Assembly (NCBI GenBank): GCA_023823795.1
Contig: CP085710.1
Span: forward strand, 3,746,001 to 3,810,000
Reading direction: 5' to 3'
Length of the DNA: 64,000 nt
From: Bacillus sp. F19
Lineage (GTDB): Bacteria > Bacillota > Bacilli > Bacillales > Bacillaceae
A program made the translations under genes and the position numbers. Every line of letters starts with the position of its first letter. Position 1 is the stretch's first letter. This document shows, one piece after another, positions 1 to 64,000 of the stretch. The notes under the pieces are model-generated. The model was not told the origin of the DNA and ran no database searches. It saw only the letters and a list, made by a program, of their open reading frames with translations.

Positions 1-638
1 TCATCAGCGCGCACGAAGCCAATTCCCTCGATATCTTTAACTAGCTGAAAAGGATTTTCCTGAATCACTTGGATCGTTCTTTCCTGATAGGACTGGTAAA
101 TTTTCATGGAAAGCTGAGGGCCAAACCCAAGCTGATTTAAAATAATCATTGCCTGCTCTAGACCCTGATGCTCCTTCAGCTGATCAAGCAGCTGTTTTGC
201 TTTGTCTTTGCCGAGTTTCGGCACTTTGTCAAGCACGGAAGGATCTTCCATCATTTTAGAAATCGCGCCTTCACCTAGAACATCCACTATGGCTTCAGCT
301 GTTTTTCTGCCAATCCCTTTAAACAGATCGCTTGAAAGGTATTGAATGACACCGTCGCGCGTTTTTGGAATTTCTTTCCGGTAATGTTCAGCCTGAAATT
401 GCTGGCCAAATTTCGGATGGTGTGTCAGCATCCCAAAAAAGGTATATGTCTCATCTTCATGCAGAAGAGGAAAATAGCCTGTCACGGTTATTTCTTTTTG
501 ATCATAATTTTCGCTCGTTTCAAGAACCTCCGTCTTTAAAACGGTATAATGGTTTTGGTCATTCTGATAAATAACCGTGATGATCTTTCCTTTTAAAAAC
601 CGTTCCTGCTCTTGAAACAGGTCCGCCTTTTGCTGCAC
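1..638 (-). CDS. recD2: ATP-dependent DNA helicase RecD2 (YrrC), N-terminal part, cut by window edge
   Basis: The 212 visible codons read as the N-terminal region of the RecD2/YrrC SF1 helicase: an OB-like segment followed by helix-hairpin-helix stretches (GIGRKTAEAI near residue 107, then a second Gly-rich HhH-like stretch running to the window edge). No helicase motifs are in view because the gene continues past position 1. The start is taken as GTG at 638, because a strong GGGGGAGGAG ribosome binding site lies 5 bases upstream and there is no ATG there. The family acts in 5'-3' unwinding and recombination or repair without RecBC. It is followed in B. subtilis, as here, by the TPR gene yrrB upstream on the same strand. 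Confidence 0.85.
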   Translation of the reverse strand, partial: MQQKADLFQEQERFLKGKIITVIYQNDQNHYTVLKTEVLETSENYDQKEITVTGYFPLLHEDETYTFFGMLTHHPKFGQQFQAEHYRKEIPKTRDGVIQYLSSDLFKGIGRKTAEAIVDVLGEGAISKMMEDPSVLDKVPKLGKDKAKQLLDQLKEHQGLEQAMIILNQLGFGPQLSMKIYQSYQERTIQVIQENPFQLVKDIEGIGFVRAD

Positions 639-667
639 AAGATCTCCTCCCCCTGATTGCCTTCTTC

Positions 668-1321
668 TTACAGTGTTTGCATAAGCTGCTTCAAATTAGC
701 AGCCATATCATGATCCGGCTGTATGCTCAAAGCTTGATCCAGCATGTCCATGGCTTTTTTTGCATCCTCTTTAAATGCGTAGCCTACACCTAAATTATAG
801 TATGCGTCCGCATGATTAGGGTCCTGCTCCACTACAATCTGAAATTGACGAATGGCTTCATTCAGTGATTCCTGCTGGGCTAAACATAATCCGTATTGAA
901 AGCGCGCTTCCGTGTCCTCTTCATTTAATTCCACTGCTCTTTGCAGATATGGAAGGGCAGGCAGCGGCTGTTCCATTTGCACATAGCTCATTCCGAGCAT
1001 GAAAAAGACATCCGATTGACCCATCCCTTTTTGAATCGCTTTTAAAAACATTTTTTGCGACGCTTGAAACTGCTCGCTGTTGTAATAAACATTGCCTGCA
1101 CCATAGTAGGCAGTTGTCGTGTTTGCATTTAATTCAATAGCCTTCTCAAAAAAAGAAATCGCTTTTTCAAGTTCTCCCACTGCTGCCAACAAATTTCCGA
1201 AATTCACATAACAAACAGCATCCTTGGGGTTTTCTTCAATAGCCTCTGAAAAATATCCTGCTGCTTTTTCAAAATCGCCTTTTTGCATCGCTTCTATTCC
1301 TAATGTACTTTTATCACTCAT
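668..1321 (-). CDS. yrrB: TPR-repeat protein YrrB
   Basis: This 217-residue protein is built almost entirely of 34-residue tetratricopeptide repeats; about six can be counted, with the usual spacing of Ala, Gly, Tyr and Pro (for example YYNLGVGYAFKEDAKKAMD). TPR proteins are scaffolds for protein-protein contacts; the partner is unknown. The start is ATG at 1321, with GGGAGTG upstream. A longer reading frame to 1414 only translates a palindromic repeat. It lies between mnmA and recD2, as in B. subtilis, where yrrB has been linked to this tRNA-modification neighbourhood by position only. Confidence 0.85.
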   Translation of the reverse strand: MSDKSTLGIEAMQKGDFEKAAGYFSEAIEENPKDAVCYVNFGNLLAAVGELEKAISFFEKAIELNANTTTAYYGAGNVYYNSEQFQASQKMFLKAIQKGMGQSDVFFMLGMSYVQMEQPLPALPYLQRAVELNEEDTEARFQYGLCLAQQESLNEAIRQFQIVVEQDPNHADAYYNLGVGYAFKEDAKKAMDMLDQALSIQPDHDMAANLKQLMQTL

Positions 1322-1353
1322 TATCAACAGCACTCCCGGCAACAAATTTTTAA

Positions 1354-1413
1354 AAGAAAAGCGCAAGCGCCTTGATCCGTTCTGACCGAGGAGCCAGACG
1401 CTTGCGCTAGACA
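1354..1413. repeat. Short palindromic intergenic element
   Basis: An imperfect inverted repeat of about 60 bases has arms AGCGCAAGCGCC and CGCTTGCGCT. It begins with AAAAGCG and contains the block GTTCTGACCGAGGAG. The same opening and the related block GTTCTGGCCGAGGAG occur in the three long elements at 6408-6772, so this looks like a shorter relative without the central hairpin. It sits between the mnmA terminator and the yrrB start. Confidence 0.6.
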
Positions 1414-1449
1414 TAAATGTGCAAATTTTTATTCATTCCTATGACTTAA

Positions 1450-1482
1450 AGAAAAAACCTCAACCGACGTTGAGGTTTTAAC
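1450..1482 (-). terminator. Rho-independent terminator of mnmA
   Basis: An 11-bp perfect stem (AAAACCTCAAC with GTTGAGGTTTT, loop CGAC) is followed on the minus strand by a run of six T. It lies 14 bases past the mnmA stop codon. Confidence 0.85.
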
Positions 1483-1495
1483 AAAGGTTGCATCT

Positions 1496-2635
<1,140 letters not shown>

Positions 2636-2640
2636 TCATT

Positions 2641-3783
2641 CTAAGCTGTTAAACGTTTTACAATTCGTGCGGTTTCCAAAGCCGCCTTCTCAACTTGCTC
2701 CATTGTATTTCCAAGACCAAAACTAAAGCGGATAGAAGCTTTTGTACGTTCAGCATCCTTCCCGTACATGGCAGTCAGAACATGTGAAGGCTCAATTGAA
2801 CCTGCCGTGCATGCTGATCCGCTCGATACAGCAATCCCTGCTATATCCATGTTCACAAGGATCGACTCCACATTTGTACCGGGAAAATAAAGATTCAGAA
2901 CATGCGGAAGGCTGCTTTCCACCTCTCCATTAATTTCAAATGGAACATCTTCAGTCTTTAAAATATCAATTATTTTATCTTTAAACTCTTTGTAAAGTAC
3001 AGTTTTTTGTTCTCTTGTTTCAAGCGCAAGCTGAACCGCGGATTTCAGCCCGGCAATGCCGGGTACATTTTCCGTTCCTGCACGCCGTTTCAGCTCTTGT
3101 TCTCCGCCGTGAGAATGCTGTTTAAGTGAGATTCCTTCTTTAACATATAGAAAACCTGTCCCTTTTGGTCCATTAATCTTATGGCCAGAAGCAGAGAGCA
3201 AATCTATATAGCTCTCTTTAACATTCAAATCAAGTATTCCGAATGCCTGTACAGCATCTGTATGGAAAAAAGCCTGATGATCCTTCAGAGCCTTGCTGAT
3301 CTCCTCAATCGGCTGAATCGAACCAGTTTCATTGTTCCCATACATGATCGTGACCAATATTGTTTCAGACGTCAATTCTCTTTTCAGATCTTCAATTGAA
3401 ACAGCTCCATTTTGATCAACCGGTAAATAGGTGACCTGAAATCCCTGTTTCTCCAAATGCTTGCATGTATTTAAAACAGCATGATGCTCAATCTGCGACG
3501 TAATGATATGCCTGCCTTTATGCTGATTTGCAAGAGCAGAGCCGATTATGGCTAAATTATCAGCCTCTGTTCCTCCGCTCGTAAAAATAATTTCCTTCGG
3601 TTTTGCATGAAGACTTCGGGAAATAACCGCTCTCGCCTCATCCAGCAGTCTTCTGCTTTCTCTTCCGAATGAATGAATGCTTGAGGGATTTCCGAATACA
3701 TCCTGCATATGAGGAAGCATTTGGTTAATCACTTCCGGATGCATGGGGGATGTAGCGGCATGGTCCAAATAAATTCGCTCCAT
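2641..3783 (-). CDS. yrvO: Cysteine desulfurase YrvO (IscS/NifS family)
   Basis: This PLP enzyme takes sulfur from cysteine and makes a persulfide. The PLP lysine lies in SASGHKINGPKG and the catalytic cysteine in SSGSACTAGS. Its 380 residues match the family. It is directly upstream of mnmA, and in B. subtilis YrvO is the dedicated sulfur donor for MnmA, which supports the same job here. A second desulfurase (nifS) lies at 37677 in an NAD context. The start ATG follows GGAGGG at normal spacing. Confidence 0.93.
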   Translation of the reverse strand: MERIYLDHAATSPMHPEVINQMLPHMQDVFGNPSSIHSFGRESRRLLDEARAVISRSLHAKPKEIIFTSGGTEADNLAIIGSALANQHKGRHIITSQIEHHAVLNTCKHLEKQGFQVTYLPVDQNGAVSIEDLKRELTSETILVTIMYGNNETGSIQPIEEISKALKDHQAFFHTDAVQAFGILDLNVKESYIDLLSASGHKINGPKGTGFLYVKEGISLKQHSHGGEQELKRRAGTENVPGIAGLKSAVQLALETREQKTVLYKEFKDKIIDILKTEDVPFEINGEVESSLPHVLNLYFPGTNVESILVNMDIAGIAVSSGSACTAGSIEPSHVLTAMYGKDAERTKASIRFSFGLGNTMEQVEKAALETARIVKRLTA

Positions 3784-3798
3784 TTTACTCCCTCCTTT

Positions 3799-4215
3799 TT
3801 AAATATAAAACATATAAGATTCCTGCTCGCCATCTGTGTAGTTTGCTAAATCTTCAAGAGTTGTATTATCCAGTACATCTTTCACTGCATCGCGTATGCG
3901 AATCCATAAATGGCGCTTAGCAGGCTCTTCATCTTCCAGTACTTCTACAGGGCTGATCGGTCCTTCAAGAACTCTGATAATATCACCTGCAGTAATGGCA
4001 TCAGGTTCATTTCCGAGAACATATCCTCCGTATGCTCCGCGAATACTCTTGACTAAACCGGCATTACGGAGCGGTGCAATTAATTGCTCTAAATAGTGTT
4101 CAGATAAATCATGCGTCTGAGCGATGCTTTTTAAGGAGGTTGGCCCTTCCCCGTGTTTCTTTGCAAGCTCTATCATAATTGTAAGACCATAACGGCCTTT
4201 AGTTGAAATTTTCAT
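3799..4215 (-). CDS. cymR: Rrf2-family regulator CymR of cysteine metabolism
   Basis: This 138-residue Rrf2 regulator has an N-terminal winged helix opening MKISTKGRYGL, which is diagnostic of the family. In B. subtilis CymR forms a complex with CysK and represses sulfur and cysteine uptake genes. The location immediately upstream of yrvO-mnmA is the conserved CymR locus. The protein has no cysteine at all, so an Fe-S cluster of the IscR type is excluded. Absence of a redox cysteine may be a difference from studied CymR proteins. Confidence 0.9.
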   Translation of the reverse strand: MKISTKGRYGLTIMIELAKKHGEGPTSLKSIAQTHDLSEHYLEQLIAPLRNAGLVKSIRGAYGGYVLGNEPDAITAGDIIRVLEGPISPVEVLEDEEPAKRHLWIRIRDAVKDVLDNTTLEDLANYTDGEQESYMFYI

Positions 4216-4233
4216 AAATACACCCCTATAATT

Positions 4234-4908
4234 CTAGCTAACTTGGTGAACACGCGGTTCTTTTCTAACTGTCTTTTCAAGCAGTGCATTCGTTGTCTTC
4301 TGACATTGCGGAAGGGTAAATCCAATGACGTACCCAATAGATAGTGTGCAGACGATTGTTCCGATAAAGACCGGTCCGCCAAGGATCCAGCCGAAAAAAA
4401 GAACAATCAATTCAATGGCTCCGCGTATCCTTGACACCTTTATGCCGGTCTTTTCAACCAAAGCAAGCATTAAAGTATCACGAGGACCAGCACCGCATCC
4501 TGCAGAAATATACAAGCCAATTCCATATCCCATCACAATAATTCCAAGCAAAAGCATCAGTGCTTTACCGGCATAGCCGGATGGGGTCTGTATAAAAGGC
4601 AAAAGCAAGTATAAATCTATAAACAAACCTACAGTCAGCATATTGACAAACGCACCTGCCTGAGCCAGCTTTCTTGTGAAGATTGATGACAATAGAAGAA
4701 TGGTTCCTCCTACAATAATTGCCCAAGATCCAATCGTTAAACCAAGCTGGTAATATAAACCTATATGAAGCACATCCCACGGAGATGTGCCAAGTTCTGC
4801 TTTTATTGTAAGGACAATGCCTAAAGACATGATGAGCAGGCCTATGAAATAAATGCTCCACCTAATACTCAGCTCTTGATTCTTTTTACTGCGGAAAGCG
4901 CCCATCAT
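4234..4908 (-). CDS. YczE/YyaS/YitT-type integral membrane protein
   Basis: This 224-residue protein has about five to six hydrophobic helices and the family motifs AELGTSPWDVLHIGL and GCGAGPRDTLMLAL. The family's substrate is unknown; B. subtilis YczE affects lipopeptide production. The start is ATG at 4908, after GGAG. It ends 18 bases before the cymR start on the same strand, so it may be co-transcribed with cymR. It is not part of the B. subtilis cymR locus as I know it, so it may be a local insertion. Confidence 0.75.
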   Translation of the reverse strand: MMGAFRSKKNQELSIRWSIYFIGLLIMSLGIVLTIKAELGTSPWDVLHIGLYYQLGLTIGSWAIIVGGTILLLSSIFTRKLAQAGAFVNMLTVGLFIDLYLLLPFIQTPSGYAGKALMLLLGIIVMGYGIGLYISAGCGAGPRDTLMLALVEKTGIKVSRIRGAIELIVLFFGWILGGPVFIGTIVCTLSIGYVIGFTLPQCQKTTNALLEKTVRKEPRVHQVS

Positions 4909-5027
4909 TCTTCACTCCGCCTTTCGTCGGAAATCTGAAACAATCTATTTTTCCGCTGTTAATAATTGCTATTTCATAAATGAACCTATGCCATTATAGC
5001 ATATTATCATTCATCAGAGCATTCAAA

Positions 5028-5057
5028 TTGACTTATCGTTTTACTATAAGGTATATA
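5028..5057 (+). promoter_or_regulatory. Candidate sigma-A promoter for rarA
   Basis: TTGACT and TATATA are separated by 18 bases, about 85 bases upstream of the rarA start codon, in the AT-rich divergent gap between the membrane protein gene and rarA. Confidence 0.4.
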
Positions 5058-5139
5058 TATCAATTCTTATGACTAAGCGGGAAAGTCATGATAAGCTTAG
5101 TTAAAATAAGATTAGTGCTTCGCCCTAGGGAGGGATAAC

Positions 5140-6405
5140 ATGAAACCTCTGGCATTTCGAATGAGACCAGAAAACATTGATGAAATCATCGGGCAGGAAC
5201 ATTTAGTCGGCAAAGGAAAAATGATTGAGCGGATGGTAAAAGCAAAACATTTGAGCTCAATGATTTTGTACGGCCCTCCCGGAATTGGAAAAACATCCAT
5301 CGCAACAGCAATTGCAGGAAGCACAAATACAGCTTTCCGAAAGCTTAATGCGGTTGTGAATAATAAAAAAGATATGGAGATTGTTGCAGAAGAAGCGAAA
5401 ATGTCCGGCAAGGTCATTTTAATTCTTGATGAGGTCCATCGTCTTGATAAAGCAAAACAGGATTTTCTTCTTCCTTATTTGGAGGACGGAAAAATTATTT
5501 TAATTGGAGCAACAACAAGCAACCCCTATCATGCGATCAATCCTGCTATCAGAAGCAGATGCCAGATTTTTGAATTAAAGCCACTTGAAGCTGCTGATAT
5601 AAAAACAGCACTTGAAAGAGCTTTAAAGGATGAAAAGAAAGGACTTGGCAAATACCGAGCCGTTATTTCCGAGGAAGCTCTCATGCATTTTGCTTCAAGC
5701 TGTGCAGGTGACGTCAGGTCTGCTCTGAATGCCCTGGAGCTTGCGGTCATCTCAACAGATCCCGATGAAAATGGCAAAATACACGTATCACTTGATACAG
5801 CAGAAGAATGTCTGCAAAAAAAGAGCTTTGTCCATGATAAAGACGGGGATGCTCACTATGACGTCCTTTCTGCGTTTCAAAAATCAATCCGCGGTTCTGA
5901 CGTGAATGCAGCTCTTCATTATCTTGGCAGACTGATAGAAGCTGGGGATCTAATAAGCATCAACCGCAGGCTGTTAGTCATCGCATATGAAGACATTGGT
6001 CTTGCAAGTCCCCAGGCTGGAGCAAGAACATTGGCCGCCATTGAAGCGACCGAAAGACTCGGATTGCCGGAAGCGCGAATCCCGCTTGCAAATGCAGTCA
6101 TTGAGCTTTGCTTATCACCAAAATCCAATAGCGCGTACAAAGCACTGGATGCCGCGATAGCAGATATTCGTTCCGGGAAAAGCGGTGAAATTCCGGCTCA
6201 CCTGAAAGATGCCCATTACAAGGGAGCAGAAAAGCTTGGGAGAGGCATTGACTATCAATATCCCCATGACTTCGAGAATGGCTGGGTAAAGCAGCAATAT
6301 TTACCGAATTCACTTAAAAAGAAAAAGTACTATGACCCTAAACAAACAGGGAAATTCGAACTTTCCCTTTCACAAATTTATGAAAAGCTGATGAAGCAGC
6401 AATAA
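5140..6405 (+). CDS. rarA: Replication-associated AAA+ ATPase RarA (MgsA, YrvN)
   Basis: RarA/MgsA is a clamp-loader-like AAA+ ATPase that acts at stalled replication forks. Walker A (GPPGIGKTS) lies near residue 46 and Walker B (LILDEVHRL) near residue 95. The C-terminal MgsA domain follows, and the total of 421 residues is normal. The start ATG follows GGGAGGG. It is the only plus-strand gene in this stretch. Its transcript would run through three palindromic repeats before reaching the shared terminator at 6775. Confidence 0.93.
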   Translation: MKPLAFRMRPENIDEIIGQEHLVGKGKMIERMVKAKHLSSMILYGPPGIGKTSIATAIAGSTNTAFRKLNAVVNNKKDMEIVAEEAKMSGKVILILDEVHRLDKAKQDFLLPYLEDGKIILIGATTSNPYHAINPAIRSRCQIFELKPLEAADIKTALERALKDEKKGLGKYRAVISEEALMHFASSCAGDVRSALNALELAVISTDPDENGKIHVSLDTAEECLQKKSFVHDKDGDAHYDVLSAFQKSIRGSDVNAALHYLGRLIEAGDLISINRRLLVIAYEDIGLASPQAGARTLAAIEATERLGLPEARIPLANAVIELCLSPKSNSAYKALDAAIADIRSGKSGEIPAHLKDAHYKGAEKLGRGIDYQYPHDFENGWVKQQYLPNSLKKKKYYDPKQTGKFELSLSQIYEKLMKQQ

Positions 6406-6407
6406 AG

Positions 6408-6772
6408 AAAAGCGGAATCACCCGTTTAGCTCCGACAGACAGATAAGGCTCAGACTGGAAAGTCCGGGTTTGACTTTTCAGGCTGAGACGTTCTGGCCGA
6501 GGAGTTGGGTGATGGAGCTGGACAATCGAAAAGCGGAATCACCCTGTTTAGCTCCGACAGACAGATAAGGCTCAGACTGGAAAGTCCGGGTTTGACTTTT
6601 CAGGCTGAGACGTTCTGGCCGAGGAGTTGGGTGATGGAGCTGGACAATGTGTTAAGCAGAAATACCTGGTTAGCTCCGACAGACAGTTAAGAATTCCCTC
6701 AGGAAAGTCCGGGTTTGACTTTCCTGAGGGAATTTGTTCTGGCAGAGTTACTAGGAGTTTGAGCTGGACAAT
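6408..6772. repeat. Three tandem palindromic elements of 121-123 bp
   Basis: Copies start at 6408, 6529 and 6652. Copies 1 and 2 are almost identical; copy 3 is diverged. Each opens with AAAAGCGG or a variant, then AGCTCCGACAGACAG, a central hairpin with the loop CGGGTTT, then GTTCTGGC and GAG blocks, ending GAGCTGGACAAT. In copy 3 the central stem is 18 bp and perfect (6692-6709 with 6717-6734), with many arm bases changed on both sides relative to copies 1 and 2, so pairing is preserved. There is no coding potential. The elements fill the space between the rarA stop and its terminator. Confidence 0.85.
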
Positions 6773-6774
6773 AA

Positions 6775-6815
6775 GAAAAGCGGCATGATTTCACATCATG
6801 CCGCTTTTTTTATTG
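6775..6815. terminator. Bidirectional terminator between rarA and tcdA
   Basis: A 13-bp stem (AAAGCGGCATGAT with ATCATGCCGCTTT) is flanked by T on the plus strand and A on the other side, serving the convergent rarA and tcdA genes. Confidence 0.85.
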
Positions 6816-6816
6816 T

Positions 6817-7578
6817 TCAGTCGTTTACACGTGTAATTTTAATATCTTTTAAAAGCTCCATAATAGCATGTCCGCCCATGATTAAACCTGCTACAGAAGG
6901 TACCCACGCATTAGATGATGGCGGCATTTTCGCTTTGCGGATCTGCGCTGCATCATTGCCTACCTTCAGACGTACATCTTCGCGAATGACAATCGGGCTT
7001 TCATCAGAGAAAACAACCTGAATACCTTTTCTGATTCCTTCTTTGCGAAGTCGGGTTCTGACCACTTTGGCAATCGGATCTGTATGTGTTTTGGAAATAT
7101 CTGCAATTTGAAATCTTGTCGGATCTGTCTTATTCGCTGCACCCATGCTTGAAATAATCGGAATGCCCCTATTTAAGCATTCTTTCATTAGATGAATTTT
7201 ATATGAGATCGTATCAGATGCGTCAATAACATAATCAAGGCCATAGCTGAAAAATTCCTCATATGTTTCTTCCGTGTAAAACATTTTCAGTGCAATACAA
7301 TCGCATTCCGGGTTAATTTCTTTAATGCGGTCTCTCATCAAATCAGCTTTTGGCTTGCCTACTGTTGATACGAGTGCATGAATTTGGCGGTTTACATTTG
7401 TGATATCCACATCATCTTTATCTACAAGCAAAATCCGTCCTACACCAGAACGAGCAAGCGCTTCCGCAGAGAAAGAACCTACTCCTCCAATTCCAAGGAC
7501 TGCGACTGTGCTGTTTTTCAAAATTTCAATGCCTTCTTTGCCTATCGCAAGTTCATTGCGGGAAAATTGATTCAGCAA
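6817..7578 (-). CDS. tcdA: tRNA threonylcarbamoyladenosine dehydratase TcdA (YrvM)
   Basis: This E1-like enzyme cyclises t6A37 of ANN-decoding tRNAs to ct6A using ATP. The nucleotide-binding motif VLGIGGVGSFSAEAL is near residue 30. The start is placed at TTG 7578: GGAG lies 9 bases upstream and the protein then begins LNQFSRNELAIGKEG like its relatives. The in-frame ATG at 7593 has no ribosome binding site and is itself part of the GGAG region. The length of 253 residues is normal. Confidence 0.9.
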   Translation of the reverse strand: MLNQFSRNELAIGKEGIEILKNSTVAVLGIGGVGSFSAEALARSGVGRILLVDKDDVDITNVNRQIHALVSTVGKPKADLMRDRIKEINPECDCIALKMFYTEETYEEFFSYGLDYVIDASDTISYKIHLMKECLNRGIPIISSMGAANKTDPTRFQIADISKTHTDPIAKVVRTRLRKEGIRKGIQVVFSDESPIVIREDVRLKVGNDAAQIRKAKMPPSSNAWVPSVAGLIMGGHAIMELLKDIKITRVND

Positions 7579-7687
7579 AACTCTCAACTCCATTTATTTA
7601 ATTCATGACTGTATTTTTCCTGAAAATGAATATATCATACTTTTCATGAAAAAGTGCTGCTCCCTATTTAATCAGAATTTCCTTCAA

Positions 7688-7721
7688 ATAAAAACCTGCA
7701 TAAGCAGAAAGCTTATGCAGG
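7688..7721 (-). terminator. Terminator downstream of 6S RNA
   Basis: An 11-bp stem (CCTGCATAAGC with GCTTATGCAGG, loop AGAAA) is followed on the minus strand by five T. It lies about 20 bases beyond the closing stem of the 6S RNA. Confidence 0.85.
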
Positions 7722-7737
7722 CTGAATTCTCGTTCGT

Positions 7738-7927
7738 CAAGTAGTCCCAATTGTGCCGTCGCTGCTATCTTGGTTTTGAACCCGCTCACAGCAGGTGGGT
7801 GTCCTGTTTCATGTATGACAAGTCCTCTGATCGAATGATGAGGCATTTACATAACGATGAAAACGTGAACTCCCGGATCAAGTAATGTTGGATCAAAACT
7901 AAGTGTACGACGTACACATCAGGACTT
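7738..7927 (-). ncRNA. bsrA: 6S RNA (6S-1, BsrA type)
   Basis: The minus strand begins AAGTCCTGATGTG, as B. subtilis 6S-1 RNA does, and further matches that RNA in GGGAGTTCACGTTT, ATGTAAATGCCTCAT and ATCAGAGGACTTGT. The 5' AGTCC can pair with GGACT near 7743-7748, closing a rod of about 185 nucleotides. The position between tcdA and aspS is where bsrA lies in B. subtilis. 6S RNA mimics an open promoter, binds sigma-A RNA polymerase and restrains transcription in stationary phase. The exact 3' end is uncertain; a primary transcript probably runs to the terminator at 7688. Confidence 0.88.
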
Positions 7928-7990
7928 CTTTTTATCTTGTAAAAAGATTACCACAACAAGGTGCGGTTTTCAAGTAAATCATACTGGGCA

Positions 7991-9769
7991 TTATTCACTC
8001 TTTTTCAGGTTTAATGCAAGATGAAGATCCGTTAATTGTGCTGTGCTGACCTCACTTGGAGCATGTGTTAGAAGGTCGCTTGCACTTGCTGTTTTAGGGA
8101 ATGCAATCGTATCGCGCAAGTTTGTTCTGCCTGCCAAAAGCATGACTAAACGGTCAAGTCCAAGGGCAATTCCGCCATGAGGAGGGGTGCCGTATTCGAA
8201 AGCTTCTAACAGGAAGCCAAACTGTTCCACCGCTTCTTCCTCAGAGAAACCAAGCAGCTTAAACATTTTTTGCTGTATCTCTTTTTCGAAAATACGAATG
8301 GATCCCCCGCCTAGCTCGTATCCATTTAAAACAAGGTCATAGGCCTGAGCTTTCATGCCGCCAGGGTTCGTTTCAAACAGCTCAAGATCCTCGCGTGCAG
8401 GCATTGTAAATGGATGATGCGCTGCAAAGTAGCGTCCCGCTTCTTCGTCATATTCAACTAGAGGCCAGTCAATTACCCAAAGGAAATTGAATTTGCTTTC
8501 GTCGATTAACCCTAATTCTTTTCCAAGTTTTAGACGTAAAGCACCAAGTGCATCTGCCACTACTTGCTTTTTGTCTGCAACAAACAGTAATAAGTCGCCT
8601 GGTTCTGCTTCACTCAATGTTTTTAAGCTTGCCTGTTCTTCAGAAGGGAAGAATTTAGATATAGGGCCTTTTAGCTCCTGTTCCTCTACTTTCAGCCAAG
8701 CAAGACCTTTTGCACCATATTGAGAAACAAACTCGGTTAATGCATCAATATCTTTTCTTGAATAAGAAGCAGCTGCTCCTTTAACATTAATCACTTTTAC
8801 TTCTCCGCCATTTTGCACAGCACCGCTGAACACTTTAAAGCCGCTGTCTTTCACAAGTTCGGAAACATTGACGAGCTCTAGTCCGAATCGTGTATCAGGC
8901 TTATCAGAACCATAGCGGCTCATTGCTTCGTCAAACGTCATGCGTGGAAGAGGAAGAGTTAAATCCACACCTTTTGTTTCTTTCATAATACGCGTCATCA
9001 TTTCTTCCATTAATGACATGATCTCATCTTGGCTCATAAATGACATTTCAATATCCACCTGGGTAAATTCAGGTTGACGGTCAGCCCGCAGATCCTCGTC
9101 TCTAAAGCAGCGTGCAATTTGGTAATAACGGTCAAAGCCCGATACCATAAGCAGCTGTTTGAAAATTTGCGGAGATTGAGGAAGCGCATAGAATTCGCCT
9201 TCATGCACACGGCTCGGCACTAAATAGTCACGCGCTCCCTCCGGAGTGCTTTTCGTTAAAATAGGGGTTTCTACATCTAAAAATCCTTTTTCATCAAGGA
9301 AATTGCGGATGGATTTTGAAACGTTGTGGCGCATTTTGAATGTATCAAGTAAAATAGGTCTTCTTAAGTCTAAATAACGGTATTTTAAACGCACATCTTC
9401 TGAAACTTCTTCAGATCGATCTTCAATCAGGAAAGGCGGATTCTTGGCAGCATTGATAATTGTTACATTCTCTGCCTTCACTTCGATTTTCCCAGTCGCA
9501 AGAATTGGGTTTACGGTTCCCTCTGTACGTCCGACAACTGTGCCTTCAATATCCAATACATATTCACTGCGGATTTTTTCTGCAGTTTTCAGCGCATCCT
9601 CAGAAACCTCGGGATTGATCACAACTTGAACAATTCCTGTTCTGTCTCTTAGATCGATGAAAATGAGCCCGCCAAGGTCGCGGCGTTTTTGCACCCACCC
9701 TTTTAATACTACTTTTTCTCCAATTGCTGCTTCTGTTACTTCACCGCAATAATATGTTCGTCCAAACAT
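7991..9769 (-). CDS. aspS: Aspartate-tRNA ligase
   Basis: Aspartyl-tRNA synthetase charges tRNA-Asp. It is the bacterial class II form of 592 residues: an N-terminal OB fold ([20 protein letters not shown]), the catalytic core with motif 2 around [16 protein letters not shown], the bacterial GAD insertion, and motif 3 ([13 protein letters not shown]) near the C terminus. The start ATG follows GGAGAGAG. It is second in an operon behind hisS, 20 bases downstream, and therefore under the same T-box. Confidence 0.97.
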
Positions 9770-9789
9770 GTGTATCTCTCTCCTTTTGT

Positions 9790-11052
9790 CTATGCTTTTA
9801 TATAGGCTGTAAGCTCATCTAATGCCACTTCTACTTGGCTTCCTGTATCCATGTTTTTTACAGATATAATGTTCTTTTCAATCTCATCGTCACCCAATAC
9901 AGCGACAAATTTAGCCTTAAAGCGATCAGCTGCCTTAAATTGAGCTTTCATTTTTTTGTCCTCGTAATCTTTTTCTGCAGTCAAGCCTGCTTTTCTGAGT
10001 TCATATACGAGTGATACAGAACGGTCTTTCGCTTTATCCCCAAGTGCTACGACGAAGCAATCGATTGATTGTTCAATTGGAAGCTCCACGTTTTCCGCAT
10101 CGAGTGCAGCAAGAAATCTTTCGATGCTGAGACCAAATCCGATCCCTGGTGTTTCAGGGCCGCCAACGTCTTCCACAAGGCCATTGTATCTTCCGCCGCC
10201 GCAAAGTGTTGTGATCGCCCCGAATCCTTCTGCGTCGCTCATGATCTCAAATGCCGTGTGATTATAGTAATCTAATCCTCGCACTAGGTTAGGATCTACT
10301 GTAAACTCAATATTTAAATCCGTTAAGTATTGCTGAACTTTATTGAAATAAACTCTTGACTCGTCGTTTAGGTAATCCATGATCGAAGGAGCTGTTGCCA
10401 TAAGCTCATGATTCCGGTCTACTTTGCAATCAAGGATCCGAAGCGGATTTTGCTGTAATCGTTTCTGGCAATCCGAGCAAAATTCACCGATTCTTGGTTC
10501 AAAATGAGCAATTAATGCTTCCCGGTGAGCTTTTCTGCTGTCTGCATCGCCAAGACTATTGATAATCAGCTTCAGCTTCTTTAATCCAACAGTGCTATAA
10601 AGCTCCATTGCAAGAGATATGACTTCTGCATCTATTGCAGGATTGTTGCTTCCAAGCGCCTCAACCCCAAACTGAACGAATTGGCGAAAGCGTCCTGTCT
10701 GCGGGCGCTCATAACGGAACATTGGTCCGATATAGTAAAGCTTTGTCGGCTGTGCCGGTTGAGCGTACAATTTCTTTTCCACAAATGCACGAACTGTTGA
10801 AGCCGTTCCTTCAGGTCGAAGGGTCAAGCTTCTTCCTTTGCGGTCCTGGAAGGTATACATTTCTTTTTGAACGATATCTGTTGATTCACCTACTCCTCTT
10901 TGAAAAAGCTCAGTGTGTTCAAAGATTGGTGTGCGGATTTCTTTATATTGATATAATCTGCAAATTTCACGTGCTGTGTTTTCGATATATTGCCAGCGTT
11001 CAACATCTCCAGGAAGGATATCCTGTGTGCCTCTCGGAATTTGAAATGACAT
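9790..11052 (-). CDS. hisS: Histidine-tRNA ligase
   Basis: Histidyl-tRNA synthetase is a class II enzyme of 420 residues. The histidine-specific motif [11 protein letters not shown] is present, as are the motif 2 region [15 protein letters not shown] and motif 3 [11 protein letters not shown]. The start ATG has GGAGGAG upstream. It is preceded by a complete T-box leader and followed by aspS. Confidence 0.97.
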
Positions 11053-11095
11053 GTTTTACTCCTCCAATTTACATAAACCTTCATAATTTTTGAAA

Positions 11096-11365
11096 ATAAA
11101 AAAACTCCCGTCCCTACATAAAAATGTAGGGACGAGAGTTAGATCCCGTGGTGCCACCCTAGTTGAAGCAAAAAATGCTCCCACTCAGACAGTTAACGCC
11201 TGTCACGTCCTCCTCCTATTAAATACAGCCAGCATCGTTCAGAGGGAAACCTAAGGAGTGTTCTCTTCATCAAGTCATCATGTGAAAAGCTTTCAGCCAC
11301 GGCTTTTCCTCTCTTATCATGTGTCATCTTGACTACTCTTCTCCATCAATGGTTCAAAATTATGT
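11096..11365 (-). promoter_or_regulatory. T-box leader of hisS-aspS
   Basis: On the minus strand the leader has a stem I region with the AGTA-type element and a candidate specifier CAC (11260-11258). It also has the T-box sequence AGGGTGGCACCACGGG (within 11141-11160) and a strong terminator hairpin (stem at 11104-11118 with 11125-11139, then seven T). CAC codes for histidine, which fits the first gene. Uncharged tRNA-His should stabilise the antiterminator and allow read-through. The terminator is included in the coordinates. The 5' boundary is approximate. Confidence 0.9.
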
Positions 11366-11389
11366 AGTTCTTGCTAAGATTTATATACT

Positions 11390-11419
11390 ATCATACGAAT
11401 GTTTCTGGCATTGTGTCAA
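11390..11419 (-). promoter_or_regulatory. Sigma-A promoter of the hisS operon
   Basis: TTGACA (11419-11414) and TATGAT (11395-11390) are separated by 18 bases, placing transcription start near 11382, just before the T-box. The -35 box overlaps the stop codon region of the small upstream gene. Confidence 0.65.
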
Positions 11420-11592
11420 GAGCGATTTAATCGTTTTTTTAATTTCTTCACTTCTCTCAGACTTAAACCATATTCACTTGCAAGCTCAAACAAATTAGAA
11501 TGCTGTTCTTTTTCCGCAAATTCAAGAAAATTAACTCCAAATACATCATTATTGTTATAATGGGTTGTCTCGCCTTTATCACTGTGCCTCAT
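11416..11592 (-). CDS. Small protein with C-terminal helix-turn-helix-like segment
   Basis: This 58-residue hypothetical protein has an acidic and polar N-terminal half. Its C-terminal half (ELASEYGLSLREVKKLKKRL) looks like a single helix-turn-helix. I could not assign a family with certainty; B. subtilis has a small gene (yrzK) at about this position, and this may be its counterpart. The start is ATG at 11592, because GGAG lies 8 bases upstream; the ATG at 11598 is too close to that site. No terminator separates it from the hisS leader. Confidence 0.6.
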   Translation of the reverse strand: MRHSDKGETTHYNNNDVFGVNFLEFAEKEQHSNLFELASEYGLSLREVKKLKKRLNRS

Positions 11593-11727
11593 GCTCATTG
11601 CTCCTTTTTAACTGTCTATCCTGTAGCATTTCCTTTTTCCTGAAAAAATATATCAAATGTCACAAGGGATAGCCGATATAAAAAGCGAATGTACTAAAAG
11701 TTATCTATGAAAAAGGAGGATCGGTCA

Positions 11728-13470
11728 TTGTTTCGTAAACTACTCTTTTCCATCATTTGCATACTGCTTATTATAAGCCAGCTTCAAATGATGCCAATGC
11801 CTGCATCAGCTGAATCAAAAAAAGCAGTCATCGCAGTTGATGGATTAAACATCAGAAACGGCCCTGGATTAAGCTATTCTGTCATCGCCAGTGTAAAAAA
11901 AGGGGCTGTGTACAGCATCACAGACCAGAAAAAAGATTGGTATCAAATTCAATTATCGGGTAATAACAAGGGCTGGGTAGCCTCATGGCTTGTAACCCTT
12001 CAGCACTCTTCTCAAGCTCCAAAAACAAGCTCAGGCACTTCAGACACGGTCAAATCAAATGCAGAAGACTTGAGAATGCGCAGCGGTCCTGGAACAAGCT
12101 TTCAGGTAACAGGCACATTTGACAAGGGACAAACGGCATCATTTGTCCAGCAAAACTCAAATTGGGTTGAGATCTCTTATAATGGAAAAAGAGGCTGGGT
12201 TTCCAGCCAGTTTGTTTTCTTTCTAAAGAAAGAACAAGCCAAAGCACCTGCTTCCTCAGGCTCAAAGAGCGGCAAGGTCATTGCCACTTCACTGAATGTG
12301 CGCAACAAGCCTTCAACATCTGCCGACACCATTGGAAGCTTGAAAAAGAATGCTTCTGTTTCGATCACAAAGACACAGGATAAATGGCACAAAATTCAAT
12401 TTAACGGCCAAAAGGGCTGGGTACATAGTGATTTTATTTCCACTGGTTCCGTTCAATCGCCTGTGAGTGGCGGCAAAAAAGGAAAAGTAACAGCAAGCTC
12501 ACTTAATGTACGCAGCAGCGGCAGCTTAAACGGCTCTGTAGTCGGTTCCATCTCAAAAAATGCGGAAGTGACTATTCTTGAAACTAAAAACAGCTGGAAT
12601 CATATTCAATACTCGGGAAATAAAAAAGGCTGGGTTTCCAGTTCCTATATTTCAATTTTCAACGGGCAAGGAACTACTGGCAAGGAAAAACCAAGTCAAT
12701 CTAAAGTCAGTATTTTGCAAGATGGTACCAATATTCGAATAGGACCATCTACAAATCAAAGTATTCTGAGACGAGCTAATGCAGGTGAGCAATTTTCTGT
12801 TATCAGCAAAGAAGGAGATTGGTTTAAAATCCAGCTCTCCGGCAATATCTCAGGGTATGTGGCAGGATGGGTGGTATCACAATCAGGTGAAGGAAGTTCT
12901 GTTACAAGGCCTGGCGGAGATGTTACCTCATACTTAAAAAATAAAACCGTTGTTTTAGATCCTGGCCATGGCGGAAGTGATAGCGGGGCAATCGGCACCA
13001 GAGGAACCCTTGAGAAGAACCTGACGATGTCTACTGCCAAGCTCGTCTTCGATAAACTGAAAGCTTCTGGGGCAGACGTGCATCTGACGCGCAGCTCTGA
13101 CAGCTACATCAGCTTAAGCTCACGGGTAAGCACGTCCCACTACAGAAATGCAGATGCTTTTATAAGTCTCCATTTTGACAGCATTGATAATAGAAGCGTC
13201 AATGGAATGACGACTTATTATTACAGCGGATCTAAAGATAAGCCGCTGGCATCACCTGTACATTCTGAATTAATGAAACAAACGAAGTTAAAAGACCGCG
13301 GAACGAAATTTGGAGATTATCATGTTATCCGTGAAAATAATCAGCCTGCCATTCTCCTGGAACTAGGGTATGTCAGCAACAGCACCGAAGAATTGACAGT
13401 CCGTTCAAGTGCGTATCAGGAAAGAGTTGCACAAGGGGTTTATTATGGACTGGCACAGTATTTTAAATAA
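11728..13470 (+). CDS. yrvJ: N-acetylmuramoyl-L-alanine amidase with bacterial SH3 repeats (YrvJ type)
   Basis: This is a secreted cell-wall hydrolase of 580 residues. A signal peptide (hydrophobic LLFSIICILLIISQLQ, cleavage after ASA) is followed by five SH3b domains, each with LNVR/NIR...GPS and GWV motifs, and a C-terminal Amidase_3 domain (VVLDPGHGGSDSG, zinc ligands in DPGHGG, the E of GTLEKNL and the H of SLHFDS; catalytic Glu in LELGYVSN). The start is TTG at 11728, with AAAGGAGG 8 bases upstream; the in-frame ATG at 11707 overlaps that site and has none of its own. It cleaves the amide bond between MurNAc and L-Ala. Confidence 0.92.
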   Translation: MFRKLLFSIICILLIISQLQMMPMPASAESKKAVIAVDGLNIRNGPGLSYSVIASVKKGAVYSITDQKKDWYQIQLSGNNKGWVASWLVTLQHSSQAPKTSSGTSDTVKSNAEDLRMRSGPGTSFQVTGTFDKGQTASFVQQNSNWVEISYNGKRGWVSSQFVFFLKKEQAKAPASSGSKSGKVIATSLNVRNKPSTSADTIGSLKKNASVSITKTQDKWHKIQFNGQKGWVHSDFISTGSVQSPVSGGKKGKVTASSLNVRSSGSLNGSVVGSISKNAEVTILETKNSWNHIQYSGNKKGWVSSSYISIFNGQGTTGKEKPSQSKVSILQDGTNIRIGPSTNQSILRRANAGEQFSVISKEGDWFKIQLSGNISGYVAGWVVSQSGEGSSVTRPGGDVTSYLKNKTVVLDPGHGGSDSGAIGTRGTLEKNLTMSTAKLVFDKLKASGADVHLTRSSDSYISLSSRVSTSHYRNADAFISLHFDSIDNRSVNGMTTYYYSGSKDKPLASPVHSELMKQTKLKDRGTKFGDYHVIRENNQPAILLELGYVSNSTEELTVRSSAYQERVAQGVYYGLAQYFK

Positions 13471-13476
13471 GCATTC

Positions 13477-13509
13477 AAAAACACTCAGGCTCTGGCCTGA
13501 GTGTTTTTT
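13477..13509 (+). terminator. Terminator of the amidase gene
   Basis: A perfect 10-bp stem (ACACTCAGGC with GCCTGAGTGT, loop TCTG) is followed by six T, right after the amidase stop codon. Confidence 0.9.
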
Positions 13510-13547
13510 ACATGCGGTTTGGTTGTGAACTTGCCCGGTAAGGATGT

Positions 13548-13917
13548 TGAAGCACTTTTTTCTGGGTGGAGACGATTTTTCCATACACTCGCTTTGACTC
13601 ACTTTTTTCAGGCTGGTGACGATTTTTCTGTTCCATACACTCGCTTTGACTCACTTTTTTCAGGCTGGAGACGTTTTTTCTGTTCCATACACCCGCTTTG
13701 ACTCACTTTTTTCAGGCTAGAGACGATTTTTCTGTTCCATACACCCGCTTTGACTCACTTTTTTCTGGATGGTGACGATTTTTCTGTTCCATACACCCGC
13801 TTTGACTCACTTTTTTCTGGATGGTGACGATTTTTCTGTTCCATACACCCGCTTTGACTCACTTTTTTCTGGATGGAGACGATTTTTCTGTTCCATACAC
13901 CCGCTTTGGCGCACTTT
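13548..13917. repeat. Tandem array of seven 52-bp repeats
   Basis: The anchor TTCCATACAC recurs at 13579, 13631, 13683, 13735, 13787, 13839 and 13891, exactly 52 bases apart. The units carry CGCTTTGACTCACTTTTTTC and a GACGATTTTT block, with a few substitutions (CTGGATGGTG, CAGGCTGGAG and similar). The first unit lacks CTGTT after GATTTTT, and the last degenerates after CGCTTTGG. 52 is not a multiple of three, so the array is not a coding repeat. The flanking 13918-14075 is AT-rich with nothing recognisable. Confidence 0.9.
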
Positions 13918-14073
13918 ATCCTTGGCATAGCGATTGAAATCATATCAACTTAACAAAAAAAACACACCCCAATATCCATCGAAATGGTCTTTAGGCATTT
14001 TTATTAAAAATACCGCTTTTTGACATCATGCAATATCGTTCCTCATTTTTCCACAATACAATATTTTCATAAA

Positions 14074-14110
14074 CAAAAGGAAAAACCGCAGGGAACTGTG
14101 CCCGGCGGTC
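14074..14110 (-). terminator. Terminator of dtd
   Basis: An imperfect GC-rich hairpin (GACCGCCGGG with CCCTGCGGT) is followed by TTTTTCC on the minus strand, 4 bases beyond the dtd stop. Confidence 0.65.
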
Positions 14111-14113
14111 TTC

Positions 14114-14560
14114 TTAATTCGCTTGCGATTCGAGAATCAATGTAACAGGACCGACATTTGTGAACGATACATCCATCATTGCGCCAAACTCTCCTGTTTG
14201 TACTGTAATCCCTTTTTCACGAAGCTTTGCATTGAAATAATCATATAAAGGCTGTGCTTGATCAGGTTTAGCAGCTGCCATGAAATTTGGTCTTCTTCCT
14301 TTTCTGCAATCTCCGTAGAGAGTAAATTGCGAAATGGATAAGGCTTGTCCCCCCACATCAATCAGGGAAAGATTCATTTTTTGCTCTTCGTCTTCAAAAA
14401 CTCTCAGATTGGCAATTTTATCTGCAAGATAATCAGCATCTTGTTCAGAATCCTCATGGGTGACCCCCACTAAAAGCATAAATCCTTCAGAAATTTTGCC
14501 GACCGTTTCGTTATTTACTTTTACTTCTGCATGTTTGGCACGCTGTACAACTATTTTCAA
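14114..14560 (-). CDS. dtd: D-aminoacyl-tRNA deacylase
   Basis: Dtd hydrolyses D-amino acids, and glycine mischarged on tRNA-Ala, from tRNA. The two signature motifs SQFTLYGD (near residue 78) and the cis Gly-Pro motif NVGPVTLIL (near residue 138) are intact, and the length of 148 is normal. The start codon is TTG at 14560 with AAAGGG upstream. It follows rel after 16 bases and is the last gene of the apt-rel-dtd group, as in B. subtilis. Confidence 0.94.
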
Positions 14561-14576
14561 GACAGAAAAACCCTTT

Positions 14577-16769
14577 CTAATTCATAATTCTTCTTACAGA
14601 ATAAATATCAGAAATTTGCTTAATTCGCTCCACTACTTTGTGAAGATGACTTATGTTGGAAATGGCAATCGCCATGTTTATCGTAGCTACTTTGTTGCGG
14701 TCAGATTTGCCTGCAACAGACGAAATGTTTGTCTTTGTTTCGTTGACAGCCTGAAGAACCTCATTAAGAAGGCCTCTGCGGTCATAGCCGAGAATCTCGA
14801 TTTCAACGTTGTACTCTTTGCGGCCATCAAGCTGTGTTTCCCATTCAACAGGAATAAGACGGGCCTGTGCTTCATCCGTATGCACATTAGGGCAATCGTC
14901 CCGATGAACAGAAACTCCGCGTCCTTTTGTGATAAAACCGACAATTTCATCACCTGGTACAGGATTGCAGCATTTTGATAAACGGATCAGCAGATTGTCA
15001 ATCCCTTTAACACGGACCCCGCTGTCACGTTTTTTAGATGAATAAGGACGCACTTCAGAAATTACTTCTGAAATATCTTTCTCTTGTTCCATATCACGTT
15101 TTTTGCGCCATTTTTCAGTTAACCGATTTGCAACCTGGGCTGCCGTGATGCCGTTATAGCCTACAGCAGCATACATGTCCTCATCGTTTGAGAAATTGAA
15201 TTTTTCAGCTACACGCTTTAAATTATCATTCGTTAAGACTTCTTTTAATTCAAAGTCAAGATTTTTAATTTCTTTCTCAACCATTTCTTTGCCTTTGTCT
15301 ACATTTTCCTCACGGCGCTGCTTTTTGAAGAATTGGCGGATTTTATTTTTCGCCTGAGACGTTTGGGCAAGCTTTAGCCAATCCTGACTAGGTCCATAGG
15401 AATGTTTGGAAGTCATGATTTCAATAATGTCGCCTGTTTTTAATTTATAGTCCAGAGTGACGATTTTGCCGTTTACTTTTGCACCGATCGTCTTGTTGCC
15501 GATCTCTGAATGGATGCGGTAGGCAAAGTCAATCGGAACAGAGCCTGATGGCATTTCAATCACATCGCCTTTAGGCGTAAAAATAAATACCATATCTGAA
15601 AACAGGTCGATTTTTAATGATTCCATAAACTCTTCAGCATTGGTTGTTTCATTCTGGAACTCCAGAATTTCACGGAACCATGTTAATTTTTGTTCAAGAG
15701 TTGATTGCTCTTCGGCCTCTTTGCCTTCTTTGTATGCCCAGTGAGCAGCAATCCCGTATTCTGCAATCGTGTGCATATCCTTTGTGCGGATCTGAACTTC
15801 AAGAGGATCGCCTTTTGGGCCGATCACTGTTGTATGCAGGGATTGATACATATTAGGTTTTGGCATGGCTATATAATCTTTGAATCTGCCCGGCATCGGC
15901 TTCCAGCATGTGTGAATAATGCCGAGAACGGCATAGCAGTCTTTAATGCTGTTTACGATAATCCGAACGGCCAACAAATCATAAATTTCATTAAACTGCT
16001 TGTTCTGAAGTGCCATTTTCCGGTAGATGCTGTAAATATGTTTTGGACGGCCTGAGAAATCGGCTTTTATATTTACTTCATGAACACGGTTTTTCACTTC
16101 ATCAATGACTTCTTCTAAATAAAGCTCGCGTTCTGCACGCTTTTTCTTCATTAAATTTACGATGCGGTAATACTGCTGCGGATTCAAATAGCGCAGAGCT
16201 GTATCCTCAAGCTCCCACTTTATTTTTGAAATCCCCAACCGGTGTGCAAGCGGCGCGAAAATTTCAAGGGTTTCATTAGAGATTCTCCGCTGCTTTTCTT
16301 GCGGCAAATGCTTAAGTGTGCGCATATTGTGAAGACGGTCAGCAAGTTTAATTAAGATCACACGAATGTCCTGTGCCATTGCGACAAACATTTTACGATG
16401 ATTTTCAGCCTGTTGTTCTTCGTGAGATTTATATTTAATTTTTCCTAGCTTTGTAACTCCGTCCACTAGCATGGCGACTTCATCATTAAATGTTTGTTTC
16501 AAGTCATCAAGTGTCACGTCCGTATCTTCTACGACGTCATGTAAAAATCCACCCGCGATAGTCGACGGATCCATGTCCAAATCAACTAAAATCCCTGCGA
16601 CCTGTATAGGATGAATAATATATGGTTCACCCGATTTTCGGTATTGTTCACGATGCGCCTCTTCTGAAAAATCATAGGCTTTCTGAATGAAAAGCAAGTC
16701 TTCATCCGTTAAATATTGTTTTGCCTTCTCTATGACCTGCTCAGCAGTCAGTACTTGTTCATTAGCCAT
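14577..16769 (-). CDS. rel: Bifunctional (p)ppGpp synthetase/hydrolase Rel
   Basis: This 730-residue long RSH protein makes and degrades the stringent alarmone. The HD hydrolase motifs [10 protein letters not shown] and [11 protein letters not shown] are intact. The synthetase domain includes the region [20 protein letters not shown], followed by a TGS domain ([18 protein letters not shown]), the zinc-finger region with [10 protein letters not shown], and a C-terminal ACT domain. Both activities should therefore be present. It lies downstream of apt, with an untranslated gap of about 155 bases containing the apt terminator, so it likely has its own promoter. Confidence 0.96.
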
Positions 16770-16883
16770 GGAATCACCTTTACAATGAAAACTTTATTGT
16801 ACCTATTATCATTAAAAACACAGAAGATGTAAAGAGATATACAGTCTTTTCTATGCCCAATTAATGGCTGGTACCTGCCTTAA

Positions 16884-16916
16884 TATAGAAAAAGCACCCA
16901 TTCCCGAGTGCTTTTC
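16884..16916 (-). terminator. Terminator of apt
   Basis: The stem AAAAGCAC with GTGCTTTT has a 10-base loop and is followed on the minus strand by T-rich sequence. It lies 10 bases after the apt stop. Confidence 0.75.
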
Positions 16917-16925
16917 ACTATGCGA

Positions 16926-17438
16926 TTAAAACTTCATCAGTGTCAAAATATCGTAATCATCCAATTTGCTGCGTCCGTCAAGGTAGCTTAATTCGATTAA
17001 GAAAGCGATGCCGGCTACGACTCCGCCAAGCTCTTCTACCAATTTGATTGTTGCTTCAATCGTTCCGCCTGTAGCAAGCAAATCATCTGTGATTAACACG
17101 CGCTGACCTGGTTTGATGGCATCTTTATGCATTGTAAGCACATCTTTGCCATACTCAAGTCCATACTCTACGCGTACAACCTCGCGAGGAAGCTTGCCTT
17201 CTTTGCGGACTGGCGCAAAGCCTACTCCTAGTGAATAAGCTACAGGACAGCCGATGATAAATCCGCGGGCTTCCGGTCCTACAATTATATCAACGTTTTG
17301 TTTGCGCGCATATTCAACAATTTGATCTGTTGCATAGCGGTAAGCTTCACCGTTGTCCATTAGAGTTGTAATATCTTTAAACTGAATACCAGGCTTCGGA
17401 TAATCCGGAACCACTGTTACATATTTCTTTAAATCCAT
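16926..17438 (-). CDS. apt: Adenine phosphoribosyltransferase
   Basis: Apt salvages adenine with PRPP to give AMP. The PRPP loop [13 protein letters not shown] and the [10 protein letters not shown] region are intact. The start is ATG at 17438 ([10 protein letters not shown]), with GAGGAGG upstream, giving 170 residues as in B. subtilis. The upstream in-frame codons to 17468 overlap the end of recJ and are not needed. It is 16 bases downstream of recJ. Confidence 0.96.
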
Positions 17439-17454
17439 ATTAAGTTTGTCCTCC

Positions 17455-19803
17455 TCATGCATTGACAAGCGTTGACGATATTTTCATTCTATCATCAAAC
17501 CATGTTTTTAAATCCTGGTATGACGAATATAGTAGCGTATTTTCTAGCTCTAATTGCTGAAGCTTAGAAGCATACGCAATAGATTCGGCTAGATCTCTTT
17601 TTGGCGGATGATGATTGACAGAAATAATGCCATTCTCTATTGTAGCAAATTCCAGGTCAAAAAACACCTGTGACATGAAATCTATTGTTTCTTTTGACCA
17701 GCCTTTATGCCGGGCTAGCGCTTCTGCATGTTTTTTTAAGTCAAATGACCCTTTTTGTTTCAAAAATCCATAATACCATTTGAAGTGTTCTCTTGTCGGT
17801 ATTGTGGCAAAAAAATGTTCCGTATGCTGATGGAAAATAGCATAGATCCGGTCCGGGCGCGCTCCTTCAAAAAGAGCATTCAGATGTTCGATAGAAGATG
17901 GCGTGTCAATGAATGTGACATATTTATCTTTTAAATCCAAGTCGCCCGCATCTTGGCCGCTTTCCAAAAATAGAATATTGAGATCCGAGCCTTCAAGCAA
18001 AGAGAGGGTTTCTTTTTGGAAAACTATATGGACATTTTTTTCATCATTTATTTTTTCAATTGCTTTTTGAAGATTGCGGGTTCCTCTTGCATCAAAAAGC
18101 TGCCACTCATTGACAGCGAGATCCTGGATCATGAATTGCGGCTTTCGGAAGTTATTCCATTCATTAATAGATAATTCACCAACCATTGACACTTTTGCAA
18201 GTGGAGCCATATGATCATGAAGATGCCCGAATCCAAATCCAATACAATCGAGCTGCTGATGATTTTGTTCAACCGCCAATTTCAAATGTGTTTGATCTGA
18301 CCCTATCTTCCTCATCGATCCTAATTGAACGGAGTCAAGCAGGAAGAGAGGCTTTGGGTTGCTCATGCCAAACGGAGCGAGCAGCCCAATTTCTTCGATA
18401 GAGTCCGTAGTGATTTCGGAAAGAGTACATTCCGCATCAATTGTTTTGATGGGTATGAAATCTTTGTCAGTCAGCTTCTCAGCCGCAAGAGCATTCAAGC
18501 GCTGTCTCAATTGATCAACATCATCAATATCAAGTGTCATTCCAGCTGCCATTGGATGACCTCCGAAATGCGGCAGAATGTCCCGGCACGTTGACAAATT
18601 AGCAAATAAATCAAAACCCGCAATGCTTCTTGCAGATCCTTTAGCCATTCCCTTGCCGTGGTCAATACTTAAAATAATCGTAGGTCTATAATATTTCTCT
18701 ACCATTCTCGAAGCTACAATTCCGACAACGCCTGGGTTCCAACCTTCCTTTGCCAGAACAAGAACCGGATTTTCTTCAATTGGATACAATGATTCTACTT
18801 GTTCGATTGCTTCTTCCGTAATTTGAGAGACGATTTTCTGTCTTTCTTTATTGAGGAGGTCAATGTCTTTTGCAAGACTTTGAGCCTCATCATCATCTTC
18901 TGACATAAGGAGATGAACAGCCGGATCAGCCGATTCCAGCCTCCCTACGGCATTTATCCGCGGCCCGATGGCAAATCCGATCGTCTCTTCATTTACATCT
19001 TTTCCGTCAGCTCCTGCTGCTTTAAGGAGCGCTTTTAACCCTTTTCGTTTTGTTCGTTTTAATTGCTGTATGCCAAGGCGTGCAATCAGGCGATTCTCGC
19101 CTTGAAGCGGAACAAGGTCCGCGATGGTTCCTATTGCGGCAATTTCAAGCAAATTCTCCGGTGCTTTGCCAAGCAGTGCATGGGCAAGCTTAAAAGCTAC
19201 GCCAACACCTGCTAACTCTTTGAAAGGATATTGGCAATCAGGCTGCTTTGGATGGATAATCGCAAAAGCATCTGGAAGAACCGGTCCTGGTTCATGATGA
19301 TCGGTTATAATCAGATCAACGCCCAGCTCTTTTGCAAGAGCCGCTTCATTCACAGCCGAGATCCCTGTATCAACCGTAATGATTAAAGAAAAACCTTCAT
19401 CATGAGCATGGCGGAAAGCCATCTCATTTGGACCATAGCCTTCAGTAAAGCGATTAGGTATATAAAAATCAGCATTAGCTCCGAGTGAGTTAAGCGTTTC
19501 TAGCAGAACCGTCGTAGAACTCACTCCATCTGCATCATAATCTCCAAAAATCAATATCTTTTCTTGATTCGCCATGGCATCGTTTATACGCTTAACAGCT
19601 TGTTCCATTCCAAGGAGCATGAATGGATCAAAAAAACCGTGCTTTTCAATATTCAGGAATTGGTCTGCCTGCTCAGCAGTCTCAATTCCGCGGTTTAATA
19701 ACAAGGAAGCAATCAGAGGAGTAACATTCATCGTATTTATCAATTCATCAGCTTTATCTGAATGGTGTTTAGAAACATTCCATCTAGTCTTCGCTTTCAG
19801 CAA
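17455..19803 (-). CDS. recJ: Single-stranded-DNA-specific exonuclease RecJ
   Basis: RecJ is a 5'-3' ssDNA exonuclease of the DHH family. The motifs [12 protein letters not shown] and IITDHHEPG (DHH) are present, followed by the DHHA1 region [10 protein letters not shown] and a long C-terminal domain typical of Bacilli, for a total of 782 residues. The start is TTG at 19803, with AAGGGGTG 6 bases upstream; protein then begins [10 protein letters not shown]. This binding site also forms the 3' arm of a hairpin (19813-19850). Confidence 0.93.
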
Positions 19804-19812
19804 AAAAATCAC

Positions 19813-19850
19813 CCCTTAACCTCACTATTATACTAGAGTGGGTAAGGGGT
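19813..19850 (-). promoter_or_regulatory. Hairpin overlapping the recJ ribosome binding site
   Basis: On the minus strand ACCCCTTACCCAC pairs with GTGAGGTTAAGGGGT with two bulges, followed by GATTTTTTT. The 3' arm contains the recJ Shine-Dalgarno AAGGGG and the T-run touches its TTG start. Transcripts reading through from lapA/secDF would fold it; transcripts from the internal recJ promoter would lack the 5' arm. Confidence 0.6.
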
Positions 19851-19855
19851 GACAA
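19827..19855 (-). promoter_or_regulatory. Sigma-A promoter of recJ
   Basis: TTGTCA (19855-19850) and a consensus TATAAT (19832-19827) are separated by exactly 17 bases. Transcription would start near 19820, giving a leader of only about 17-20 bases. Confidence 0.75.
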
Positions 19856-19871
19856 ACTGGAAATCTGGAAA

Positions 19872-20216
19872 TTATAATTCCTCTGATGTCTGGCCGATTT
19901 GCTTTGCTCCGTGCGCACTGCTTGTTGTTTTATGAACAAGCGGATCTTTTTTAAGTGCTTCGTTTTCATTTATAAGCTCTGCCTTTTCCTTTTCCAGAAC
20001 TTTCACTTTGCGCTGAAGAGCGTAAATTCTTGTCAGTCCTGCAGAAGCAATCATAAGTCCTCCAAGCAGAACAGAACCCAGAACAATCAGAATAAGCGGC
20101 CATTGGGCTTTACCGAATAAATAATCAACTTCAACCGGATCCACATTTATGACAGCAAAAACCGCAACAATAAGTGCAAAAAGAATCGCAAAAATAAAAC
20201 TCCATTGTCTCTTCAT
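19872..20216 (-). CDS. LapA-like (DUF1049) membrane protein, YrvD type
   Basis: This 114-residue protein has two transmembrane helices (IFAILFALIVAVFAVINVDPVEV and WPLILIVLGSVLLGGLMIA) and a cytoplasmic coiled-coil tail. That layout matches the LapA_dom/DUF1049 family; the E. coli member LapA helps regulate LPS assembly, but its role in Gram-positives is unknown. The start is ATG at 20216, with GGGGG upstream. It lies between secDF and recJ, as in B. subtilis. Confidence 0.8.
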   Translation of the reverse strand: MKRQWSFIFAILFALIVAVFAVINVDPVEVDYLFGKAQWPLILIVLGSVLLGGLMIASAGLTRIYALQRKVKVLEKEKAELINENEALKKDPLVHKTTSSAHGAKQIGQTSEEL

Positions 20217-20334
20217 ATTCTTTCCCCCTTCTGAAAACCTCTCTCCTTTATACCCTTTTTTAAAATTCATTCAAACAAATATAAGTAAAGGGATGTTCCT
20301 TGGCCTAATATTATCTTATCCAGTTACGGCCAAA

Positions 20335-20361
20335 ATTAAAAGACCGCGATTGCTCGCGGTT
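20335..20361 (-). terminator. Terminator of secDF
   Basis: The stem ACCGCGA with a TCGCGGT arm (loop within 20350-20353) is followed by TTTTAATTTT on the minus strand, 8 bases after the secDF stop. Confidence 0.8.
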
Positions 20362-20368
20362 TCTCTTT

Positions 20369-22618
20369 TTATACGACTGGTTCGTCATTTTCCTGAACTT
20401 TTTTCATCGTGCTTTTCTTCTTAATCTCTTTCCATTTCCAGATCATCCATAGCTGTGCTGCTATAAATAATGAGGAGTAAGTGCCGGAAATTAATCCGAT
20501 AAGCAGTGCTATTGAGAAATTCCGAATCGACTCGCTTCCTAAAATCAGCAAAGCAATAACACAGAATACGACTGTCAATACAGTATTTACTGATCGCGTG
20601 AATGTCTGCTGCAAGCTTCTGTTTACAATGTTTTTTAAGTCATCATACGTTTTGACTTTTGTCTTTTTATATAATTCACGAATTCTGTCAAAAGTTACGA
20701 TCGTATCATTGATTGAATATCCCACAATTGTCAGAACCGCCGCTATGAACGTAACATCTACTTCAAGGCGTGTAATACTGAAAACGGCTATAATAAAGAA
20801 TGCGTCATAGAGCAAGGCAATCACTGAAGCTATAGCCATTTTATATTCAAACCTCAAGGATACATAGATAATAATTCCAAGTGAAGCAATTAGAACACCA
20901 TACATCGCGTTTCTTGCCAATTCTTTCCCGACTGTAGGCGAAACCGTGCTGACACTTGGTTCTTTTCCATATTTTTCACTGAAATACTCTTTGACTTCAG
21001 CAATCTCATCTTTATCAAGTACTCCGATAAATCTGGCTACTGCGGTTTGATTTTGGTTGCCGGATAAAACGATATCCTTTGGCTCAAGATCAAGATTCGC
21101 AAGTTCTGATTCTACTTCTTCAGCTGTAAGAGTCTTTTCCGCTCCAATTTCGATGCGGGTTCCGCTTGAAAAATCAATGCCAAGATTCAATCGGAACACA
21201 AGAAGGAGAATCACCCCGGCAAAAAGCAATATTCCTGAAGCAGCAAAGAATTTTTTCCGGTGCTTAACAAAGTCAACTTTATCAAATTTTGTAGGTGCAT
21301 CAACATCTTCTGTTGATTTGCTTAAATCAATGATGTCTTTCTTGTTAACTCCAAAATATCCTGGCTTTTTATCAAGCCATCTGCTTTCCACCAATAATCC
21401 AAGCAGGATTCTGCTTAAAAAAACAGATGTTAAAAAGCTCACAAGGATGCTTAATACAAGACTGGTTGCAAATCCTTTGACCGCACTTGTTCCGAAGAAA
21501 AAGAGCACTCCGCCGGCAAGCATCGTTGTGATATTCGCATCGAAAATAGTAGCAAAAGAACGGCGGTTTCCAGCTCTGTACGCTGATCTTATGGACTTGC
21601 CAAGCTTGATTTCCTCTTTAATTCTCTCATATGTAATAATATTAGCATCAACAGCCATCCCGACTCCCAAAATCAGGGCTGCAATCCCCGGGAGTGTTAA
21701 AACAGCATTCATCCAATCAAAAACTTGAAGGACAAGATAAAGGTATGCACTTAAAGTTACGATTGCAATGAACCCCGGCAATCGATAGAAGTAGAGCATA
21801 AATAAGAAAATAAAGCTGATCCCGATAACTCCCGCAAGAACCGTTTTCTGCAGCGCTTCTTCACCAAACTGCGCTCCTACCGAAGTAGAATAGGTTTCAT
21901 CGAGTTTAACAGGAAGTGATCCAGCATTTAGAAGATTGGCAAGATCTTTTGCTTCTTCAACTGTAAACTGGCCTGTAATCGTTACATCGGTTGTATTAAA
22001 AACTTCTCCGACGTTTGGATTTGATAAAAATTTTGGTGATTCTTTTGTAACTTCTTCTTTATATGAGTCACCTTTTTCGTAATCAAGCCAAATAACAAGC
22101 TGATTTTCGGGTTGCATCGCCACGATTTGCTCTGTTACGTTTTTAAACTTTGCAGCATCCTTAAGTTTAACTGCCACGATAGGTTCTTGTGTATCTGGAT
22201 CAAAGGTCTGTTTTGATGCGCCTTCCACAAGATCCGAGCCATTCATCATGACTTTATCATTTACATCCCGAAATGTGAGCTCTGCCTGAGTGGAGAGGAT
22301 TTCCCTTGCCTGGCTTTGGTCCTTGACTCCTGCAAGCTGAACTCTGATTCTGTTTTCTCCTTCGATTTGGATGTTTGGTTCACTGACACCAAGCACATTC
22401 GCTCTCTTTTGAAGAGCATTCACTGTACTTACCATTGCATTGCGGTCGATCTTATCGCCTTCATTTGCAGGCTTTACATCATATAGGATTTCAAAGCCGC
22501 CCTGAAGATCAAGTCCAAGCAAAATATTATCTGCAGTTTTGCTTCCAAATGCTCCAATCAAACTGCCTACGCAAAGGACGAGTAAGAAAAAAACGATAAT
22601 GCGTCCTTTTTTCACCAT
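20369..22618 (-). CDS. secDF: Protein translocase subunit SecDF (natural fusion)
   Basis: SecDF helps SecYEG-driven export, using the proton gradient. At 749 residues this is the fused form usual in Bacillus: a SecD half (LGLDLQGGFEILYDV, then six helices with GVGMAVDANIITYERIKEE) and a SecF half (LNLGIDFSSGTRIEIG, then six helices with SINDTIVTFDRIRE). The start ATG has GGAGG upstream. Confidence 0.96.
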   Translation of the reverse strand: MVKKGRIIVFFLLVLCVGSLIGAFGSKTADNILLGLDLQGGFEILYDVKPANEGDKIDRNAMVSTVNALQKRANVLGVSEPNIQIEGENRIRVQLAGVKDQSQAREILSTQAELTFRDVNDKVMMNGSDLVEGASKQTFDPDTQEPIVAVKLKDAAKFKNVTEQIVAMQPENQLVIWLDYEKGDSYKEEVTKESPKFLSNPNVGEVFNTTDVTITGQFTVEEAKDLANLLNAGSLPVKLDETYSTSVGAQFGEEALQKTVLAGVIGISFIFLFMLYFYRLPGFIAIVTLSAYLYLVLQVFDWMNAVLTLPGIAALILGVGMAVDANIITYERIKEEIKLGKSIRSAYRAGNRRSFATIFDANITTMLAGGVLFFFGTSAVKGFATSLVLSILVSFLTSVFLSRILLGLLVESRWLDKKPGYFGVNKKDIIDLSKSTEDVDAPTKFDKVDFVKHRKKFFAASGILLFAGVILLLVFRLNLGIDFSSGTRIEIGAEKTLTAEEVESELANLDLEPKDIVLSGNQNQTAVARFIGVLDKDEIAEVKEYFSEKYGKEPSVSTVSPTVGKELARNAMYGVLIASLGIIIYVSLRFEYKMAIASVIALLYDAFFIIAVFSITRLEVDVTFIAAVLTIVGYSINDTIVTFDRIRELYKKTKVKTYDDLKNIVNRSLQQTFTRSVNTVLTVVFCVIALLILGSESIRNFSIALLIGLISGTYSSLFIAAQLWMIWKWKEIKKKSTMKKVQENDEPVV

Positions 22619-22655
22619 ATTGTTTCCTCCTTAGAAAAAAACCATTCAATATGTA

Positions 22656-22952
22656 TTAACTTTCATTGATTCCGAGTTTTTTGCCTTCTTCACTTTCAAA
22701 CCAGCTGCCCGCCTTATAAGATTCAATCGTTGCGAATGTCATGAATTCATTAGGTTTGATGGCCATAATATCAGCAACCATTTCATACACCATCAGCTCA
22801 TTTTTTTTCTTCCATTTTTTATTTCTTAGGAAATTCCAAAGCTCTGCTTCTGTGACCTCGCCATAATCGAGGATTTTAAATTCCTCTGCTTTGCTGACTA
22901 GCGCCGGCTTTACGTGATGGCGATATTTTTCAATTTCGTCTTTCTCCAACAT
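22656..22952 (-). CDS. comN: Post-transcriptional regulator ComN (YrzD)
   Basis: This 98-residue soluble protein (DEIEKYRHHVKPALVSKAEEF, later WFESEEGKKLG) matches the ComN/YrzD family. In B. subtilis ComN promotes accumulation of comE transcripts, affecting competence. The start is ATG at 22952, with GGAG 7 bases upstream. It lies 37 bases upstream of secDF on the same strand, the same arrangement as B. subtilis. Confidence 0.85.
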   Translation of the reverse strand: MLEKDEIEKYRHHVKPALVSKAEEFKILDYGEVTEAELWNFLRNKKWKKKNELMVYEMVADIMAIKPNEFMTFATIESYKAGSWFESEEGKKLGINES

Positions 22953-23094
22953 GACACGCTCCTTCACCTGATCATTTGCGGGATAATTTATCTTGAATAA
23001 GCCTTTGATTGAACATACTTGTCATGCTTGGCCAATCATAGCGCATATAGTAATTGTATATGATTACAAGCTATTTGAGAAGGCAGGGAAAGCC

Positions 23095-24660
23095 ATGTCC
23101 AAGCAAACATTTTTACAGGGAACATTAATATTGATAGCTGCCGGTCTGATTACCAGGGTTCTGGGGTTTATAAACCGAATCGTTGTGGCGCGCTTTATAG
23201 GGGAAGAAGGCGTTGGATTATACATGATGGCGATGCCTACACTGGTCCTTATTATTACGATTACCCAGTTCGGGCTGCCTGTTGCAATATCAAAATTAGT
23301 TGCGGAAGCCGAAGCCGAAGGAAATCAGCGGAAGATCAAAAAAATCCTGATCGTCTCTCTTGCGATTACAGGGTCACTTAGTCTTTTATTCACTCCGGCA
23401 ATCATTCTCCTTGCTCCCTACTTGTCAAACTCATTGCTGACAGACCCAAGAACCCTGTATCCGCTGCTTGCGATTACTCCAGTCGTTCCCATTATCGCGA
23501 TTTCATCTGTTCTCAGAGGCTATTTTCAAGGCAAGCAAAACATGAGGCCCGCTGCGATATCCCAGGTGCTTGAACAAATTGTCCGGATATCTTTAATTGC
23601 TGTTTTTACAAAAACGTTCCTTCCGTATGGGATTGAATACGCTGCAGCAGGGGCCATGGCATCAGCCGTCATCGGAGAACTGATTTCCCTGCTTTACTTA
23701 TTCTCGATGTTTAAGATGAAAAAGAAATTCAAAATCAGAAGAAAGTTCTTCAAATCATTGCATGACGGAAAAGATACGTTTCAAAACTTAATGAGCATTG
23801 CACTCCCAACAACAGGAAGCCGCATGATCGGTTCCATTGCCTGGTTTTTTGAACCGATTGTTGTCGCACAAAGCTTGGCCATTGCAGGATTTACAGCAGC
23901 GATGGCTACAAAACAGTACGGTGAATTAACAGGGTACGCCCTTCCGCTGCTTATGCTGCCGTCATTTATTACATACTCCTTATCTACCGCACTTGTCCCG
24001 GCAATCAGCGAAGCCATGGCTCAAAAAAAGCTGCACCTTGTTCAGCACAGACTTCAGCAGGCATTCAGACTGTCTTTAGTGACAGGCGGTTTCGCCGTAG
24101 TTATTTTATATATCTATGCCAATCCGATGATGACGGTCATGTACGGCAGCAGCCACGCTGCGATCTTTGTCCAGGTCATGGCCCCATTTTTCATCTTTTA
24201 CTATTTCCAGGGTCCCCTTCAGGCAGTTTTGCAGGCACTTAACCTTGCAAAAGCAGCAATGATCAATAGTTTTGTCGGCTCAGCCATTAAAACAGCCCTG
24301 ATTTTCCTATTAGCAACCCGCCCTTCACTCGGTATTATGGGAGCTGCCCTTGCCATTGTAGCAGGAATTATGCTTGTCACGCTGCTTCATTTAGCAACCG
24401 TTATGAAGGTGGTCTCCCTGACCATTCGGATTGGAGAATATGCCAAGTGCTTTTTGACAATGATTCTTTCAGGAATAGCGGGTTATTATTTCTATCAAAT
24501 GCTCTCTCTAAGCATGGGTATTAATTTAATTATTTCTGTCACCTTTACTTTCACGATTTATTGCATCCTTCTGGTCGTCTTCCGCTTAGTTTTTAAGGAA
24601 GAATTGAAAAGAATTCCTTATATAGGAAACACACTTTCTAAGCTGGCACCGCGGCGTTAA
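23095..24660 (+). CDS. spoVB: Stage V sporulation protein B (MOP-family flippase)
   Basis: SpoVB is a polysaccharide flippase-like membrane protein needed for spore cortex formation. The 521-residue protein has about 14 hydrophobic helices, starting with QGTLILIAAGLITRVLGFINR, typical of the MATE/MOP superfamily. The start is ATG at 23095 with AGGGAAAG upstream; codons further upstream to 22993 read as non-protein-like sequence in the divergent promoter gap with comN. It converges on yrbG with only 3 bases between stop codons. Confidence 0.92.
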   Translation: MSKQTFLQGTLILIAAGLITRVLGFINRIVVARFIGEEGVGLYMMAMPTLVLIITITQFGLPVAISKLVAEAEAEGNQRKIKKILIVSLAITGSLSLLFTPAIILLAPYLSNSLLTDPRTLYPLLAITPVVPIIAISSVLRGYFQGKQNMRPAAISQVLEQIVRISLIAVFTKTFLPYGIEYAAAGAMASAVIGELISLLYLFSMFKMKKKFKIRRKFFKSLHDGKDTFQNLMSIALPTTGSRMIGSIAWFFEPIVVAQSLAIAGFTAAMATKQYGELTGYALPLLMLPSFITYSLSTALVPAISEAMAQKKLHLVQHRLQQAFRLSLVTGGFAVVILYIYANPMMTVMYGSSHAAIFVQVMAPFFIFYYFQGPLQAVLQALNLAKAAMINSFVGSAIKTALIFLLATRPSLGIMGAALAIVAGIMLVTLLHLATVMKVVSLTIRIGEYAKCFLTMILSGIAGYYFYQMLSLSMGINLIISVTFTFTIYCILLVVFRLVFKEELKRIPYIGNTLSKLAPRR

Positions 24661-24663
24661 TGT

Positions 24664-25317
24664 TTATTTTTCATCTATCAGGTCGATAAAAAATGCCCCC
24701 TTATTATGTGTGCACAAGGAAATATTCTTTAAATCTATGTAGCCAAGTTCTCTAAGCTGCTGCCTTAGCCACAAGTTTGTCTTGCCGATTCTGAATAAAT
24801 TTTCCTCTTGAATCAATCCGTCGATTATTAATGGCAGCTGCAGTTCCTGACTTTCATTGTCATGTTCTTTTTTTATAACAGATAACTTCCCTGATGGTTC
24901 AAGGATGGCAAAATCCACTTCGCTGATATCGTTAATATCCTTTTCCCTCAGCTGGATGAGAAGATCATCAAAATTATAGCGCTGAGTTTTCATGGCATGT
25001 TCATTAATTTTGCCTCTATCTATGATGATTGTCGGCTTTCCGTCCAACAGTTTTCTTACTTTATGATTTTTTAGCGACAGATAGGCAAGGCCAATCTGGA
25101 TGACAAGCAGCAGAAACATGGGAATGACTGTATGTATCAATGGGTCCTCCGTATTTTCAATGGCCATAACTCCCATTTCTGCGATCATTAAAAAGACAAC
25201 AAGATCCAGAATACTTAATTCGCCAATTTCCCGTTTTCCCATCAGTCTGAAGATAATAACGATCATTGTATATAAAAAAATCGTCCGTGCCATTATGATT
25301 ATAGCCTCTTCCACCAT
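24664..25317 (-). CDS. yrbG: DUF421 membrane protein YrbG
   Basis: This 217-residue protein has three N-terminal transmembrane helices ([24 protein letters not shown], then two more) and a soluble DUF421/YetF-like domain with [16 protein letters not shown] and [12 protein letters not shown]. The family motif GKREIG...LDLV is present. Family members are often sporulation-expressed; the function is unknown. It is in the B. subtilis position next to spoVB. Confidence 0.85.
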
Positions 25318-25464
25318 ATTGCCCCCCTTGCTTACCAGTTACGTTTATTTTGAACGGATAAATCATTTTCATGTAGTGTAAATAGATTCTATTTTCATTT
25401 GATGTGAATAGGATGGTAATAAGACGAGCAAAAACAAGCTGACTGGAATAAGGGGGAGATTGCA

Positions 25465-25845
25465 ATCGAAACGCGAAGATGGAGTAAAGCCATTCTTTAC
25501 GGATTATCCAGTATTTTAATGGCAGCACTTGTAACAAGCTTACTTTTTTCATTGCTGCTCAAATTTACTGGGTTAACGGAAGATTCTATTAAATGGTTTA
25601 TACTGGGACTCTCATTTTTAGCCGTTTTCATTGGCGGATTTATTGCCGGAGGAAAAGGAAAAGAGCGCGGATGGCTGATCGGAGGCACAACAGCAATCCT
25701 CTATACATTAATTATTTTTTTATTTCAATTTTTAGGCTACGGGAAAACATTTACAATGGAGCAGACCATGTATCATGGGGGCTTCCTTGCCATAGCTATG
25801 CTAGGCGGGGTAATGGGAGTGAACTTGTCCGGCTCGTCCAAATAG
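25465..25845 (+). CDS. TIGR04086-family membrane protein (YrzE type)
   Basis: This protein of about 126 residues has four hydrophobic helices and the Gly-rich motif GGFIAGGKGKERGW. The family role is unknown. Choosing a start is difficult. The coding frame is clearly protein-like (TRRWSKAILYGLSSILMAAL) upstream of the first ATG at 25519, but no ATG, GTG or TTG occurs in frame back to the stop at 25420. AAGGGGGAG at 25450-25458 lies 6 bases before an ATC codon at 25465, which I use as a tentative start. An ATG start would remove half of the first helix. Confidence 0.7.
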   Translation: METRRWSKAILYGLSSILMAALVTSLLFSLLLKFTGLTEDSIKWFILGLSFLAVFIGGFIAGGKGKERGWLIGGTTAILYTLIIFLFQFLGYGKTFTMEQTMYHGGFLAIAMLGGVMGVNLSGSSK

Positions 25846-25877
25846 CATCTTGAGACGTTCGTTCTATTAAATAAAAA

Positions 25878-25913
25878 CTAAAAAGAAGCGCAATAATAGC
25901 GCTTCTTTTTGTT
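25878..25913. terminator. Bidirectional terminator between the YrzE-type gene and yajC
   Basis: The stem AAGAAGCGC with GCGCTTCTT (loop AATAATA) has A and T runs on both sides, serving the two convergent genes. Confidence 0.88.
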
Positions 25914-25927
25914 TGTGCCTTATGTAA

Positions 25928-26212
25928 TTAGGCCTTCTCCATCGTGATGCCTTTTTGCTCAACAACGTCGCGAACAGCGCGGCGGTCAAATGTCAGGCGT
26001 GAGCCATCACCAGCTTTGATGATTACTTTTTCTTCATCGATTGAATCAACGATGCCATGCATACCGCCAATCGTTACGACTTTGTCGCCTTTTGACAGAC
26101 TTTCCTGCATAACACGCACTTTCTTCTGCTGTTTCTGCTGAGGACGGATCAATAAAAAGTAAAAGATCGCAAACATTAAGATTAACGGTCCAACCGTAGT
26201 CAATAATTCCAT
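25928..26212 (-). CDS. yajC: Preprotein translocase subunit YajC
   Basis: YajC is a small accessory of the SecDF translocase. One transmembrane helix (VGPLILMFAIFYFLLIRP) is followed by QQKQQKK and a soluble domain with GDKVVTIGGMHGIV, a strong family match. The start is ATG at 26212, after AGGGG with normal spacing, giving 94 residues. It follows tgt by 21 bases. Confidence 0.94.
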   Translation of the reverse strand: MELLTTVGPLILMFAIFYFLLIRPQQKQQKKVRVMQESLSKGDKVVTIGGMHGIVDSIDEEKVIIKAGDGSRLTFDRRAVRDVVEQKGITMEKA

Positions 26213-26233
26213 ATTTTTCACCCCTTTCAAATC

Positions 26234-28437
<2,204 letters not shown>

Positions 28438-28455
28438 TGTTTTTCACCTTTTCTA

Positions 28456-28656
28456 TTATTTGAACCGTCCGAAAACATTAAACAAGATAGTCAGTAAGAT
28501 ACTGATCACAATGGATGTAACAATCGGAAAATAAAAAGTCGTACTTCCTTTTTTGAATACAAAATCCCCAGGCAGCCTTCCAATGAGCTGCATAAATAAT
28601 CCCGCGAAAAAAAGAACGGCACCCATCATCATCAGCATTTTGGGAAATTGGGTCAT
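28456..28656 (-). CDS. DUF2905 small membrane protein (YrzS type)
   Basis: This 66-residue protein has two transmembrane helices and the family motif [22 protein letters not shown] (DUF2905). The function is unknown. The start overlaps the ruvB stop by 4 bases, so translation is probably coupled to ruvB, and queA follows 19 bases on. Confidence 0.85.
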
Positions 28657-29654
28657 TTTTCAGGAGCCTCCATTTGAAAGTGATGGTAAACTGCTTCCGT
28701 TACCATTCTACCCCTTGGAGTGCGTTGTATAAAACCGATTTGTAAAAGATATGGTTCATATACGTCTTCAATCGTATGGGATTCTTCTCCGATTGTAGCT
28801 GAAATCGTATCAATTCCAACTGGTCCGCCCTTATACTTTTCAATTATTCCCATTAAAAGCTTGTGATCAATATGATCGAGGCCCAGTCTGTCGACCTGAA
28901 GTTTTTCCAATGCATCCTTAGCAAGCTTTCCCGATACAATTGACTCGCCGCGCACCTGGGAAAAGTCCCTTACCCGTCTTAGTAATCTGTTGGCAATTCG
29001 CGGAGTTCCCCTCGATCTTCTTGCAAGCTCGAGCGAAGCTTCTTTTTCCATGCCAATTCCTAAAATGTCTCCGGTCCGTTCAACAATAAGAGACAGCTGC
29101 TGTTCATTATAATATTCAAGTCTGCTGAGAACTCCAAACCGATCTCTAAGCGGAGCCGTGAGCAAGCCGACACGAGTTGTGGCTCCGATAAGTGTAAACG
29201 GAGGCAAATCCAGACGGACAGACCGTGCCGAAGGGCCCTTTCCAATCACAATATCGAGACAGAAATCTTCCATCGCCGGATACAGTACTTCTTCAATAGA
29301 GCGCTGAAGACGATGTATTTCATCGATAAATAACACATCCCCAGGCTCAAGAGCTGTTAAAATCGCAGCGAGGTCACCTGGCCTTTCAATAGCTGGTCCT
29401 GATGTTGTGCGGATATTTACGCCCATTTCGTTTGCAATAATTGTTGCAAGCGTTGTTTTCCCAAGGCCCGGAGGACCATATAAAAGGACGTGATCCAGTG
29501 TTTCGCTTCTAAGTTTAGCCGCTTCAATAAAGACTTCCAGGTTTTCTTTTACTTTATCCTGGCCGATATATTGAGATAAAGTCTGAGGTCTTAAGCTTAG
29601 CTCGATTGCACCCTCATCTAAGTCCGCTTTACTTGATACAAGACGTTCATCCAT
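28653..29654 (-). CDS. ruvB: Holliday junction branch migration ATPase RuvB
   Basis: RuvB is the hexameric motor that drives branch migration with RuvA. Walker A ([12 protein letters not shown]) and Walker B (LFIDEIHRL) are intact, followed by the sensor region [18 protein letters not shown] and the C-terminal winged helix ending in [10 protein letters not shown]. The 333 residues are standard. It is 11 bases downstream of ruvA. Confidence 0.97.
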
Positions 29655-29665
29655 GTCTTTTCACC

Positions 29666-30274
29666 TTACTTTAATAGCTTTTGCAAAGCTTTTTTCACAT
29701 ACTGATCTGTCGTTAAATCTTCTTCCATCAGTGATGGAACGACCTTATTTATTTCTCTTTCAGCATATCCGAGCACCTTCAGAGCTTCAAGCGCTTCGTT
29801 CAGCGCTTTTGAGGCAGTTTCTTTTTGTTCGTGCTCTTCATGGGTAAACAAGTCCGGAGCAAGCTCCCCTGCTACATCGGCAAGTTTCCCTTTTAGATCA
29901 AGAATTATCTGTCTGGCAGTCTTCTTTCCTACACCGGGAAACTTAATAAGGAACTTCTCGTCCTCATTTTCAATCGCACCGACTACTTGCGAAGGGTTTC
30001 CTGAAGCAAGTATGGCGAGAGCTCCTTTTGGCCCGATTCCTGTCACGTTCAGGAGCTTCATAAATAAAGCTTTTTCTTCTCTCGTATGAAAACCATATAA
30101 AGCGAGGATATCTTCTCTGACTAGCTGATATGTAAAAATCGTCACTTCTGAAGAGCGATTGCGCTGATAGCTGAATGGATTTGGAGTGTGCACCTGATAA
30201 CCGATTCCGCCATGGTCAATGACAATATATTCCGGAGTAATAAAATCAATATATCCTTTAATAAATTCAATCAA
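29666..30274 (-). CDS. ruvA: Holliday junction DNA-binding protein RuvA
   Basis: RuvA binds four-way junctions and recruits RuvB. An N-terminal OB fold ([19 protein letters not shown]), two helix-hairpin-helix motifs ([33 protein letters not shown]) and a C-terminal RuvB-binding domain are present. The start is TTG at 30274 with AGAGGTG upstream, giving 202 residues; the longer frame to 30346 is not family-like. Confidence 0.95.
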
Positions 30275-30349
30275 AACGTTATTCACCTCTTTACAACTGT
30301 ACCTCATTGTATCATAATTTTTTCTTTTGCCTGTAGTAATAATCATTTA

Positions 30350-30386
30350 AAAACAGAAAAAGCCAGCGCTTTTGCACTAGCTTTCT
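30350..30386 (-). terminator. Terminator of bofC
   Basis: The hairpin AAAGCTAGTGC with GCGCTGGCTTTT (minus strand) is followed by T-rich sequence immediately after the bofC stop. Confidence 0.75.
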
Positions 30387-30950
30387 TTATTTCACATCTG
30401 CGGGTGAAGAATATGCTTTATATGACTGAATAACCTCTAAGTATTGATCCTTTGATTGTATGCGGATTCCCTGCCTTAATTCATCATGCTTTCGTGTTTC
30501 AAGTTTTCTGACATCAATCTGAAAGAATGACTGAATAATTTCCGAAGCATCGTCCGGCCTTCCATTAAAAATAGAAAAGACACCTTCCGATGAAATGCCG
30601 AAATACCCGTTTGCTTTTAGTAAAGGGGAGATATCATCCATTTCCTTTTGAAAAATAATCTGATTATCGTCTTGATCAATTAATTGCCAACCTTCATATT
30701 TTGCCCAGAAATCTTCCATTGCCAAGATGGTTTCTGTTCTCACTTCTTCACTGATTTCCCCATCCAAATAGATTCGTTCGAGCACCACTGTAACGGTCAG
30801 CGGACCGCTTACCTCATAGACTTCATTTTTCTTTTCCGCCACATTCTCTGATGCACTGGATTCATCCTGATGGAAAGAAGGAATGATGAAAAACAATGTG
30901 ACTATGACGCAGGCAAAGGCACCAATCAGTAAACGATGAGACGACATCAT
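30387..30950 (-). CDS. bofC: Forespore intercompartmental signalling protein BofC
   Basis: BofC is made in the forespore and delays pro-sigma-K processing, by acting on SpoIVB, until the right time. This 187-residue protein has an N-terminal secretion or anchor helix (LLIGAFACVIVTLFFIIPSF) and the two BofC domains (VTVVLERIYLDGEISEE..., later GVFSIFNGRP). The start is ATG at 30950, with GGGGTG 6 bases upstream. The location next to ruvA is conserved. Confidence 0.9.
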   Translation of the reverse strand: MMSSHRLLIGAFACVIVTLFFIIPSFHQDESSASENVAEKKNEVYEVSGPLTVTVVLERIYLDGEISEEVRTETILAMEDFWAKYEGWQLIDQDDNQIIFQKEMDDISPLLKANGYFGISSEGVFSIFNGRPDDASEIIQSFFQIDVRKLETRKHDELRQGIRIQSKDQYLEVIQSYKAYSSPADVK

Positions 30951-31076
30951 CACATACACCCCATATCATGAGCTATTTACCATATAGGTAATTATTCGTC
31001 ATTTCTAGTTTGACCAAAAATAGAAATTTTAACCTTTGATGATTTTTTTCTTTTGATTATGCAGTAATTGGGAAAA

Positions 31077-31113
31077 ACATAAAAAAGGGGCATCTTTACA
31101 GATAACCCCCTTC
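31077..31113 (-). terminator. Terminator of coxA
   Basis: The nested stem AAGGGG and ATCT with AGAT and CCCCCTT is followed on the minus strand by a run of six T after the gene stop. Confidence 0.75.
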
Positions 31114-31118
31114 ATTAT

Positions 31119-31847
31119 TTATCTGGCCTGTTGAAATGGTTCTCTCATCACATTGCCCATATCATCGAAAAGGTCTCTGATATCGGTATCAATTGTTTTT
31201 TTCGGCTGGCCGTTCTCAATATTGTCATTAATTGTTCTGACGCGAGTAAAGGTTCCTTCATCTGTGACAACCTGAACTTCTTTTCCCTTTGCAGCTGAAC
31301 GCACAGCATTTAAAACGGCATTTTTAACATTTTTGTCGTTTTTATCATCTGTGTCAATCGCCACAAGCACCTGATCTCCATTTACAACAGTGCGGACATC
31401 ATCCACTTCTTTTACATCTGCAGCTTTTTCAGAAACATTTTTAGCAATTTCTTCTTCTTTGTCGCTGTAATAATTTACTTGTTTCACTTGGCCATGATAG
31501 TCCTCATCTGTTCTGCTGAAACGGTTATCTTTTTCAAGCATGCCGTCTTCATTAGAAAGCGGGACGGTTGGATTATCCATTCTTCCATTATGAAAAGCAT
31601 CATCGCGATCATTTACTTTTGTGAAGTAATTATCATTCATGTCGCCTTCCATCATTTCTGTCATTGGTCCATCGTTATCCGCGTTATCCACGCCATCGTT
31701 ATCGTTGCGGTGCTCATCTGAATAATAACCAATTGGTCTTGTGGAATCATCATATCTTGTGTCAAGTGCGCCTTCATTATTGTTGCACCCTGCAAGTCCA
31801 GTTGCAGCTATAGCAATTGCAGCAAATGCAGTAACTTTATGCCTCAA
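31119..31847 (-). CDS. coxA: YhcN/YlaJ-family sporulation lipoprotein, probable CoxA
   Basis: This 242-residue protein begins with a lipoprotein signal ending in the lipobox LAGC (near residue 20), followed by an Asn/Asp-rich linker and the YhcN/YlaJ domain (EEIAKNVSEKAADVKEVDDV...). Its place beside safA matches B. subtilis coxA (yrbB), a spore cortex protein. The start is TTG at 31847, downstream of GGGGGG; codons further upstream are not signal-like. The membrane-anchored, sporulation-expressed role is inferred from the family. Confidence 0.82.
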   Translation of the reverse strand: MRHKVTAFAAIAIAATGLAGCNNNEGALDTRYDDSTRPIGYYSDEHRNDNDGVDNADNDGPMTEMMEGDMNDNYFTKVNDRDDAFHNGRMDNPTVPLSNEDGMLEKDNRFSRTDEDYHGQVKQVNYYSDKEEEIAKNVSEKAADVKEVDDVRTVVNGDQVLVAIDTDDKNDKNVKNAVLNAVRSAAKGKEVQVVTDEGTFTRVRTINDNIENGQPKKTIDTDIRDLFDDMGNVMREPFQQAR

Positions 31848-31924
31848 TATTAAAACCCCCCTGATTTTTCTAACGCGAGCAAATCCCGCTCTTGTATAGG
31901 TTGCTCGTTCAAACAAGCATTAAT

Positions 31925-32260
31925 CTGTTAGTTAACGGTAAGTTCTTAAAAAAATGGAGGGGATTTTGCATTTGAGCTGAACTCGTTTTAATCGTTCATT
32001 TTATTACTTGTATATTGGGGCAAAATAAGATTGTAGCGAATAAAAGCATTTTATTTGAAAGTGTTCAATTTATTAGCGATTATTTCAGTTTTTATAGCGG
32101 TTTAATGATATGTATTAGCGAATCGATTTTATTTATCCGTTATTCTTATTAATAAGCTGAAATGGACTTTTTTAGCGGAAATCAGTACTTGCTAGCCGTC
32201 ATACTGCACATTCAATTTTTGGGGGCATCCCTTGCATCAAAGGGGGAAATTTATTCCTAA
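31925..32260. other. Intergenic region with repeated TAGCGR words
   Basis: This AT-rich gap between the coxA 5' end and the safA terminator has no plausible gene. The word TAGCGA or TAGCGG occurs on the plus strand at 32034, 32074, 32095, 32116 and 32173. Nothing else is recognised. Confidence 0.4.
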
Positions 32261-32300
32261 CTAAAAAAAGAGACGAACTATATTTCTCGTCTCTTACATT
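32260..32300 (-). terminator. Terminator of safA
   Basis: The 8-bp stem AGAGACGA with TCGTCTCT is followed by TTTTTTTAG on the minus strand just past the safA stop. Confidence 0.85.
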
Positions 32301-32304
32301 TATA

Positions 32305-33867
32305 TTAATCGTCGTCTTCATCATCAAATCTCGGCATCCCAAATTGGCTGTCCTGACCGAACTGGCCGCCCTGGCCAAACTGTCTAGGCATTCCTCCGAA
32401 CTGGCTGCCCTGGCCAAACTGTCCAGGCATTCCGCCAAACTGGCCACCCCGGCCAAACTGTTCAGGCATTCCGCCATATTGGCCGCCCTGACCAAACTGC
32501 CCCGGCATTCCGCCATATTGGCCTTGACCAAACTGCCCCGGCATTCCGCCATAGCCTTGGTGTCCGCCAAACCCTTGGCCCGGACCTCCGCATCCGCAAT
32601 CTTCTTTATCCATAGCAGGGCTGACTGCCGGCGGCTGATTGTTCATTCCCTGATCCCATGCACCAGCTACACCATGCGGCATGTTTGGACCTCCGCTGAA
32701 TGCTCCCTGTACTTGCGGCTGAAAGCCATAACCCGGCATCGGCGGAAAGCCATAACCCGGCATCGGCGGAAAGCCGTAACCAGGCATCGGCGGAAAGCCG
32801 TAACCAGGCATCGGCGGTGACACTGGGTAACAGCCCGGCGGATATCCTCCTGGACCGCCATATCCTGGACCTCCAAATCCAGGGCCCCCATATCCTGGAC
32901 CTCCAAATCCTTGCTGCCCATATGGCATATGCATTTGCTGCTGTGGCATATATGCTCCCATTACGTCGTCATCGTCATAGTCATCATCATCATCAAAAGG
33001 CTGATAAGGCTGCTGCGGCATTCCTCCAAATGGAGCCTGCTGATAAGGCATGCCATATGGCTGCATTTGCGGGCCTCCGAATCCTGGGCCCCCAAATCCT
33101 GGACCTCCGAACCCTGGGCCGAATCCAGTGCCTGGCATGACTGGTGAAACAGGGTAACAATCATCTGCGCCCTGACCTGGACCTTCAGGTGCCTGATCCT
33201 GCGCACCGGCTACAGCACCCTGGTACTGATTCGGAGCCCAGCTCTGGCCACCGGGAAATCCTTGTGGTCCTTGACCGCCTTCATAAGCCCCCATCACTCC
33301 TTGCTGCGGCATGCTCGGCTTGTATTCCATATCTTTTGTAGCCTCCTCTTTCTTAGCAGGTGAAACTGATTTTGGCTTTTCAGCCGGTTTTTGAGCTGGC
33401 TTTTCAGCCGGCTTCATCATCTCCGGCAGAACATTAGATGGCTTTGGCGGAAGCTGCGGCTGTGGAGCCTGCGGCATCATCGCCATATTCAGCATATAGT
33501 AGTTATTAATATCAAGCTCTGGATATGCTGGCTGTTTAATTTCCGGCACAGGCGGAACATATGGCACCGATGGCTTTTCTTTCGGCATTTCCTTCGGTTT
33601 TGTTTCTGTGACTTCCATCACTTGTTTAGGTTTTTCTTTTGCAAAAGGATGCTCAGATTTCGGCATTTCCTTTTTCCCTGAAAAGCTACCCTTTGTTTCA
33701 TTTTTAACAGGAACTCCGCTGCTTGGAACTTTTATTTTCATACCAGGCATGATTAAGTCAGGGTTGCTTAGCTGAGAGTTCATTTTTTTCAATTCTTCAA
33801 AATCTACCCCATATTTTTTGGCAATTTTCCAAAGCGTATCGCCTTTTTGAACAATGTGGATTTTCAA
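32305..33867 (-). CDS. safA: Spore coat morphogenetic protein SafA
   Basis: SafA directs inner-coat assembly and attaches at the cortex-coat boundary. The N-terminal LysM domain (HIVQKGDTLWKIAKKYGVDF, residues 3-50) should bind cortex peptidoglycan. A Pro/Lys linker follows, and then a very long Gly/Gln/Pro/Met-rich tail to residue 520 with tandem motifs: FGGPG-type repeats, PMPGYGFP four times, and GGMPGQFGQG about six times. The tail ends in an acidic DDEDDD. The location between coxA and nadA is conserved. Its high repetition produces long overlapping false reading frames on both strands. Confidence 0.9.
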   Translation of the reverse strand: MKIHIVQKGDTLWKIAKKYGVDFEELKKMNSQLSNPDLIMPGMKIKVPSSGVPVKNETKGSFSGKKEMPKSEHPFAKEKPKQVMEVTETKPKEMPKEKPSVPYVPPVPEIKQPAYPELDINNYYMLNMAMMPQAPQPQLPPKPSNVLPEMMKPAEKPAQKPAEKPKSVSPAKKEEATKDMEYKPSMPQQGVMGAYEGGQGPQGFPGGQSWAPNQYQGAVAGAQDQAPEGPGQGADDCYPVSPVMPGTGFGPGFGGPGFGGPGFGGPQMQPYGMPYQQAPFGGMPQQPYQPFDDDDDYDDDDVMGAYMPQQQMHMPYGQQGFGGPGYGGPGFGGPGYGGPGGYPPGCYPVSPPMPGYGFPPMPGYGFPPMPGYGFPPMPGYGFQPQVQGAFSGGPNMPHGVAGAWDQGMNNQPPAVSPAMDKEDCGCGGPGQGFGGHQGYGGMPGQFGQGQYGGMPGQFGQGGQYGGMPEQFGRGGQFGGMPGQFGQGSQFGGMPRQFGQGGQFGQDSQFGMPRFDDEDDD

Positions 33868-34053
33868 CCTTTCCCCCTCCTATGCTTGAAACTTTATCGC
33901 ATATGATCAGCAGGCAATTATGCCATTCTTCTTCATCACAACTTATGCTTAAGAAGACAAATATATGTTTCACGTACAATAAAAAAACTGACAAACTTAA
34001 GATGATGGCAGCTTGTGACTGCACTTATTTCATCTTATTTTGCCAGTTCCAAT

Positions 34054-35163
34054 TTATACGTGTGCAAGCATGCGCTCTAAAGCGAGGACTGCATGCTCTG
34101 TTGTTTTTGGATCAACTTTTATTTGATTGATAATCTTTCCTTCTTCAAGTCCTTCGAGCGACCATAATAAATGCGGAAGATCAATTCTGTTCATCGTTAA
34201 ACATGGACACATGAATGGATTTAGCGATACAATTTCTTTGTCCGGATGCTGATCTATGATCCGTTTTACAAGGTTCATTTCCGTTCCGATTGCCCATTTG
34301 CTTCCTGCAGGAGCTGCTTCAATCGTGTCGATTATATATTTTGTAGATCCTGCCAGATCACTTGCAGCTGCAACTTCTCTGCTGCATTCCGGATGGACGA
34401 TGATTTTCATATCAGGCTTGGAATGGCGTAAATCATCTATATTTTTCACTGTGAATTTTTCATGAACGGAACAATGGCCTTTCCATAAGATCACGATAAC
34501 ATCCTCTGGATTTCCATCATATTCAAGCTCGTTTGTCATTGGATTCCAAATCGCCATTTTATCAAGAGGAACACCTAAATTAAAAGCCGTATTTCTGCCT
34601 AAATGCTGATCAGGCAAAAATAAGATTCGCTGTTTCTGTTCAAAGGACCAGCGCAGCATCTTTTCTGCATTTGAGGAAGTGACGGTTGCACCGCCATTTT
34701 TTCCGACAAATGCTTTAATGGCCGCTGTAGAATTTACATAAGTCAAAGGCAGAATTGTATCCCCATACATTGCCTGAAGCTTTGTCCATGCCCGCTCAGT
34801 CTGCTCTATATCCGCCATGTCAGCCATTGAGCAGCCTGCTCTCATATCCGGCAGCAGCACATTTTGACCTTCACTCGTGAGCATGTCTGCTGTTTCGGCC
34901 ATAAAATGCACTCCGCAAAAAACAATGTATTCTGCCTCTTTATTTTCTGCCGCTGCCTGTGCAAGCTGCAGGGAATCCCCGGTTATATCAGCAAACTGAA
35001 TAACCTCATCTTTTTGATAATGATGGCCAGGTATCAGCAAACGGCGGCCAAGCTTTTCTTTTATCTGTTTTACCCTTCCAATCATTTCCTCTTCTGAAAG
35101 TTCTTTATAATGATGCGGCATTTTTTCATTTGTCTCAAATTGAAGCATATCCAATACGTTCAC
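34054..35163 (-). CDS. nadA: Quinolinate synthase NadA
   Basis: NadA condenses iminoaspartate with dihydroxyacetone phosphate to quinolinate, using a [4Fe-4S] cluster. Cluster cysteines are seen in [18 protein letters not shown] and MCPCLTMNR. The start is GTG at 35163, with AAGGAGG 8 bases upstream, giving 369 residues; the first codons of the longer frame form that binding site. It follows nadC after 13 bases. Confidence 0.95.
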
Positions 35164-35176
35164 TGTAACTTCCTCC

Positions 35177-36007
35177 TTATTCTGCATTCATGCTGAGATC
35201 AAGAGATTTGGCGGAATGAGTAAGCATTCCAAGTGAAATAAAATTCACTCCGGTGTCACCGTATTCAGCCAGATTTTGAAGCGTAATTCCTCCCGAAGCT
35301 TCTGTAATAATTGACGGCGGTGTAAGACTTGCATAGGCTTTAACTTCTTCTGGTGTCCTGTTATCAAACATGATAATGTCCGCCTTTGCTTCTATTGCCT
35401 CAAGCAGCTGCTCTTCAGATTCAATTTCAACTTCCACTTTTATCATGTGCCCTGCATGAGCCCTGACCTTTTTCACAGCTTCAAAAATAGACCCGCTGCT
35501 TGCAATATGGTTATCTTTAAGCATGATTCCATCATACAAGCCAAATCTATGATTGTATCCGCCGCCGCACCGTACGGCATATTTTTCGATCATTCTCAAG
35601 CCAGGTGTCGTTTTCCTTGTATCACAAATCTTCGTATGAACAGAATTCAGGCTTTTTACTGCCTGATTCGTCAGTGTAGCTATTCCGCTCATTCTCTGAA
35701 GCAAGTTTAAAATGACTCTTTCTCCAGTAAGCAGGGAAGCGATTGGACCTTCAATGACAGCTGCATGTTCGCCCTTTTTTATCTGTTCACCATCACGTTT
35801 CAGCAATCTGACTGCAACGCTTTGATCCAGAATTTCATACCCGGTTTTAATTACATCGGCACCCGCAAAAATTCCATCTTCCTTAGCTGTAATAGTGGCT
35901 TTTCCCTGCTGAGATTTTGTAAAAATATACGAGCTCGTAGCGTCATGATCACCAATATCTTCAATAAAGAAAGCTTCTAATTGGTTTTTCAGTTTAAGTA
36001 AATTCAA
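35177..36007 (-). CDS. nadC: Nicotinate-nucleotide pyrophosphorylase (carboxylating) NadC
   Basis: NadC converts quinolinate and PRPP to nicotinate mononucleotide. The 276-residue protein has [10 protein letters not shown] near the N terminus, the [11 protein letters not shown] and [13 protein letters not shown] substrate motifs and the C-terminal ASGGI. The start is TTG at 36007 with AGAGGTG upstream, overlapping the nadB stop by 14 bases, so the two are coupled. Confidence 0.95.
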
Positions 36008-37577
36008 TTTCCATCACCTCTGAATCATTCTTTAATCCTGTATTGTATTTAGAAAGAAGAATTTGTTTTTTTAGCCATAATCGATCATCTTTATAGGGAT
36101 GATCTGTTCTAAAGTGACCTCCCCTGCTTTCTGTTCTCTGCAGTGCGGAAGTCACTATAAGCCAGCCGGCTGTCAGCATATTCATTTTTTCATATTCTAT
36201 ATTTGTGAATTTATTCACATTGATATCCTCAAAAGAGATTGGCCATAAGAATTTTTCAAACCAGCATTTCGCAATTAAAAGTCCTTCTTCAGAACGCTCA
36301 ATGGCAGCATAGTTTGTCATCATCCATTTTATCTCCTCTTCGGAAGGGAAAATAACATCCTGTTTTCTGCTGGTTCTGATTTTTACTATTTCAGTTTTTT
36401 CAATTGCATTTTGAGAAAATTTTAAGATATGCACACCTAGACGGCTGCCAAACACAAGACCCTCAAGCAGCGAATTGCTTGCCAGCCTGTTTGCACCGTG
36501 AACTCCTGTACAAGCAGCCTCTCCTACAGCATATAACTGGCTGACCGAGGTTTTTCCATCCACATCTGTTTTAATGCCGCCCATTAGAAAATGCATTCCC
36601 GGGGCTACAGGGATTAAGCCTTCATCTATACTGACACCATATTTTTTACACATAGCTGAAATAGTTGGAAAGCGGCTTTCAAAGTCTGGAATGGACGAGA
36701 TATTAAGGAAAATGCGATGTCCTTTTTTCATCTGTGAAAAAATAGTTCTTGCAACGATATCCCTTGGAGCAAGATCTCCAAATGCATGAACACCTTCCAT
36801 GAACCGGATTCCATTCTCATTTTGAAGAAAAGCTCCTTCTCCTCTTACAGCTTCAGATATAAGCCCTACACATTGGCCATTAATCAGAAGCATTGTCGGG
36901 TGAAATTGAGTAAATTCCATATCGGTGAGGACAGCACCTGCTCGAAATGCCATTGCAAGTCCGTCACCTGTTATGACGCTTGAATTGGAAGTATGTTTGT
37001 AGAGACTGCCGCAGCCGCCGGTAGCGAGAATGGTATGTCCGGCAAAATGCTGCTGAATGTCACCTTTTGCATTCCGAGTAAACACTCCTTTGCAAACTCC
37101 GCCGCTGATGATGAGATCAAGCGCCATTTCATCTTCAATAATTTCTATGTTTTTACTTAGCTGCGATAATAAAAAATGTACAACTGCTTTTCCTGTGGCA
37201 TCTCCGCCTGCATGAAGGATTCTGCTGAATCTGTGTGCACCCTCCTGGCCAAGCAATAATTTCCCGTTTGAATCTTTGTCAAATTGAAAGCCGCCCTTTA
37301 TAAGGGTGAGTACTTCCTTTGTCCCTTGTCTTACAAGAAGTTCAGAAGCAAAAAGATCATTATGATGTGATCCCGCCGTCATCGTATCTTCGTAATGACC
37401 CTGCCAGCTGTCATATTTATCCACAGCTGCTGCAATTCCCCCTTGGGCAAGCATTGAATTGCTCTCGTATTTACTTGATTTTGTCAGAATGGTTACTTTT
37501 TTAGAAGATTGAAGCTGAAAGGCTGCAGACAGCGCTGCAATTCCGCTTCCAATAATTAATACATCCGTTCGAGGCAC
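35994..37577 (-). CDS. nadB: L-aspartate oxidase NadB
   Basis: NadB oxidises L-aspartate to iminoaspartate with FAD. The dinucleotide site VLIIGSGIAALSAAF is at the N terminus and SMLAQGGIAAA follows. The active-site region HPTMLL and the succinate-dehydrogenase-like GAHRFSR, MGGIKTD and GANRLASNSLLEGLVFG motifs are present in 527 residues. It is the first gene of nadB-nadC-nadA, divergent from nifS. The start is GTG after GGGGG. Confidence 0.94.
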   Translation of the reverse strand: MPRTDVLIIGSGIAALSAAFQLQSSKKVTILTKSSKYESNSMLAQGGIAAAVDKYDSWQGHYEDTMTAGSHHNDLFASELLVRQGTKEVLTLIKGGFQFDKDSNGKLLLGQEGAHRFSRILHAGGDATGKAVVHFLLSQLSKNIEIIEDEMALDLIISGGVCKGVFTRNAKGDIQQHFAGHTILATGGCGSLYKHTSNSSVITGDGLAMAFRAGAVLTDMEFTQFHPTMLLINGQCVGLISEAVRGEGAFLQNENGIRFMEGVHAFGDLAPRDIVARTIFSQMKKGHRIFLNISSIPDFESRFPTISAMCKKYGVSIDEGLIPVAPGMHFLMGGIKTDVDGKTSVSQLYAVGEAACTGVHGANRLASNSLLEGLVFGSRLGVHILKFSQNAIEKTEIVKIRTSRKQDVIFPSEEEIKWMMTNYAAIERSEEGLLIAKCWFEKFLWPISFEDINVNKFTNIEYEKMNMLTAGWLIVTSALQRTESRGGHFRTDHPYKDDRLWLKKQILLSKYNTGLKNDSEVMEIEFT

Positions 37578-37599
37578 AAAATAACCCCCTATTCTTTAC

Positions 37600-37615
37600 A
37601 AGTGTCTTGACACTT
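37600..37615. promoter_or_regulatory. Probable NadR (NiaR) operator
   Basis: The palindrome AAGTGTCTTGACACTT lies between the divergent nadB and nifS genes. Its right half contains the -35 hexamer of the nifS promoter, so a bound repressor would block RNA polymerase. TGTCTTGACA resembles the niacin-responsive repressor site known for Bacilli; that match is from memory. Confidence 0.65.
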
Positions 37616-37637
37616 ATATTTACACAAATCTAAAATA
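37608..37637 (+). promoter_or_regulatory. Promoter of nifS-nadR
   Basis: TTGACA (37608-37613) and TAAAAT are separated by 18 bases, about 40 bases ahead of the nifS start, overlapping the operator palindrome. Confidence 0.6.
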
Positions 37638-37676
37638 ATGACAAGAGATTTTTTAACCCAGAGAGGAGATTAAATT

Positions 37677-38843
37677 TTGATTTATCTAGATTATGCAGCT
37701 ACAGCACCAATAAGCGATGAAGCACTTCTTGTATTTGCCGAGGCATCAAAAAAAGCGTTCGCAAACAGCAATAGCCTGCATGATGAAGGAGATGCCGCCA
37801 GAACGATCTTAGAAGCTTGCCGCAGGAAGATTGCAATGCTGATTGGCGGTGCTGCTTCCGGGATTTGCTTTACGGGTGGAGGCAGTGAATCCAATGTGCT
37901 TGCCATTGAAACACTCCTTAAAAATGCAGGAAAACATAAAAATCATATTATTGCCTCTGCCCTAGAGCATTCTTCTATCTATAATTATTTAAAAATCCTT
38001 GAGCAAACAGGATTTGAGGTAACATTTTTATTGCCGGACAAACATGGTAAACTACATGTAGAAGCAATAAGAGATGCCGTTAGAGAAAAAACCGCGCTTG
38101 TTTCAATTCAACACGCAAATTCTGAAATAGGCTGCATTCAAAATTTAGAAGAAATCGGTCATTTTTTACATGATAAGCCGGTTTATTTTCACAGTGACTG
38201 TGTTCAATCGTTTGGAAAGATCCCCATCAAAGCGGATGAATGGAAAGCGGATGCCATTTCACTTTCCAGCCATAAGGTGTATGGACCAAAAGGTGTCGGC
38301 TGTCTCTATTTAAATCCGCGCGAACATTTTAATCCTGTTATACCCGGAGGCACACATGAAAACGGCTTTAGAGCAGGCACAGTGAATGTGCCGGGAATTG
38401 CCGCATTTACATCTGCTGCCGCAACCGCTTGTTCTGTCATGCACACAGAATTCAGAAGACTGGAATCATTGAAGGAAAGTTTTTTTGCCATGCTCAGCCA
38501 CTATAGTGAACACGTTCACATTATTAATAAAGATTTAGATGATCAGCTGCCGTCTATTATCGGCCTGATTATTCGGGGCATCGAGGGGCAATATATGCTG
38601 CTGGAGAGTAATCGCAGAGGTGTAGCCATTTCCACAGGTACAGCCTGTCAAATTGGCATGCAGATTCCTTCTAAGGCACTGACGGCTGTCGGGCTGACTA
38701 ATGATGAAGCCCTGCAGTACATTCGCATTTCAACCGGAAAACATACAAAAGGCGAAGATCTTGATAAAATGGCTGGCATCATTGGAAAAGCAATCAGCGA
38801 GAAATATATGGACATGACGGAGGGTCATTATGAACGAAGGTAA
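37677..38843 (+). CDS. nifS: Cysteine desulfurase NifS (NAD-biosynthesis type)
   Basis: This second PLP cysteine desulfurase of the window has 388 residues. Its PLP lysine lies in SLSSHKVYGPKG and its catalytic cysteine in STGTACQIGM, a loop different from YrvO's. In B. subtilis the nad-linked NifS supplies sulfur for the NadA Fe-S cluster; the divergent nadBCA operon supports this. The start is TTG at 37677 with GGAG 8 bases upstream. It overlaps nadR by 14 bases. Confidence 0.92.
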   Translation: MIYLDYAATAPISDEALLVFAEASKKAFANSNSLHDEGDAARTILEACRRKIAMLIGGAASGICFTGGGSESNVLAIETLLKNAGKHKNHIIASALEHSSIYNYLKILEQTGFEVTFLLPDKHGKLHVEAIRDAVREKTALVSIQHANSEIGCIQNLEEIGHFLHDKPVYFHSDCVQSFGKIPIKADEWKADAISLSSHKVYGPKGVGCLYLNPREHFNPVIPGGTHENGFRAGTVNVPGIAAFTSAAATACSVMHTEFRRLESLKESFFAMLSHYSEHVHIINKDLDDQLPSIIGLIIRGIEGQYMLLESNRRGVAISTGTACQIGMQIPSKALTAVGLTNDEALQYIRISTGKHTKGEDLDKMAGIIGKAISEKYMDMTEGHYERR

Positions 38844-39375
38844 AATCCCTGGAATGAAAAGAAGAGAATTAATCCTGAATTGGCTGAAAGAAACGAACGT
38901 GCCTATGAAAGGGAGCGAAATGGCCAAAAAAACAAATGTCAGCAGGCAAGTTATTGTTCAGGATATTTCTTTGTTAAAAGCACAAAATGAACCGATTCTT
39001 GCAACAAGCCAGGGCTATGTGTATATGAGACAGGAAAATGATGACCTGCCTGCATTTAAGCGCATCATCGCCAGCAGCCATAAACCGGAAGCAACGGCTG
39101 AAGAACTGAATATCATTGTTGATTACGGTGTAACGGTCAAAGATGTCATTATTGAACATCCTGTCTACGGGGAATTGACAGCATCCATCATGGTGAGCAA
39201 TCGCAAGGAAGTGCGGGACTTTATCGAAAAAATTGAGGATACAAAGGCAGCCTATTTATCACAGCTGACAGAAGGATTGCACTTGCATACATTAGTAGCG
39301 GACCGTGAGGAAAAATTAGAAGAAGTGTGTACTGCTTTGAAGGCAGCAGGATTTCTTGTTAGTGAAGAAGATTGA
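38830..39375 (+). CDS. nadR: Transcriptional repressor NadR (NiaR, YrxA)
   Basis: This niacin-responsive repressor of NAD synthesis genes has 181 residues. It has an N-terminal HTH_11 (MKGSEMAKKTNVSRQVIVQDI) and a C-terminal 3H domain with conserved histidines in VIIEHPVYGELTA and LTEGLHLHTL. The start ATG lies inside the nifS 3' end, after GGAGGG. It probably autoregulates through the palindrome at 37600-37615. Confidence 0.92.
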   Translation: MNEGKIPGMKRRELILNWLKETNVPMKGSEMAKKTNVSRQVIVQDISLLKAQNEPILATSQGYVYMRQENDDLPAFKRIIASSHKPEATAEELNIIVDYGVTVKDVIIEHPVYGELTASIMVSNRKEVRDFIEKIEDTKAAYLSQLTEGLHLHTLVADREEKLEEVCTALKAAGFLVSEED

Positions 39376-39383
39376 AAAAACTA

Positions 39384-39421
39384 AGACCGGCTGGCATATG
39401 CGAGCCGGTTATTTTTTTATA
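39384..39421. terminator. Bidirectional terminator between nadR and pheA
   Basis: The stem ACCGGCT with AGCCGGT and a palindromic GCATATGC core is followed by TTATTTTTTT on the plus strand; the T-run overlaps the pheA stop. Confidence 0.8.
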
Positions 39422-40274
39422 TTATATAAGCGCTGTAAGTTCCGAGAGTCCGAACACCGCAGCCCAAGGCTTCAAGCTCTGCCATTGCCCCGGGAATAAG
39501 GACTTCATCCATTTTCATATCAATGTCAATGATAAAAAAGTAGTTTCCAAGACCCGTTTTCATTGGTCTAGATTCAATTTTTGATAGATTCAGCTTTCTC
39601 CACGAAAAAGCAGATAGAACCTGGTGAAGAGCCCCCGACTGATCTGAAGGCAATGTAATCATTAGAGTTGTCCGGTCTGTTATCTTATTTGTTTTAGTCT
39701 TGATATATGTATGCTGGTTCGGATGCAGCACCGCAAACCGAGTATGATTATGGGTATAATCATGGATATTTTTGCGGACAATTTTGAGATTATATTCTTT
39801 TGCTGCTAATTCATTTGCGACAACCGCCATATTTTCCTCTGGATGCTCCTGAATGTATTTTGCAGCTGCACCTGTAGATGTCGCGTACTCATACTTCGCT
39901 TTAGGCAGCTGATGATGAAGAAATTTATGACATTGTGCAATCGCATGGGAATGAGAATAGACTCTCTCTGCATCTTCCCACGATTCTTCCCTGGATGGGT
40001 GGACCATCAAGTGCTGCTGAATAGGCGCCACAATTTCCCCAATGATGGAAAGCGGCTGTTCATGAACGAGGTAATCAATGGTTAAATTAACAGAACCCTC
40101 TAACGCATTTTCGAGCGGGACAACAGCTGCGTCAATTTTCCCCTCAGCTACTGCATCCATGCACTGCGGAATGGTCAGATATGGAACATGCTCTGCATGA
40201 TCTTCGAAAAATTTTGTAACAGCAAGATGTGTAAATGTTGCCGCCGGACCTAAATAACCAATTTTATATGTCAT
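39417..40274 (-). CDS. pheA: Prephenate dehydratase PheA
   Basis: PheA converts prephenate to phenylpyruvate. This is the monofunctional form of 285 residues: a PDT domain (KIGYLGPAATFTHLAV, VPLENALEGSVNLTIDYL, and the TRFAVL motif) and a C-terminal ACT domain with SRPMKTGLGNYFFIID for phenylalanine feedback. There is no chorismate mutase domain. It follows pheB by 15 bases. Confidence 0.95.
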   Translation of the reverse strand: MTYKIGYLGPAATFTHLAVTKFFEDHAEHVPYLTIPQCMDAVAEGKIDAAVVPLENALEGSVNLTIDYLVHEQPLSIIGEIVAPIQQHLMVHPSREESWEDAERVYSHSHAIAQCHKFLHHQLPKAKYEYATSTGAAAKYIQEHPEENMAVVANELAAKEYNLKIVRKNIHDYTHNHTRFAVLHPNQHTYIKTKTNKITDRTTLMITLPSDQSGALHQVLSAFSWRKLNLSKIESRPMKTGLGNYFFIIDIDMKMDEVLIPGAMAELEALGCGVRTLGTYSAYII

Positions 40275-40289
40275 TAGAAATCCTCTCCC

Positions 40290-40733
40290 CTATGCTCCAG
40301 ATCCTAATATCTCTACTTTCTCTACAAATTCAAGCCGTTTCAGCTTTGCCATGACGCTGTTAATATCTTCTTTCATTCCATTAGTATTTAATGACAGCGT
40401 TACATTTGCCCGCCCCTGCAGCGGAATCGTTTGATGAATGGTCAGTACATTGCACCCAGCTGTTGCAACAACAGCAAGCAGCTGTGATAATGTGCCTGAT
40501 CTGTCTTCAAGGTGAAAAAAAAGCGTGATAATGCGCTCGTTTACCATTGTGTGAAACGGGAAAACGGCATCACGGTATTTATAATAAGCGCTTCTGCTCA
40601 TATCTACACGCTGAACAGCTTCAGCAACAGAATCCGCTTTTTTCCGTTCAATCAGTTTTTTAACCTCAAGCGTTTTTCTCATCGCCTCAGGCAGAACGTC
40701 TTCCCGCACTAAAAAAAAGGTTTCTTCCTTCAT
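40290..40733 (-). CDS. pheB: ACT domain protein PheB
   Basis: This 147-residue protein has an N-terminal helix-turn-helix-like region ([28 protein letters not shown]) and a C-terminal ACT domain ([27 protein letters not shown]). Members accompany pheA and probably bind an aromatic amino acid. The molecular role is not settled. It is downstream of the spo0B-obg unit, separated by a terminator. Confidence 0.9.
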
Positions 40734-40761
40734 GACATTCTCCTTTTCTCAAATCTGCCTG

Positions 40762-40799
40762 TGAAAAAAGAAGAGCGGATTAAGGCTCTTCTTCTTTAG
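40762..40799 (-). terminator. Terminator of spo0B-obg
   Basis: The stem AAGAAGAGC with GCTCTTCTT and the loop GGATTAAG is followed by six T on the minus strand, just after the obg stop. Confidence 0.85.
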
Positions 40800-40800
40800 G

Positions 40801-42659
<1,859 letters not shown>

Positions 42660-42735
42660 GTCGGCACTCCTACTCCCTTTTTCTCTATTCTTTTCTTTAG
42701 GAGCTTCAAGACTTGGAAACTGAATGTCGTACTAA

Positions 42736-42741
42736 ATTATA
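42736..42741 (-). promoter_or_regulatory. Candidate -10 element of spo0B-obg
   Basis: A perfect TATAAT stands about 80 bases upstream of spo0B on the minus strand; the -35 region 17 bases further is poor. The rest of the 42742-42945 gap holds nothing recognised. Confidence 0.35.
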
Positions 42742-42947
42742 ACAAACTATCCGGGGGAAAATAAGTGCAATTTGAAAAAAGCAAGAGGAAATCAATGATA
42801 TGGGGAGGTTTTCCTGAGAATAATGACTGTTTTCACCAAGATTGCTGCTTTGCGTATTTGAATCAGTCCGCGTTATTTCGTTAACATCCCCGCTCTAAAT
42901 AATTGGTGATTTAACATTTGGGGCTAAAAACAGCGCTTAAAAATAAA

Positions 42948-42980
42948 GAAAAACTCTAACCAGAGGCTAGAGTTTTCCTA
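42948..42980 (-). terminator. Terminator of rplU-prp-rpmA
   Basis: The stem AAAACTCTA with TAGAGTTTT is followed by TTTTTCTTTATTTTT on the minus strand, 8 bases past the rpmA stop. Confidence 0.85.
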
Positions 42981-42987
42981 AAAGAAA

Positions 42988-43281
42988 TTATGCTTCTTGT
43001 GCTACAGGATATACGCTAACTTTTTTACGGTCACGTCCGAAACGCTCGAAACGTACAACTCCGTCCACTTTCGCGAAAAGAGTGTCGTCACCGCCGCGGC
43101 CAACGTTTTCACCTGGGTAAATTTTCGTTCCGCGTTGACGGAAAAGGATAGAACCACCGCTTACGAATTCGCCATCCGCACTTTTAGCACCAAGGCGCTT
43201 TGAGATTGAATCACGACCGTTCTTAGTAGAACCTACTCCTTTTTTAGAAGCGAAGAACTGAAGATCTAAACTTAAAAACAT
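42988..43281 (-). CDS. rpmA: 50S ribosomal protein L27
   Basis: L27 reaches the peptidyl transferase centre with its N terminus. This 97-residue form begins [20 protein letters not shown], so it carries the Firmicute N-terminal extension that must be cut after LQFFA. The processing protease gene prp lies immediately upstream, one base away. The standard ribosome binding site AGGTGG precedes the ATG. Confidence 0.97.
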
Positions 43282-43282
43282 T

Positions 43283-43636
43283 CTAGTCCACCTCCTGCTG
43301 ATTGTTATTTATCGTTATTTTTATGAAATGTCCATAGTTCAATTCTATTGACTGCAGCGATATGAGCATCCCTTCAAGCAGCAGCTGAGCCTGTTCGCCC
43401 GCTTTTTGCCCGAGTTCATGGGGCAGCTGAAACGAAAGAAATCCTCCGTCTCCTCCCTGCTCGACAATCGGCGTTATTCCTGTTAACTTATGTATCGCAT
43501 TAACAGCGCCAAATGTGACAGCAGATGCTCCGGCACAGACAATATCCTTTCCATGTACATCGAAATCGGCATGTCCAGATAATGTAAAGGATTCAATTAA
43601 ACCGCTGCTATTGCGGTTAATGACTGCTTTTATCAT
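43283..43636 (-). CDS. prp: Ribosomal-processing cysteine protease Prp (YsxB)
   Basis: Prp removes the N-terminal extension of L27. The catalytic pair His22 (TLSGHADFD) and Cys34 ([10 protein letters not shown]) is present in the expected positions. The 117-residue protein lies between rplU and rpmA, the invariant Firmicute arrangement. Confidence 0.94.
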
Positions 43637-43647
43637 CTTAAAAGGCC

Positions 43648-43956
43648 TTAAGCGTTGATTGCGTCAATAACAAGTTTCGTGTATGGTTGACGATGACCTT
43701 GTTTTTTGCGGTAGTTTTTCTTAGCTTTGTATTTGAATACAGTGATTTTTTTAGCGCGGCCTTGTTTTTCAACTTTCGCTGTAACAGTCGCACCATCAAC
43801 GATCGGGCTACCAACTTTCACGTCATCTCCGCCAATGAATAAAACTCTGTCAAAAGTAACAGTGTCGCCTTGTTCACCAGCAAGCTTTTCAACGTAGATC
43901 GCTTGACCAGCTTCTACTTTGATTTGTTTTCCACCAGTTTCAATAATTGCGTACAT
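43648..43956 (-). CDS. rplU: 50S ribosomal protein L21
   Basis: L21 is a 23S rRNA-binding ribosomal protein. The sequence [17 protein letters not shown] and the basic C-terminal stretch [17 protein letters not shown] are unmistakable. The start is ATG at 43956 after AGGAGGTG, giving 102 residues. The longer frame to 44013 translates the leader RNA. Confidence 0.97.
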
Positions 43957-43959
43957 TCC

Positions 43960-44072
43960 TATGCACCTCCTAATTAGACTCAGACTCGCCAGCAAACAGG
44001 TGATCCGGAGCAATCCGAAAAACTTTATACCTGCATCTGTGCGGTTGTAGCACGGGTGCTACAATCAATAAC
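43960..44072 (-). promoter_or_regulatory. Ribosomal protein L21 leader
   Basis: The 5' untranslated region of rplU contains a perfect hairpin (TGTAGCAC with GTGCTACA near 44048-44065) and further GC-rich pairing elements before the Shine-Dalgarno. This fits the L21 leader family of Bacilli, which is thought to be an autoregulatory site. Boundaries are approximate. Confidence 0.7.
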
Positions 44073-44078
44073 ATAACA

Positions 44079-44108
44079 ATACTATCAAAATAGGCTTATG
44101 AATGTCAA
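44079..44108 (-). promoter_or_regulatory. Promoter of rplU-prp-rpmA
   Basis: TTGACA (44108-44103) and TAGTAT (44084-44079) are 18 bases apart. The -35 box abuts the rng stop codon. Transcription would start near 44072, at the base of the leader. Confidence 0.6.
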
Positions 44109-45542
44109 TTATATTTTATCTTTATTTTTCATAAGCCGTTGAATCATTTCACGGTCTCCAAGCTGCACCATTTTATATTGATCGCTCCATTCTGCCTTCT
44201 CTGTCAAAAAGATCTCAAAGTGCAGGGCCTTTTCTAACCGTTTAATATGCTCATCATTTTTGCCTCTGAATGCTTCTGCAGCATGAGAAGGAAGTTCTAT
44301 TAAAGCAGCCTCTTGCTCCATGTACTGCAGTTCCCATAACTCTCGTTCAATTTTAAAAGCAATTGTTTCAGGCGACAGCACTTGGCCTGTCCCGCTGCAG
44401 AACGGGCAAGGACACGTTATAAGCGATGCCAAATCGGGACGCACACGTTTTCGGGTCATTTGAAAAATGTTCATTTGGGAAAAACCAAGCATTCTAGTTT
44501 GAACTCTGTCACTCTTCGATTCCCTGAGCATTTCACGCAAAATGGCCTGCCTGTCCTCCTGCCGGGGCATATCAATGAAATCAATGATAATCATTCCGCT
44601 CAAATTGCGCAGTCTGATCTGTCTTGCAGCTTCTCTTGCTGCTTCTAAATTCGTCTTCATCACCGTATCCTGCAGGGAGGACTTTCCTGAAAATTTTCCT
44701 GTATTAACATCAATAGCTGTTAATGCTTCTGTCTGATCAATAACCAAGTAGGCACCATTTTTCAGCCAGACAATGCGTTTCATCGCTTTTTCTATTTCCT
44801 GTTCAATTTTGTACGCATCAAAAACAGGCTGTTTTGAATGATGAAACATCACTTCCAGGGACTCATACCGGCTTTTCAAATCCCGCGCGAGATCGCTGTC
44901 ATCACAAACGATCTGATGAAGCGTATCAGGATCTATTTCCCGGATTATCCGGTCAAAGAATGGCGTGCCTTCTGTTAAAAGAGCAGGAGCCTTCGTATTT
45001 GTATGAAGCAAAGCTCCGTATTTTTTCTTCAAATAACAAAATTCTTTATGCAGGGTTTTTTCTGCCTGTCCGCTTGCAGCAGTCCTGAAAACAAGTCCTT
45101 CATTTTCTTCGCAAAAATGAGATCCAATGGATTGAAGCCGCTCCCTTTCAGATGGATCCTCTATTTTTTTTGAAACAGCGGTATAGCCGGAAGTCGGCAT
45201 ATATACAAGATATTGTCCGCCAAATTCGAGGTTTGCTGTCAGTTTTGGCCCCTTATGTTCAGTTGCTTCTTTTGCAACCTGTACCAAAAGCTGCTGTCCT
45301 TCTCTAAGCTTGGCTGACTTCAATACAGGAGGGAGATCATTTACTGAAAGATATCCGTTCTTTTCCTCCCCGATATCGATGAAAGCAGCCTGCATTCCCT
45401 GAAGAACATTCAAAACACGGCCCGCATAAATGCTGCCGGCCGTTTCATTTATATGATGGATGTGAATTTCTTGAACAAGATTTCCTTCAAGCAGCACGCA
45501 GCGATTTTGACTGCCTTTTGCATTTAAAACTAACGTACGCAA
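44109..45542 (-). CDS. rng: Ribonuclease E/G family protein
   Basis: This 477-residue RNase E/G-type endonuclease has an S1 domain (ETAGSIYAGRVLNVLQGMQAAF), the DNase I-like catalytic core with magnesium aspartates in LTAIDVNTGKFSG and MIIIDFIDM, and the zinc-link CPCPFC near residue 380. B. subtilis lacks this enzyme and relies on RNase Y and J, but other Bacillaceae retain it at this locus. The start codon is TTG at 45542, after GAGGATG. Roles in rRNA maturation and mRNA decay are inferred from the family. Confidence 0.92.
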   Translation of the reverse strand: MRTLVLNAKGSQNRCVLLEGNLVQEIHIHHINETAGSIYAGRVLNVLQGMQAAFIDIGEEKNGYLSVNDLPPVLKSAKLREGQQLLVQVAKEATEHKGPKLTANLEFGGQYLVYMPTSGYTAVSKKIEDPSERERLQSIGSHFCEENEGLVFRTAASGQAEKTLHKEFCYLKKKYGALLHTNTKAPALLTEGTPFFDRIIREIDPDTLHQIVCDDSDLARDLKSRYESLEVMFHHSKQPVFDAYKIEQEIEKAMKRIVWLKNGAYLVIDQTEALTAIDVNTGKFSGKSSLQDTVMKTNLEAAREAARQIRLRNLSGMIIIDFIDMPRQEDRQAILREMLRESKSDRVQTRMLGFSQMNIFQMTRKRVRPDLASLITCPCPFCSGTGQVLSPETIAFKIERELWELQYMEQEAALIELPSHAAEAFRGKNDEHIKRLEKALHFEIFLTEKAEWSDQYKMVQLGDREMIQRLMKNKDKI

Positions 45543-45602
45543 TGATCATCCTCTTTTCTATAGATGTGCTTTCTCATATTTACTCATTTTATCAGGCCCG
45601 CG

Positions 45603-46469
45603 TCAATAATCATAATTCAGCTCGCCGACAGTCGATTGTGTACGCTTATCAGCAAAAAAGGCATGAAGAAGCTCATTTTCATCCAGCTCAAACAGCTTTT
45701 TTCCATTCCGTTCAACAATAATGGGGTGCTTGCACCCTCTTCTGAATTTCAGCAGCGTTTGATAGATGGACTCCCCTTCATCTACAATAATCGGCTTTAA
45801 GGTCCGTGGATCCTGCTGGTTTCCATAATACCTCTCGAGCAAAAACCTCATGCTCACAAAACTGCGGTGTTTATATTCCATATATATTGAATAAATAAGA
45901 AAACCCGTGATTACCCACACGTTAAGCTGCTGCGGGTTAAAAACAAGAAAAATGAGAAGATACAGACCTAAGCACAAAGCAGAAACCAAAAGCATAATCT
46001 GATGTGCATCCTGATAAGACCGTTTCATGGACACAAGCAAAAACAGCAATTTTCCTCCATCCAGCGGCCAGATAGGCAACAGATTGAACAGGAGAATCAT
46101 AACATTATAAAAGGTGAAGAGCTGATACGTCTCATAACTAAATAATCCTGCAGCCTGTAAAAGATAAGCTGCTCCCTGAAGAGGAATATGCTGCAGGGGC
46201 CCGGCAGCAATCGTCAGCAGCTCTTCCTTCAATGGTCTATTGCCGTGCTCCTCCACTTCAGCCACACCTCCAAAAGGCAGGAGAACAATGGATTTCAGGC
46301 GCCAGTTGAAATGCCTGGCTGTCATGGCATGGCCCAGTTCATGAATGAGAATAATGGACAGCAGGATCAGCAGTGACTGAAAATGAGCCGTCATAATCGA
46401 AATCCCCATGATTAACCATAGAATAGGGTGAATATGAATGTGCAGTAAAACAGAGAAATATTTAGTCAA
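45603..46469 (-). CDS. spoIVFB: Site-2 protease SpoIVFB, pro-sigma-K processing
   Basis: SpoIVFB is the intramembrane metalloprotease that activates pro-sigma-K in the mother cell. The zinc motif HELGH is at residues 43-47, the same positions as in B. subtilis, and the third ligand lies in WPLDGGKLL. Six hydrophobic helices are followed by a C-terminal CBS-like domain. The TTG start overlaps the spoIVFA stop by 8 bases. Confidence 0.94.
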   Translation of the reverse strand: MTKYFSVLLHIHIHPILWLIMGISIMTAHFQSLLILLSIILIHELGHAMTARHFNWRLKSIVLLPFGGVAEVEEHGNRPLKEELLTIAAGPLQHIPLQGAAYLLQAAGLFSYETYQLFTFYNVMILLFNLLPIWPLDGGKLLFLLVSMKRSYQDAHQIMLLVSALCLGLYLLIFLVFNPQQLNVWVITGFLIYSIYMEYKHRSFVSMRFLLERYYGNQQDPRTLKPIIVDEGESIYQTLLKFRRGCKHPIIVERNGKKLFELDENELLHAFFADKRTQSTVGELNYDY

Positions 46470-47244
46470 AGGATATCACCTGAATTGGGTCGATAAATTG
46501 ATCACCCTTTTTAATAGCGAAATAATACGTTCCTTTTTGATCTTCTGCCGCTTTGATTTTGCCGATTTCTTTTCCGCTTTCTACAAAATCATAAAGTGAC
46601 ACCTTCACTTCTTCAAGGTTGCCGTACCAGCTCTCAGTTGAATCATCATGCTGTACAACCACCGTCAAGCCTGAGCCCTCTTTCTTTCCAATCTCAACTA
46701 CAATTCCTTCATTCATTGCTTCAACAAGATTGCTGCTCGTCTCAACCATTACACCCTGGCCATTATCTTCAAACGTCTCAAGCACTTTTCCTGAAGCCGG
46801 AGCCGTAAATTCGGTATCTTCAGGCTTAGGAGCCTGATCGGAAGTTTTTAGCAGGGCCAGCGGGTCGCCAAACTGCTCTCCGTACCACTTTGAAATCATC
46901 GCAAACTGAAAATCCTCTTCAAATGTCCTAGTAACCACACTTTGAACCTTTTCAAAAGGCGGCGAATCATTCTTAAAAACAATCGCAGCCACGAGAACTA
47001 AACATGCCCCAATCAGCAGCTTAAACATAAACACATCCGGTTTAAATAATGGATGGGAGCCGCCTCCGTCTCCTCCCGGATCATATGTGTGATAAGCGGA
47101 GCCTCCATATTTTTCTTCATCATCTGTGAATGACAGATTGGGCAGCTGTTTTTTAGGTTTCATCCTCTCAGCCCCTAAACTGCGGTCCCGTTTTCTTTTT
47201 GCCATTCTCCTGCGCAAATCATCCGCTCGATTCCCCATTGCCAC
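46462..47244 (-). CDS. spoIVFA: SpoIVFA, regulator of SpoIVFB
   Basis: SpoIVFA anchors and inhibits SpoIVFB in the outer forespore membrane. A basic N terminus (RRRMAKRKRDRSLG), one transmembrane helix (MFKLLIGACLVLVAAIVF) and a C-terminal LytM/M23-like domain (TAPASGKVLETFEDNGQGVMVET) without the metal histidines are visible. The start is uncertain among ATG 47250, GTG 47244 and ATG 47238; GTG 47244 has the best spacing from GAGGGG. Confidence 0.92.
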   Translation of the reverse strand: MAMGNRADDLRRRMAKRKRDRSLGAERMKPKKQLPNLSFTDDEEKYGGSAYHTYDPGGDGGGSHPLFKPDVFMFKLLIGACLVLVAAIVFKNDSPPFEKVQSVVTRTFEEDFQFAMISKWYGEQFGDPLALLKTSDQAPKPEDTEFTAPASGKVLETFEDNGQGVMVETSSNLVEAMNEGIVVEIGKKEGSGLTVVVQHDDSTESWYGNLEEVKVSLYDFVESGKEIGKIKAAEDQKGTYYFAIKKGDQFIDPIQVISFD

Positions 47245-47364
47245 ACCCATCCCCTCGGATCACATTTACTCAATTTTATGCCTTGTCCTCACGGAATATG
47301 ACAGGCCTCAAAGAACAGGATCACTGTGTTTAAATGAGCAGCAGGAAAATCTCCATACAAAAAA

Positions 47365-47399
47365 ACAACCTCTGAACATTCAAAGGCTGCTTTTTAATA
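47365..47399 (-). terminator. Terminator of minCD
   Basis: The stem with CCTTTGAA and TTCAGAGG arms, closed by AGCAG/GTTGTTTTT, is followed by a T-run on the minus strand just past minD. Confidence 0.7.
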
Positions 47400-47400
47400 C

Positions 47401-48207
47401 CTATACTCTAACGCCGAAAAAGCGTTTGATTTTTGTAATGACACCTGGATTTGCATCTTCTAATGATTGCAGGGGAATCGATTCGCCCAGGATGCGGCGG
47501 GCAATGTTCCGGTATGCAATGGATGCGCGGTTGTTTGAATCCATGGCGATCGGCTCACCATTATTTGAAGCTTTAATGACATCATCATCATCTGCTACGA
47601 TTCCGATTAAATCGATCGAAAGGTGCGTAACAATTTCATCCACATCCAGCATATCCCCATTTTTCACTAAATGATTGCGGATTCGGTTGATTACTAGCAT
47701 CGGAGGCTCAATGGCCTCTTCTTTTTCAAGCAGGCCGATAATGCGGTCTGCATCGCGCACGGCTGATATTTCAGGAGTCGTCACGACGATGGCCTTGTCA
47801 GCTCCTGCAATAGCGTTTTTAAAGCCTTGCTCGATGCCAGCCGGACAATCAATTACAATATAGTCATAGTCCTGTTTCAGCTCATCCACAAGCTTTTTCA
47901 TCTGCTCAGGATTAACAGCTGATTTATCGCTCGTCTGCGCAGCAGGGAGCAAATAGAGCCTGTCTTCAAAGCGTTTATCTTTTACAAGCGCCTGATGAAT
48001 TTTACAGCGGCCTTCAACAACATCCACCAAATCGTAAATGATGCGGTTTTCAAGCCCCATTACAACATCGAGGTTGCGCAGGCCGATGTCTGTATCAATG
48101 AGACATACCCGTTTTCCTAAAATCGCTAAAGATGTTCCTAAATTAGCAGAAGTCGTTGTCTTTCCAACTCCGCCTTTGCCAGAGGTAATAACGATAGCCT
48201 CACCCAC
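47401..48207 (-). CDS. minD: Septum site-determining ATPase MinD
   Basis: MinD is the membrane-bound deviant Walker ATPase that recruits MinC. The deviant P-loop SGKGGVGKTT is at the N terminus, and the C-terminal amphipathic tail (ITKIKRFFGVRV) should be the membrane-targeting helix. The start is GTG at 48207, with GGGGGAA 8 bases upstream, giving 268 residues as in B. subtilis. It follows minC directly. Confidence 0.96.
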   Translation of the reverse strand: MGEAIVITSGKGGVGKTTTSANLGTSLAILGKRVCLIDTDIGLRNLDVVMGLENRIIYDLVDVVEGRCKIHQALVKDKRFEDRLYLLPAAQTSDKSAVNPEQMKKLVDELKQDYDYIVIDCPAGIEQGFKNAIAGADKAIVVTTPEISAVRDADRIIGLLEKEEAIEPPMLVINRIRNHLVKNGDMLDVDEIVTHLSIDLIGIVADDDDVIKASNNGEPIAMDSNNRASIAYRNIARRILGESIPLQSLEDANPGVITKIKRFFGVRV

Positions 48208-48209
48208 GG

Positions 48210-48893
48210 TCAAATTCCCCCTTCAAACCTTGTCAAGTTAGGTCGTAAATGAGTCAACTGCTGCAGTCGATCAATGATGATAGATTCACTTTCATCTATG
48301 TAAGCACATTCCATCTCGTGCTTTTCAGTCTGAATATAATCAGGGGCACGGTTTACGATGTCACAAATTCTGATTTGCGACGGCTTCATCACCGATGCGG
48401 CGATGACCGCAGATTTGTTCCCGTTATATCCAGCATGCGCAATTCCTCTAAGCGTCCCCATAACGAAGATGTTTCCGCGAGCAATAACAGTGCCTCCCGG
48501 GTTAACATCTCCGATCAGGAGCAAATCGCCTTCAACTTTAAGAACCTGTCCGGAGCGAATCATTTTAGCAACAGAGACCACTTCTGCTTCTTTTTTCATT
48601 TGCAGGGCATGATCCTTTGTAACAACATTGCTTTCAAATGTTTCAACAACCAGATTTCGTTTTTTTTGTATAACAGCTTCAATTTGATCCTGCTGTTTTT
48701 TATGAAGCAGACGGTTACCCGCTTTGACGTTAACGGTGATATATGGCCCATCTTCATGAATGTATTGCTTTAAGGACAACATTTGCTCAAGTTCATTCAG
48801 CAGCTCTTCAAAAGAACATGAATCATCGAGATGCAGCGTTAATCCATCTTTTGTACCTTTTATTGTGACAAATTGCTGTTTCTGAGCCTTCAT
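48210..48893 (-). CDS. minC: Septum inhibitor MinC
   Basis: MinC blocks FtsZ polymerisation at the poles. The 227-residue protein has the N-terminal FtsZ-inhibiting domain and the C-terminal beta-helix (RSGQVLKVEGDLLLIGDVNPGG, later AGYNGNKSAVIAA). The start is ATG at 48893, with GAGGTG 6 bases upstream; a GTG three codons earlier is part of that binding site. Confidence 0.95.
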   Translation of the reverse strand: MKAQKQQFVTIKGTKDGLTLHLDDSCSFEELLNELEQMLSLKQYIHEDGPYITVNVKAGNRLLHKKQQDQIEAVIQKKRNLVVETFESNVVTKDHALQMKKEAEVVSVAKMIRSGQVLKVEGDLLLIGDVNPGGTVIARGNIFVMGTLRGIAHAGYNGNKSAVIAASVMKPSQIRICDIVNRAPDYIQTEKHEMECAYIDESESIIIDRLQQLTHLRPNLTRFEGGI

Positions 48894-49041
48894 GACGTTC
48901 ACCTCAACGACTATACTATTTCGACAGATAGATGCAATCTCCCTCTTTTTTTATAAGAGAATTTTGATAGAAACCGGCTGATGATCCAACATGTCTGCCG
49001 CAACGATAGTAGTCTGCCAGAATTTGATTCATCAATAAACG

Positions 49042-49560
49042 CTAATCATCCAGATAATCACTTTTGACTTTCGATATAAAGCGGCTCATTGGGTAGATCA
49101 GTACGATCGCCGCGACAGAATTAGCAGCCAGTGTAGGCAAAAGTCTCAAATTAGTAAAATCATAGAATGACAAATTGGAGTAGCCGATCAGCCATTGAAT
49201 GCCATACGAGTAGAATTCCAAAAGTGTAACAGCAAGCAAAGACAAGAAAAGCACAACGAGCATATTTCCCTGCAGTGCCTTTAAAGCTTTCGAAATTAAA
49301 TAAGCGAACAATGGATAGGCAAATAAATAAATGCCCAGTATTTCTGTGTATACAATGTCATGCAGCAGTCCAAAAACGATACCGTAGATCAGCCCAGCTT
49401 TTTGACTGTAATAGGCCGTAATATAAACAATCGAAAGCATGACAAATCGCGGGATGATGACTTGGCTATCATTTGTGAATGGAAGCTCAATCAAATCAAC
49501 AAAGGTGCTTTCGGAAATAAAAATAAATAAGATCAAAAGAGGAAGGAGAATACGATTCAT
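49042..49560 (-). CDS. mreD: Rod shape-determining protein MreD
   Basis: MreD is a membrane protein of the elongation complex with MreB and MreC. The 172-residue protein has five to six hydrophobic helices, including AGLIYGIVFGLLHDIVYTEILG, the conserved family core. It overlaps the mreC stop codon by one base. Confidence 0.93.
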   Translation of the reverse strand: MNRILLPLLILFIFISESTFVDLIELPFTNDSQVIIPRFVMLSIVYITAYYSQKAGLIYGIVFGLLHDIVYTEILGIYLFAYPLFAYLISKALKALQGNMLVVLFLSLLAVTLLEFYSYGIQWLIGYSNLSFYDFTNLRLLPTLAANSVAAIVLIYPMSRFISKVKSDYLDD

Positions 49561-50453
49561 TATTCTTCCTCCTCCTCTGGATCCATATTATCGATATCAA
49601 TCGGTTCTTTCACGCGTTCTGTTACAAAAACACGGTCAATATTATAAAGATCAGCTTCAGGTTTGATATAGGCCATTTGCGAAAGTCCGTAGGAATCAGG
49701 CTCTACCTCCATTACTTCACCAATAACAAGACCTTCAGGGAATATTCCGCTGCTCCCTGACGTGACTACCTTCTGCCCTTTTTCGATTTTAACATCCGTT
49801 TCAATTTTTTTGAGCAGCAGCGCTTTTTTCTTCTCATCATATCCTTCGATCAATCCGAAAATATTTGGCTGCCCGTCCTTGCCCTGTATTTCAGCTGCAA
49901 TCCGGTTTTTGCGGTCCGGAGAGCTTATTAGCTGAACCGTAGAATTGAATTTTGATGTACTTTTTACTTTTCCGATTAATCCTTTATCCGTGATCACGGC
50001 CATATCCTTTTGAATGCCGTGCTGTGATCCCTTATCAATGGTAATCAGGTCAAACCAGCGGCCCGGATCTGGATTTCGTGCAATTAAAGTGGCTGGAATT
50101 GGATTGTATTCTCTAAGTGATTCTTCGGCACCGAGTTCGGCCCGCAGCTGTTCGTTGTCACGTTTCAGCTCCTGAAGCTCGGTCTCGATTTTCATATGCT
50201 CGTCAATTTTGCTTTTAAGCAATTTATTTTCTTCATATGTATTTTTCAAATCGCCGACATTCTCAAAGAAGCCCGCTACATATTGTGCGGGCTTATGAAA
50301 TACAGTTTGGAATAATCCTGTTGAATCTTTAACAAATTGTTCTGGCCATGTTAGCTGTCTGTCTTCTTTTAAAGAATACCCAATCAATGCCACTAAAAAG
50401 ATGATACTAACCAGCAACAATATAAGACGTTTATTTAAGAAAAACTGTGGCAT
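49560..50453 (-). CDS. mreC: Rod shape-determining protein MreC
   Basis: MreC is a bitopic protein linking MreB to extracytoplasmic wall enzymes. One N-terminal transmembrane helix (RLILLLVSIIFLVALIGYSL), a coiled coil (residues 65-110) and beta-barrel domains (ITDKGLIGKVKSTSKFNSTV, VTSGSSGIFPEGLVIGEV) are seen in 297 residues. The C-terminal tail is acidic. It follows mreB by 35 bases. Confidence 0.95.
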   Translation of the reverse strand: MPQFFLNKRLILLLVSIIFLVALIGYSLKEDRQLTWPEQFVKDSTGLFQTVFHKPAQYVAGFFENVGDLKNTYEENKLLKSKIDEHMKIETELQELKRDNEQLRAELGAEESLREYNPIPATLIARNPDPGRWFDLITIDKGSQHGIQKDMAVITDKGLIGKVKSTSKFNSTVQLISSPDRKNRIAAEIQGKDGQPNIFGLIEGYDEKKKALLLKKIETDVKIEKGQKVVTSGSSGIFPEGLVIGEVMEVEPDSYGLSQMAYIKPEADLYNIDRVFVTERVKEPIDIDNMDPEEEEE

Positions 50454-50488
50454 GTGACTTTTACACCCTCTTAATGTTTATTTCACAA

Positions 50489-51511
50489 TTAGCGGCTGTC
50501 TCTTGCTTTTGTTTTGAACAAATGAATATGCTCAAGAGCTTTCCCTGTACCGATTGCAACACAATCAAGCGGGTTTTCTGCAATTAAAACAGGCATGTTT
50601 GTTTCTTCGCCGATCACTTTATCAATGTTGCGAAGCAAAGCTCCGCCTCCAGTAAGAACGATGCCGCGGTCCATAATATCTGCCGCAAGCTCAGGCGGTG
50701 TTTTTTCAAGTGTGTTTTTAACAGAATCAACAATTGAGTTGACCGTATCGCGCAAAGCTTCTGCAATTTCCTTAGCCGTAATTTCAATTGTCTTTGGAAG
50801 GCCTGTCAGTAAATCACGGCCGCGAATGTCCATATTATCGACACCCTCAGCTGATCCGGCAGAACCAATTTCCATTTTAATAGATTCTGAAGTACGGTCG
50901 CCAATCATTAAGTTATATGTCTTGCGGATATAATTGACAATCGCATCGTCCATTTCGTCACCTGCAACGCGAATAGATTGGGACGTAACAATTCCGCCAA
51001 GAGAAATAATGGCTACTTCTGTAGTACCTCCGCCGATATCAACAACCATGCTTCCAGTCGGTTCCCAGACAGGAAGATTCGCACCGATTGCAGCTGCAAA
51101 CGGCTCTTCAATCGTATAAGCATCGCGTGCGCCAGCCTGTCTTGTCGCATCAATGACTGCACGCTCTTCTACTGCTGTAATGCCGGAAGGAACACAGACC
51201 ATAACATAAGGCTTACTGGAGAAAAGACCTTTACCTTTTGTTGCTTGTTTTATGTAATACTTCATCATTGATGCAGTTGTTTCATAATCGGCAATTACGC
51301 CATCTTTCATCGGACGGAGCGCCACAACATTTCCAGGGGTGCGTCCAATCATATTCTTTGCGTCATTTCCTACTGCTACGATAGACTTAGTGTCTGTCTG
51401 CATCGCTACAACAGAAGGCTCACGAACCACAATTCCTTTTCCTTTAACGAAAACAAGGGTATTTGCTGTACCCAAATCTATACCAAGGTCTCTTGTCCCA
51501 ATTCCAAACAT
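50489..51511 (-). CDS. mreB: Rod shape-determining protein MreB (actin homologue)
   Basis: MreB forms the filaments that guide lateral wall synthesis. Actin-family motifs are intact: DLGTANTLV (phosphate 1), [18 protein letters not shown] (phosphate 2) and [15 protein letters not shown] (adenosine). The 340-residue protein is first in the mreBCD operon. Confidence 0.96.
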
Positions 51512-51630
51512 CAGATGTATCTCCCTTTCTAAAAACCGAATTACTTTCTACTATTTATTTTCAAATGTCATATGAGAACTAAAAAAACTCACAAACATTA
51601 TTATAGCGTAATTACGCAAAAATAAAAGTG

Positions 51631-52314
51631 TTACAAATATCCTTTTTCTTTTAAACTCACAAATTTTTGCTCGCCGATAATAAGATGGTCCAAAAGCTCT
51701 ATCCCTAACATTTTACCACACTCTGTTAATCTTTTTGTGACTTCAATGTCTTCTCGGCTTGGAGTCGGATCTCCCGAGGGGTGATTATGGATGCAAATAA
51801 TGGAAGCGGCCGATCGTTTCAGAGCTTCTTTGTACACTTCGCGGGGATGGACGATCGAGGCATTGAGGCTGCCGATAAAAACAGTTTGTTTATGAAGCAC
51901 TTGGTTTTTCGTATTTAAATAGAGGCAAACGAAATGCTCCTGCGATAAAAAGCGCATTTCTTCCATTACATAATTCGCACCGTCTTGAGGAGACTTGATG
52001 ACATATCTGTCTTCGTATGTGAGGCGGTTAATTCTTCTGCCCAGCTCAAGTGCAGCGAGGATCTGCACGGCCTTCGCTTCCCCGATTCCAGAGATGCTTG
52101 TCAGTTCCGCAACAGATGCTTCTTTAAGAAACCTTAGTCCCTCAAAGTGATTGAGCAGCCTGTTTGAAAGCTGGAGAACAGATTCCTTTTTTGAACCTGT
52201 TCTAAGCAATATAGCAAGCAGCTCGTGATTTGCAAGACTTCCAGGACCGTCGTGAATTAACCTTTCACGCGGCCTGTCTTCTTCAGGAAAATCATGGACT
52301 TTCAAGACTTCCAA
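51631..52314 (-). CDS. radC: RadC-family JAB-domain protein
   Basis: This 227-residue protein has an N-terminal helix-hairpin-helix (ELTSISGIGEAKAVQILAALELGRR) and a C-terminal MPN/JAB domain with the metal motif IHNHPSGDPTPSREDI. The original assignment to DNA repair is disputed, and its biochemical role is unknown. The start is TTG at 52314 with AGGAGA upstream. It lies between maf and mreB, as in B. subtilis. Confidence 0.93.
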   Translation of the reverse strand: MEVLKVHDFPEEDRPRERLIHDGPGSLANHELLAILLRTGSKKESVLQLSNRLLNHFEGLRFLKEASVAELTSISGIGEAKAVQILAALELGRRINRLTYEDRYVIKSPQDGANYVMEEMRFLSQEHFVCLYLNTKNQVLHKQTVFIGSLNASIVHPREVYKEALKRSAASIICIHNHPSGDPTPSREDIEVTKRLTECGKMLGIELLDHLIIGEQKFVSLKEKGYL

Positions 52315-52354
52315 TCGCCGTCTCCTCCTATTTTCCCTCTCTGCTTCTGCTCTT

Positions 52355-52927
52355 TTATTTAAGTGAAAACCCTGCCTTCTTCAGCTCTCTGACGGTACGT
52401 GCGACAGGCAATCCGACAACGGAAAAGTAGTCGCCTTTTATTTCTTTTACAAATAACGAACCGAGCTCTTGAATTCCATATGATCCTGCTTTATCCATCG
52501 GCTCCTCTGTAGCAATGTAATCTTCAATCTCTTCATCTGAAATTGGCCAGAAGGTTACATCTGTCTGTTCATAAAACACAAATTTCTTTTCTTGAAATAA
52601 AATGGCAACCCCCGTTAAGACCTGGTGGGTATTGCCTGATAATTTAGTAAGCATCTGCTTTGCTTCTTCTGTATTGGACGGCTTGCCTAAAATTTCATCA
52701 TTATAGACAACAACTGTGTCTGCTCCAAGAACAAACGATTCCTTGAAACGCTCTGCAACTGCTGCAGCTTTTTGCTCTGCAAGCGACATCACAATGTCAG
52801 AAGGCGTGAGCTTTGGATCCACAACTTCTTCCACATCACTGATTACAACTTTAAAAGGCACATGTACATTCTCAAGCAGTTCTTTTCTGCGCGGAGAACC
52901 TGATGCCAAAATAAGGTGCTGCTGCAT
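52355..52927 (-). CDS. maf: Maf-family nucleotide pyrophosphatase
   Basis: Maf hydrolyses dTTP/UTP and modified nucleotides and can inhibit septation when overproduced. The substrate motifs [21 protein letters not shown] and [12 protein letters not shown] are intact in 190 residues. It follows spoIIB and precedes radC. Confidence 0.95.
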
Positions 52928-53033
52928 CCTTCAACATCCTTTCATTCGGTTTAAAAGGGAGATACATTCGTATCGTAGCAAACCCTGCAAGGATACACAA
53001 ATAGGAAAAATCAAATTTTCGGGTTGATCCGTT

Positions 53034-53071
53034 TCTAAAAAAAAAAAAAATTGCCCTCATGAGGACAAACT
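53034..53071 (-). terminator. Terminator of spoIIB
   Basis: The palindrome TTGTCCTCATGAGGGCAA is followed by 14 T on the minus strand, next to the spoIIB stop. Confidence 0.85.
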
Positions 53072-54115
53072 TCATTTCAATGAAACTAAGAGATCCATAA
53101 GCTTTTGCTGTGCAGCCCACCCTGTTTTTTCACTAACATCTTCTTTAAGAAGTATGGATATATCTGTTAAATCTTTTTTTAAGGCAACAAGATTCTCATC
53201 TTTCAGTTTTAGTTTGTTCAGGTCTGTCAGGATTGCATCAGATTTCGTGTCAATATCATCTGCCTGGCCTGTGACTGCTGATGAAGATAATGCTACCAAC
53301 GATTTAAAATGATTGATAAGGGCACTTGCGTCTTCATTCGTTTTCATTGAAAATACAGCACTTTTCCCGCTCCACGGTTCGATGGCACTGGTTTGGTAAA
53401 CATTGCTCAAACCATCTGTTTCCTGTTTTGCATTTCCGACTCCGCCATACACAAAGTACGAACCGTCTTCCTCAACTGCTATAGCGGGAAACCCCTTGCT
53501 TTTCATGTCAGCCGCTGTTGTGTCTGCACCTTCCTTAGATGAAAATTTTCCAATTTGCGCGAAGTACAGCTGAATGTCAGCGGAAGATTCACCAGAACCT
53601 GCCGCTTCGTCTTTTGAATCGGCTGGAGCAGCCGCTTGGTCTGACTCAGCGCCTGCGCCGGCCTGCTGAAGTGCTGCCGGCAAATCCTCATTTGAAATAA
53701 AATTCAATGCAACGAATCCAAAGCTCACACCAAGCACAATCGCCAGTATGATAGTAACCGCATATTGCTTAAATGGATAGGAGCTTAATGGATTCTTTTT
53801 TCCAGAGCCGAAGTAAGGTGAGCCCTTCCCTTTAGTTGATGCTTTTTTAGGAGCGACTACTTTTGGATCATCCTGAAACACCTCACCGTCATCCTCAGGC
53901 AAAACCCAGGAAAAATCATCCTCTTTCTTGGCATTGGAAGCCGCTACTTCTTTTTCAGCCATTACTTTCTCATCCCAGCTCAGAACAGGAAAATCCAAAG
54001 AGACCCCTTCTTGGTCTTTTTCGTCTGTCTTCTTTTTCGGCTGTTTCACACTTTTCAGTTTGCGTTCTTCCCCATTGATCTTGATCTTAATAGCATTTGC
54101 CCGCTGTTTGTCCAA
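53072..54115 (-). CDS. spoIIB: Stage II sporulation protein B (SPOR domain)
   Basis: SpoIIB localises to the division septum and helps engulfment. The N-terminal cytoplasmic part has the KIKINGEERK motif, a transmembrane helix (YAVTIILAIVLGVSFGFVALNF, near residue 125), and a C-terminal SPOR-like domain (LYFAQIGKFSSKEGADTTAADM). The start is placed at TTG 54115, preceded by GGCGGTG; the ATG at 54130 has no binding site. 347 residues. The position before maf matches B. subtilis. Confidence 0.88.
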   Translation of the reverse strand: MDKQRANAIKIKINGEERKLKSVKQPKKKTDEKDQEGVSLDFPVLSWDEKVMAEKEVAASNAKKEDDFSWVLPEDDGEVFQDDPKVVAPKKASTKGKGSPYFGSGKKNPLSSYPFKQYAVTIILAIVLGVSFGFVALNFISNEDLPAALQQAGAGAESDQAAAPADSKDEAAGSGESSADIQLYFAQIGKFSSKEGADTTAADMKSKGFPAIAVEEDGSYFVYGGVGNAKQETDGLSNVYQTSAIEPWSGKSAVFSMKTNEDASALINHFKSLVALSSSAVTGQADDIDTKSDAILTDLNKLKLKDENLVALKKDLTDISILLKEDVSEKTGWAAQQKLMDLLVSLK

Positions 54116-54169
54116 TTTAACACCGCCCATCTGAAACGATTCTCATATCTGAATTCCATGCTAGCACAC

Positions 54170-54218
54170 GAAAATAAAAAAAGAACAAGACATTTGTCGT
54201 CTTGTTCAGAAAGGTTTT
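54170..54218 (-). terminator. Terminator of the comC-pil remnant operon
   Basis: The stem GAACAAGAC with GTCTTGTTC (loop ATTT) is followed by T-rich sequence on the minus strand, after the pilO reading frame. Confidence 0.85.
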
Positions 54219-54233
54219 CGTCAAATAATCACC

Positions 54234-55067
54234 CTATTCGTCATCCTCGCTTACAAGTGACTGAGTAAGAGGGTTAAATTTATTGCTTGGCTGTGGAGCA
54301 GCAACCTTAGGGGTTTCTTCATTTAGATCCTGCAAGCCATCTGCATAAAAAGCTGAAACCTGCAGCGTATACGTGAGCGGCTCTGCTTTCTGATCAAGAG
54401 AAGTAAGCTCAGGAAGCCCTTCAAACGTTAAGCTATCAACTTTGGTTATCCGCGGCTGCTTTTCAAGCGATTCAATAAATGCTTCCATATCAAAGTAATG
54501 ACTTGATGTAACTTCAAGGGAAAGAATCACTCTTTTTAGCCCTCCGGATGCATCAGGCAGCGGTGCAAGTGATTCCGCAGCGACAGCTGGAGCCGTGTCC
54601 TGATACTCTGCAGAGTCAGATGAGTCTTGTGCCTGGTCCGTTTTTGAGGCTTCCGGCTGGTTTTCCGAAGCCTGTTCTGCAGCAGGTTCGGCGGAAGCAG
54701 CAGGCGGAAGCAAAGTGTCTTCACTTTCGTCAAATGTCACATTCTATATCCTGCTGTTTGACACGGTTTCTGCTTTTTCCAAGTCAAGAACAAGCTGCTC
54801 CACCATAGAGGATACCGGGACCTTTCGCTGTATTTCTACAGAATTTACAGCAAGCTTGCTTTCTGTCGAAGTCTCGCCGCTCTTTAACAACTTAAACTTC
54901 TCTTGCTGCATGTTTTTCGTTACGGCTAGACTCTTAATCTCCGAATTTACTGGTTTGATAAATAAATAATAGGCACCTGCATATATCGAGCCAATAACCA
55001 ATGCGGCTGCAAGAAGCAAAATTCCATGTTTTTTATGAAGATGGATTGTCATTGTTTTCATCCTCAC
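54234..55067 (-). pseudogene. pilO: pilO, type IV pilus assembly protein, split by a nonsense codon
   Basis: The N-terminal part (54744-55067) has a transmembrane helix (GILLLAAALVIGSIYAGAYYLF) and coiled coil, typical of PilO. It stops at TAG 54746-54744. The same frame continues at once (NVTFDESEDTLLPP) to 54234 with the expected C-terminal ferredoxin-like domain (VILSLEVTSSHYFDMEAFIESLE). One base change would restore about 277 codons. An internal GTG at 54740 could re-initiate but would give a soluble, useless fragment. Neighbouring pil genes are also broken, so decay is more likely than sequencing error. Confidence 0.8.
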
Positions 55068-55266
55068 TGGATTGATTCACATAGTCTGGGTTGATTTTCA
55101 AGCAATATTGAGCTTCTGATCTGGGCAGTGCCTCTTCTTCCTCTTCACTTGGAGAATTATTTTCTTGCAGAGAAATCTCTGGACTGGCTTCCTCTGTGAC
55201 AGCCGATAAACTATTTAAATCTGCATCTGTGAGATAAATAGAGTCCTTCAATCTGGCTAAATAGCA
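55033..55266 (-). pseudogene. pilN remnant, C-terminal end only
   Basis: The frame (ARLKDSIYLTDADLNSLS..., ending LPRSEAQYCLKINPDYVNQ) resembles the end of PilN, and it overlaps the pilO start as a normal pilN-pilO pair would. Everything upstream, including the PilN membrane helix, is missing. It joins the truncated pilM directly, so one deletion has removed the end of pilM and most of pilN. Confidence 0.6.
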
Positions 55267-55493
55267 GGCTGCTGGATCACTACAAAGGAGTCAGGAACCG
55301 TAAAACTGACTTTTCTCCCTTTAATGCCCCAATCCTGTACACACTCATCCACTATCATCGACAAAGTATCAAAATCCCGAATGACGCCGCCGCGAATCAA
55401 ACCTTCCGGGAGCCAGCGTTCAACACAAGTCTGCAGGACAACAGGTGTGAAATTCCCTATTTTCTTATTAAGCGCAATTCCAGATAAATTCAC
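55257..55493 (-). pseudogene. pilM: pilM remnant, N-terminal part only
   Basis: The first 78 codons match PilM, the actin-like cytoplasmic pilus protein: VERWLPEGLIRGGVIRDFDTL and DWGIKGRKVSFTVPDSFVVI. The frame then ends at TAG 55259-55257, where the pilN tail begins. A full PilM would be about 300 residues or more. The start, GTG after GGGGGGAG, is still good. Confidence 0.7.
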
Positions 55494-55511
55494 TCTTTTC
55501 TCCCCCCTAGC

Positions 55512-56258
55512 CTAAAAACCAATCATTCTGAAATACCACATTAATAGTTCTTCGCCGTAAAAGTAAGCAAGTAATGTTCCAGCCATTATAGACGGGCCAA
55601 ACGGCATCGGCTGCTTACGTTTCACTTTACCTGTTAAAATGGCAGCTATTCCGATAACCGAACCAACAAGGCAGGAAAAAAAGAAAGACAGCATAACAAG
55701 CTTCCAGCCAAGGGCAAGACCAAGCACAGTAAACAATTTAATATCTCCGCCGCCCATCCCTCTGCCTTTACTCAAGAAAGCAATGGCCAGCAGCAAAAAG
55801 AAACCGGCTGCAGCTCCTATTAGCGAATCCCACCAGGGAGACAGCGGAATAAAAATTCTTTCTATTAAAAACAAACCTGCAAAAAAGAGCAGTACTTTAT
55901 CTGGAATAATCATATATTTTATATCTGAGACAAAGATAATCATAAATAACGAGATGAGAGTAAGCGCAATAACCAATTCTTTTGACCATCCCACCAAAAG
56001 CGGTGATATCGTAAAAAGAATTGCCGTCATCATCTCAACAAACGGGTAAAGCGGAGAAATCCTCGCCTTGCACTTTCTGCACTTCCCGCCCTGCAGCAAA
56101 TAGGAAACAACAGGAATAAGCTCTCCTGCCGTTAACGTATGATGACACCCCGGACATGCAGACCGGGGCGCCACTATGGATTCTTTATTTGGTATACGGA
56201 AGCCGACTACGTTGAAAAAGGATCCTAGTAGGAGGCCGTAAAGAGCTAGTAATATCAT
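55512..56258 (-). CDS. comC: Prepilin peptidase ComC/PilD (A24 family)
   Basis: This integral membrane aspartic protease cleaves and methylates type IV prepilins and competence pseudopilins. The cysteine quartet CPGC...CRKC is in the N-terminal domain, and the two catalytic aspartates are in FVSDIKYMIIPDKV and GMGGGDIKLFTVLGLALG. At 248 residues with about eight helices it is intact, unlike every pil gene around it. It probably survives because distant comG pseudopilins still need it. Confidence 0.93.
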   Translation of the reverse strand: MILLALYGLLLGSFFNVVGFRIPNKESIVAPRSACPGCHHTLTAGELIPVVSYLLQGGKCRKCKARISPLYPFVEMMTAILFTISPLLVGWSKELVIALTLISLFMIIFVSDIKYMIIPDKVLLFFAGLFLIERIFIPLSPWWDSLIGAAAGFFLLLAIAFLSKGRGMGGGDIKLFTVLGLALGWKLVMLSFFFSCLVGSVIGIAAILTGKVKRKQPMPFGPSIMAGTLLAYFYGEELLMWYFRMIGF

Positions 56259-56276
56259 TAAATAATCTCCATTAAA

Positions 56277-56555
56277 TTATTGAGAGGTATCTTTATCACG
56301 TAACTTTTTTTCTGTAGTATACGTTTTGGTTATTGAGTTTTTAGTTACACTAATATTCGTATAAGTATATTTGCCATTTACATAATTAACAGTAATTGAA
56401 TACTCTCCTACTCCATCTAAATAGTCACTCAATGCAGTATTAGGATTAGTACCAGCGTTTGATAAGGCAGTTGTAGCATCAATTGGATTTTTAGTAGATA
56501 CATATCATTTTGCTGTATCTAGAACTTGAACAGCTTCAGCATGGGTTGCAACATG
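56277..56555 (-). pseudogene. Type IV pilin-like gene remnant
   Basis: One frame reads as a pilin C-terminal region (AEAVQVLDTAK, then VSTKNPIDATTALSNAG and YSITVNYVNGKYTYTN). It is interrupted by TGA after DTAK. The prepilin leader and hydrophobic helix (GFTLIE-type) are absent; the frame is lost upstream of 56555. It lies 18 bases beyond the comC start on the same strand. Confidence 0.6.
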
Positions 56556-56659
56556 TCTTCCTCCCCTTAACCAGCAAATTGGCAATATAGTACTTTGTAT
56601 GCAGATTATGGTCATTATAGCACATGAATTGGATTATGTTGTTAATATTTTGTCAAAAT

Positions 56660-57216
56660 TTAATTTATTTTGTTAAAAATATCAAACATAGGAACTAGGA
56701 TAGAAGTCACTGCCACGCCGACAATTCCTGCCAGGAAAACTATCATTAAAGGTTCTATTAATGATTTGAGACGATCTGTAGACTATTCTACTTCTTCCTC
56801 ATAAAAATCAGCTACTTTTGACAGCATTTCATCCAGTGATCCTGTTTCTTCTCCAATGGCAATCATTTGAGTCACCAAAGGCGGAAATACCCTGTGATCC
56901 TTCATTGGCTCTGTCTTTAAATTTTCCTTTTTCCAGTGCATTTCTTGATTCCTTTAACACTCTGCTGATCACTTCGTTTTCAACGATATTCTCCACTATT
57001 GAAATAGCCTGCAGAATTGGAACGGAGCTTGAAAACAGCGAACTTAAGGTTCTCGTCATTCTTGCCAGCGCAGCTTTTTGCAGCATTTTTCCTAAAATAG
57101 GTGTTTTCAGAATGAAGAAATCCAAGTAATACTTAGTTGAAGGCTGGCTCTTCATGAATACCAGACCGATAGCGATTAATAGGATTCATAAAACGGGCAA
57201 GAATAAAAAGATCTTC
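56660..57216 (-). pseudogene. pilC (GspF-family) C-terminal half, disrupted
   Basis: Reading on the minus strand gives the second half of a type IV pilus inner-membrane platform protein: LLIAIGLVFMKSQPSTKYYLDFF, RMTRTLSSLFSSSVPILQAI, VFPPLVTQMIAIGEETGSL and MIVFLAGIVGVAVTSILVPMF. It contains an in-frame TGA in a membrane helix near 57190, a frameshift near 56905 and a TAG at 56785-56783. The natural C terminus is at 56660. It cannot be expressed. Confidence 0.8.
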
Positions 57217-57400
57217 ACCTCCATGTTCACCACATGGTAAAGGCCGGTGAAGCTGCAGGGAACATGGATGAAACACTTGACCGATTAGCCATACATTACG
57301 AAAAACAGTATAAAACCAGGCAGAAAATCATTTCGGCATTAGCCTATCCTGCAGTTGTCGGCATTGTGGCTATCGCGGCAGTGATTTTCTTATTGGCAGA
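57205..57400 (+). pseudogene. pilC (GspF-family) N-terminal fragment, inverted
   Basis: The plus strand encodes MVKAGEAAGNMDETLDRLA, YEKQYKTRQKIISALAYPAV and VGIVAIAAVIFLL, the end of the first GspF domain and first helix. This should precede the 56660-57216 half in one gene, but it lies on the opposite strand, head to head with it. Homology stops near 57393. The first third of PilC is not present in the window. Confidence 0.75.
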
Positions 57401-57597
57401 AGTCTTTTCGTTTTTCATCATCCTCCTCCTCGAATCTAATTTATCTACACATCGTAATGATACCTTCATTTAAAACGCAATCCAAAAAAAGCGCTCACTA
57501 TTTTAATTATGTAAGCCTGTATTTTTTAGGTTCCATTACATCTTTTAAAAAAGATAAGGGTTTTCCCCCGGAAGGATGGGGGAATTCCCTGATGTTG
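57401..57597. other. Junction between the pil remnants and the molybdoenzyme operon
   Basis: This AT-rich stretch contains no gene and no insertion-sequence ends or direct repeats that I can see. A GC-rich hairpin (CCCCC with GGGGG, about 57564-57583) lies near its right end. No convincing sigma-A promoter was found. Confidence 0.4.
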
Positions 57598-57641
57598 AAA
57601 AGACCTCCTAATTCTTACACTAAGAACAAGAGGTTTTTTTA
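57598..57641 (+). terminator. Terminator-like hairpin in the operon leader (possible attenuator)
   Basis: Stem ACCTC with GAGGT encloses an inner TTCTTA with TAAGAA stem and is followed by seven T. It stands only about 20 bases upstream of the GAGGAGG site of the first gene, with no room for a promoter between. Either transcription is attenuated here, or it terminates a lost upstream gene. Confidence 0.65.
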
Positions 57642-57671
57642 TTGTTTATTCAGTTTAAGAGGAGGATTCAT

Positions 57672-58754
57672 ATGCACGGAAAGTTAGAGTTCAAAGTGCA
57701 CGGCAAACAAACAATTACTAACGCGTTTGCTTCTAAATTCGCTAAATCCATGTTTATTTCTGTCATCTTTTTAACAGTCTTAGCTTTTGTTGGTTCAAGA
57801 ATGTTCACTCATATTGATTTGAACCTTTACGGCTATATGGTAGGCACGATTGTTTTTATCGGTGGTTTTTTCTACCGCTTTATTGCGTGGGGAGAGAGAC
57901 CTCCAACCAAGTTATTTATAAAAAAAGGAATCAAGCTGCTGTTTCGAAAATCAACACCAAAAACGTCCGTTGAACATCTCGGTACATACAATTTTATCTG
58001 GAATCGCGGGATCTATCGCTGGACACAGCATATCCTGATCGGCTGGGGCTGCATCCTATCCTGTTTTGTAACGTTTCCATTAGTATTCGGCTGGATGTAC
58101 TTCACGATGGAGGATAACGGGTATTACACCGTCGTTGGAATGGGAGTAAACCTAATGAAAGTAGAAGCAGATGGAATTATCGCTTTTTTCTTTTACAATG
58201 CCCTTAACTTCACAGCACTTATGGTAATTACTGGTGTATGTATGGCGTTATATCGCCGTTTGAAAAATATGCAGGCCCGGGCTGAACAAAAGTTTATCTA
58301 CGACTTCCTGCCGCTTTATCTTTTGTTGTTAATAAGCATTACCGGACTTTTATTAACTTTTTCTAATGTGTTTTTGCACGGATGGGGACACCCAGTTATG
58401 TCCTTGATCCATCAATACTCTGTAATCATTACCCTTATTTACTTGCCATTTGGAAAACTGGCGCATATTCCTTTCCGCCCGCTGAGCGTATTTGCCAGAA
58501 ATTATCGTGAGCATTACGCCGAGGTGGAAACAAAGAAATGCCGCGTTTGTGGTGATGGATTTGTTTCAACAGAACAATCAAACGATGTAATAGACGTACT
58601 TAGCGTGAACGATATCCGCTACGAAATGAAAGAGGGCTTCCATCTCGCAGAATTGTGTCTTCCTTGCCGAAGAAAATATCGAATCGCCCAATTTTCAGGT
58701 TTTCCTACTCATCAAGTAAAGGTCAAGGAGGCCAATCAAAATGCAAAGGGATAA
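57672..58754 (+). CDS. NarI-like membrane protein with C-terminal four-cysteine domain
   Basis: This 360-residue protein has about six hydrophobic helices with histidines in membrane contexts (YRWTQHILIGWGC, FLHGWGHPVMSLIHQYSVIITL, FGKLAHIPF). This suggests a b-type haem quinol dehydrogenase related to NarI and similar subunits. A cytoplasmic tail from about residue 285 carries CRVCGDGF and LCLPCRRKY, a possible zinc or Fe-S site. The start is ATG at 57672, after GAGGAGG. It overlaps the next gene by 14 bases. I infer that it passes quinol electrons to the molybdoenzyme. Confidence 0.65.
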   Translation: MHGKLEFKVHGKQTITNAFASKFAKSMFISVIFLTVLAFVGSRMFTHIDLNLYGYMVGTIVFIGGFFYRFIAWGERPPTKLFIKKGIKLLFRKSTPKTSVEHLGTYNFIWNRGIYRWTQHILIGWGCILSCFVTFPLVFGWMYFTMEDNGYYTVVGMGVNLMKVEADGIIAFFFYNALNFTALMVITGVCMALYRRLKNMQARAEQKFIYDFLPLYLLLLISITGLLLTFSNVFLHGWGHPVMSLIHQYSVIITLIYLPFGKLAHIPFRPLSVFARNYREHYAEVETKKCRVCGDGFVSTEQSNDVIDVLSVNDIRYEMKEGFHLAELCLPCRRKYRIAQFSGFPTHQVKVKEANQNAKG

Positions 58755-60909
58755 ATTCTTTAAAGAAATCGAGAATCTTGAACATCCGAATGAAAAACTT
58801 ATAAAAACACATTGCAGCTATTGTGGAATGCAATGCGGAATGAACTTAAGAGTAAATACTCTTACAAACAAAATCATCGGAGTAGAGCCGCGCTACGACT
58901 GGCCTGTTACTGTCGGTAAAATGTGTCCGAAAGGGGTAACGGCTTATCAGCAGACAAACCACAAAGATCGTCTTCTTCGGCCGCTGATCCGGGATGATGC
59001 ATCATTAAAAGGAACAAAAGAAGGTTTTCGGAAAGCCAGCTGGGATGAAGCGTATGATCTGATCGCAGAAAAATTTCTCGATATGCAGAAACACTATGGA
59101 ATAGACACACTTTCTGTCTTCAGCGGTGTTTCTATGACGAACGAAAAATGCTATCTAACTGGAAAATTTGCAAGGGTTGCCCTGGGTACCCGCTACATTG
59201 ATTACAATGGCCGTTTTTGTATGTCCAGTGCTGCAGGCGGATTTTTACGATCATTTGGGGTGGATAGAGGATCTACCCTTCCCTGGACGGATATTCATGA
59301 AACAGATTGTCTTTTTATAACAGGAAGCAATACAGCTGAATGCCATCCGACATCGATGTTCCGCGTTTGGGCGGTTCAAGAACGCGGCGGATATTTAATT
59401 GTTGCAGACCCAAGAGAGACTCCACTCGCTAGAAGAGCAGATGTTCATCTTGATCTGAAACCTGGAACCGACCTTGCGCTGGCAAATGGTATCCTGAATC
59501 TCCTTTTGGAAGGGAACTATGCGGATCAGGATTTTATCGAAAACCATACAAACGGTATTGAGGAAACAAGAGAACTTGTATCTGCATTCACACCGGAATA
59601 TACGAGTTTCATAACGGGAGTGGCACCCGAAAAAATAATCCGGGCAGCGGAAATTTACGGAAAATCACCGAATGCGATTGTCTTGTTTGCTCGAGGAATC
59701 GAACAGCAGCATAAGGGAGTCGATAACGTTTCAGCTTATGTCAACATGGCACTTGTGACAGGTAAAATCGGAAGACCTAAATCAGGTGTCGCTACCTTTA
59801 CAGGGCAAGGAAATGGTCAGGGAGGCAGAGAGCATGGCCAAAAATCTGATCTTCTGCCAGGATATCGAAAAATTACGAACCCAGAGCATGTAAAGGAAGT
59901 TTGCCAAGTTTGGGGTATCACACCAGAAGAAATGCCAAAACCAGGTGTTTCTGCTTATGAAATGTTTGAGCTCATGGATCAAAAAGAGATTCGAGGTTTA
60001 TATCTTCTTTGTTCAAACCCTGCTGTATCAGCGCCAAACTTAAATTTTGTAAGAAAAGCGATGAAGAATCTTGATTTTATGGTGTGCTCAGACTTTTATC
60101 TTTCTGAATCAGCGGAGTTTGCGGATGTAGTTTTGCCAGCTGTGACATGGTCTGAAGATGAAGGTACGGTTACAAACCTTGAGGGCCGCATCATTAAAAT
60201 CAATAAAGCGCAAGAACCGATCGGAGAATCAAAACCAGATTGGCAGATTCAAGTGGAACTTGCTGAACGTCTTGGAAAAGGAAAATACTTCTCACATCTG
60301 AAAACGGCAAGAGACGTAGCTGATGAATTTCGTCTTGCATCAAAAGGCGGATACGCAGATTATTACGGAGCAACATGGGATAAGATCGATGAACAAGATG
60401 GCGTCTTCTGGCCATGCAGAGATGAAAATGATAAAGGGACTCCCCACATGTTCCTGGATAAAAAATTCTATTATCCCGACGGAAAAGCCAAGATTTGTGC
60501 TCTTCCATACCGGCCGCCTGCAGAAGAACCGTGTAATGATTATCCGTTAAGACTGACAACAGGGCGTGTTGTATACCACTATCTTTCAGGTAACCAGACA
60601 AGACGGATTCCTTTTCTGCATGATATGTGCCCTGAACCTTTTGTGGAGGTCCATCCAGAAACAGCGAAAGAATACCACATTGAACATGAAGAAACGGTAA
60701 GGCTTTATACAAGACGAGGCTCTGGACATTATAAGGTGAAGATTACGGAAGCCATTCGGGAAGATACTGTTTTTGTTCCTTACCACTTTGGGCATGAGGA
60801 ATCTATCAATCTGCTAACGATCGCAGCACTTGATCCTATTTCTAAAATGCCAGAGTTTAAAGCCTGCGCGGCTCAGATTGAGAAAATAGAAATGAAGAAG
60901 GTGCAATAA
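58741..60909 (+). CDS. Molybdopterin oxidoreductase, NasC/NapA-class (probable nitrate reductase catalytic subunit)
   Basis: This 722-residue bis-MGD enzyme has an N-terminal [4Fe-4S] site (Cys25, Cys28, Cys32, Cys62, in HCSYCGMQCG and GKMCPKG). The molybdenum ligand is probably Cys160 in NGRFCMSSAAGG, the arrangement seen in assimilatory and periplasmic nitrate reductases. The motifs GSNTAECHPT, GQGNGQGGREHG and the C-terminal molydop-binding domain (RLTTGRVVYHYLSGNQTRR) are present. It has no signal peptide, so it is cytoplasmic. Substrate is inferred as nitrate from the ligand context and the NarK-like gene downstream; formate dehydrogenase-like alternatives are not excluded. Confidence 0.85.
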   Translation: MQRDKFFKEIENLEHPNEKLIKTHCSYCGMQCGMNLRVNTLTNKIIGVEPRYDWPVTVGKMCPKGVTAYQQTNHKDRLLRPLIRDDASLKGTKEGFRKASWDEAYDLIAEKFLDMQKHYGIDTLSVFSGVSMTNEKCYLTGKFARVALGTRYIDYNGRFCMSSAAGGFLRSFGVDRGSTLPWTDIHETDCLFITGSNTAECHPTSMFRVWAVQERGGYLIVADPRETPLARRADVHLDLKPGTDLALANGILNLLLEGNYADQDFIENHTNGIEETRELVSAFTPEYTSFITGVAPEKIIRAAEIYGKSPNAIVLFARGIEQQHKGVDNVSAYVNMALVTGKIGRPKSGVATFTGQGNGQGGREHGQKSDLLPGYRKITNPEHVKEVCQVWGITPEEMPKPGVSAYEMFELMDQKEIRGLYLLCSNPAVSAPNLNFVRKAMKNLDFMVCSDFYLSESAEFADVVLPAVTWSEDEGTVTNLEGRIIKINKAQEPIGESKPDWQIQVELAERLGKGKYFSHLKTARDVADEFRLASKGGYADYYGATWDKIDEQDGVFWPCRDENDKGTPHMFLDKKFYYPDGKAKICALPYRPPAEEPCNDYPLRLTTGRVVYHYLSGNQTRRIPFLHDMCPEPFVEVHPETAKEYHIEHEETVRLYTRRGSGHYKVKITEAIREDTVFVPYHFGHEESINLLTIAALDPISKMPEFKACAAQIEKIEMKKVQ

Positions 60910-61470
60910 ATGAAAAAGCGATTGTATCTGGAGCTTGAAAACTGTATCGGCTGCCGCTCCTGTCTTGCTGCTTGTACGCAGTGCGGTGGGCATGAGGAAA
61001 GAAACCGCAACTACGTTTATGACGTGAACCCGCTCGTTAACCGTCAAACCATGCCGCTGATGTGTTTGCACTGTGTGAATCCTGCTTGTGCGAGAAGCTG
61101 TCCTGCCCAGGCAATTCAAATTCACGAAACGGGTGCAGTACTGTCAGCGCTAGTAGAGAAGTGTATTGGATGTCAAAACTGTACGATTGCTTGTCCGTAC
61201 GGCATTCCAAAGTTTGATACGGAACAAAATCTTATGTATAAATGCGACCTCTGTATCGATCGTACAAAGGATGGTATTCCGCCAATGTGTGCGAGTGTTT
61301 GTCCTTCTAATACTTTACAGTGGCTGACTGATGAGGAGATCGAACAAAAGAAACAGCAGTTTAACCTGGATAACGGAAAATGGGTAACGAGTATGCCTTA
61401 TCTTGAAAATGAAACGAATGTAAAAATAAATCTCCCTGGTATTCTGCAGGGTGTCAAAAAGCTTTTTTAG
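60910..61470 (+). CDS. Four-cluster ferredoxin subunit (DmsB/NrfC-like)
   Basis: This 186-residue protein has four cysteine groups: CIGCRSCLAAC, CLHCVNPACARSCP, CIGCQNCTIACP and CDLC...MCASVCP. It should hold four [4Fe-4S] clusters, forming an electron wire between the membrane subunit and the catalytic subunit. It starts immediately after the stop of the molybdoenzyme gene, with an AAGAAGG site inside that gene. No signal peptide is present, so it is cytoplasmic. Confidence 0.88.
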   Translation: MKKRLYLELENCIGCRSCLAACTQCGGHEERNRNYVYDVNPLVNRQTMPLMCLHCVNPACARSCPAQAIQIHETGAVLSALVEKCIGCQNCTIACPYGIPKFDTEQNLMYKCDLCIDRTKDGIPPMCASVCPSNTLQWLTDEEIEQKKQQFNLDNGKWVTSMPYLENETNVKINLPGILQGVKKLF

Positions 61471-61482
61471 GGGTGTGAGATC

Positions 61483-62007
61483 ATGACAGACCAAAATAAT
61501 AAAATTCCTTTTAAGGAAGAGAATTATACCCATAATATCGACCGTAATGGTGAGAGAACACTTGACCGCAGAGGGTTCATGAAAACTCTTGTTGGTGCTG
61601 CAGGGCTGTTTGCCGTTTCTTCCTTGCCTTGGGGAGCGGTAGCTGCAAAGGAACTGATGAAACTAGGAGACAAAGAATATCCGAAAACAAAGATTGCAGA
61701 TGTAAAAGATATCGCTGTTGGAGATTCAGTAGACTTTAGCTTTCCTTCTGAGCATGACAGCGCAATTCTTATTCGTTTGAGTGAGAAAAAATATGTAGCT
61801 TTTCAAAACGCATGCACCCATCTTCGCTGTCCAGTTTTTTGGAAAAAGGAAGAAGGAGAAATGATCTGTCCTTGTCATCATGGGAAGTTTGATGCTCACA
61901 CTGGTGCACCTACTGCAGGGCCGCCGCGCCGACCGCTTCCTGAAATTACATTGAAGATCGAAAATGGCTCAATCTATGCGGTAAGGGTGAAACGTTATGA
62001 AGCGTAG
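61483..62007 (+). CDS. Rieske [2Fe-2S] protein with Tat signal
   Basis: This 174-residue protein has a Tat motif RRGFMK near residue 29 followed by a hydrophobic segment (TLVGAAGLFAVSSLPWGAVAA). It is therefore probably exported and anchored outside. The Rieske site is CTHLRCP...CPCHHGKFD (Cys-X-His and Cys-X2-His), and a GPPRRPL segment follows. The last residues overlap the next gene by 11 bases. A Rieske subunit is not a usual partner of NasC or Nar enzymes. Confidence 0.9.
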   Translation: MTDQNNKIPFKEENYTHNIDRNGERTLDRRGFMKTLVGAAGLFAVSSLPWGAVAAKELMKLGDKEYPKTKIADVKDIAVGDSVDFSFPSEHDSAILIRLSEKKYVAFQNACTHLRCPVFWKKEEGEMICPCHHGKFDAHTGAPTAGPPRRPLPEITLKIENGSIYAVRVKRYEA

Positions 62008-62194
62008 CTGGATCGGTGTCATTTTATTATGTTGCATCTTAATGATGAATATCGTGTTTACTCAATTTTTGGTTCACCAATTTTATTATGAAAACTATGA
62101 GAGAACCATTCTTTATACGTGTATCAACCTTCTGTTATTTCCTGTAGCTCTCTTTATCTATAAAAATGAAAAACGGAAAGGCGGTTCAAAATGA
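61997..62194 (+). CDS. Small two-helix membrane protein, unknown function
   Basis: This 65-residue protein has two hydrophobic helices (WIGVILLCCILMMNIVFTQFLV and TILYTCINLLLFPVALFIY) and a basic C terminus (KNEKRKGGSK). It overlaps the Rieske gene by 11 bases and the next gene by 4 bases, so it is translationally coupled. No family was recognised. It may be an assembly or structural subunit of the membrane complex. Confidence 0.75.
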   Translation: MKRSWIGVILLCCILMMNIVFTQFLVHQFYYENYERTILYTCINLLLFPVALFIYKNEKRKGGSK

Positions 62195-62508
62195 AAATGA
62201 ATAATGAAACGCTGATCGATTTTTGTTTTATCCGCAGTATATGTGAAGGCTTTAAAAAAGAGGTTGATGAACTGCTTCAGTCCTTGTTTATGGAACATCA
62301 TCTTTATTGGTATCTGGACGAAAGACAAGATGCTGGTGCAGTTATCATTGTCGCTGAACTGCGCGGAATGAGTATGTGGGAATCAGAAGAGGAAGTTTTA
62401 AACTTTTTAGAGAAGCGAGGGACCTCTCAATTTTGGGAGTACCTCCAAGGATATCAAATTCAAGTTTTCTCTGATAAGAAGGGTTGTGGAAGCTGTGGAA
62501 GCCGTTAA
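62191..62508 (+). CDS. Hypothetical acidic protein with CGSCGS tail
   Basis: This 105-residue soluble protein overlaps the preceding gene by the ATGA junction. It ends in KKGCGSCGSR, a Cys-X2-Cys pair at the extreme C terminus. The core is acidic and helical with several tryptophans and tyrosines. I do not recognise it; the context suggests a chaperone or maturation factor for the molybdoenzyme, like NapD or NarJ by role but not by sequence. Confidence 0.7.
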   Translation: MKMNNETLIDFCFIRSICEGFKKEVDELLQSLFMEHHLYWYLDERQDAGAVIIVAELRGMSMWESEEEVLNFLEKRGTSQFWEYLQGYQIQVFSDKKGCGSCGSR

Positions 62509-62770
62509 CATAACAGCACTCGAACGGTTTAAATCGGGGGTAGTTTCTGTGGTGGTGCATGGTGAACAGGGTGAGGAAACACCTCCATCACTGACTAAAA
62601 CAATTAAAAGACTTCAAAAATGCCCTGATCAAACACACCTTCGAATTTATTTTGATGCGGTTAATTTTCTTGCCGTTCCTTTAACTTCTGATGTGAAATG
62701 GACAGAAAAAGTCTGGACTGCCTACGACAAAGACTGCATACTTTATTACGTAATTAAAAAGGAGAGCTAA
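62486..62770 (+). CDS. Hypothetical 94-residue protein
   Basis: This small soluble protein overlaps the end of the previous gene by 23 bases (GTG start at 62486) or 14 bases (GTG at 62495). The AAGGG site favours neither clearly. No motif was recognised. It is followed 2 bases later by the transporter gene, so it belongs to the operon. Confidence 0.6.
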   Translation: MEAVEAVNITALERFKSGVVSVVVHGEQGEETPPSLTKTIKRLQKCPDQTHLRIYFDAVNFLAVPLTSDVKWTEKVWTAYDKDCILYYVIKKES

Positions 62771-62772
62771 TC

Positions 62773-64000
62773 ATGAATAAAAACATTCAGCTGCCGCTCC
62801 AAACCTTAAATCTAGTGGCAGGATTTATGGTATGGGTATTGATATCATCTTTGCTGCCATTTATTAAAGAAGACATCTCGATTCCTGCTAGCCAGCTTGC
62901 TATGGTAACCGCTATACCGGTTGTTTTGGGGTCTCTTCTAAGGATTCCTCTGGGTTACATGGCTAACCTTTTTGGAGCAAGAAAGATTTTTATGTTCAGT
63001 TTTATCCTTTTGCTTTTTCCCGTTTATTACCTTAGTGAAGCGAACTCTATTACTGATTTATTGATCGGAGGATTATTCCTTGGCATAGGTGGAGCGGTGT
63101 TTTCAGTAGGTGTAACATCCCTTCCAAAATATTATGGAAAAGAAAAGCATGGATTCGTTAACGGAGTATACGGTGCAGGAAACCTTGGTACGGCCATCAC
63201 GGCATTTTCCGCTCCGGTTGTTGCCATGCAGCTGGGCTGGTCTGTAACGATGAAGCTTTATCTTGTCCTATTAGGCGTCTTTATACTATTAAACTTTGTT
63301 TTTGGTGATAAAACAGAAAGAAAAGTGGCAACTCCATTAATGGAACAGATTAAAGGTGTTTATAAGAATGAGAGAATGTGGCTTTTCTGCTTATTTTATT
63401 TCATTACATTTGGTTCATTTGTAGCTTTTACAATCTATCTTCCTAACTTTCTCGTAGCGAACTTCGGGCTAGAAAAGGTGGATGCAGGTCTCCGGACAGC
63501 GGGCTTTATCGTAGTAGCAACTGTTATGAGGCCAGTAGGGGGATGGTTGGCGGACCGGTTTAACTCACTCGTTTTATTGATGGGCGTATTTTTTGGATTT
63601 ACCGTTTCTGCAATCTTGCTTTCTTTTGCTCCATCCATTCAGTTATATACAGTCGGCTGTTTAACTATCGCATTTTGTGCGGGCATGGGAAATGGTGTAA
63701 TTTTCAAACTTGTGCCGATGTACTTTCAGAAACAGGCAGGTATTGTAAATGGTATCGTATCAGCGATGGGCGGTCTTGGAGGCTTCTTTCCGCCGCTATT
63801 ATTAGCGATCATCTATAATATTACAGGGCAGTATGCGATCGGCTTTATGGCTCTTTCACAGGTTGCACTTGCAAGTCTCGTGCTTGTGATATGGATGTAT
63901 TATCATGATAAGCTGAGCTTGTCTAATCAGATTATCAAAAATACAGGCGAGGGGATTATGGTTACCGATACAAACCAAAAGATCATCTCAGTCAACAAAG
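62773..64000 (+). CDS. NarK-like nitrate/nitrite transporter (MFS) fused to a PAS domain, cut by window edge
   Basis: The first 385 or so codons form a 12-helix MFS transporter of the NarK/NasA type, with the glycine-rich signatures GIGGAVFSVGV and GVYGAGNLG in helix 5 and FCAGMGNGVIF in the second half. After the last helix (LASLVLVIWMYYHD) the frame continues without a stop to 64000. It reads IIKNTGEGIMVTDTNQKIISVNK, the start of a PAS domain. The remaining domains lie beyond the window. The start is ATG at 62773, after GGAGAG. It probably couples nitrate transport or sensing to a signalling output. Confidence 0.85.
   Translation, partial: MNKNIQLPLQTLNLVAGFMVWVLISSLLPFIKEDISIPASQLAMVTAIPVVLGSLLRIPLGYMANLFGARKIFMFSFILLLFPVYYLSEANSITDLLIGGLFLGIGGAVFSVGVTSLPKYYGKEKHGFVNGVYGAGNLGTAITAFSAPVVAMQLGWSVTMKLYLVLLGVFILLNFVFGDKTERKVATPLMEQIKGVYKNERMWLFCLFYFITFGSFVAFTIYLPNFLVANFGLEKVDAGLRTAGFIVVATVMRPVGGWLADRFNSLVLLMGVFFGFTVSAILLSFAPSIQLYTVGCLTIAFCAGMGNGVIFKLVPMYFQKQAGIVNGIVSAMGGLGGFFPPLLLAIIYNITGQYAIGFMALSQVALASLVLVIWMYYHDKLSLSNQIIKNTGEGIMVTDTNQKIISVNK

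Follow-up and report, generated by a model that had tools for sequence, protein, structure and literature searches.

A recurrent fusion of a NarK-like transporter with a PAS domain in Bacilli: a possible built-in switch of nitrate uptake

That oxygen or redox state inhibits respiratory nitrate uptake is described as a general phenomenon without a mechanistic explanation in the accessible part of an earlier paper (PMC3445494). A 2023 review reports, in its accessible sections, that many domains are fused to MFS transporters without a known function, and MFS–PAS fusions are already in print there as a class, with reference to the survey of Willson et al. 2019 (PMC10710835). Like LacS-EIIA, MFS-CBS, and MFS-PAS proteins, MFS transporters that end in a regulatory domain, the protein described here, hereafter NarK-PAS, carries its soluble domain at the C terminus. 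In UhpC-UhpB and in the SLC5-STAC kinases (CbrA), a transporter is likewise coupled to PAS or kinase modules, according to the available text of PMC7096432; NarK-PAS differs from both by the NarK kind of its MFS part, its lone PAS, and the lack of an output domain. The staphylococcal NreABC-NarT system unites, as does the operon under study, a GAF protein, a HisKA_3 kinase, a NarL-type regulator, and a NarK transporter in one operon, whereas the operon under study has a kinase core without the NreB input domain, an additional PAS kinase, and a PAS on its transporter, which is lacking in the relatives that appear to be staphylococcal. Although the MFS–PAS class is known, no description of this NarK fusion was found in the literature searched, where subscription papers were mostly absent. 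For two Bacillus species, a 2012 paper gives narK genes that are 1500 and 1503 nt long, which by their matching gene length we infer to be NarK-PAS; the word PAS is absent from its accessible portion (PMC3475470).

The window, that is, the whole 64,000-nucleotide stretch analyzed (C1:3746001-3810000 of the source genome, G000), ends within the gene, the ORF 62773..63999 running to the window end with no stop. In L002, a genome stretch extending past the window (window position = L002 position + 57000), the same frame closes with a TAA corresponding to 64276-64278 in window numbering, 278 nt beyond the window. Pfam detected MFS_1 at residues 16-339 (E = 1.1e-40) and PAS_9 at residues 393-495 (E = 1e-18, 67.9 bits against a cut-off of 27), the latter nearly complete (positions 2-103 of the 103 in the profile); 12 helices could not be distinguished in a crude hydropathy scan, which was left out of account. 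The in-frame NarK-like/PAS fusion proposed in the initial annotation was thus confirmed as one frame of 501 aa with a complete PAS domain. Its placement in the operon of a nitrate-reductase-like molybdoenzyme was also borne out (Table 1), and in 113 of the 130 cases collected the same architecture has a molybdoenzyme or narGH-type gene no more than 7.5 kb away. The output domain that had been thought probable beyond the PAS is absent: with the gene read to its stop, Pfam detected no GGDEF, EAL, or HisKA domain past the window, and only 6 residues follow the PAS match. Because the 501-aa chain bears no output domain, NarK-PAS is not the one-piece transporter-receptor that had been envisaged, an arrangement of the CbrA type. 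A stop codon soon after position 64000, taken beforehand as a sign against the fusion, does occur to the letter, but in substance it comes after the PAS is already complete. Nor is the PAS a segment of a separate gene brought in by a frameshift, the frame being single and the join the same in 130 distinct proteins. These relatives refute an assembly error, a frameshift, or a chance run-on of two genes, to which we assign a vanishingly small probability given also the complete PAS profile and the low dN/dS.

Table 1. Features of the window and of its continuation in L002 (coordinates prefixed L002 refer to that stretch)
Feature	Position	Strand	Remarks
Palindrome GGGTTTTCCC	57558..57567	.	one of two tandem palindromes preceding the operon
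Palindrome GGGAATTCCC	57580..57589	.	its partner, 22 bp further along
Cytochrome-b-like membrane subunit	57672..58754	+	matches QmoC/TmcC weakly; start probably the ATG at 57672, after aggagg
Molybdopterin oxidoreductase, 722 aa	58741..60909	+	closest to NasC among NCBIfam models (859.6 bits; cut-off 1100)
4Fe-4S electron-transfer subunit	60910..61470	+	DmsB-like, below cut-off
Rieske protein	61483..62007	+	N-terminal DRRGFMK resembles a Tat signal (by eye)
Small protein U105, 105 aa	62191..62508	+	no family match; same position in related operons
Small protein U94, 94 aa	62486..62770	+	no Pfam match; same position in related operons
NarK-like MFS transporter + PAS fusion	62773..64000	+	codons 1-409 of 501; gene end at the equivalent of 64278
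Arg57	62941..62943	+	130/130 NarK-PAS; aligned with the LLRVP arginine of E. coli NarK/NarU chains
Arg253	63529..63531	+	130/130 NarK-PAS; second of two arginines, by alignment
TM12 + linker, codons 354-390	63832..63942	+	continuous helix in the model of ortholog L124 (identical residue numbering)
PAS domain, first 17 codons	63949..64000	+	residues 393-495; remainder beyond the window
NarK-PAS, complete gene	L002:5773-7278		single frame, 501 aa
Sensor-less HisKA_3/HATPase kinase core, 238 aa	L002:7287-8003		8 bp downstream of NarK-PAS; without input domain
NarL/LuxR-type regulator	L002:7975-8631		downstream of the kinase core
NreA-like GAF protein	L002:8621-9148		
PAS-PAS-HisKA_3 kinase (second kinase)	L002:9057-10838		

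The fusion had been presented as having no known characterized example, and it is no rarity among the genomes sampled. By hand counts of matches extending to residue 493 or beyond, 66 of 397 genomes drawn from the order and 64 of 398 from the class (plus two partial) carried it, as did 10 of 81 in the family, one of eight in the genus (E <= 1e-60), and 7 of 398 from the phylum, all inside the class (E limit 1e-90); these prevalences are rough, as the samples overlap, few candidates were scored per genome (three in the large draws), and a few counted matches containing a stop codon, which may mark the natural end of the gene or a broken copy, were left in. The relatives spread through Cytobacillus, Metabacillus, Peribacillus, Paenibacillus, Sporosarcina, Planococcus, Halobacillus, Shouchella, Fictibacillus, and other genera, the class being Bacilli, and one record of a plasmid collection carries a relative (Niallia taxi, 61.9%). 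One locus titled 'Pseudomonas sp. ISL-84' (L134, JAGGRA010000012.1) holds this Bacilli operon in a Cytobacillus-like form, and its name is probably wrong.

After exact duplicates, hits below 150 bits, and hits spanning 300 residues or fewer were dropped, 162 loci yielded 130 distinct NarK-PAS and 28 PAS-less NarK proteins, a ratio that is no measure of prevalence since the set was chosen partly for full length. The PAS-less relatives retain 57-73% identity. In a careful tree of 77 NarK domains, with the PAS excluded, PAS presence changes at least nine times, of which starred branches force at least seven; in a quick tree of all 158 NarK domains the corresponding minima are seven and four. Two PAS-less groups (g2 and f56) are nested among PAS-bearing ones and look like Bacillus sensu stricto and Staphylococcus (nre-narT layout), respectively. 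Because the join is identical in all 130 proteins, a single gain of the PAS followed by repeated losses offers the simplest reading, and the domain was probably lost several times. A tblastn search for PAS remnants downstream of the 28 PAS-less genes returned one hit, confined to the end of TM12, and the PAS-less L112 protein ends, by eye, in an apparent remnant of the PAS opening. These probable losses, together with four PAS-less relatives occurring in the same nreABC-like layout, indicate that the PAS is dispensable.

The transporter half is like the NarK/NarU structures (4u4t, 4jr9, and 4iu8) in fold, in its aligned arginines, and in having TIGR00886 as best NCBIfam hit; it differs by the extra C-terminal PAS and by a TIGR00886 score below the cut-off (213.6 against 311.7 bits), for which reason we call it NarK-like. 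Arg57 and Arg253, which we take to be the substrate arginines of NarK-type transporters, are invariant, and this conservation, combined with the first Foldseek rank of NarK 4u4w (TMt 0.71), suggests a working transporter rather than a dead receptor. VIA-align of the same model gave NarK a Z of 37.5, below several other MFS structures (up to 41.9). The model in question is an AlphaFold2 prediction for the ortholog L124, 76% identical to the G000 protein, built from 55 sequences (mean pLDDT 83.3, pTM 0.74, block pLDDT 81-90 over residues 351-400). In it, a single helix at residues 354-390 is predicted to carry TM12 into the PAS strand at 394-398; the model represents one ligand-free chain of an ortholog, so that the true PAS orientation may differ, and the PAS fold is assigned by sequence alone, the VIA-align rows spanning about residues 1-384. 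The span 341-398 measures 58 residues in all 130 distinct proteins, and the linker at 379-392 is free in its letters (mean top-residue frequency 0.50 vs 0.79 in MFS residues 5-361 and 0.68 in the PAS). Such a fixed length with variable letters is as expected for a mechanical join.

The nearest solved counterparts of the PAS are the FAD-PAS domains of MmoS, NifL, and Aer, the closest PDB relatives being MmoS 3ewk (1e-26) and NifL 2gj3 (2.2e-19). Pocket positions were matched by hand, with the roles of MmoS and Aer residues taken from the accessible part of PMC9668731. The flavin-site Asn and Trp are both found in NarK-PAS, as Asn459 (aligned with MmoS N164 and Aer N85) and Trp444 (aligned with Aer W70, placed by eye via the MmoS alignment), and these, as well as Thr398 (aligned with MmoS T103), are present in 130 of 130 proteins. 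The position of MmoS Gly107 is Gly in 121 of 130 and Gln in G000 itself. NarK-PAS differs from the FAD-PAS domains in being mounted on a transporter and at two further pocket positions, where MmoS His132 is replaced by Pro (Pro427; 128 of 130) and MmoS Arg195 by Phe (Phe490; 122 of 130), two residues that the same source, as far as accessible, describes as somewhat uncommon among flavin PAS domains. From this residue pattern, flavin binding by the PAS appears plausible.

We tentatively propose, at slightly less than even confidence, that NarK-PAS is a nitrate/nitrite transporter of the NarK type, controlled in cis by the cytoplasmic PAS that it carries, which would read redox through a flavin. 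Since TM12 runs unbroken into the PAS in the predicted model, a change in the state of the PAS could push or twist TM12, and this movement would promote or arrest the transport cycle. What the PAS senses would most likely be redox or respiratory state, with FAD as the presumed cofactor, because the PAS is nearest to the FAD-PAS domains of MmoS and NifL. Under oxidizing conditions the PAS might hold the transporter shut, in which case nitrate would reach the cytoplasmic molybdoenzyme only once oxygen respiration fails, while transcription would be set separately by the downstream Nre-like genes. The retention of the PAS alongside varied partners counts in favor of gating in cis, as do the constant linker length, the predicted continuous helix, the invariant arginines, the occurrence of the kinase core without NarK-PAS, and the purifying selection on the PAS, whose dN/dS has a median of 0.065 and a maximum of 0.159 in 64 pairs. 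This dN/dS is about twice that of the MFS part (median 0.030), which weighs against the gating reading, and so do the dispensability of the PAS, the two replaced pocket residues, and the continued transport of CbrA with its kinase domains altered or removed, as given in the accessible part of PMC7096432. Redox inhibition has also been reported for NarK2 in a paper whose accessible text does not contain the word PAS (PMC3445494), so other routes of redox control probably exist.

PAS domains often dimerize. A second way to read the conserved fusion is that the PAS binds no signal and serves as a dimerization or docking domain, pairing transporters or keeping the reductase near its nitrate supply. 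The reductase-type genes within 7.5 kb of 113 of the 130 genes and the absence of two MmoS flavin residues from the pocket would fit such a role, but the invariance of Asn459, Trp444, and Thr398 argues against it, and docking would presumably have no need of a constant linker length; on balance we judge it improbable. As for cis gating, its most specific form, a built-in redox gate in which a flavin PAS on the TM12 end closes the transporter during oxygen respiration, seems to us rather doubtful. If true, it would provide in Bacilli a direct molecular answer to oxygen's stop on nitrate uptake and a clear example of an MFS transporter controlled post-translationally through a fused domain, and B. 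subtilis NarK and staphylococcal NarT would come from lineages that lost the gate. The PAS-less relatives constitute natural controls, which brings the question within reach of a domain deletion in a single laboratory strain.

The gene following NarK-PAS raises a third possibility. Among the 130 NarK-PAS genes, 34 have the kinase core downstream, 45 follow an NreB-sized kinase in an nreABC-like layout, nine have another kinase, and 42 have no kinase seen within 7.5 kb, some neighborhoods being clipped by contig ends or short flanks. The core was downstream in 33 of 43 window-type operons with NarK-PAS and within 60 bp in 24 of 34 measured cases, and of 35 aligned cores, which have no sensor domain, at least 95% preserve the phospho-acceptor His and the motifs of the ATP site. 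A PAS followed by a kinase core would correspond to an ordinary PAS kinase split in two; the transporter PAS could accordingly be the absent sensor of the 238-aa core, signaling to the NarL-type regulator in a UhpC-UhpB-like manner and conveying nitrate transport or redox state as input. Against this stands the distribution of the two partners. The closest relatives of the core, sought in 299 genomes, were found in ten others at 41-47%, and in six of the resulting 11 genomes the core has no NarK-PAS in its operon, the other four having an adjacent one. Four of the six (L226, L227, L229, and L230) carry instead a PAS-less NarK, 24-26% identical (two of the four Pfam-checked), and two (L228 and L231) have the core operon without any transporter, yet all six retain the core, the regulator, the GAF protein, and the second kinase. 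The PAS is kept without the core in ten of the 43 operons, although six of these ten have another kinase nearby, which in one of them (L127) has a PAS of its own. The 42 genes with no kinase seen within 7.5 kb tell against a split receptor as well, and no single-chain transporter-PAS-kinase occurred among the matches listed from the 299 genomes, the longest open frame being 639 aa. Identity of the PAS to that of G000 was 65.5% in operons with the core (32 proteins) vs 64.5% without it (8 proteins). Since each is found without the other, the PAS is disfavored as the required sensor of the kinase, with room left for an optional contact; a transporter-receptor feeding the kinase core is not favored, and we consider the split arrangement unlikely.

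The four regulatory genes downstream of NarK-PAS include their own candidate sensor. In the second kinase, the PAS pair matches MmoS at 1.7e-52, and because the first PAS keeps the five MmoS pocket residues T103, G107, H132, N164, and R195 (by alignment, numbering by hand), this protein is a good candidate for a redox sensor. The GAF protein scored 82.4 bits with NF038250, against a cut-off of 175, and matched PDB NreA 4pau at E = 1.1e-18, keeping the Tyr that reads Ala in chain 6izk. The NreB input domain with its four cysteines is absent from the 238-aa core; a CxxC..CxxC motif was present in 52 of 62 kinases of 331-419 aa among the loci gathered to that point. At one locus (L218, in G590), the core-regulator-GAF-kinase set lies between two different NarK-PAS genes, with no reductase gene seen nearby.

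Upstream, the complex encoded at 57672-62007 (cytochrome b, NasC-like, Fe-S, and Tat-type Rieske subunits) falls short of the cut-off for each NCBIfam model it matched. No Tat signal was seen by eye on the molybdopterin oxidoreductase, and the NarG matches present in the source genome were none of them above cut-off. The complex may be a nitrate reductase that is linked to quinol and as yet unclassified. Another related set occurs near NarK genes at L063, L086, L091, L093, L112, L219, and L220, with a large subunit at 55-63% where a value was given. The ORFs of U105 and U94 overlap (62191-62770), and the two may, as a guess, be molybdoenzyme assembly proteins.

In the region preceding the operon, an FNR box with at most one mismatch was not found between 57150 and 57672; across the whole window such boxes gave six matches vs a mean of 2.06 expected. 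The two palindromes there recur in related operons. The strict GGG-N4-CCC pattern was present in 18 of 45 related upstream regions vs 2.3% of random stretches, the relaxed GGG-N4-6-CCC pattern in 40 of 43 vs 6.1%, and the tandem pair in 21 of 43 vs 1.0% (4300 random stretches from the same loci for the last two), the regions not being independent because the genomes are related. The palindromes are likely a site of the NarL-type regulator. Directly upstream of the operon, at 56832-57449, lie two type II secretion F-like gene pieces on opposite strands, the first just below the Pfam cut-off; they represent a broken gene bordering what could be an inserted operon, NarK-PAS being present in one of eight genomes of the genus.
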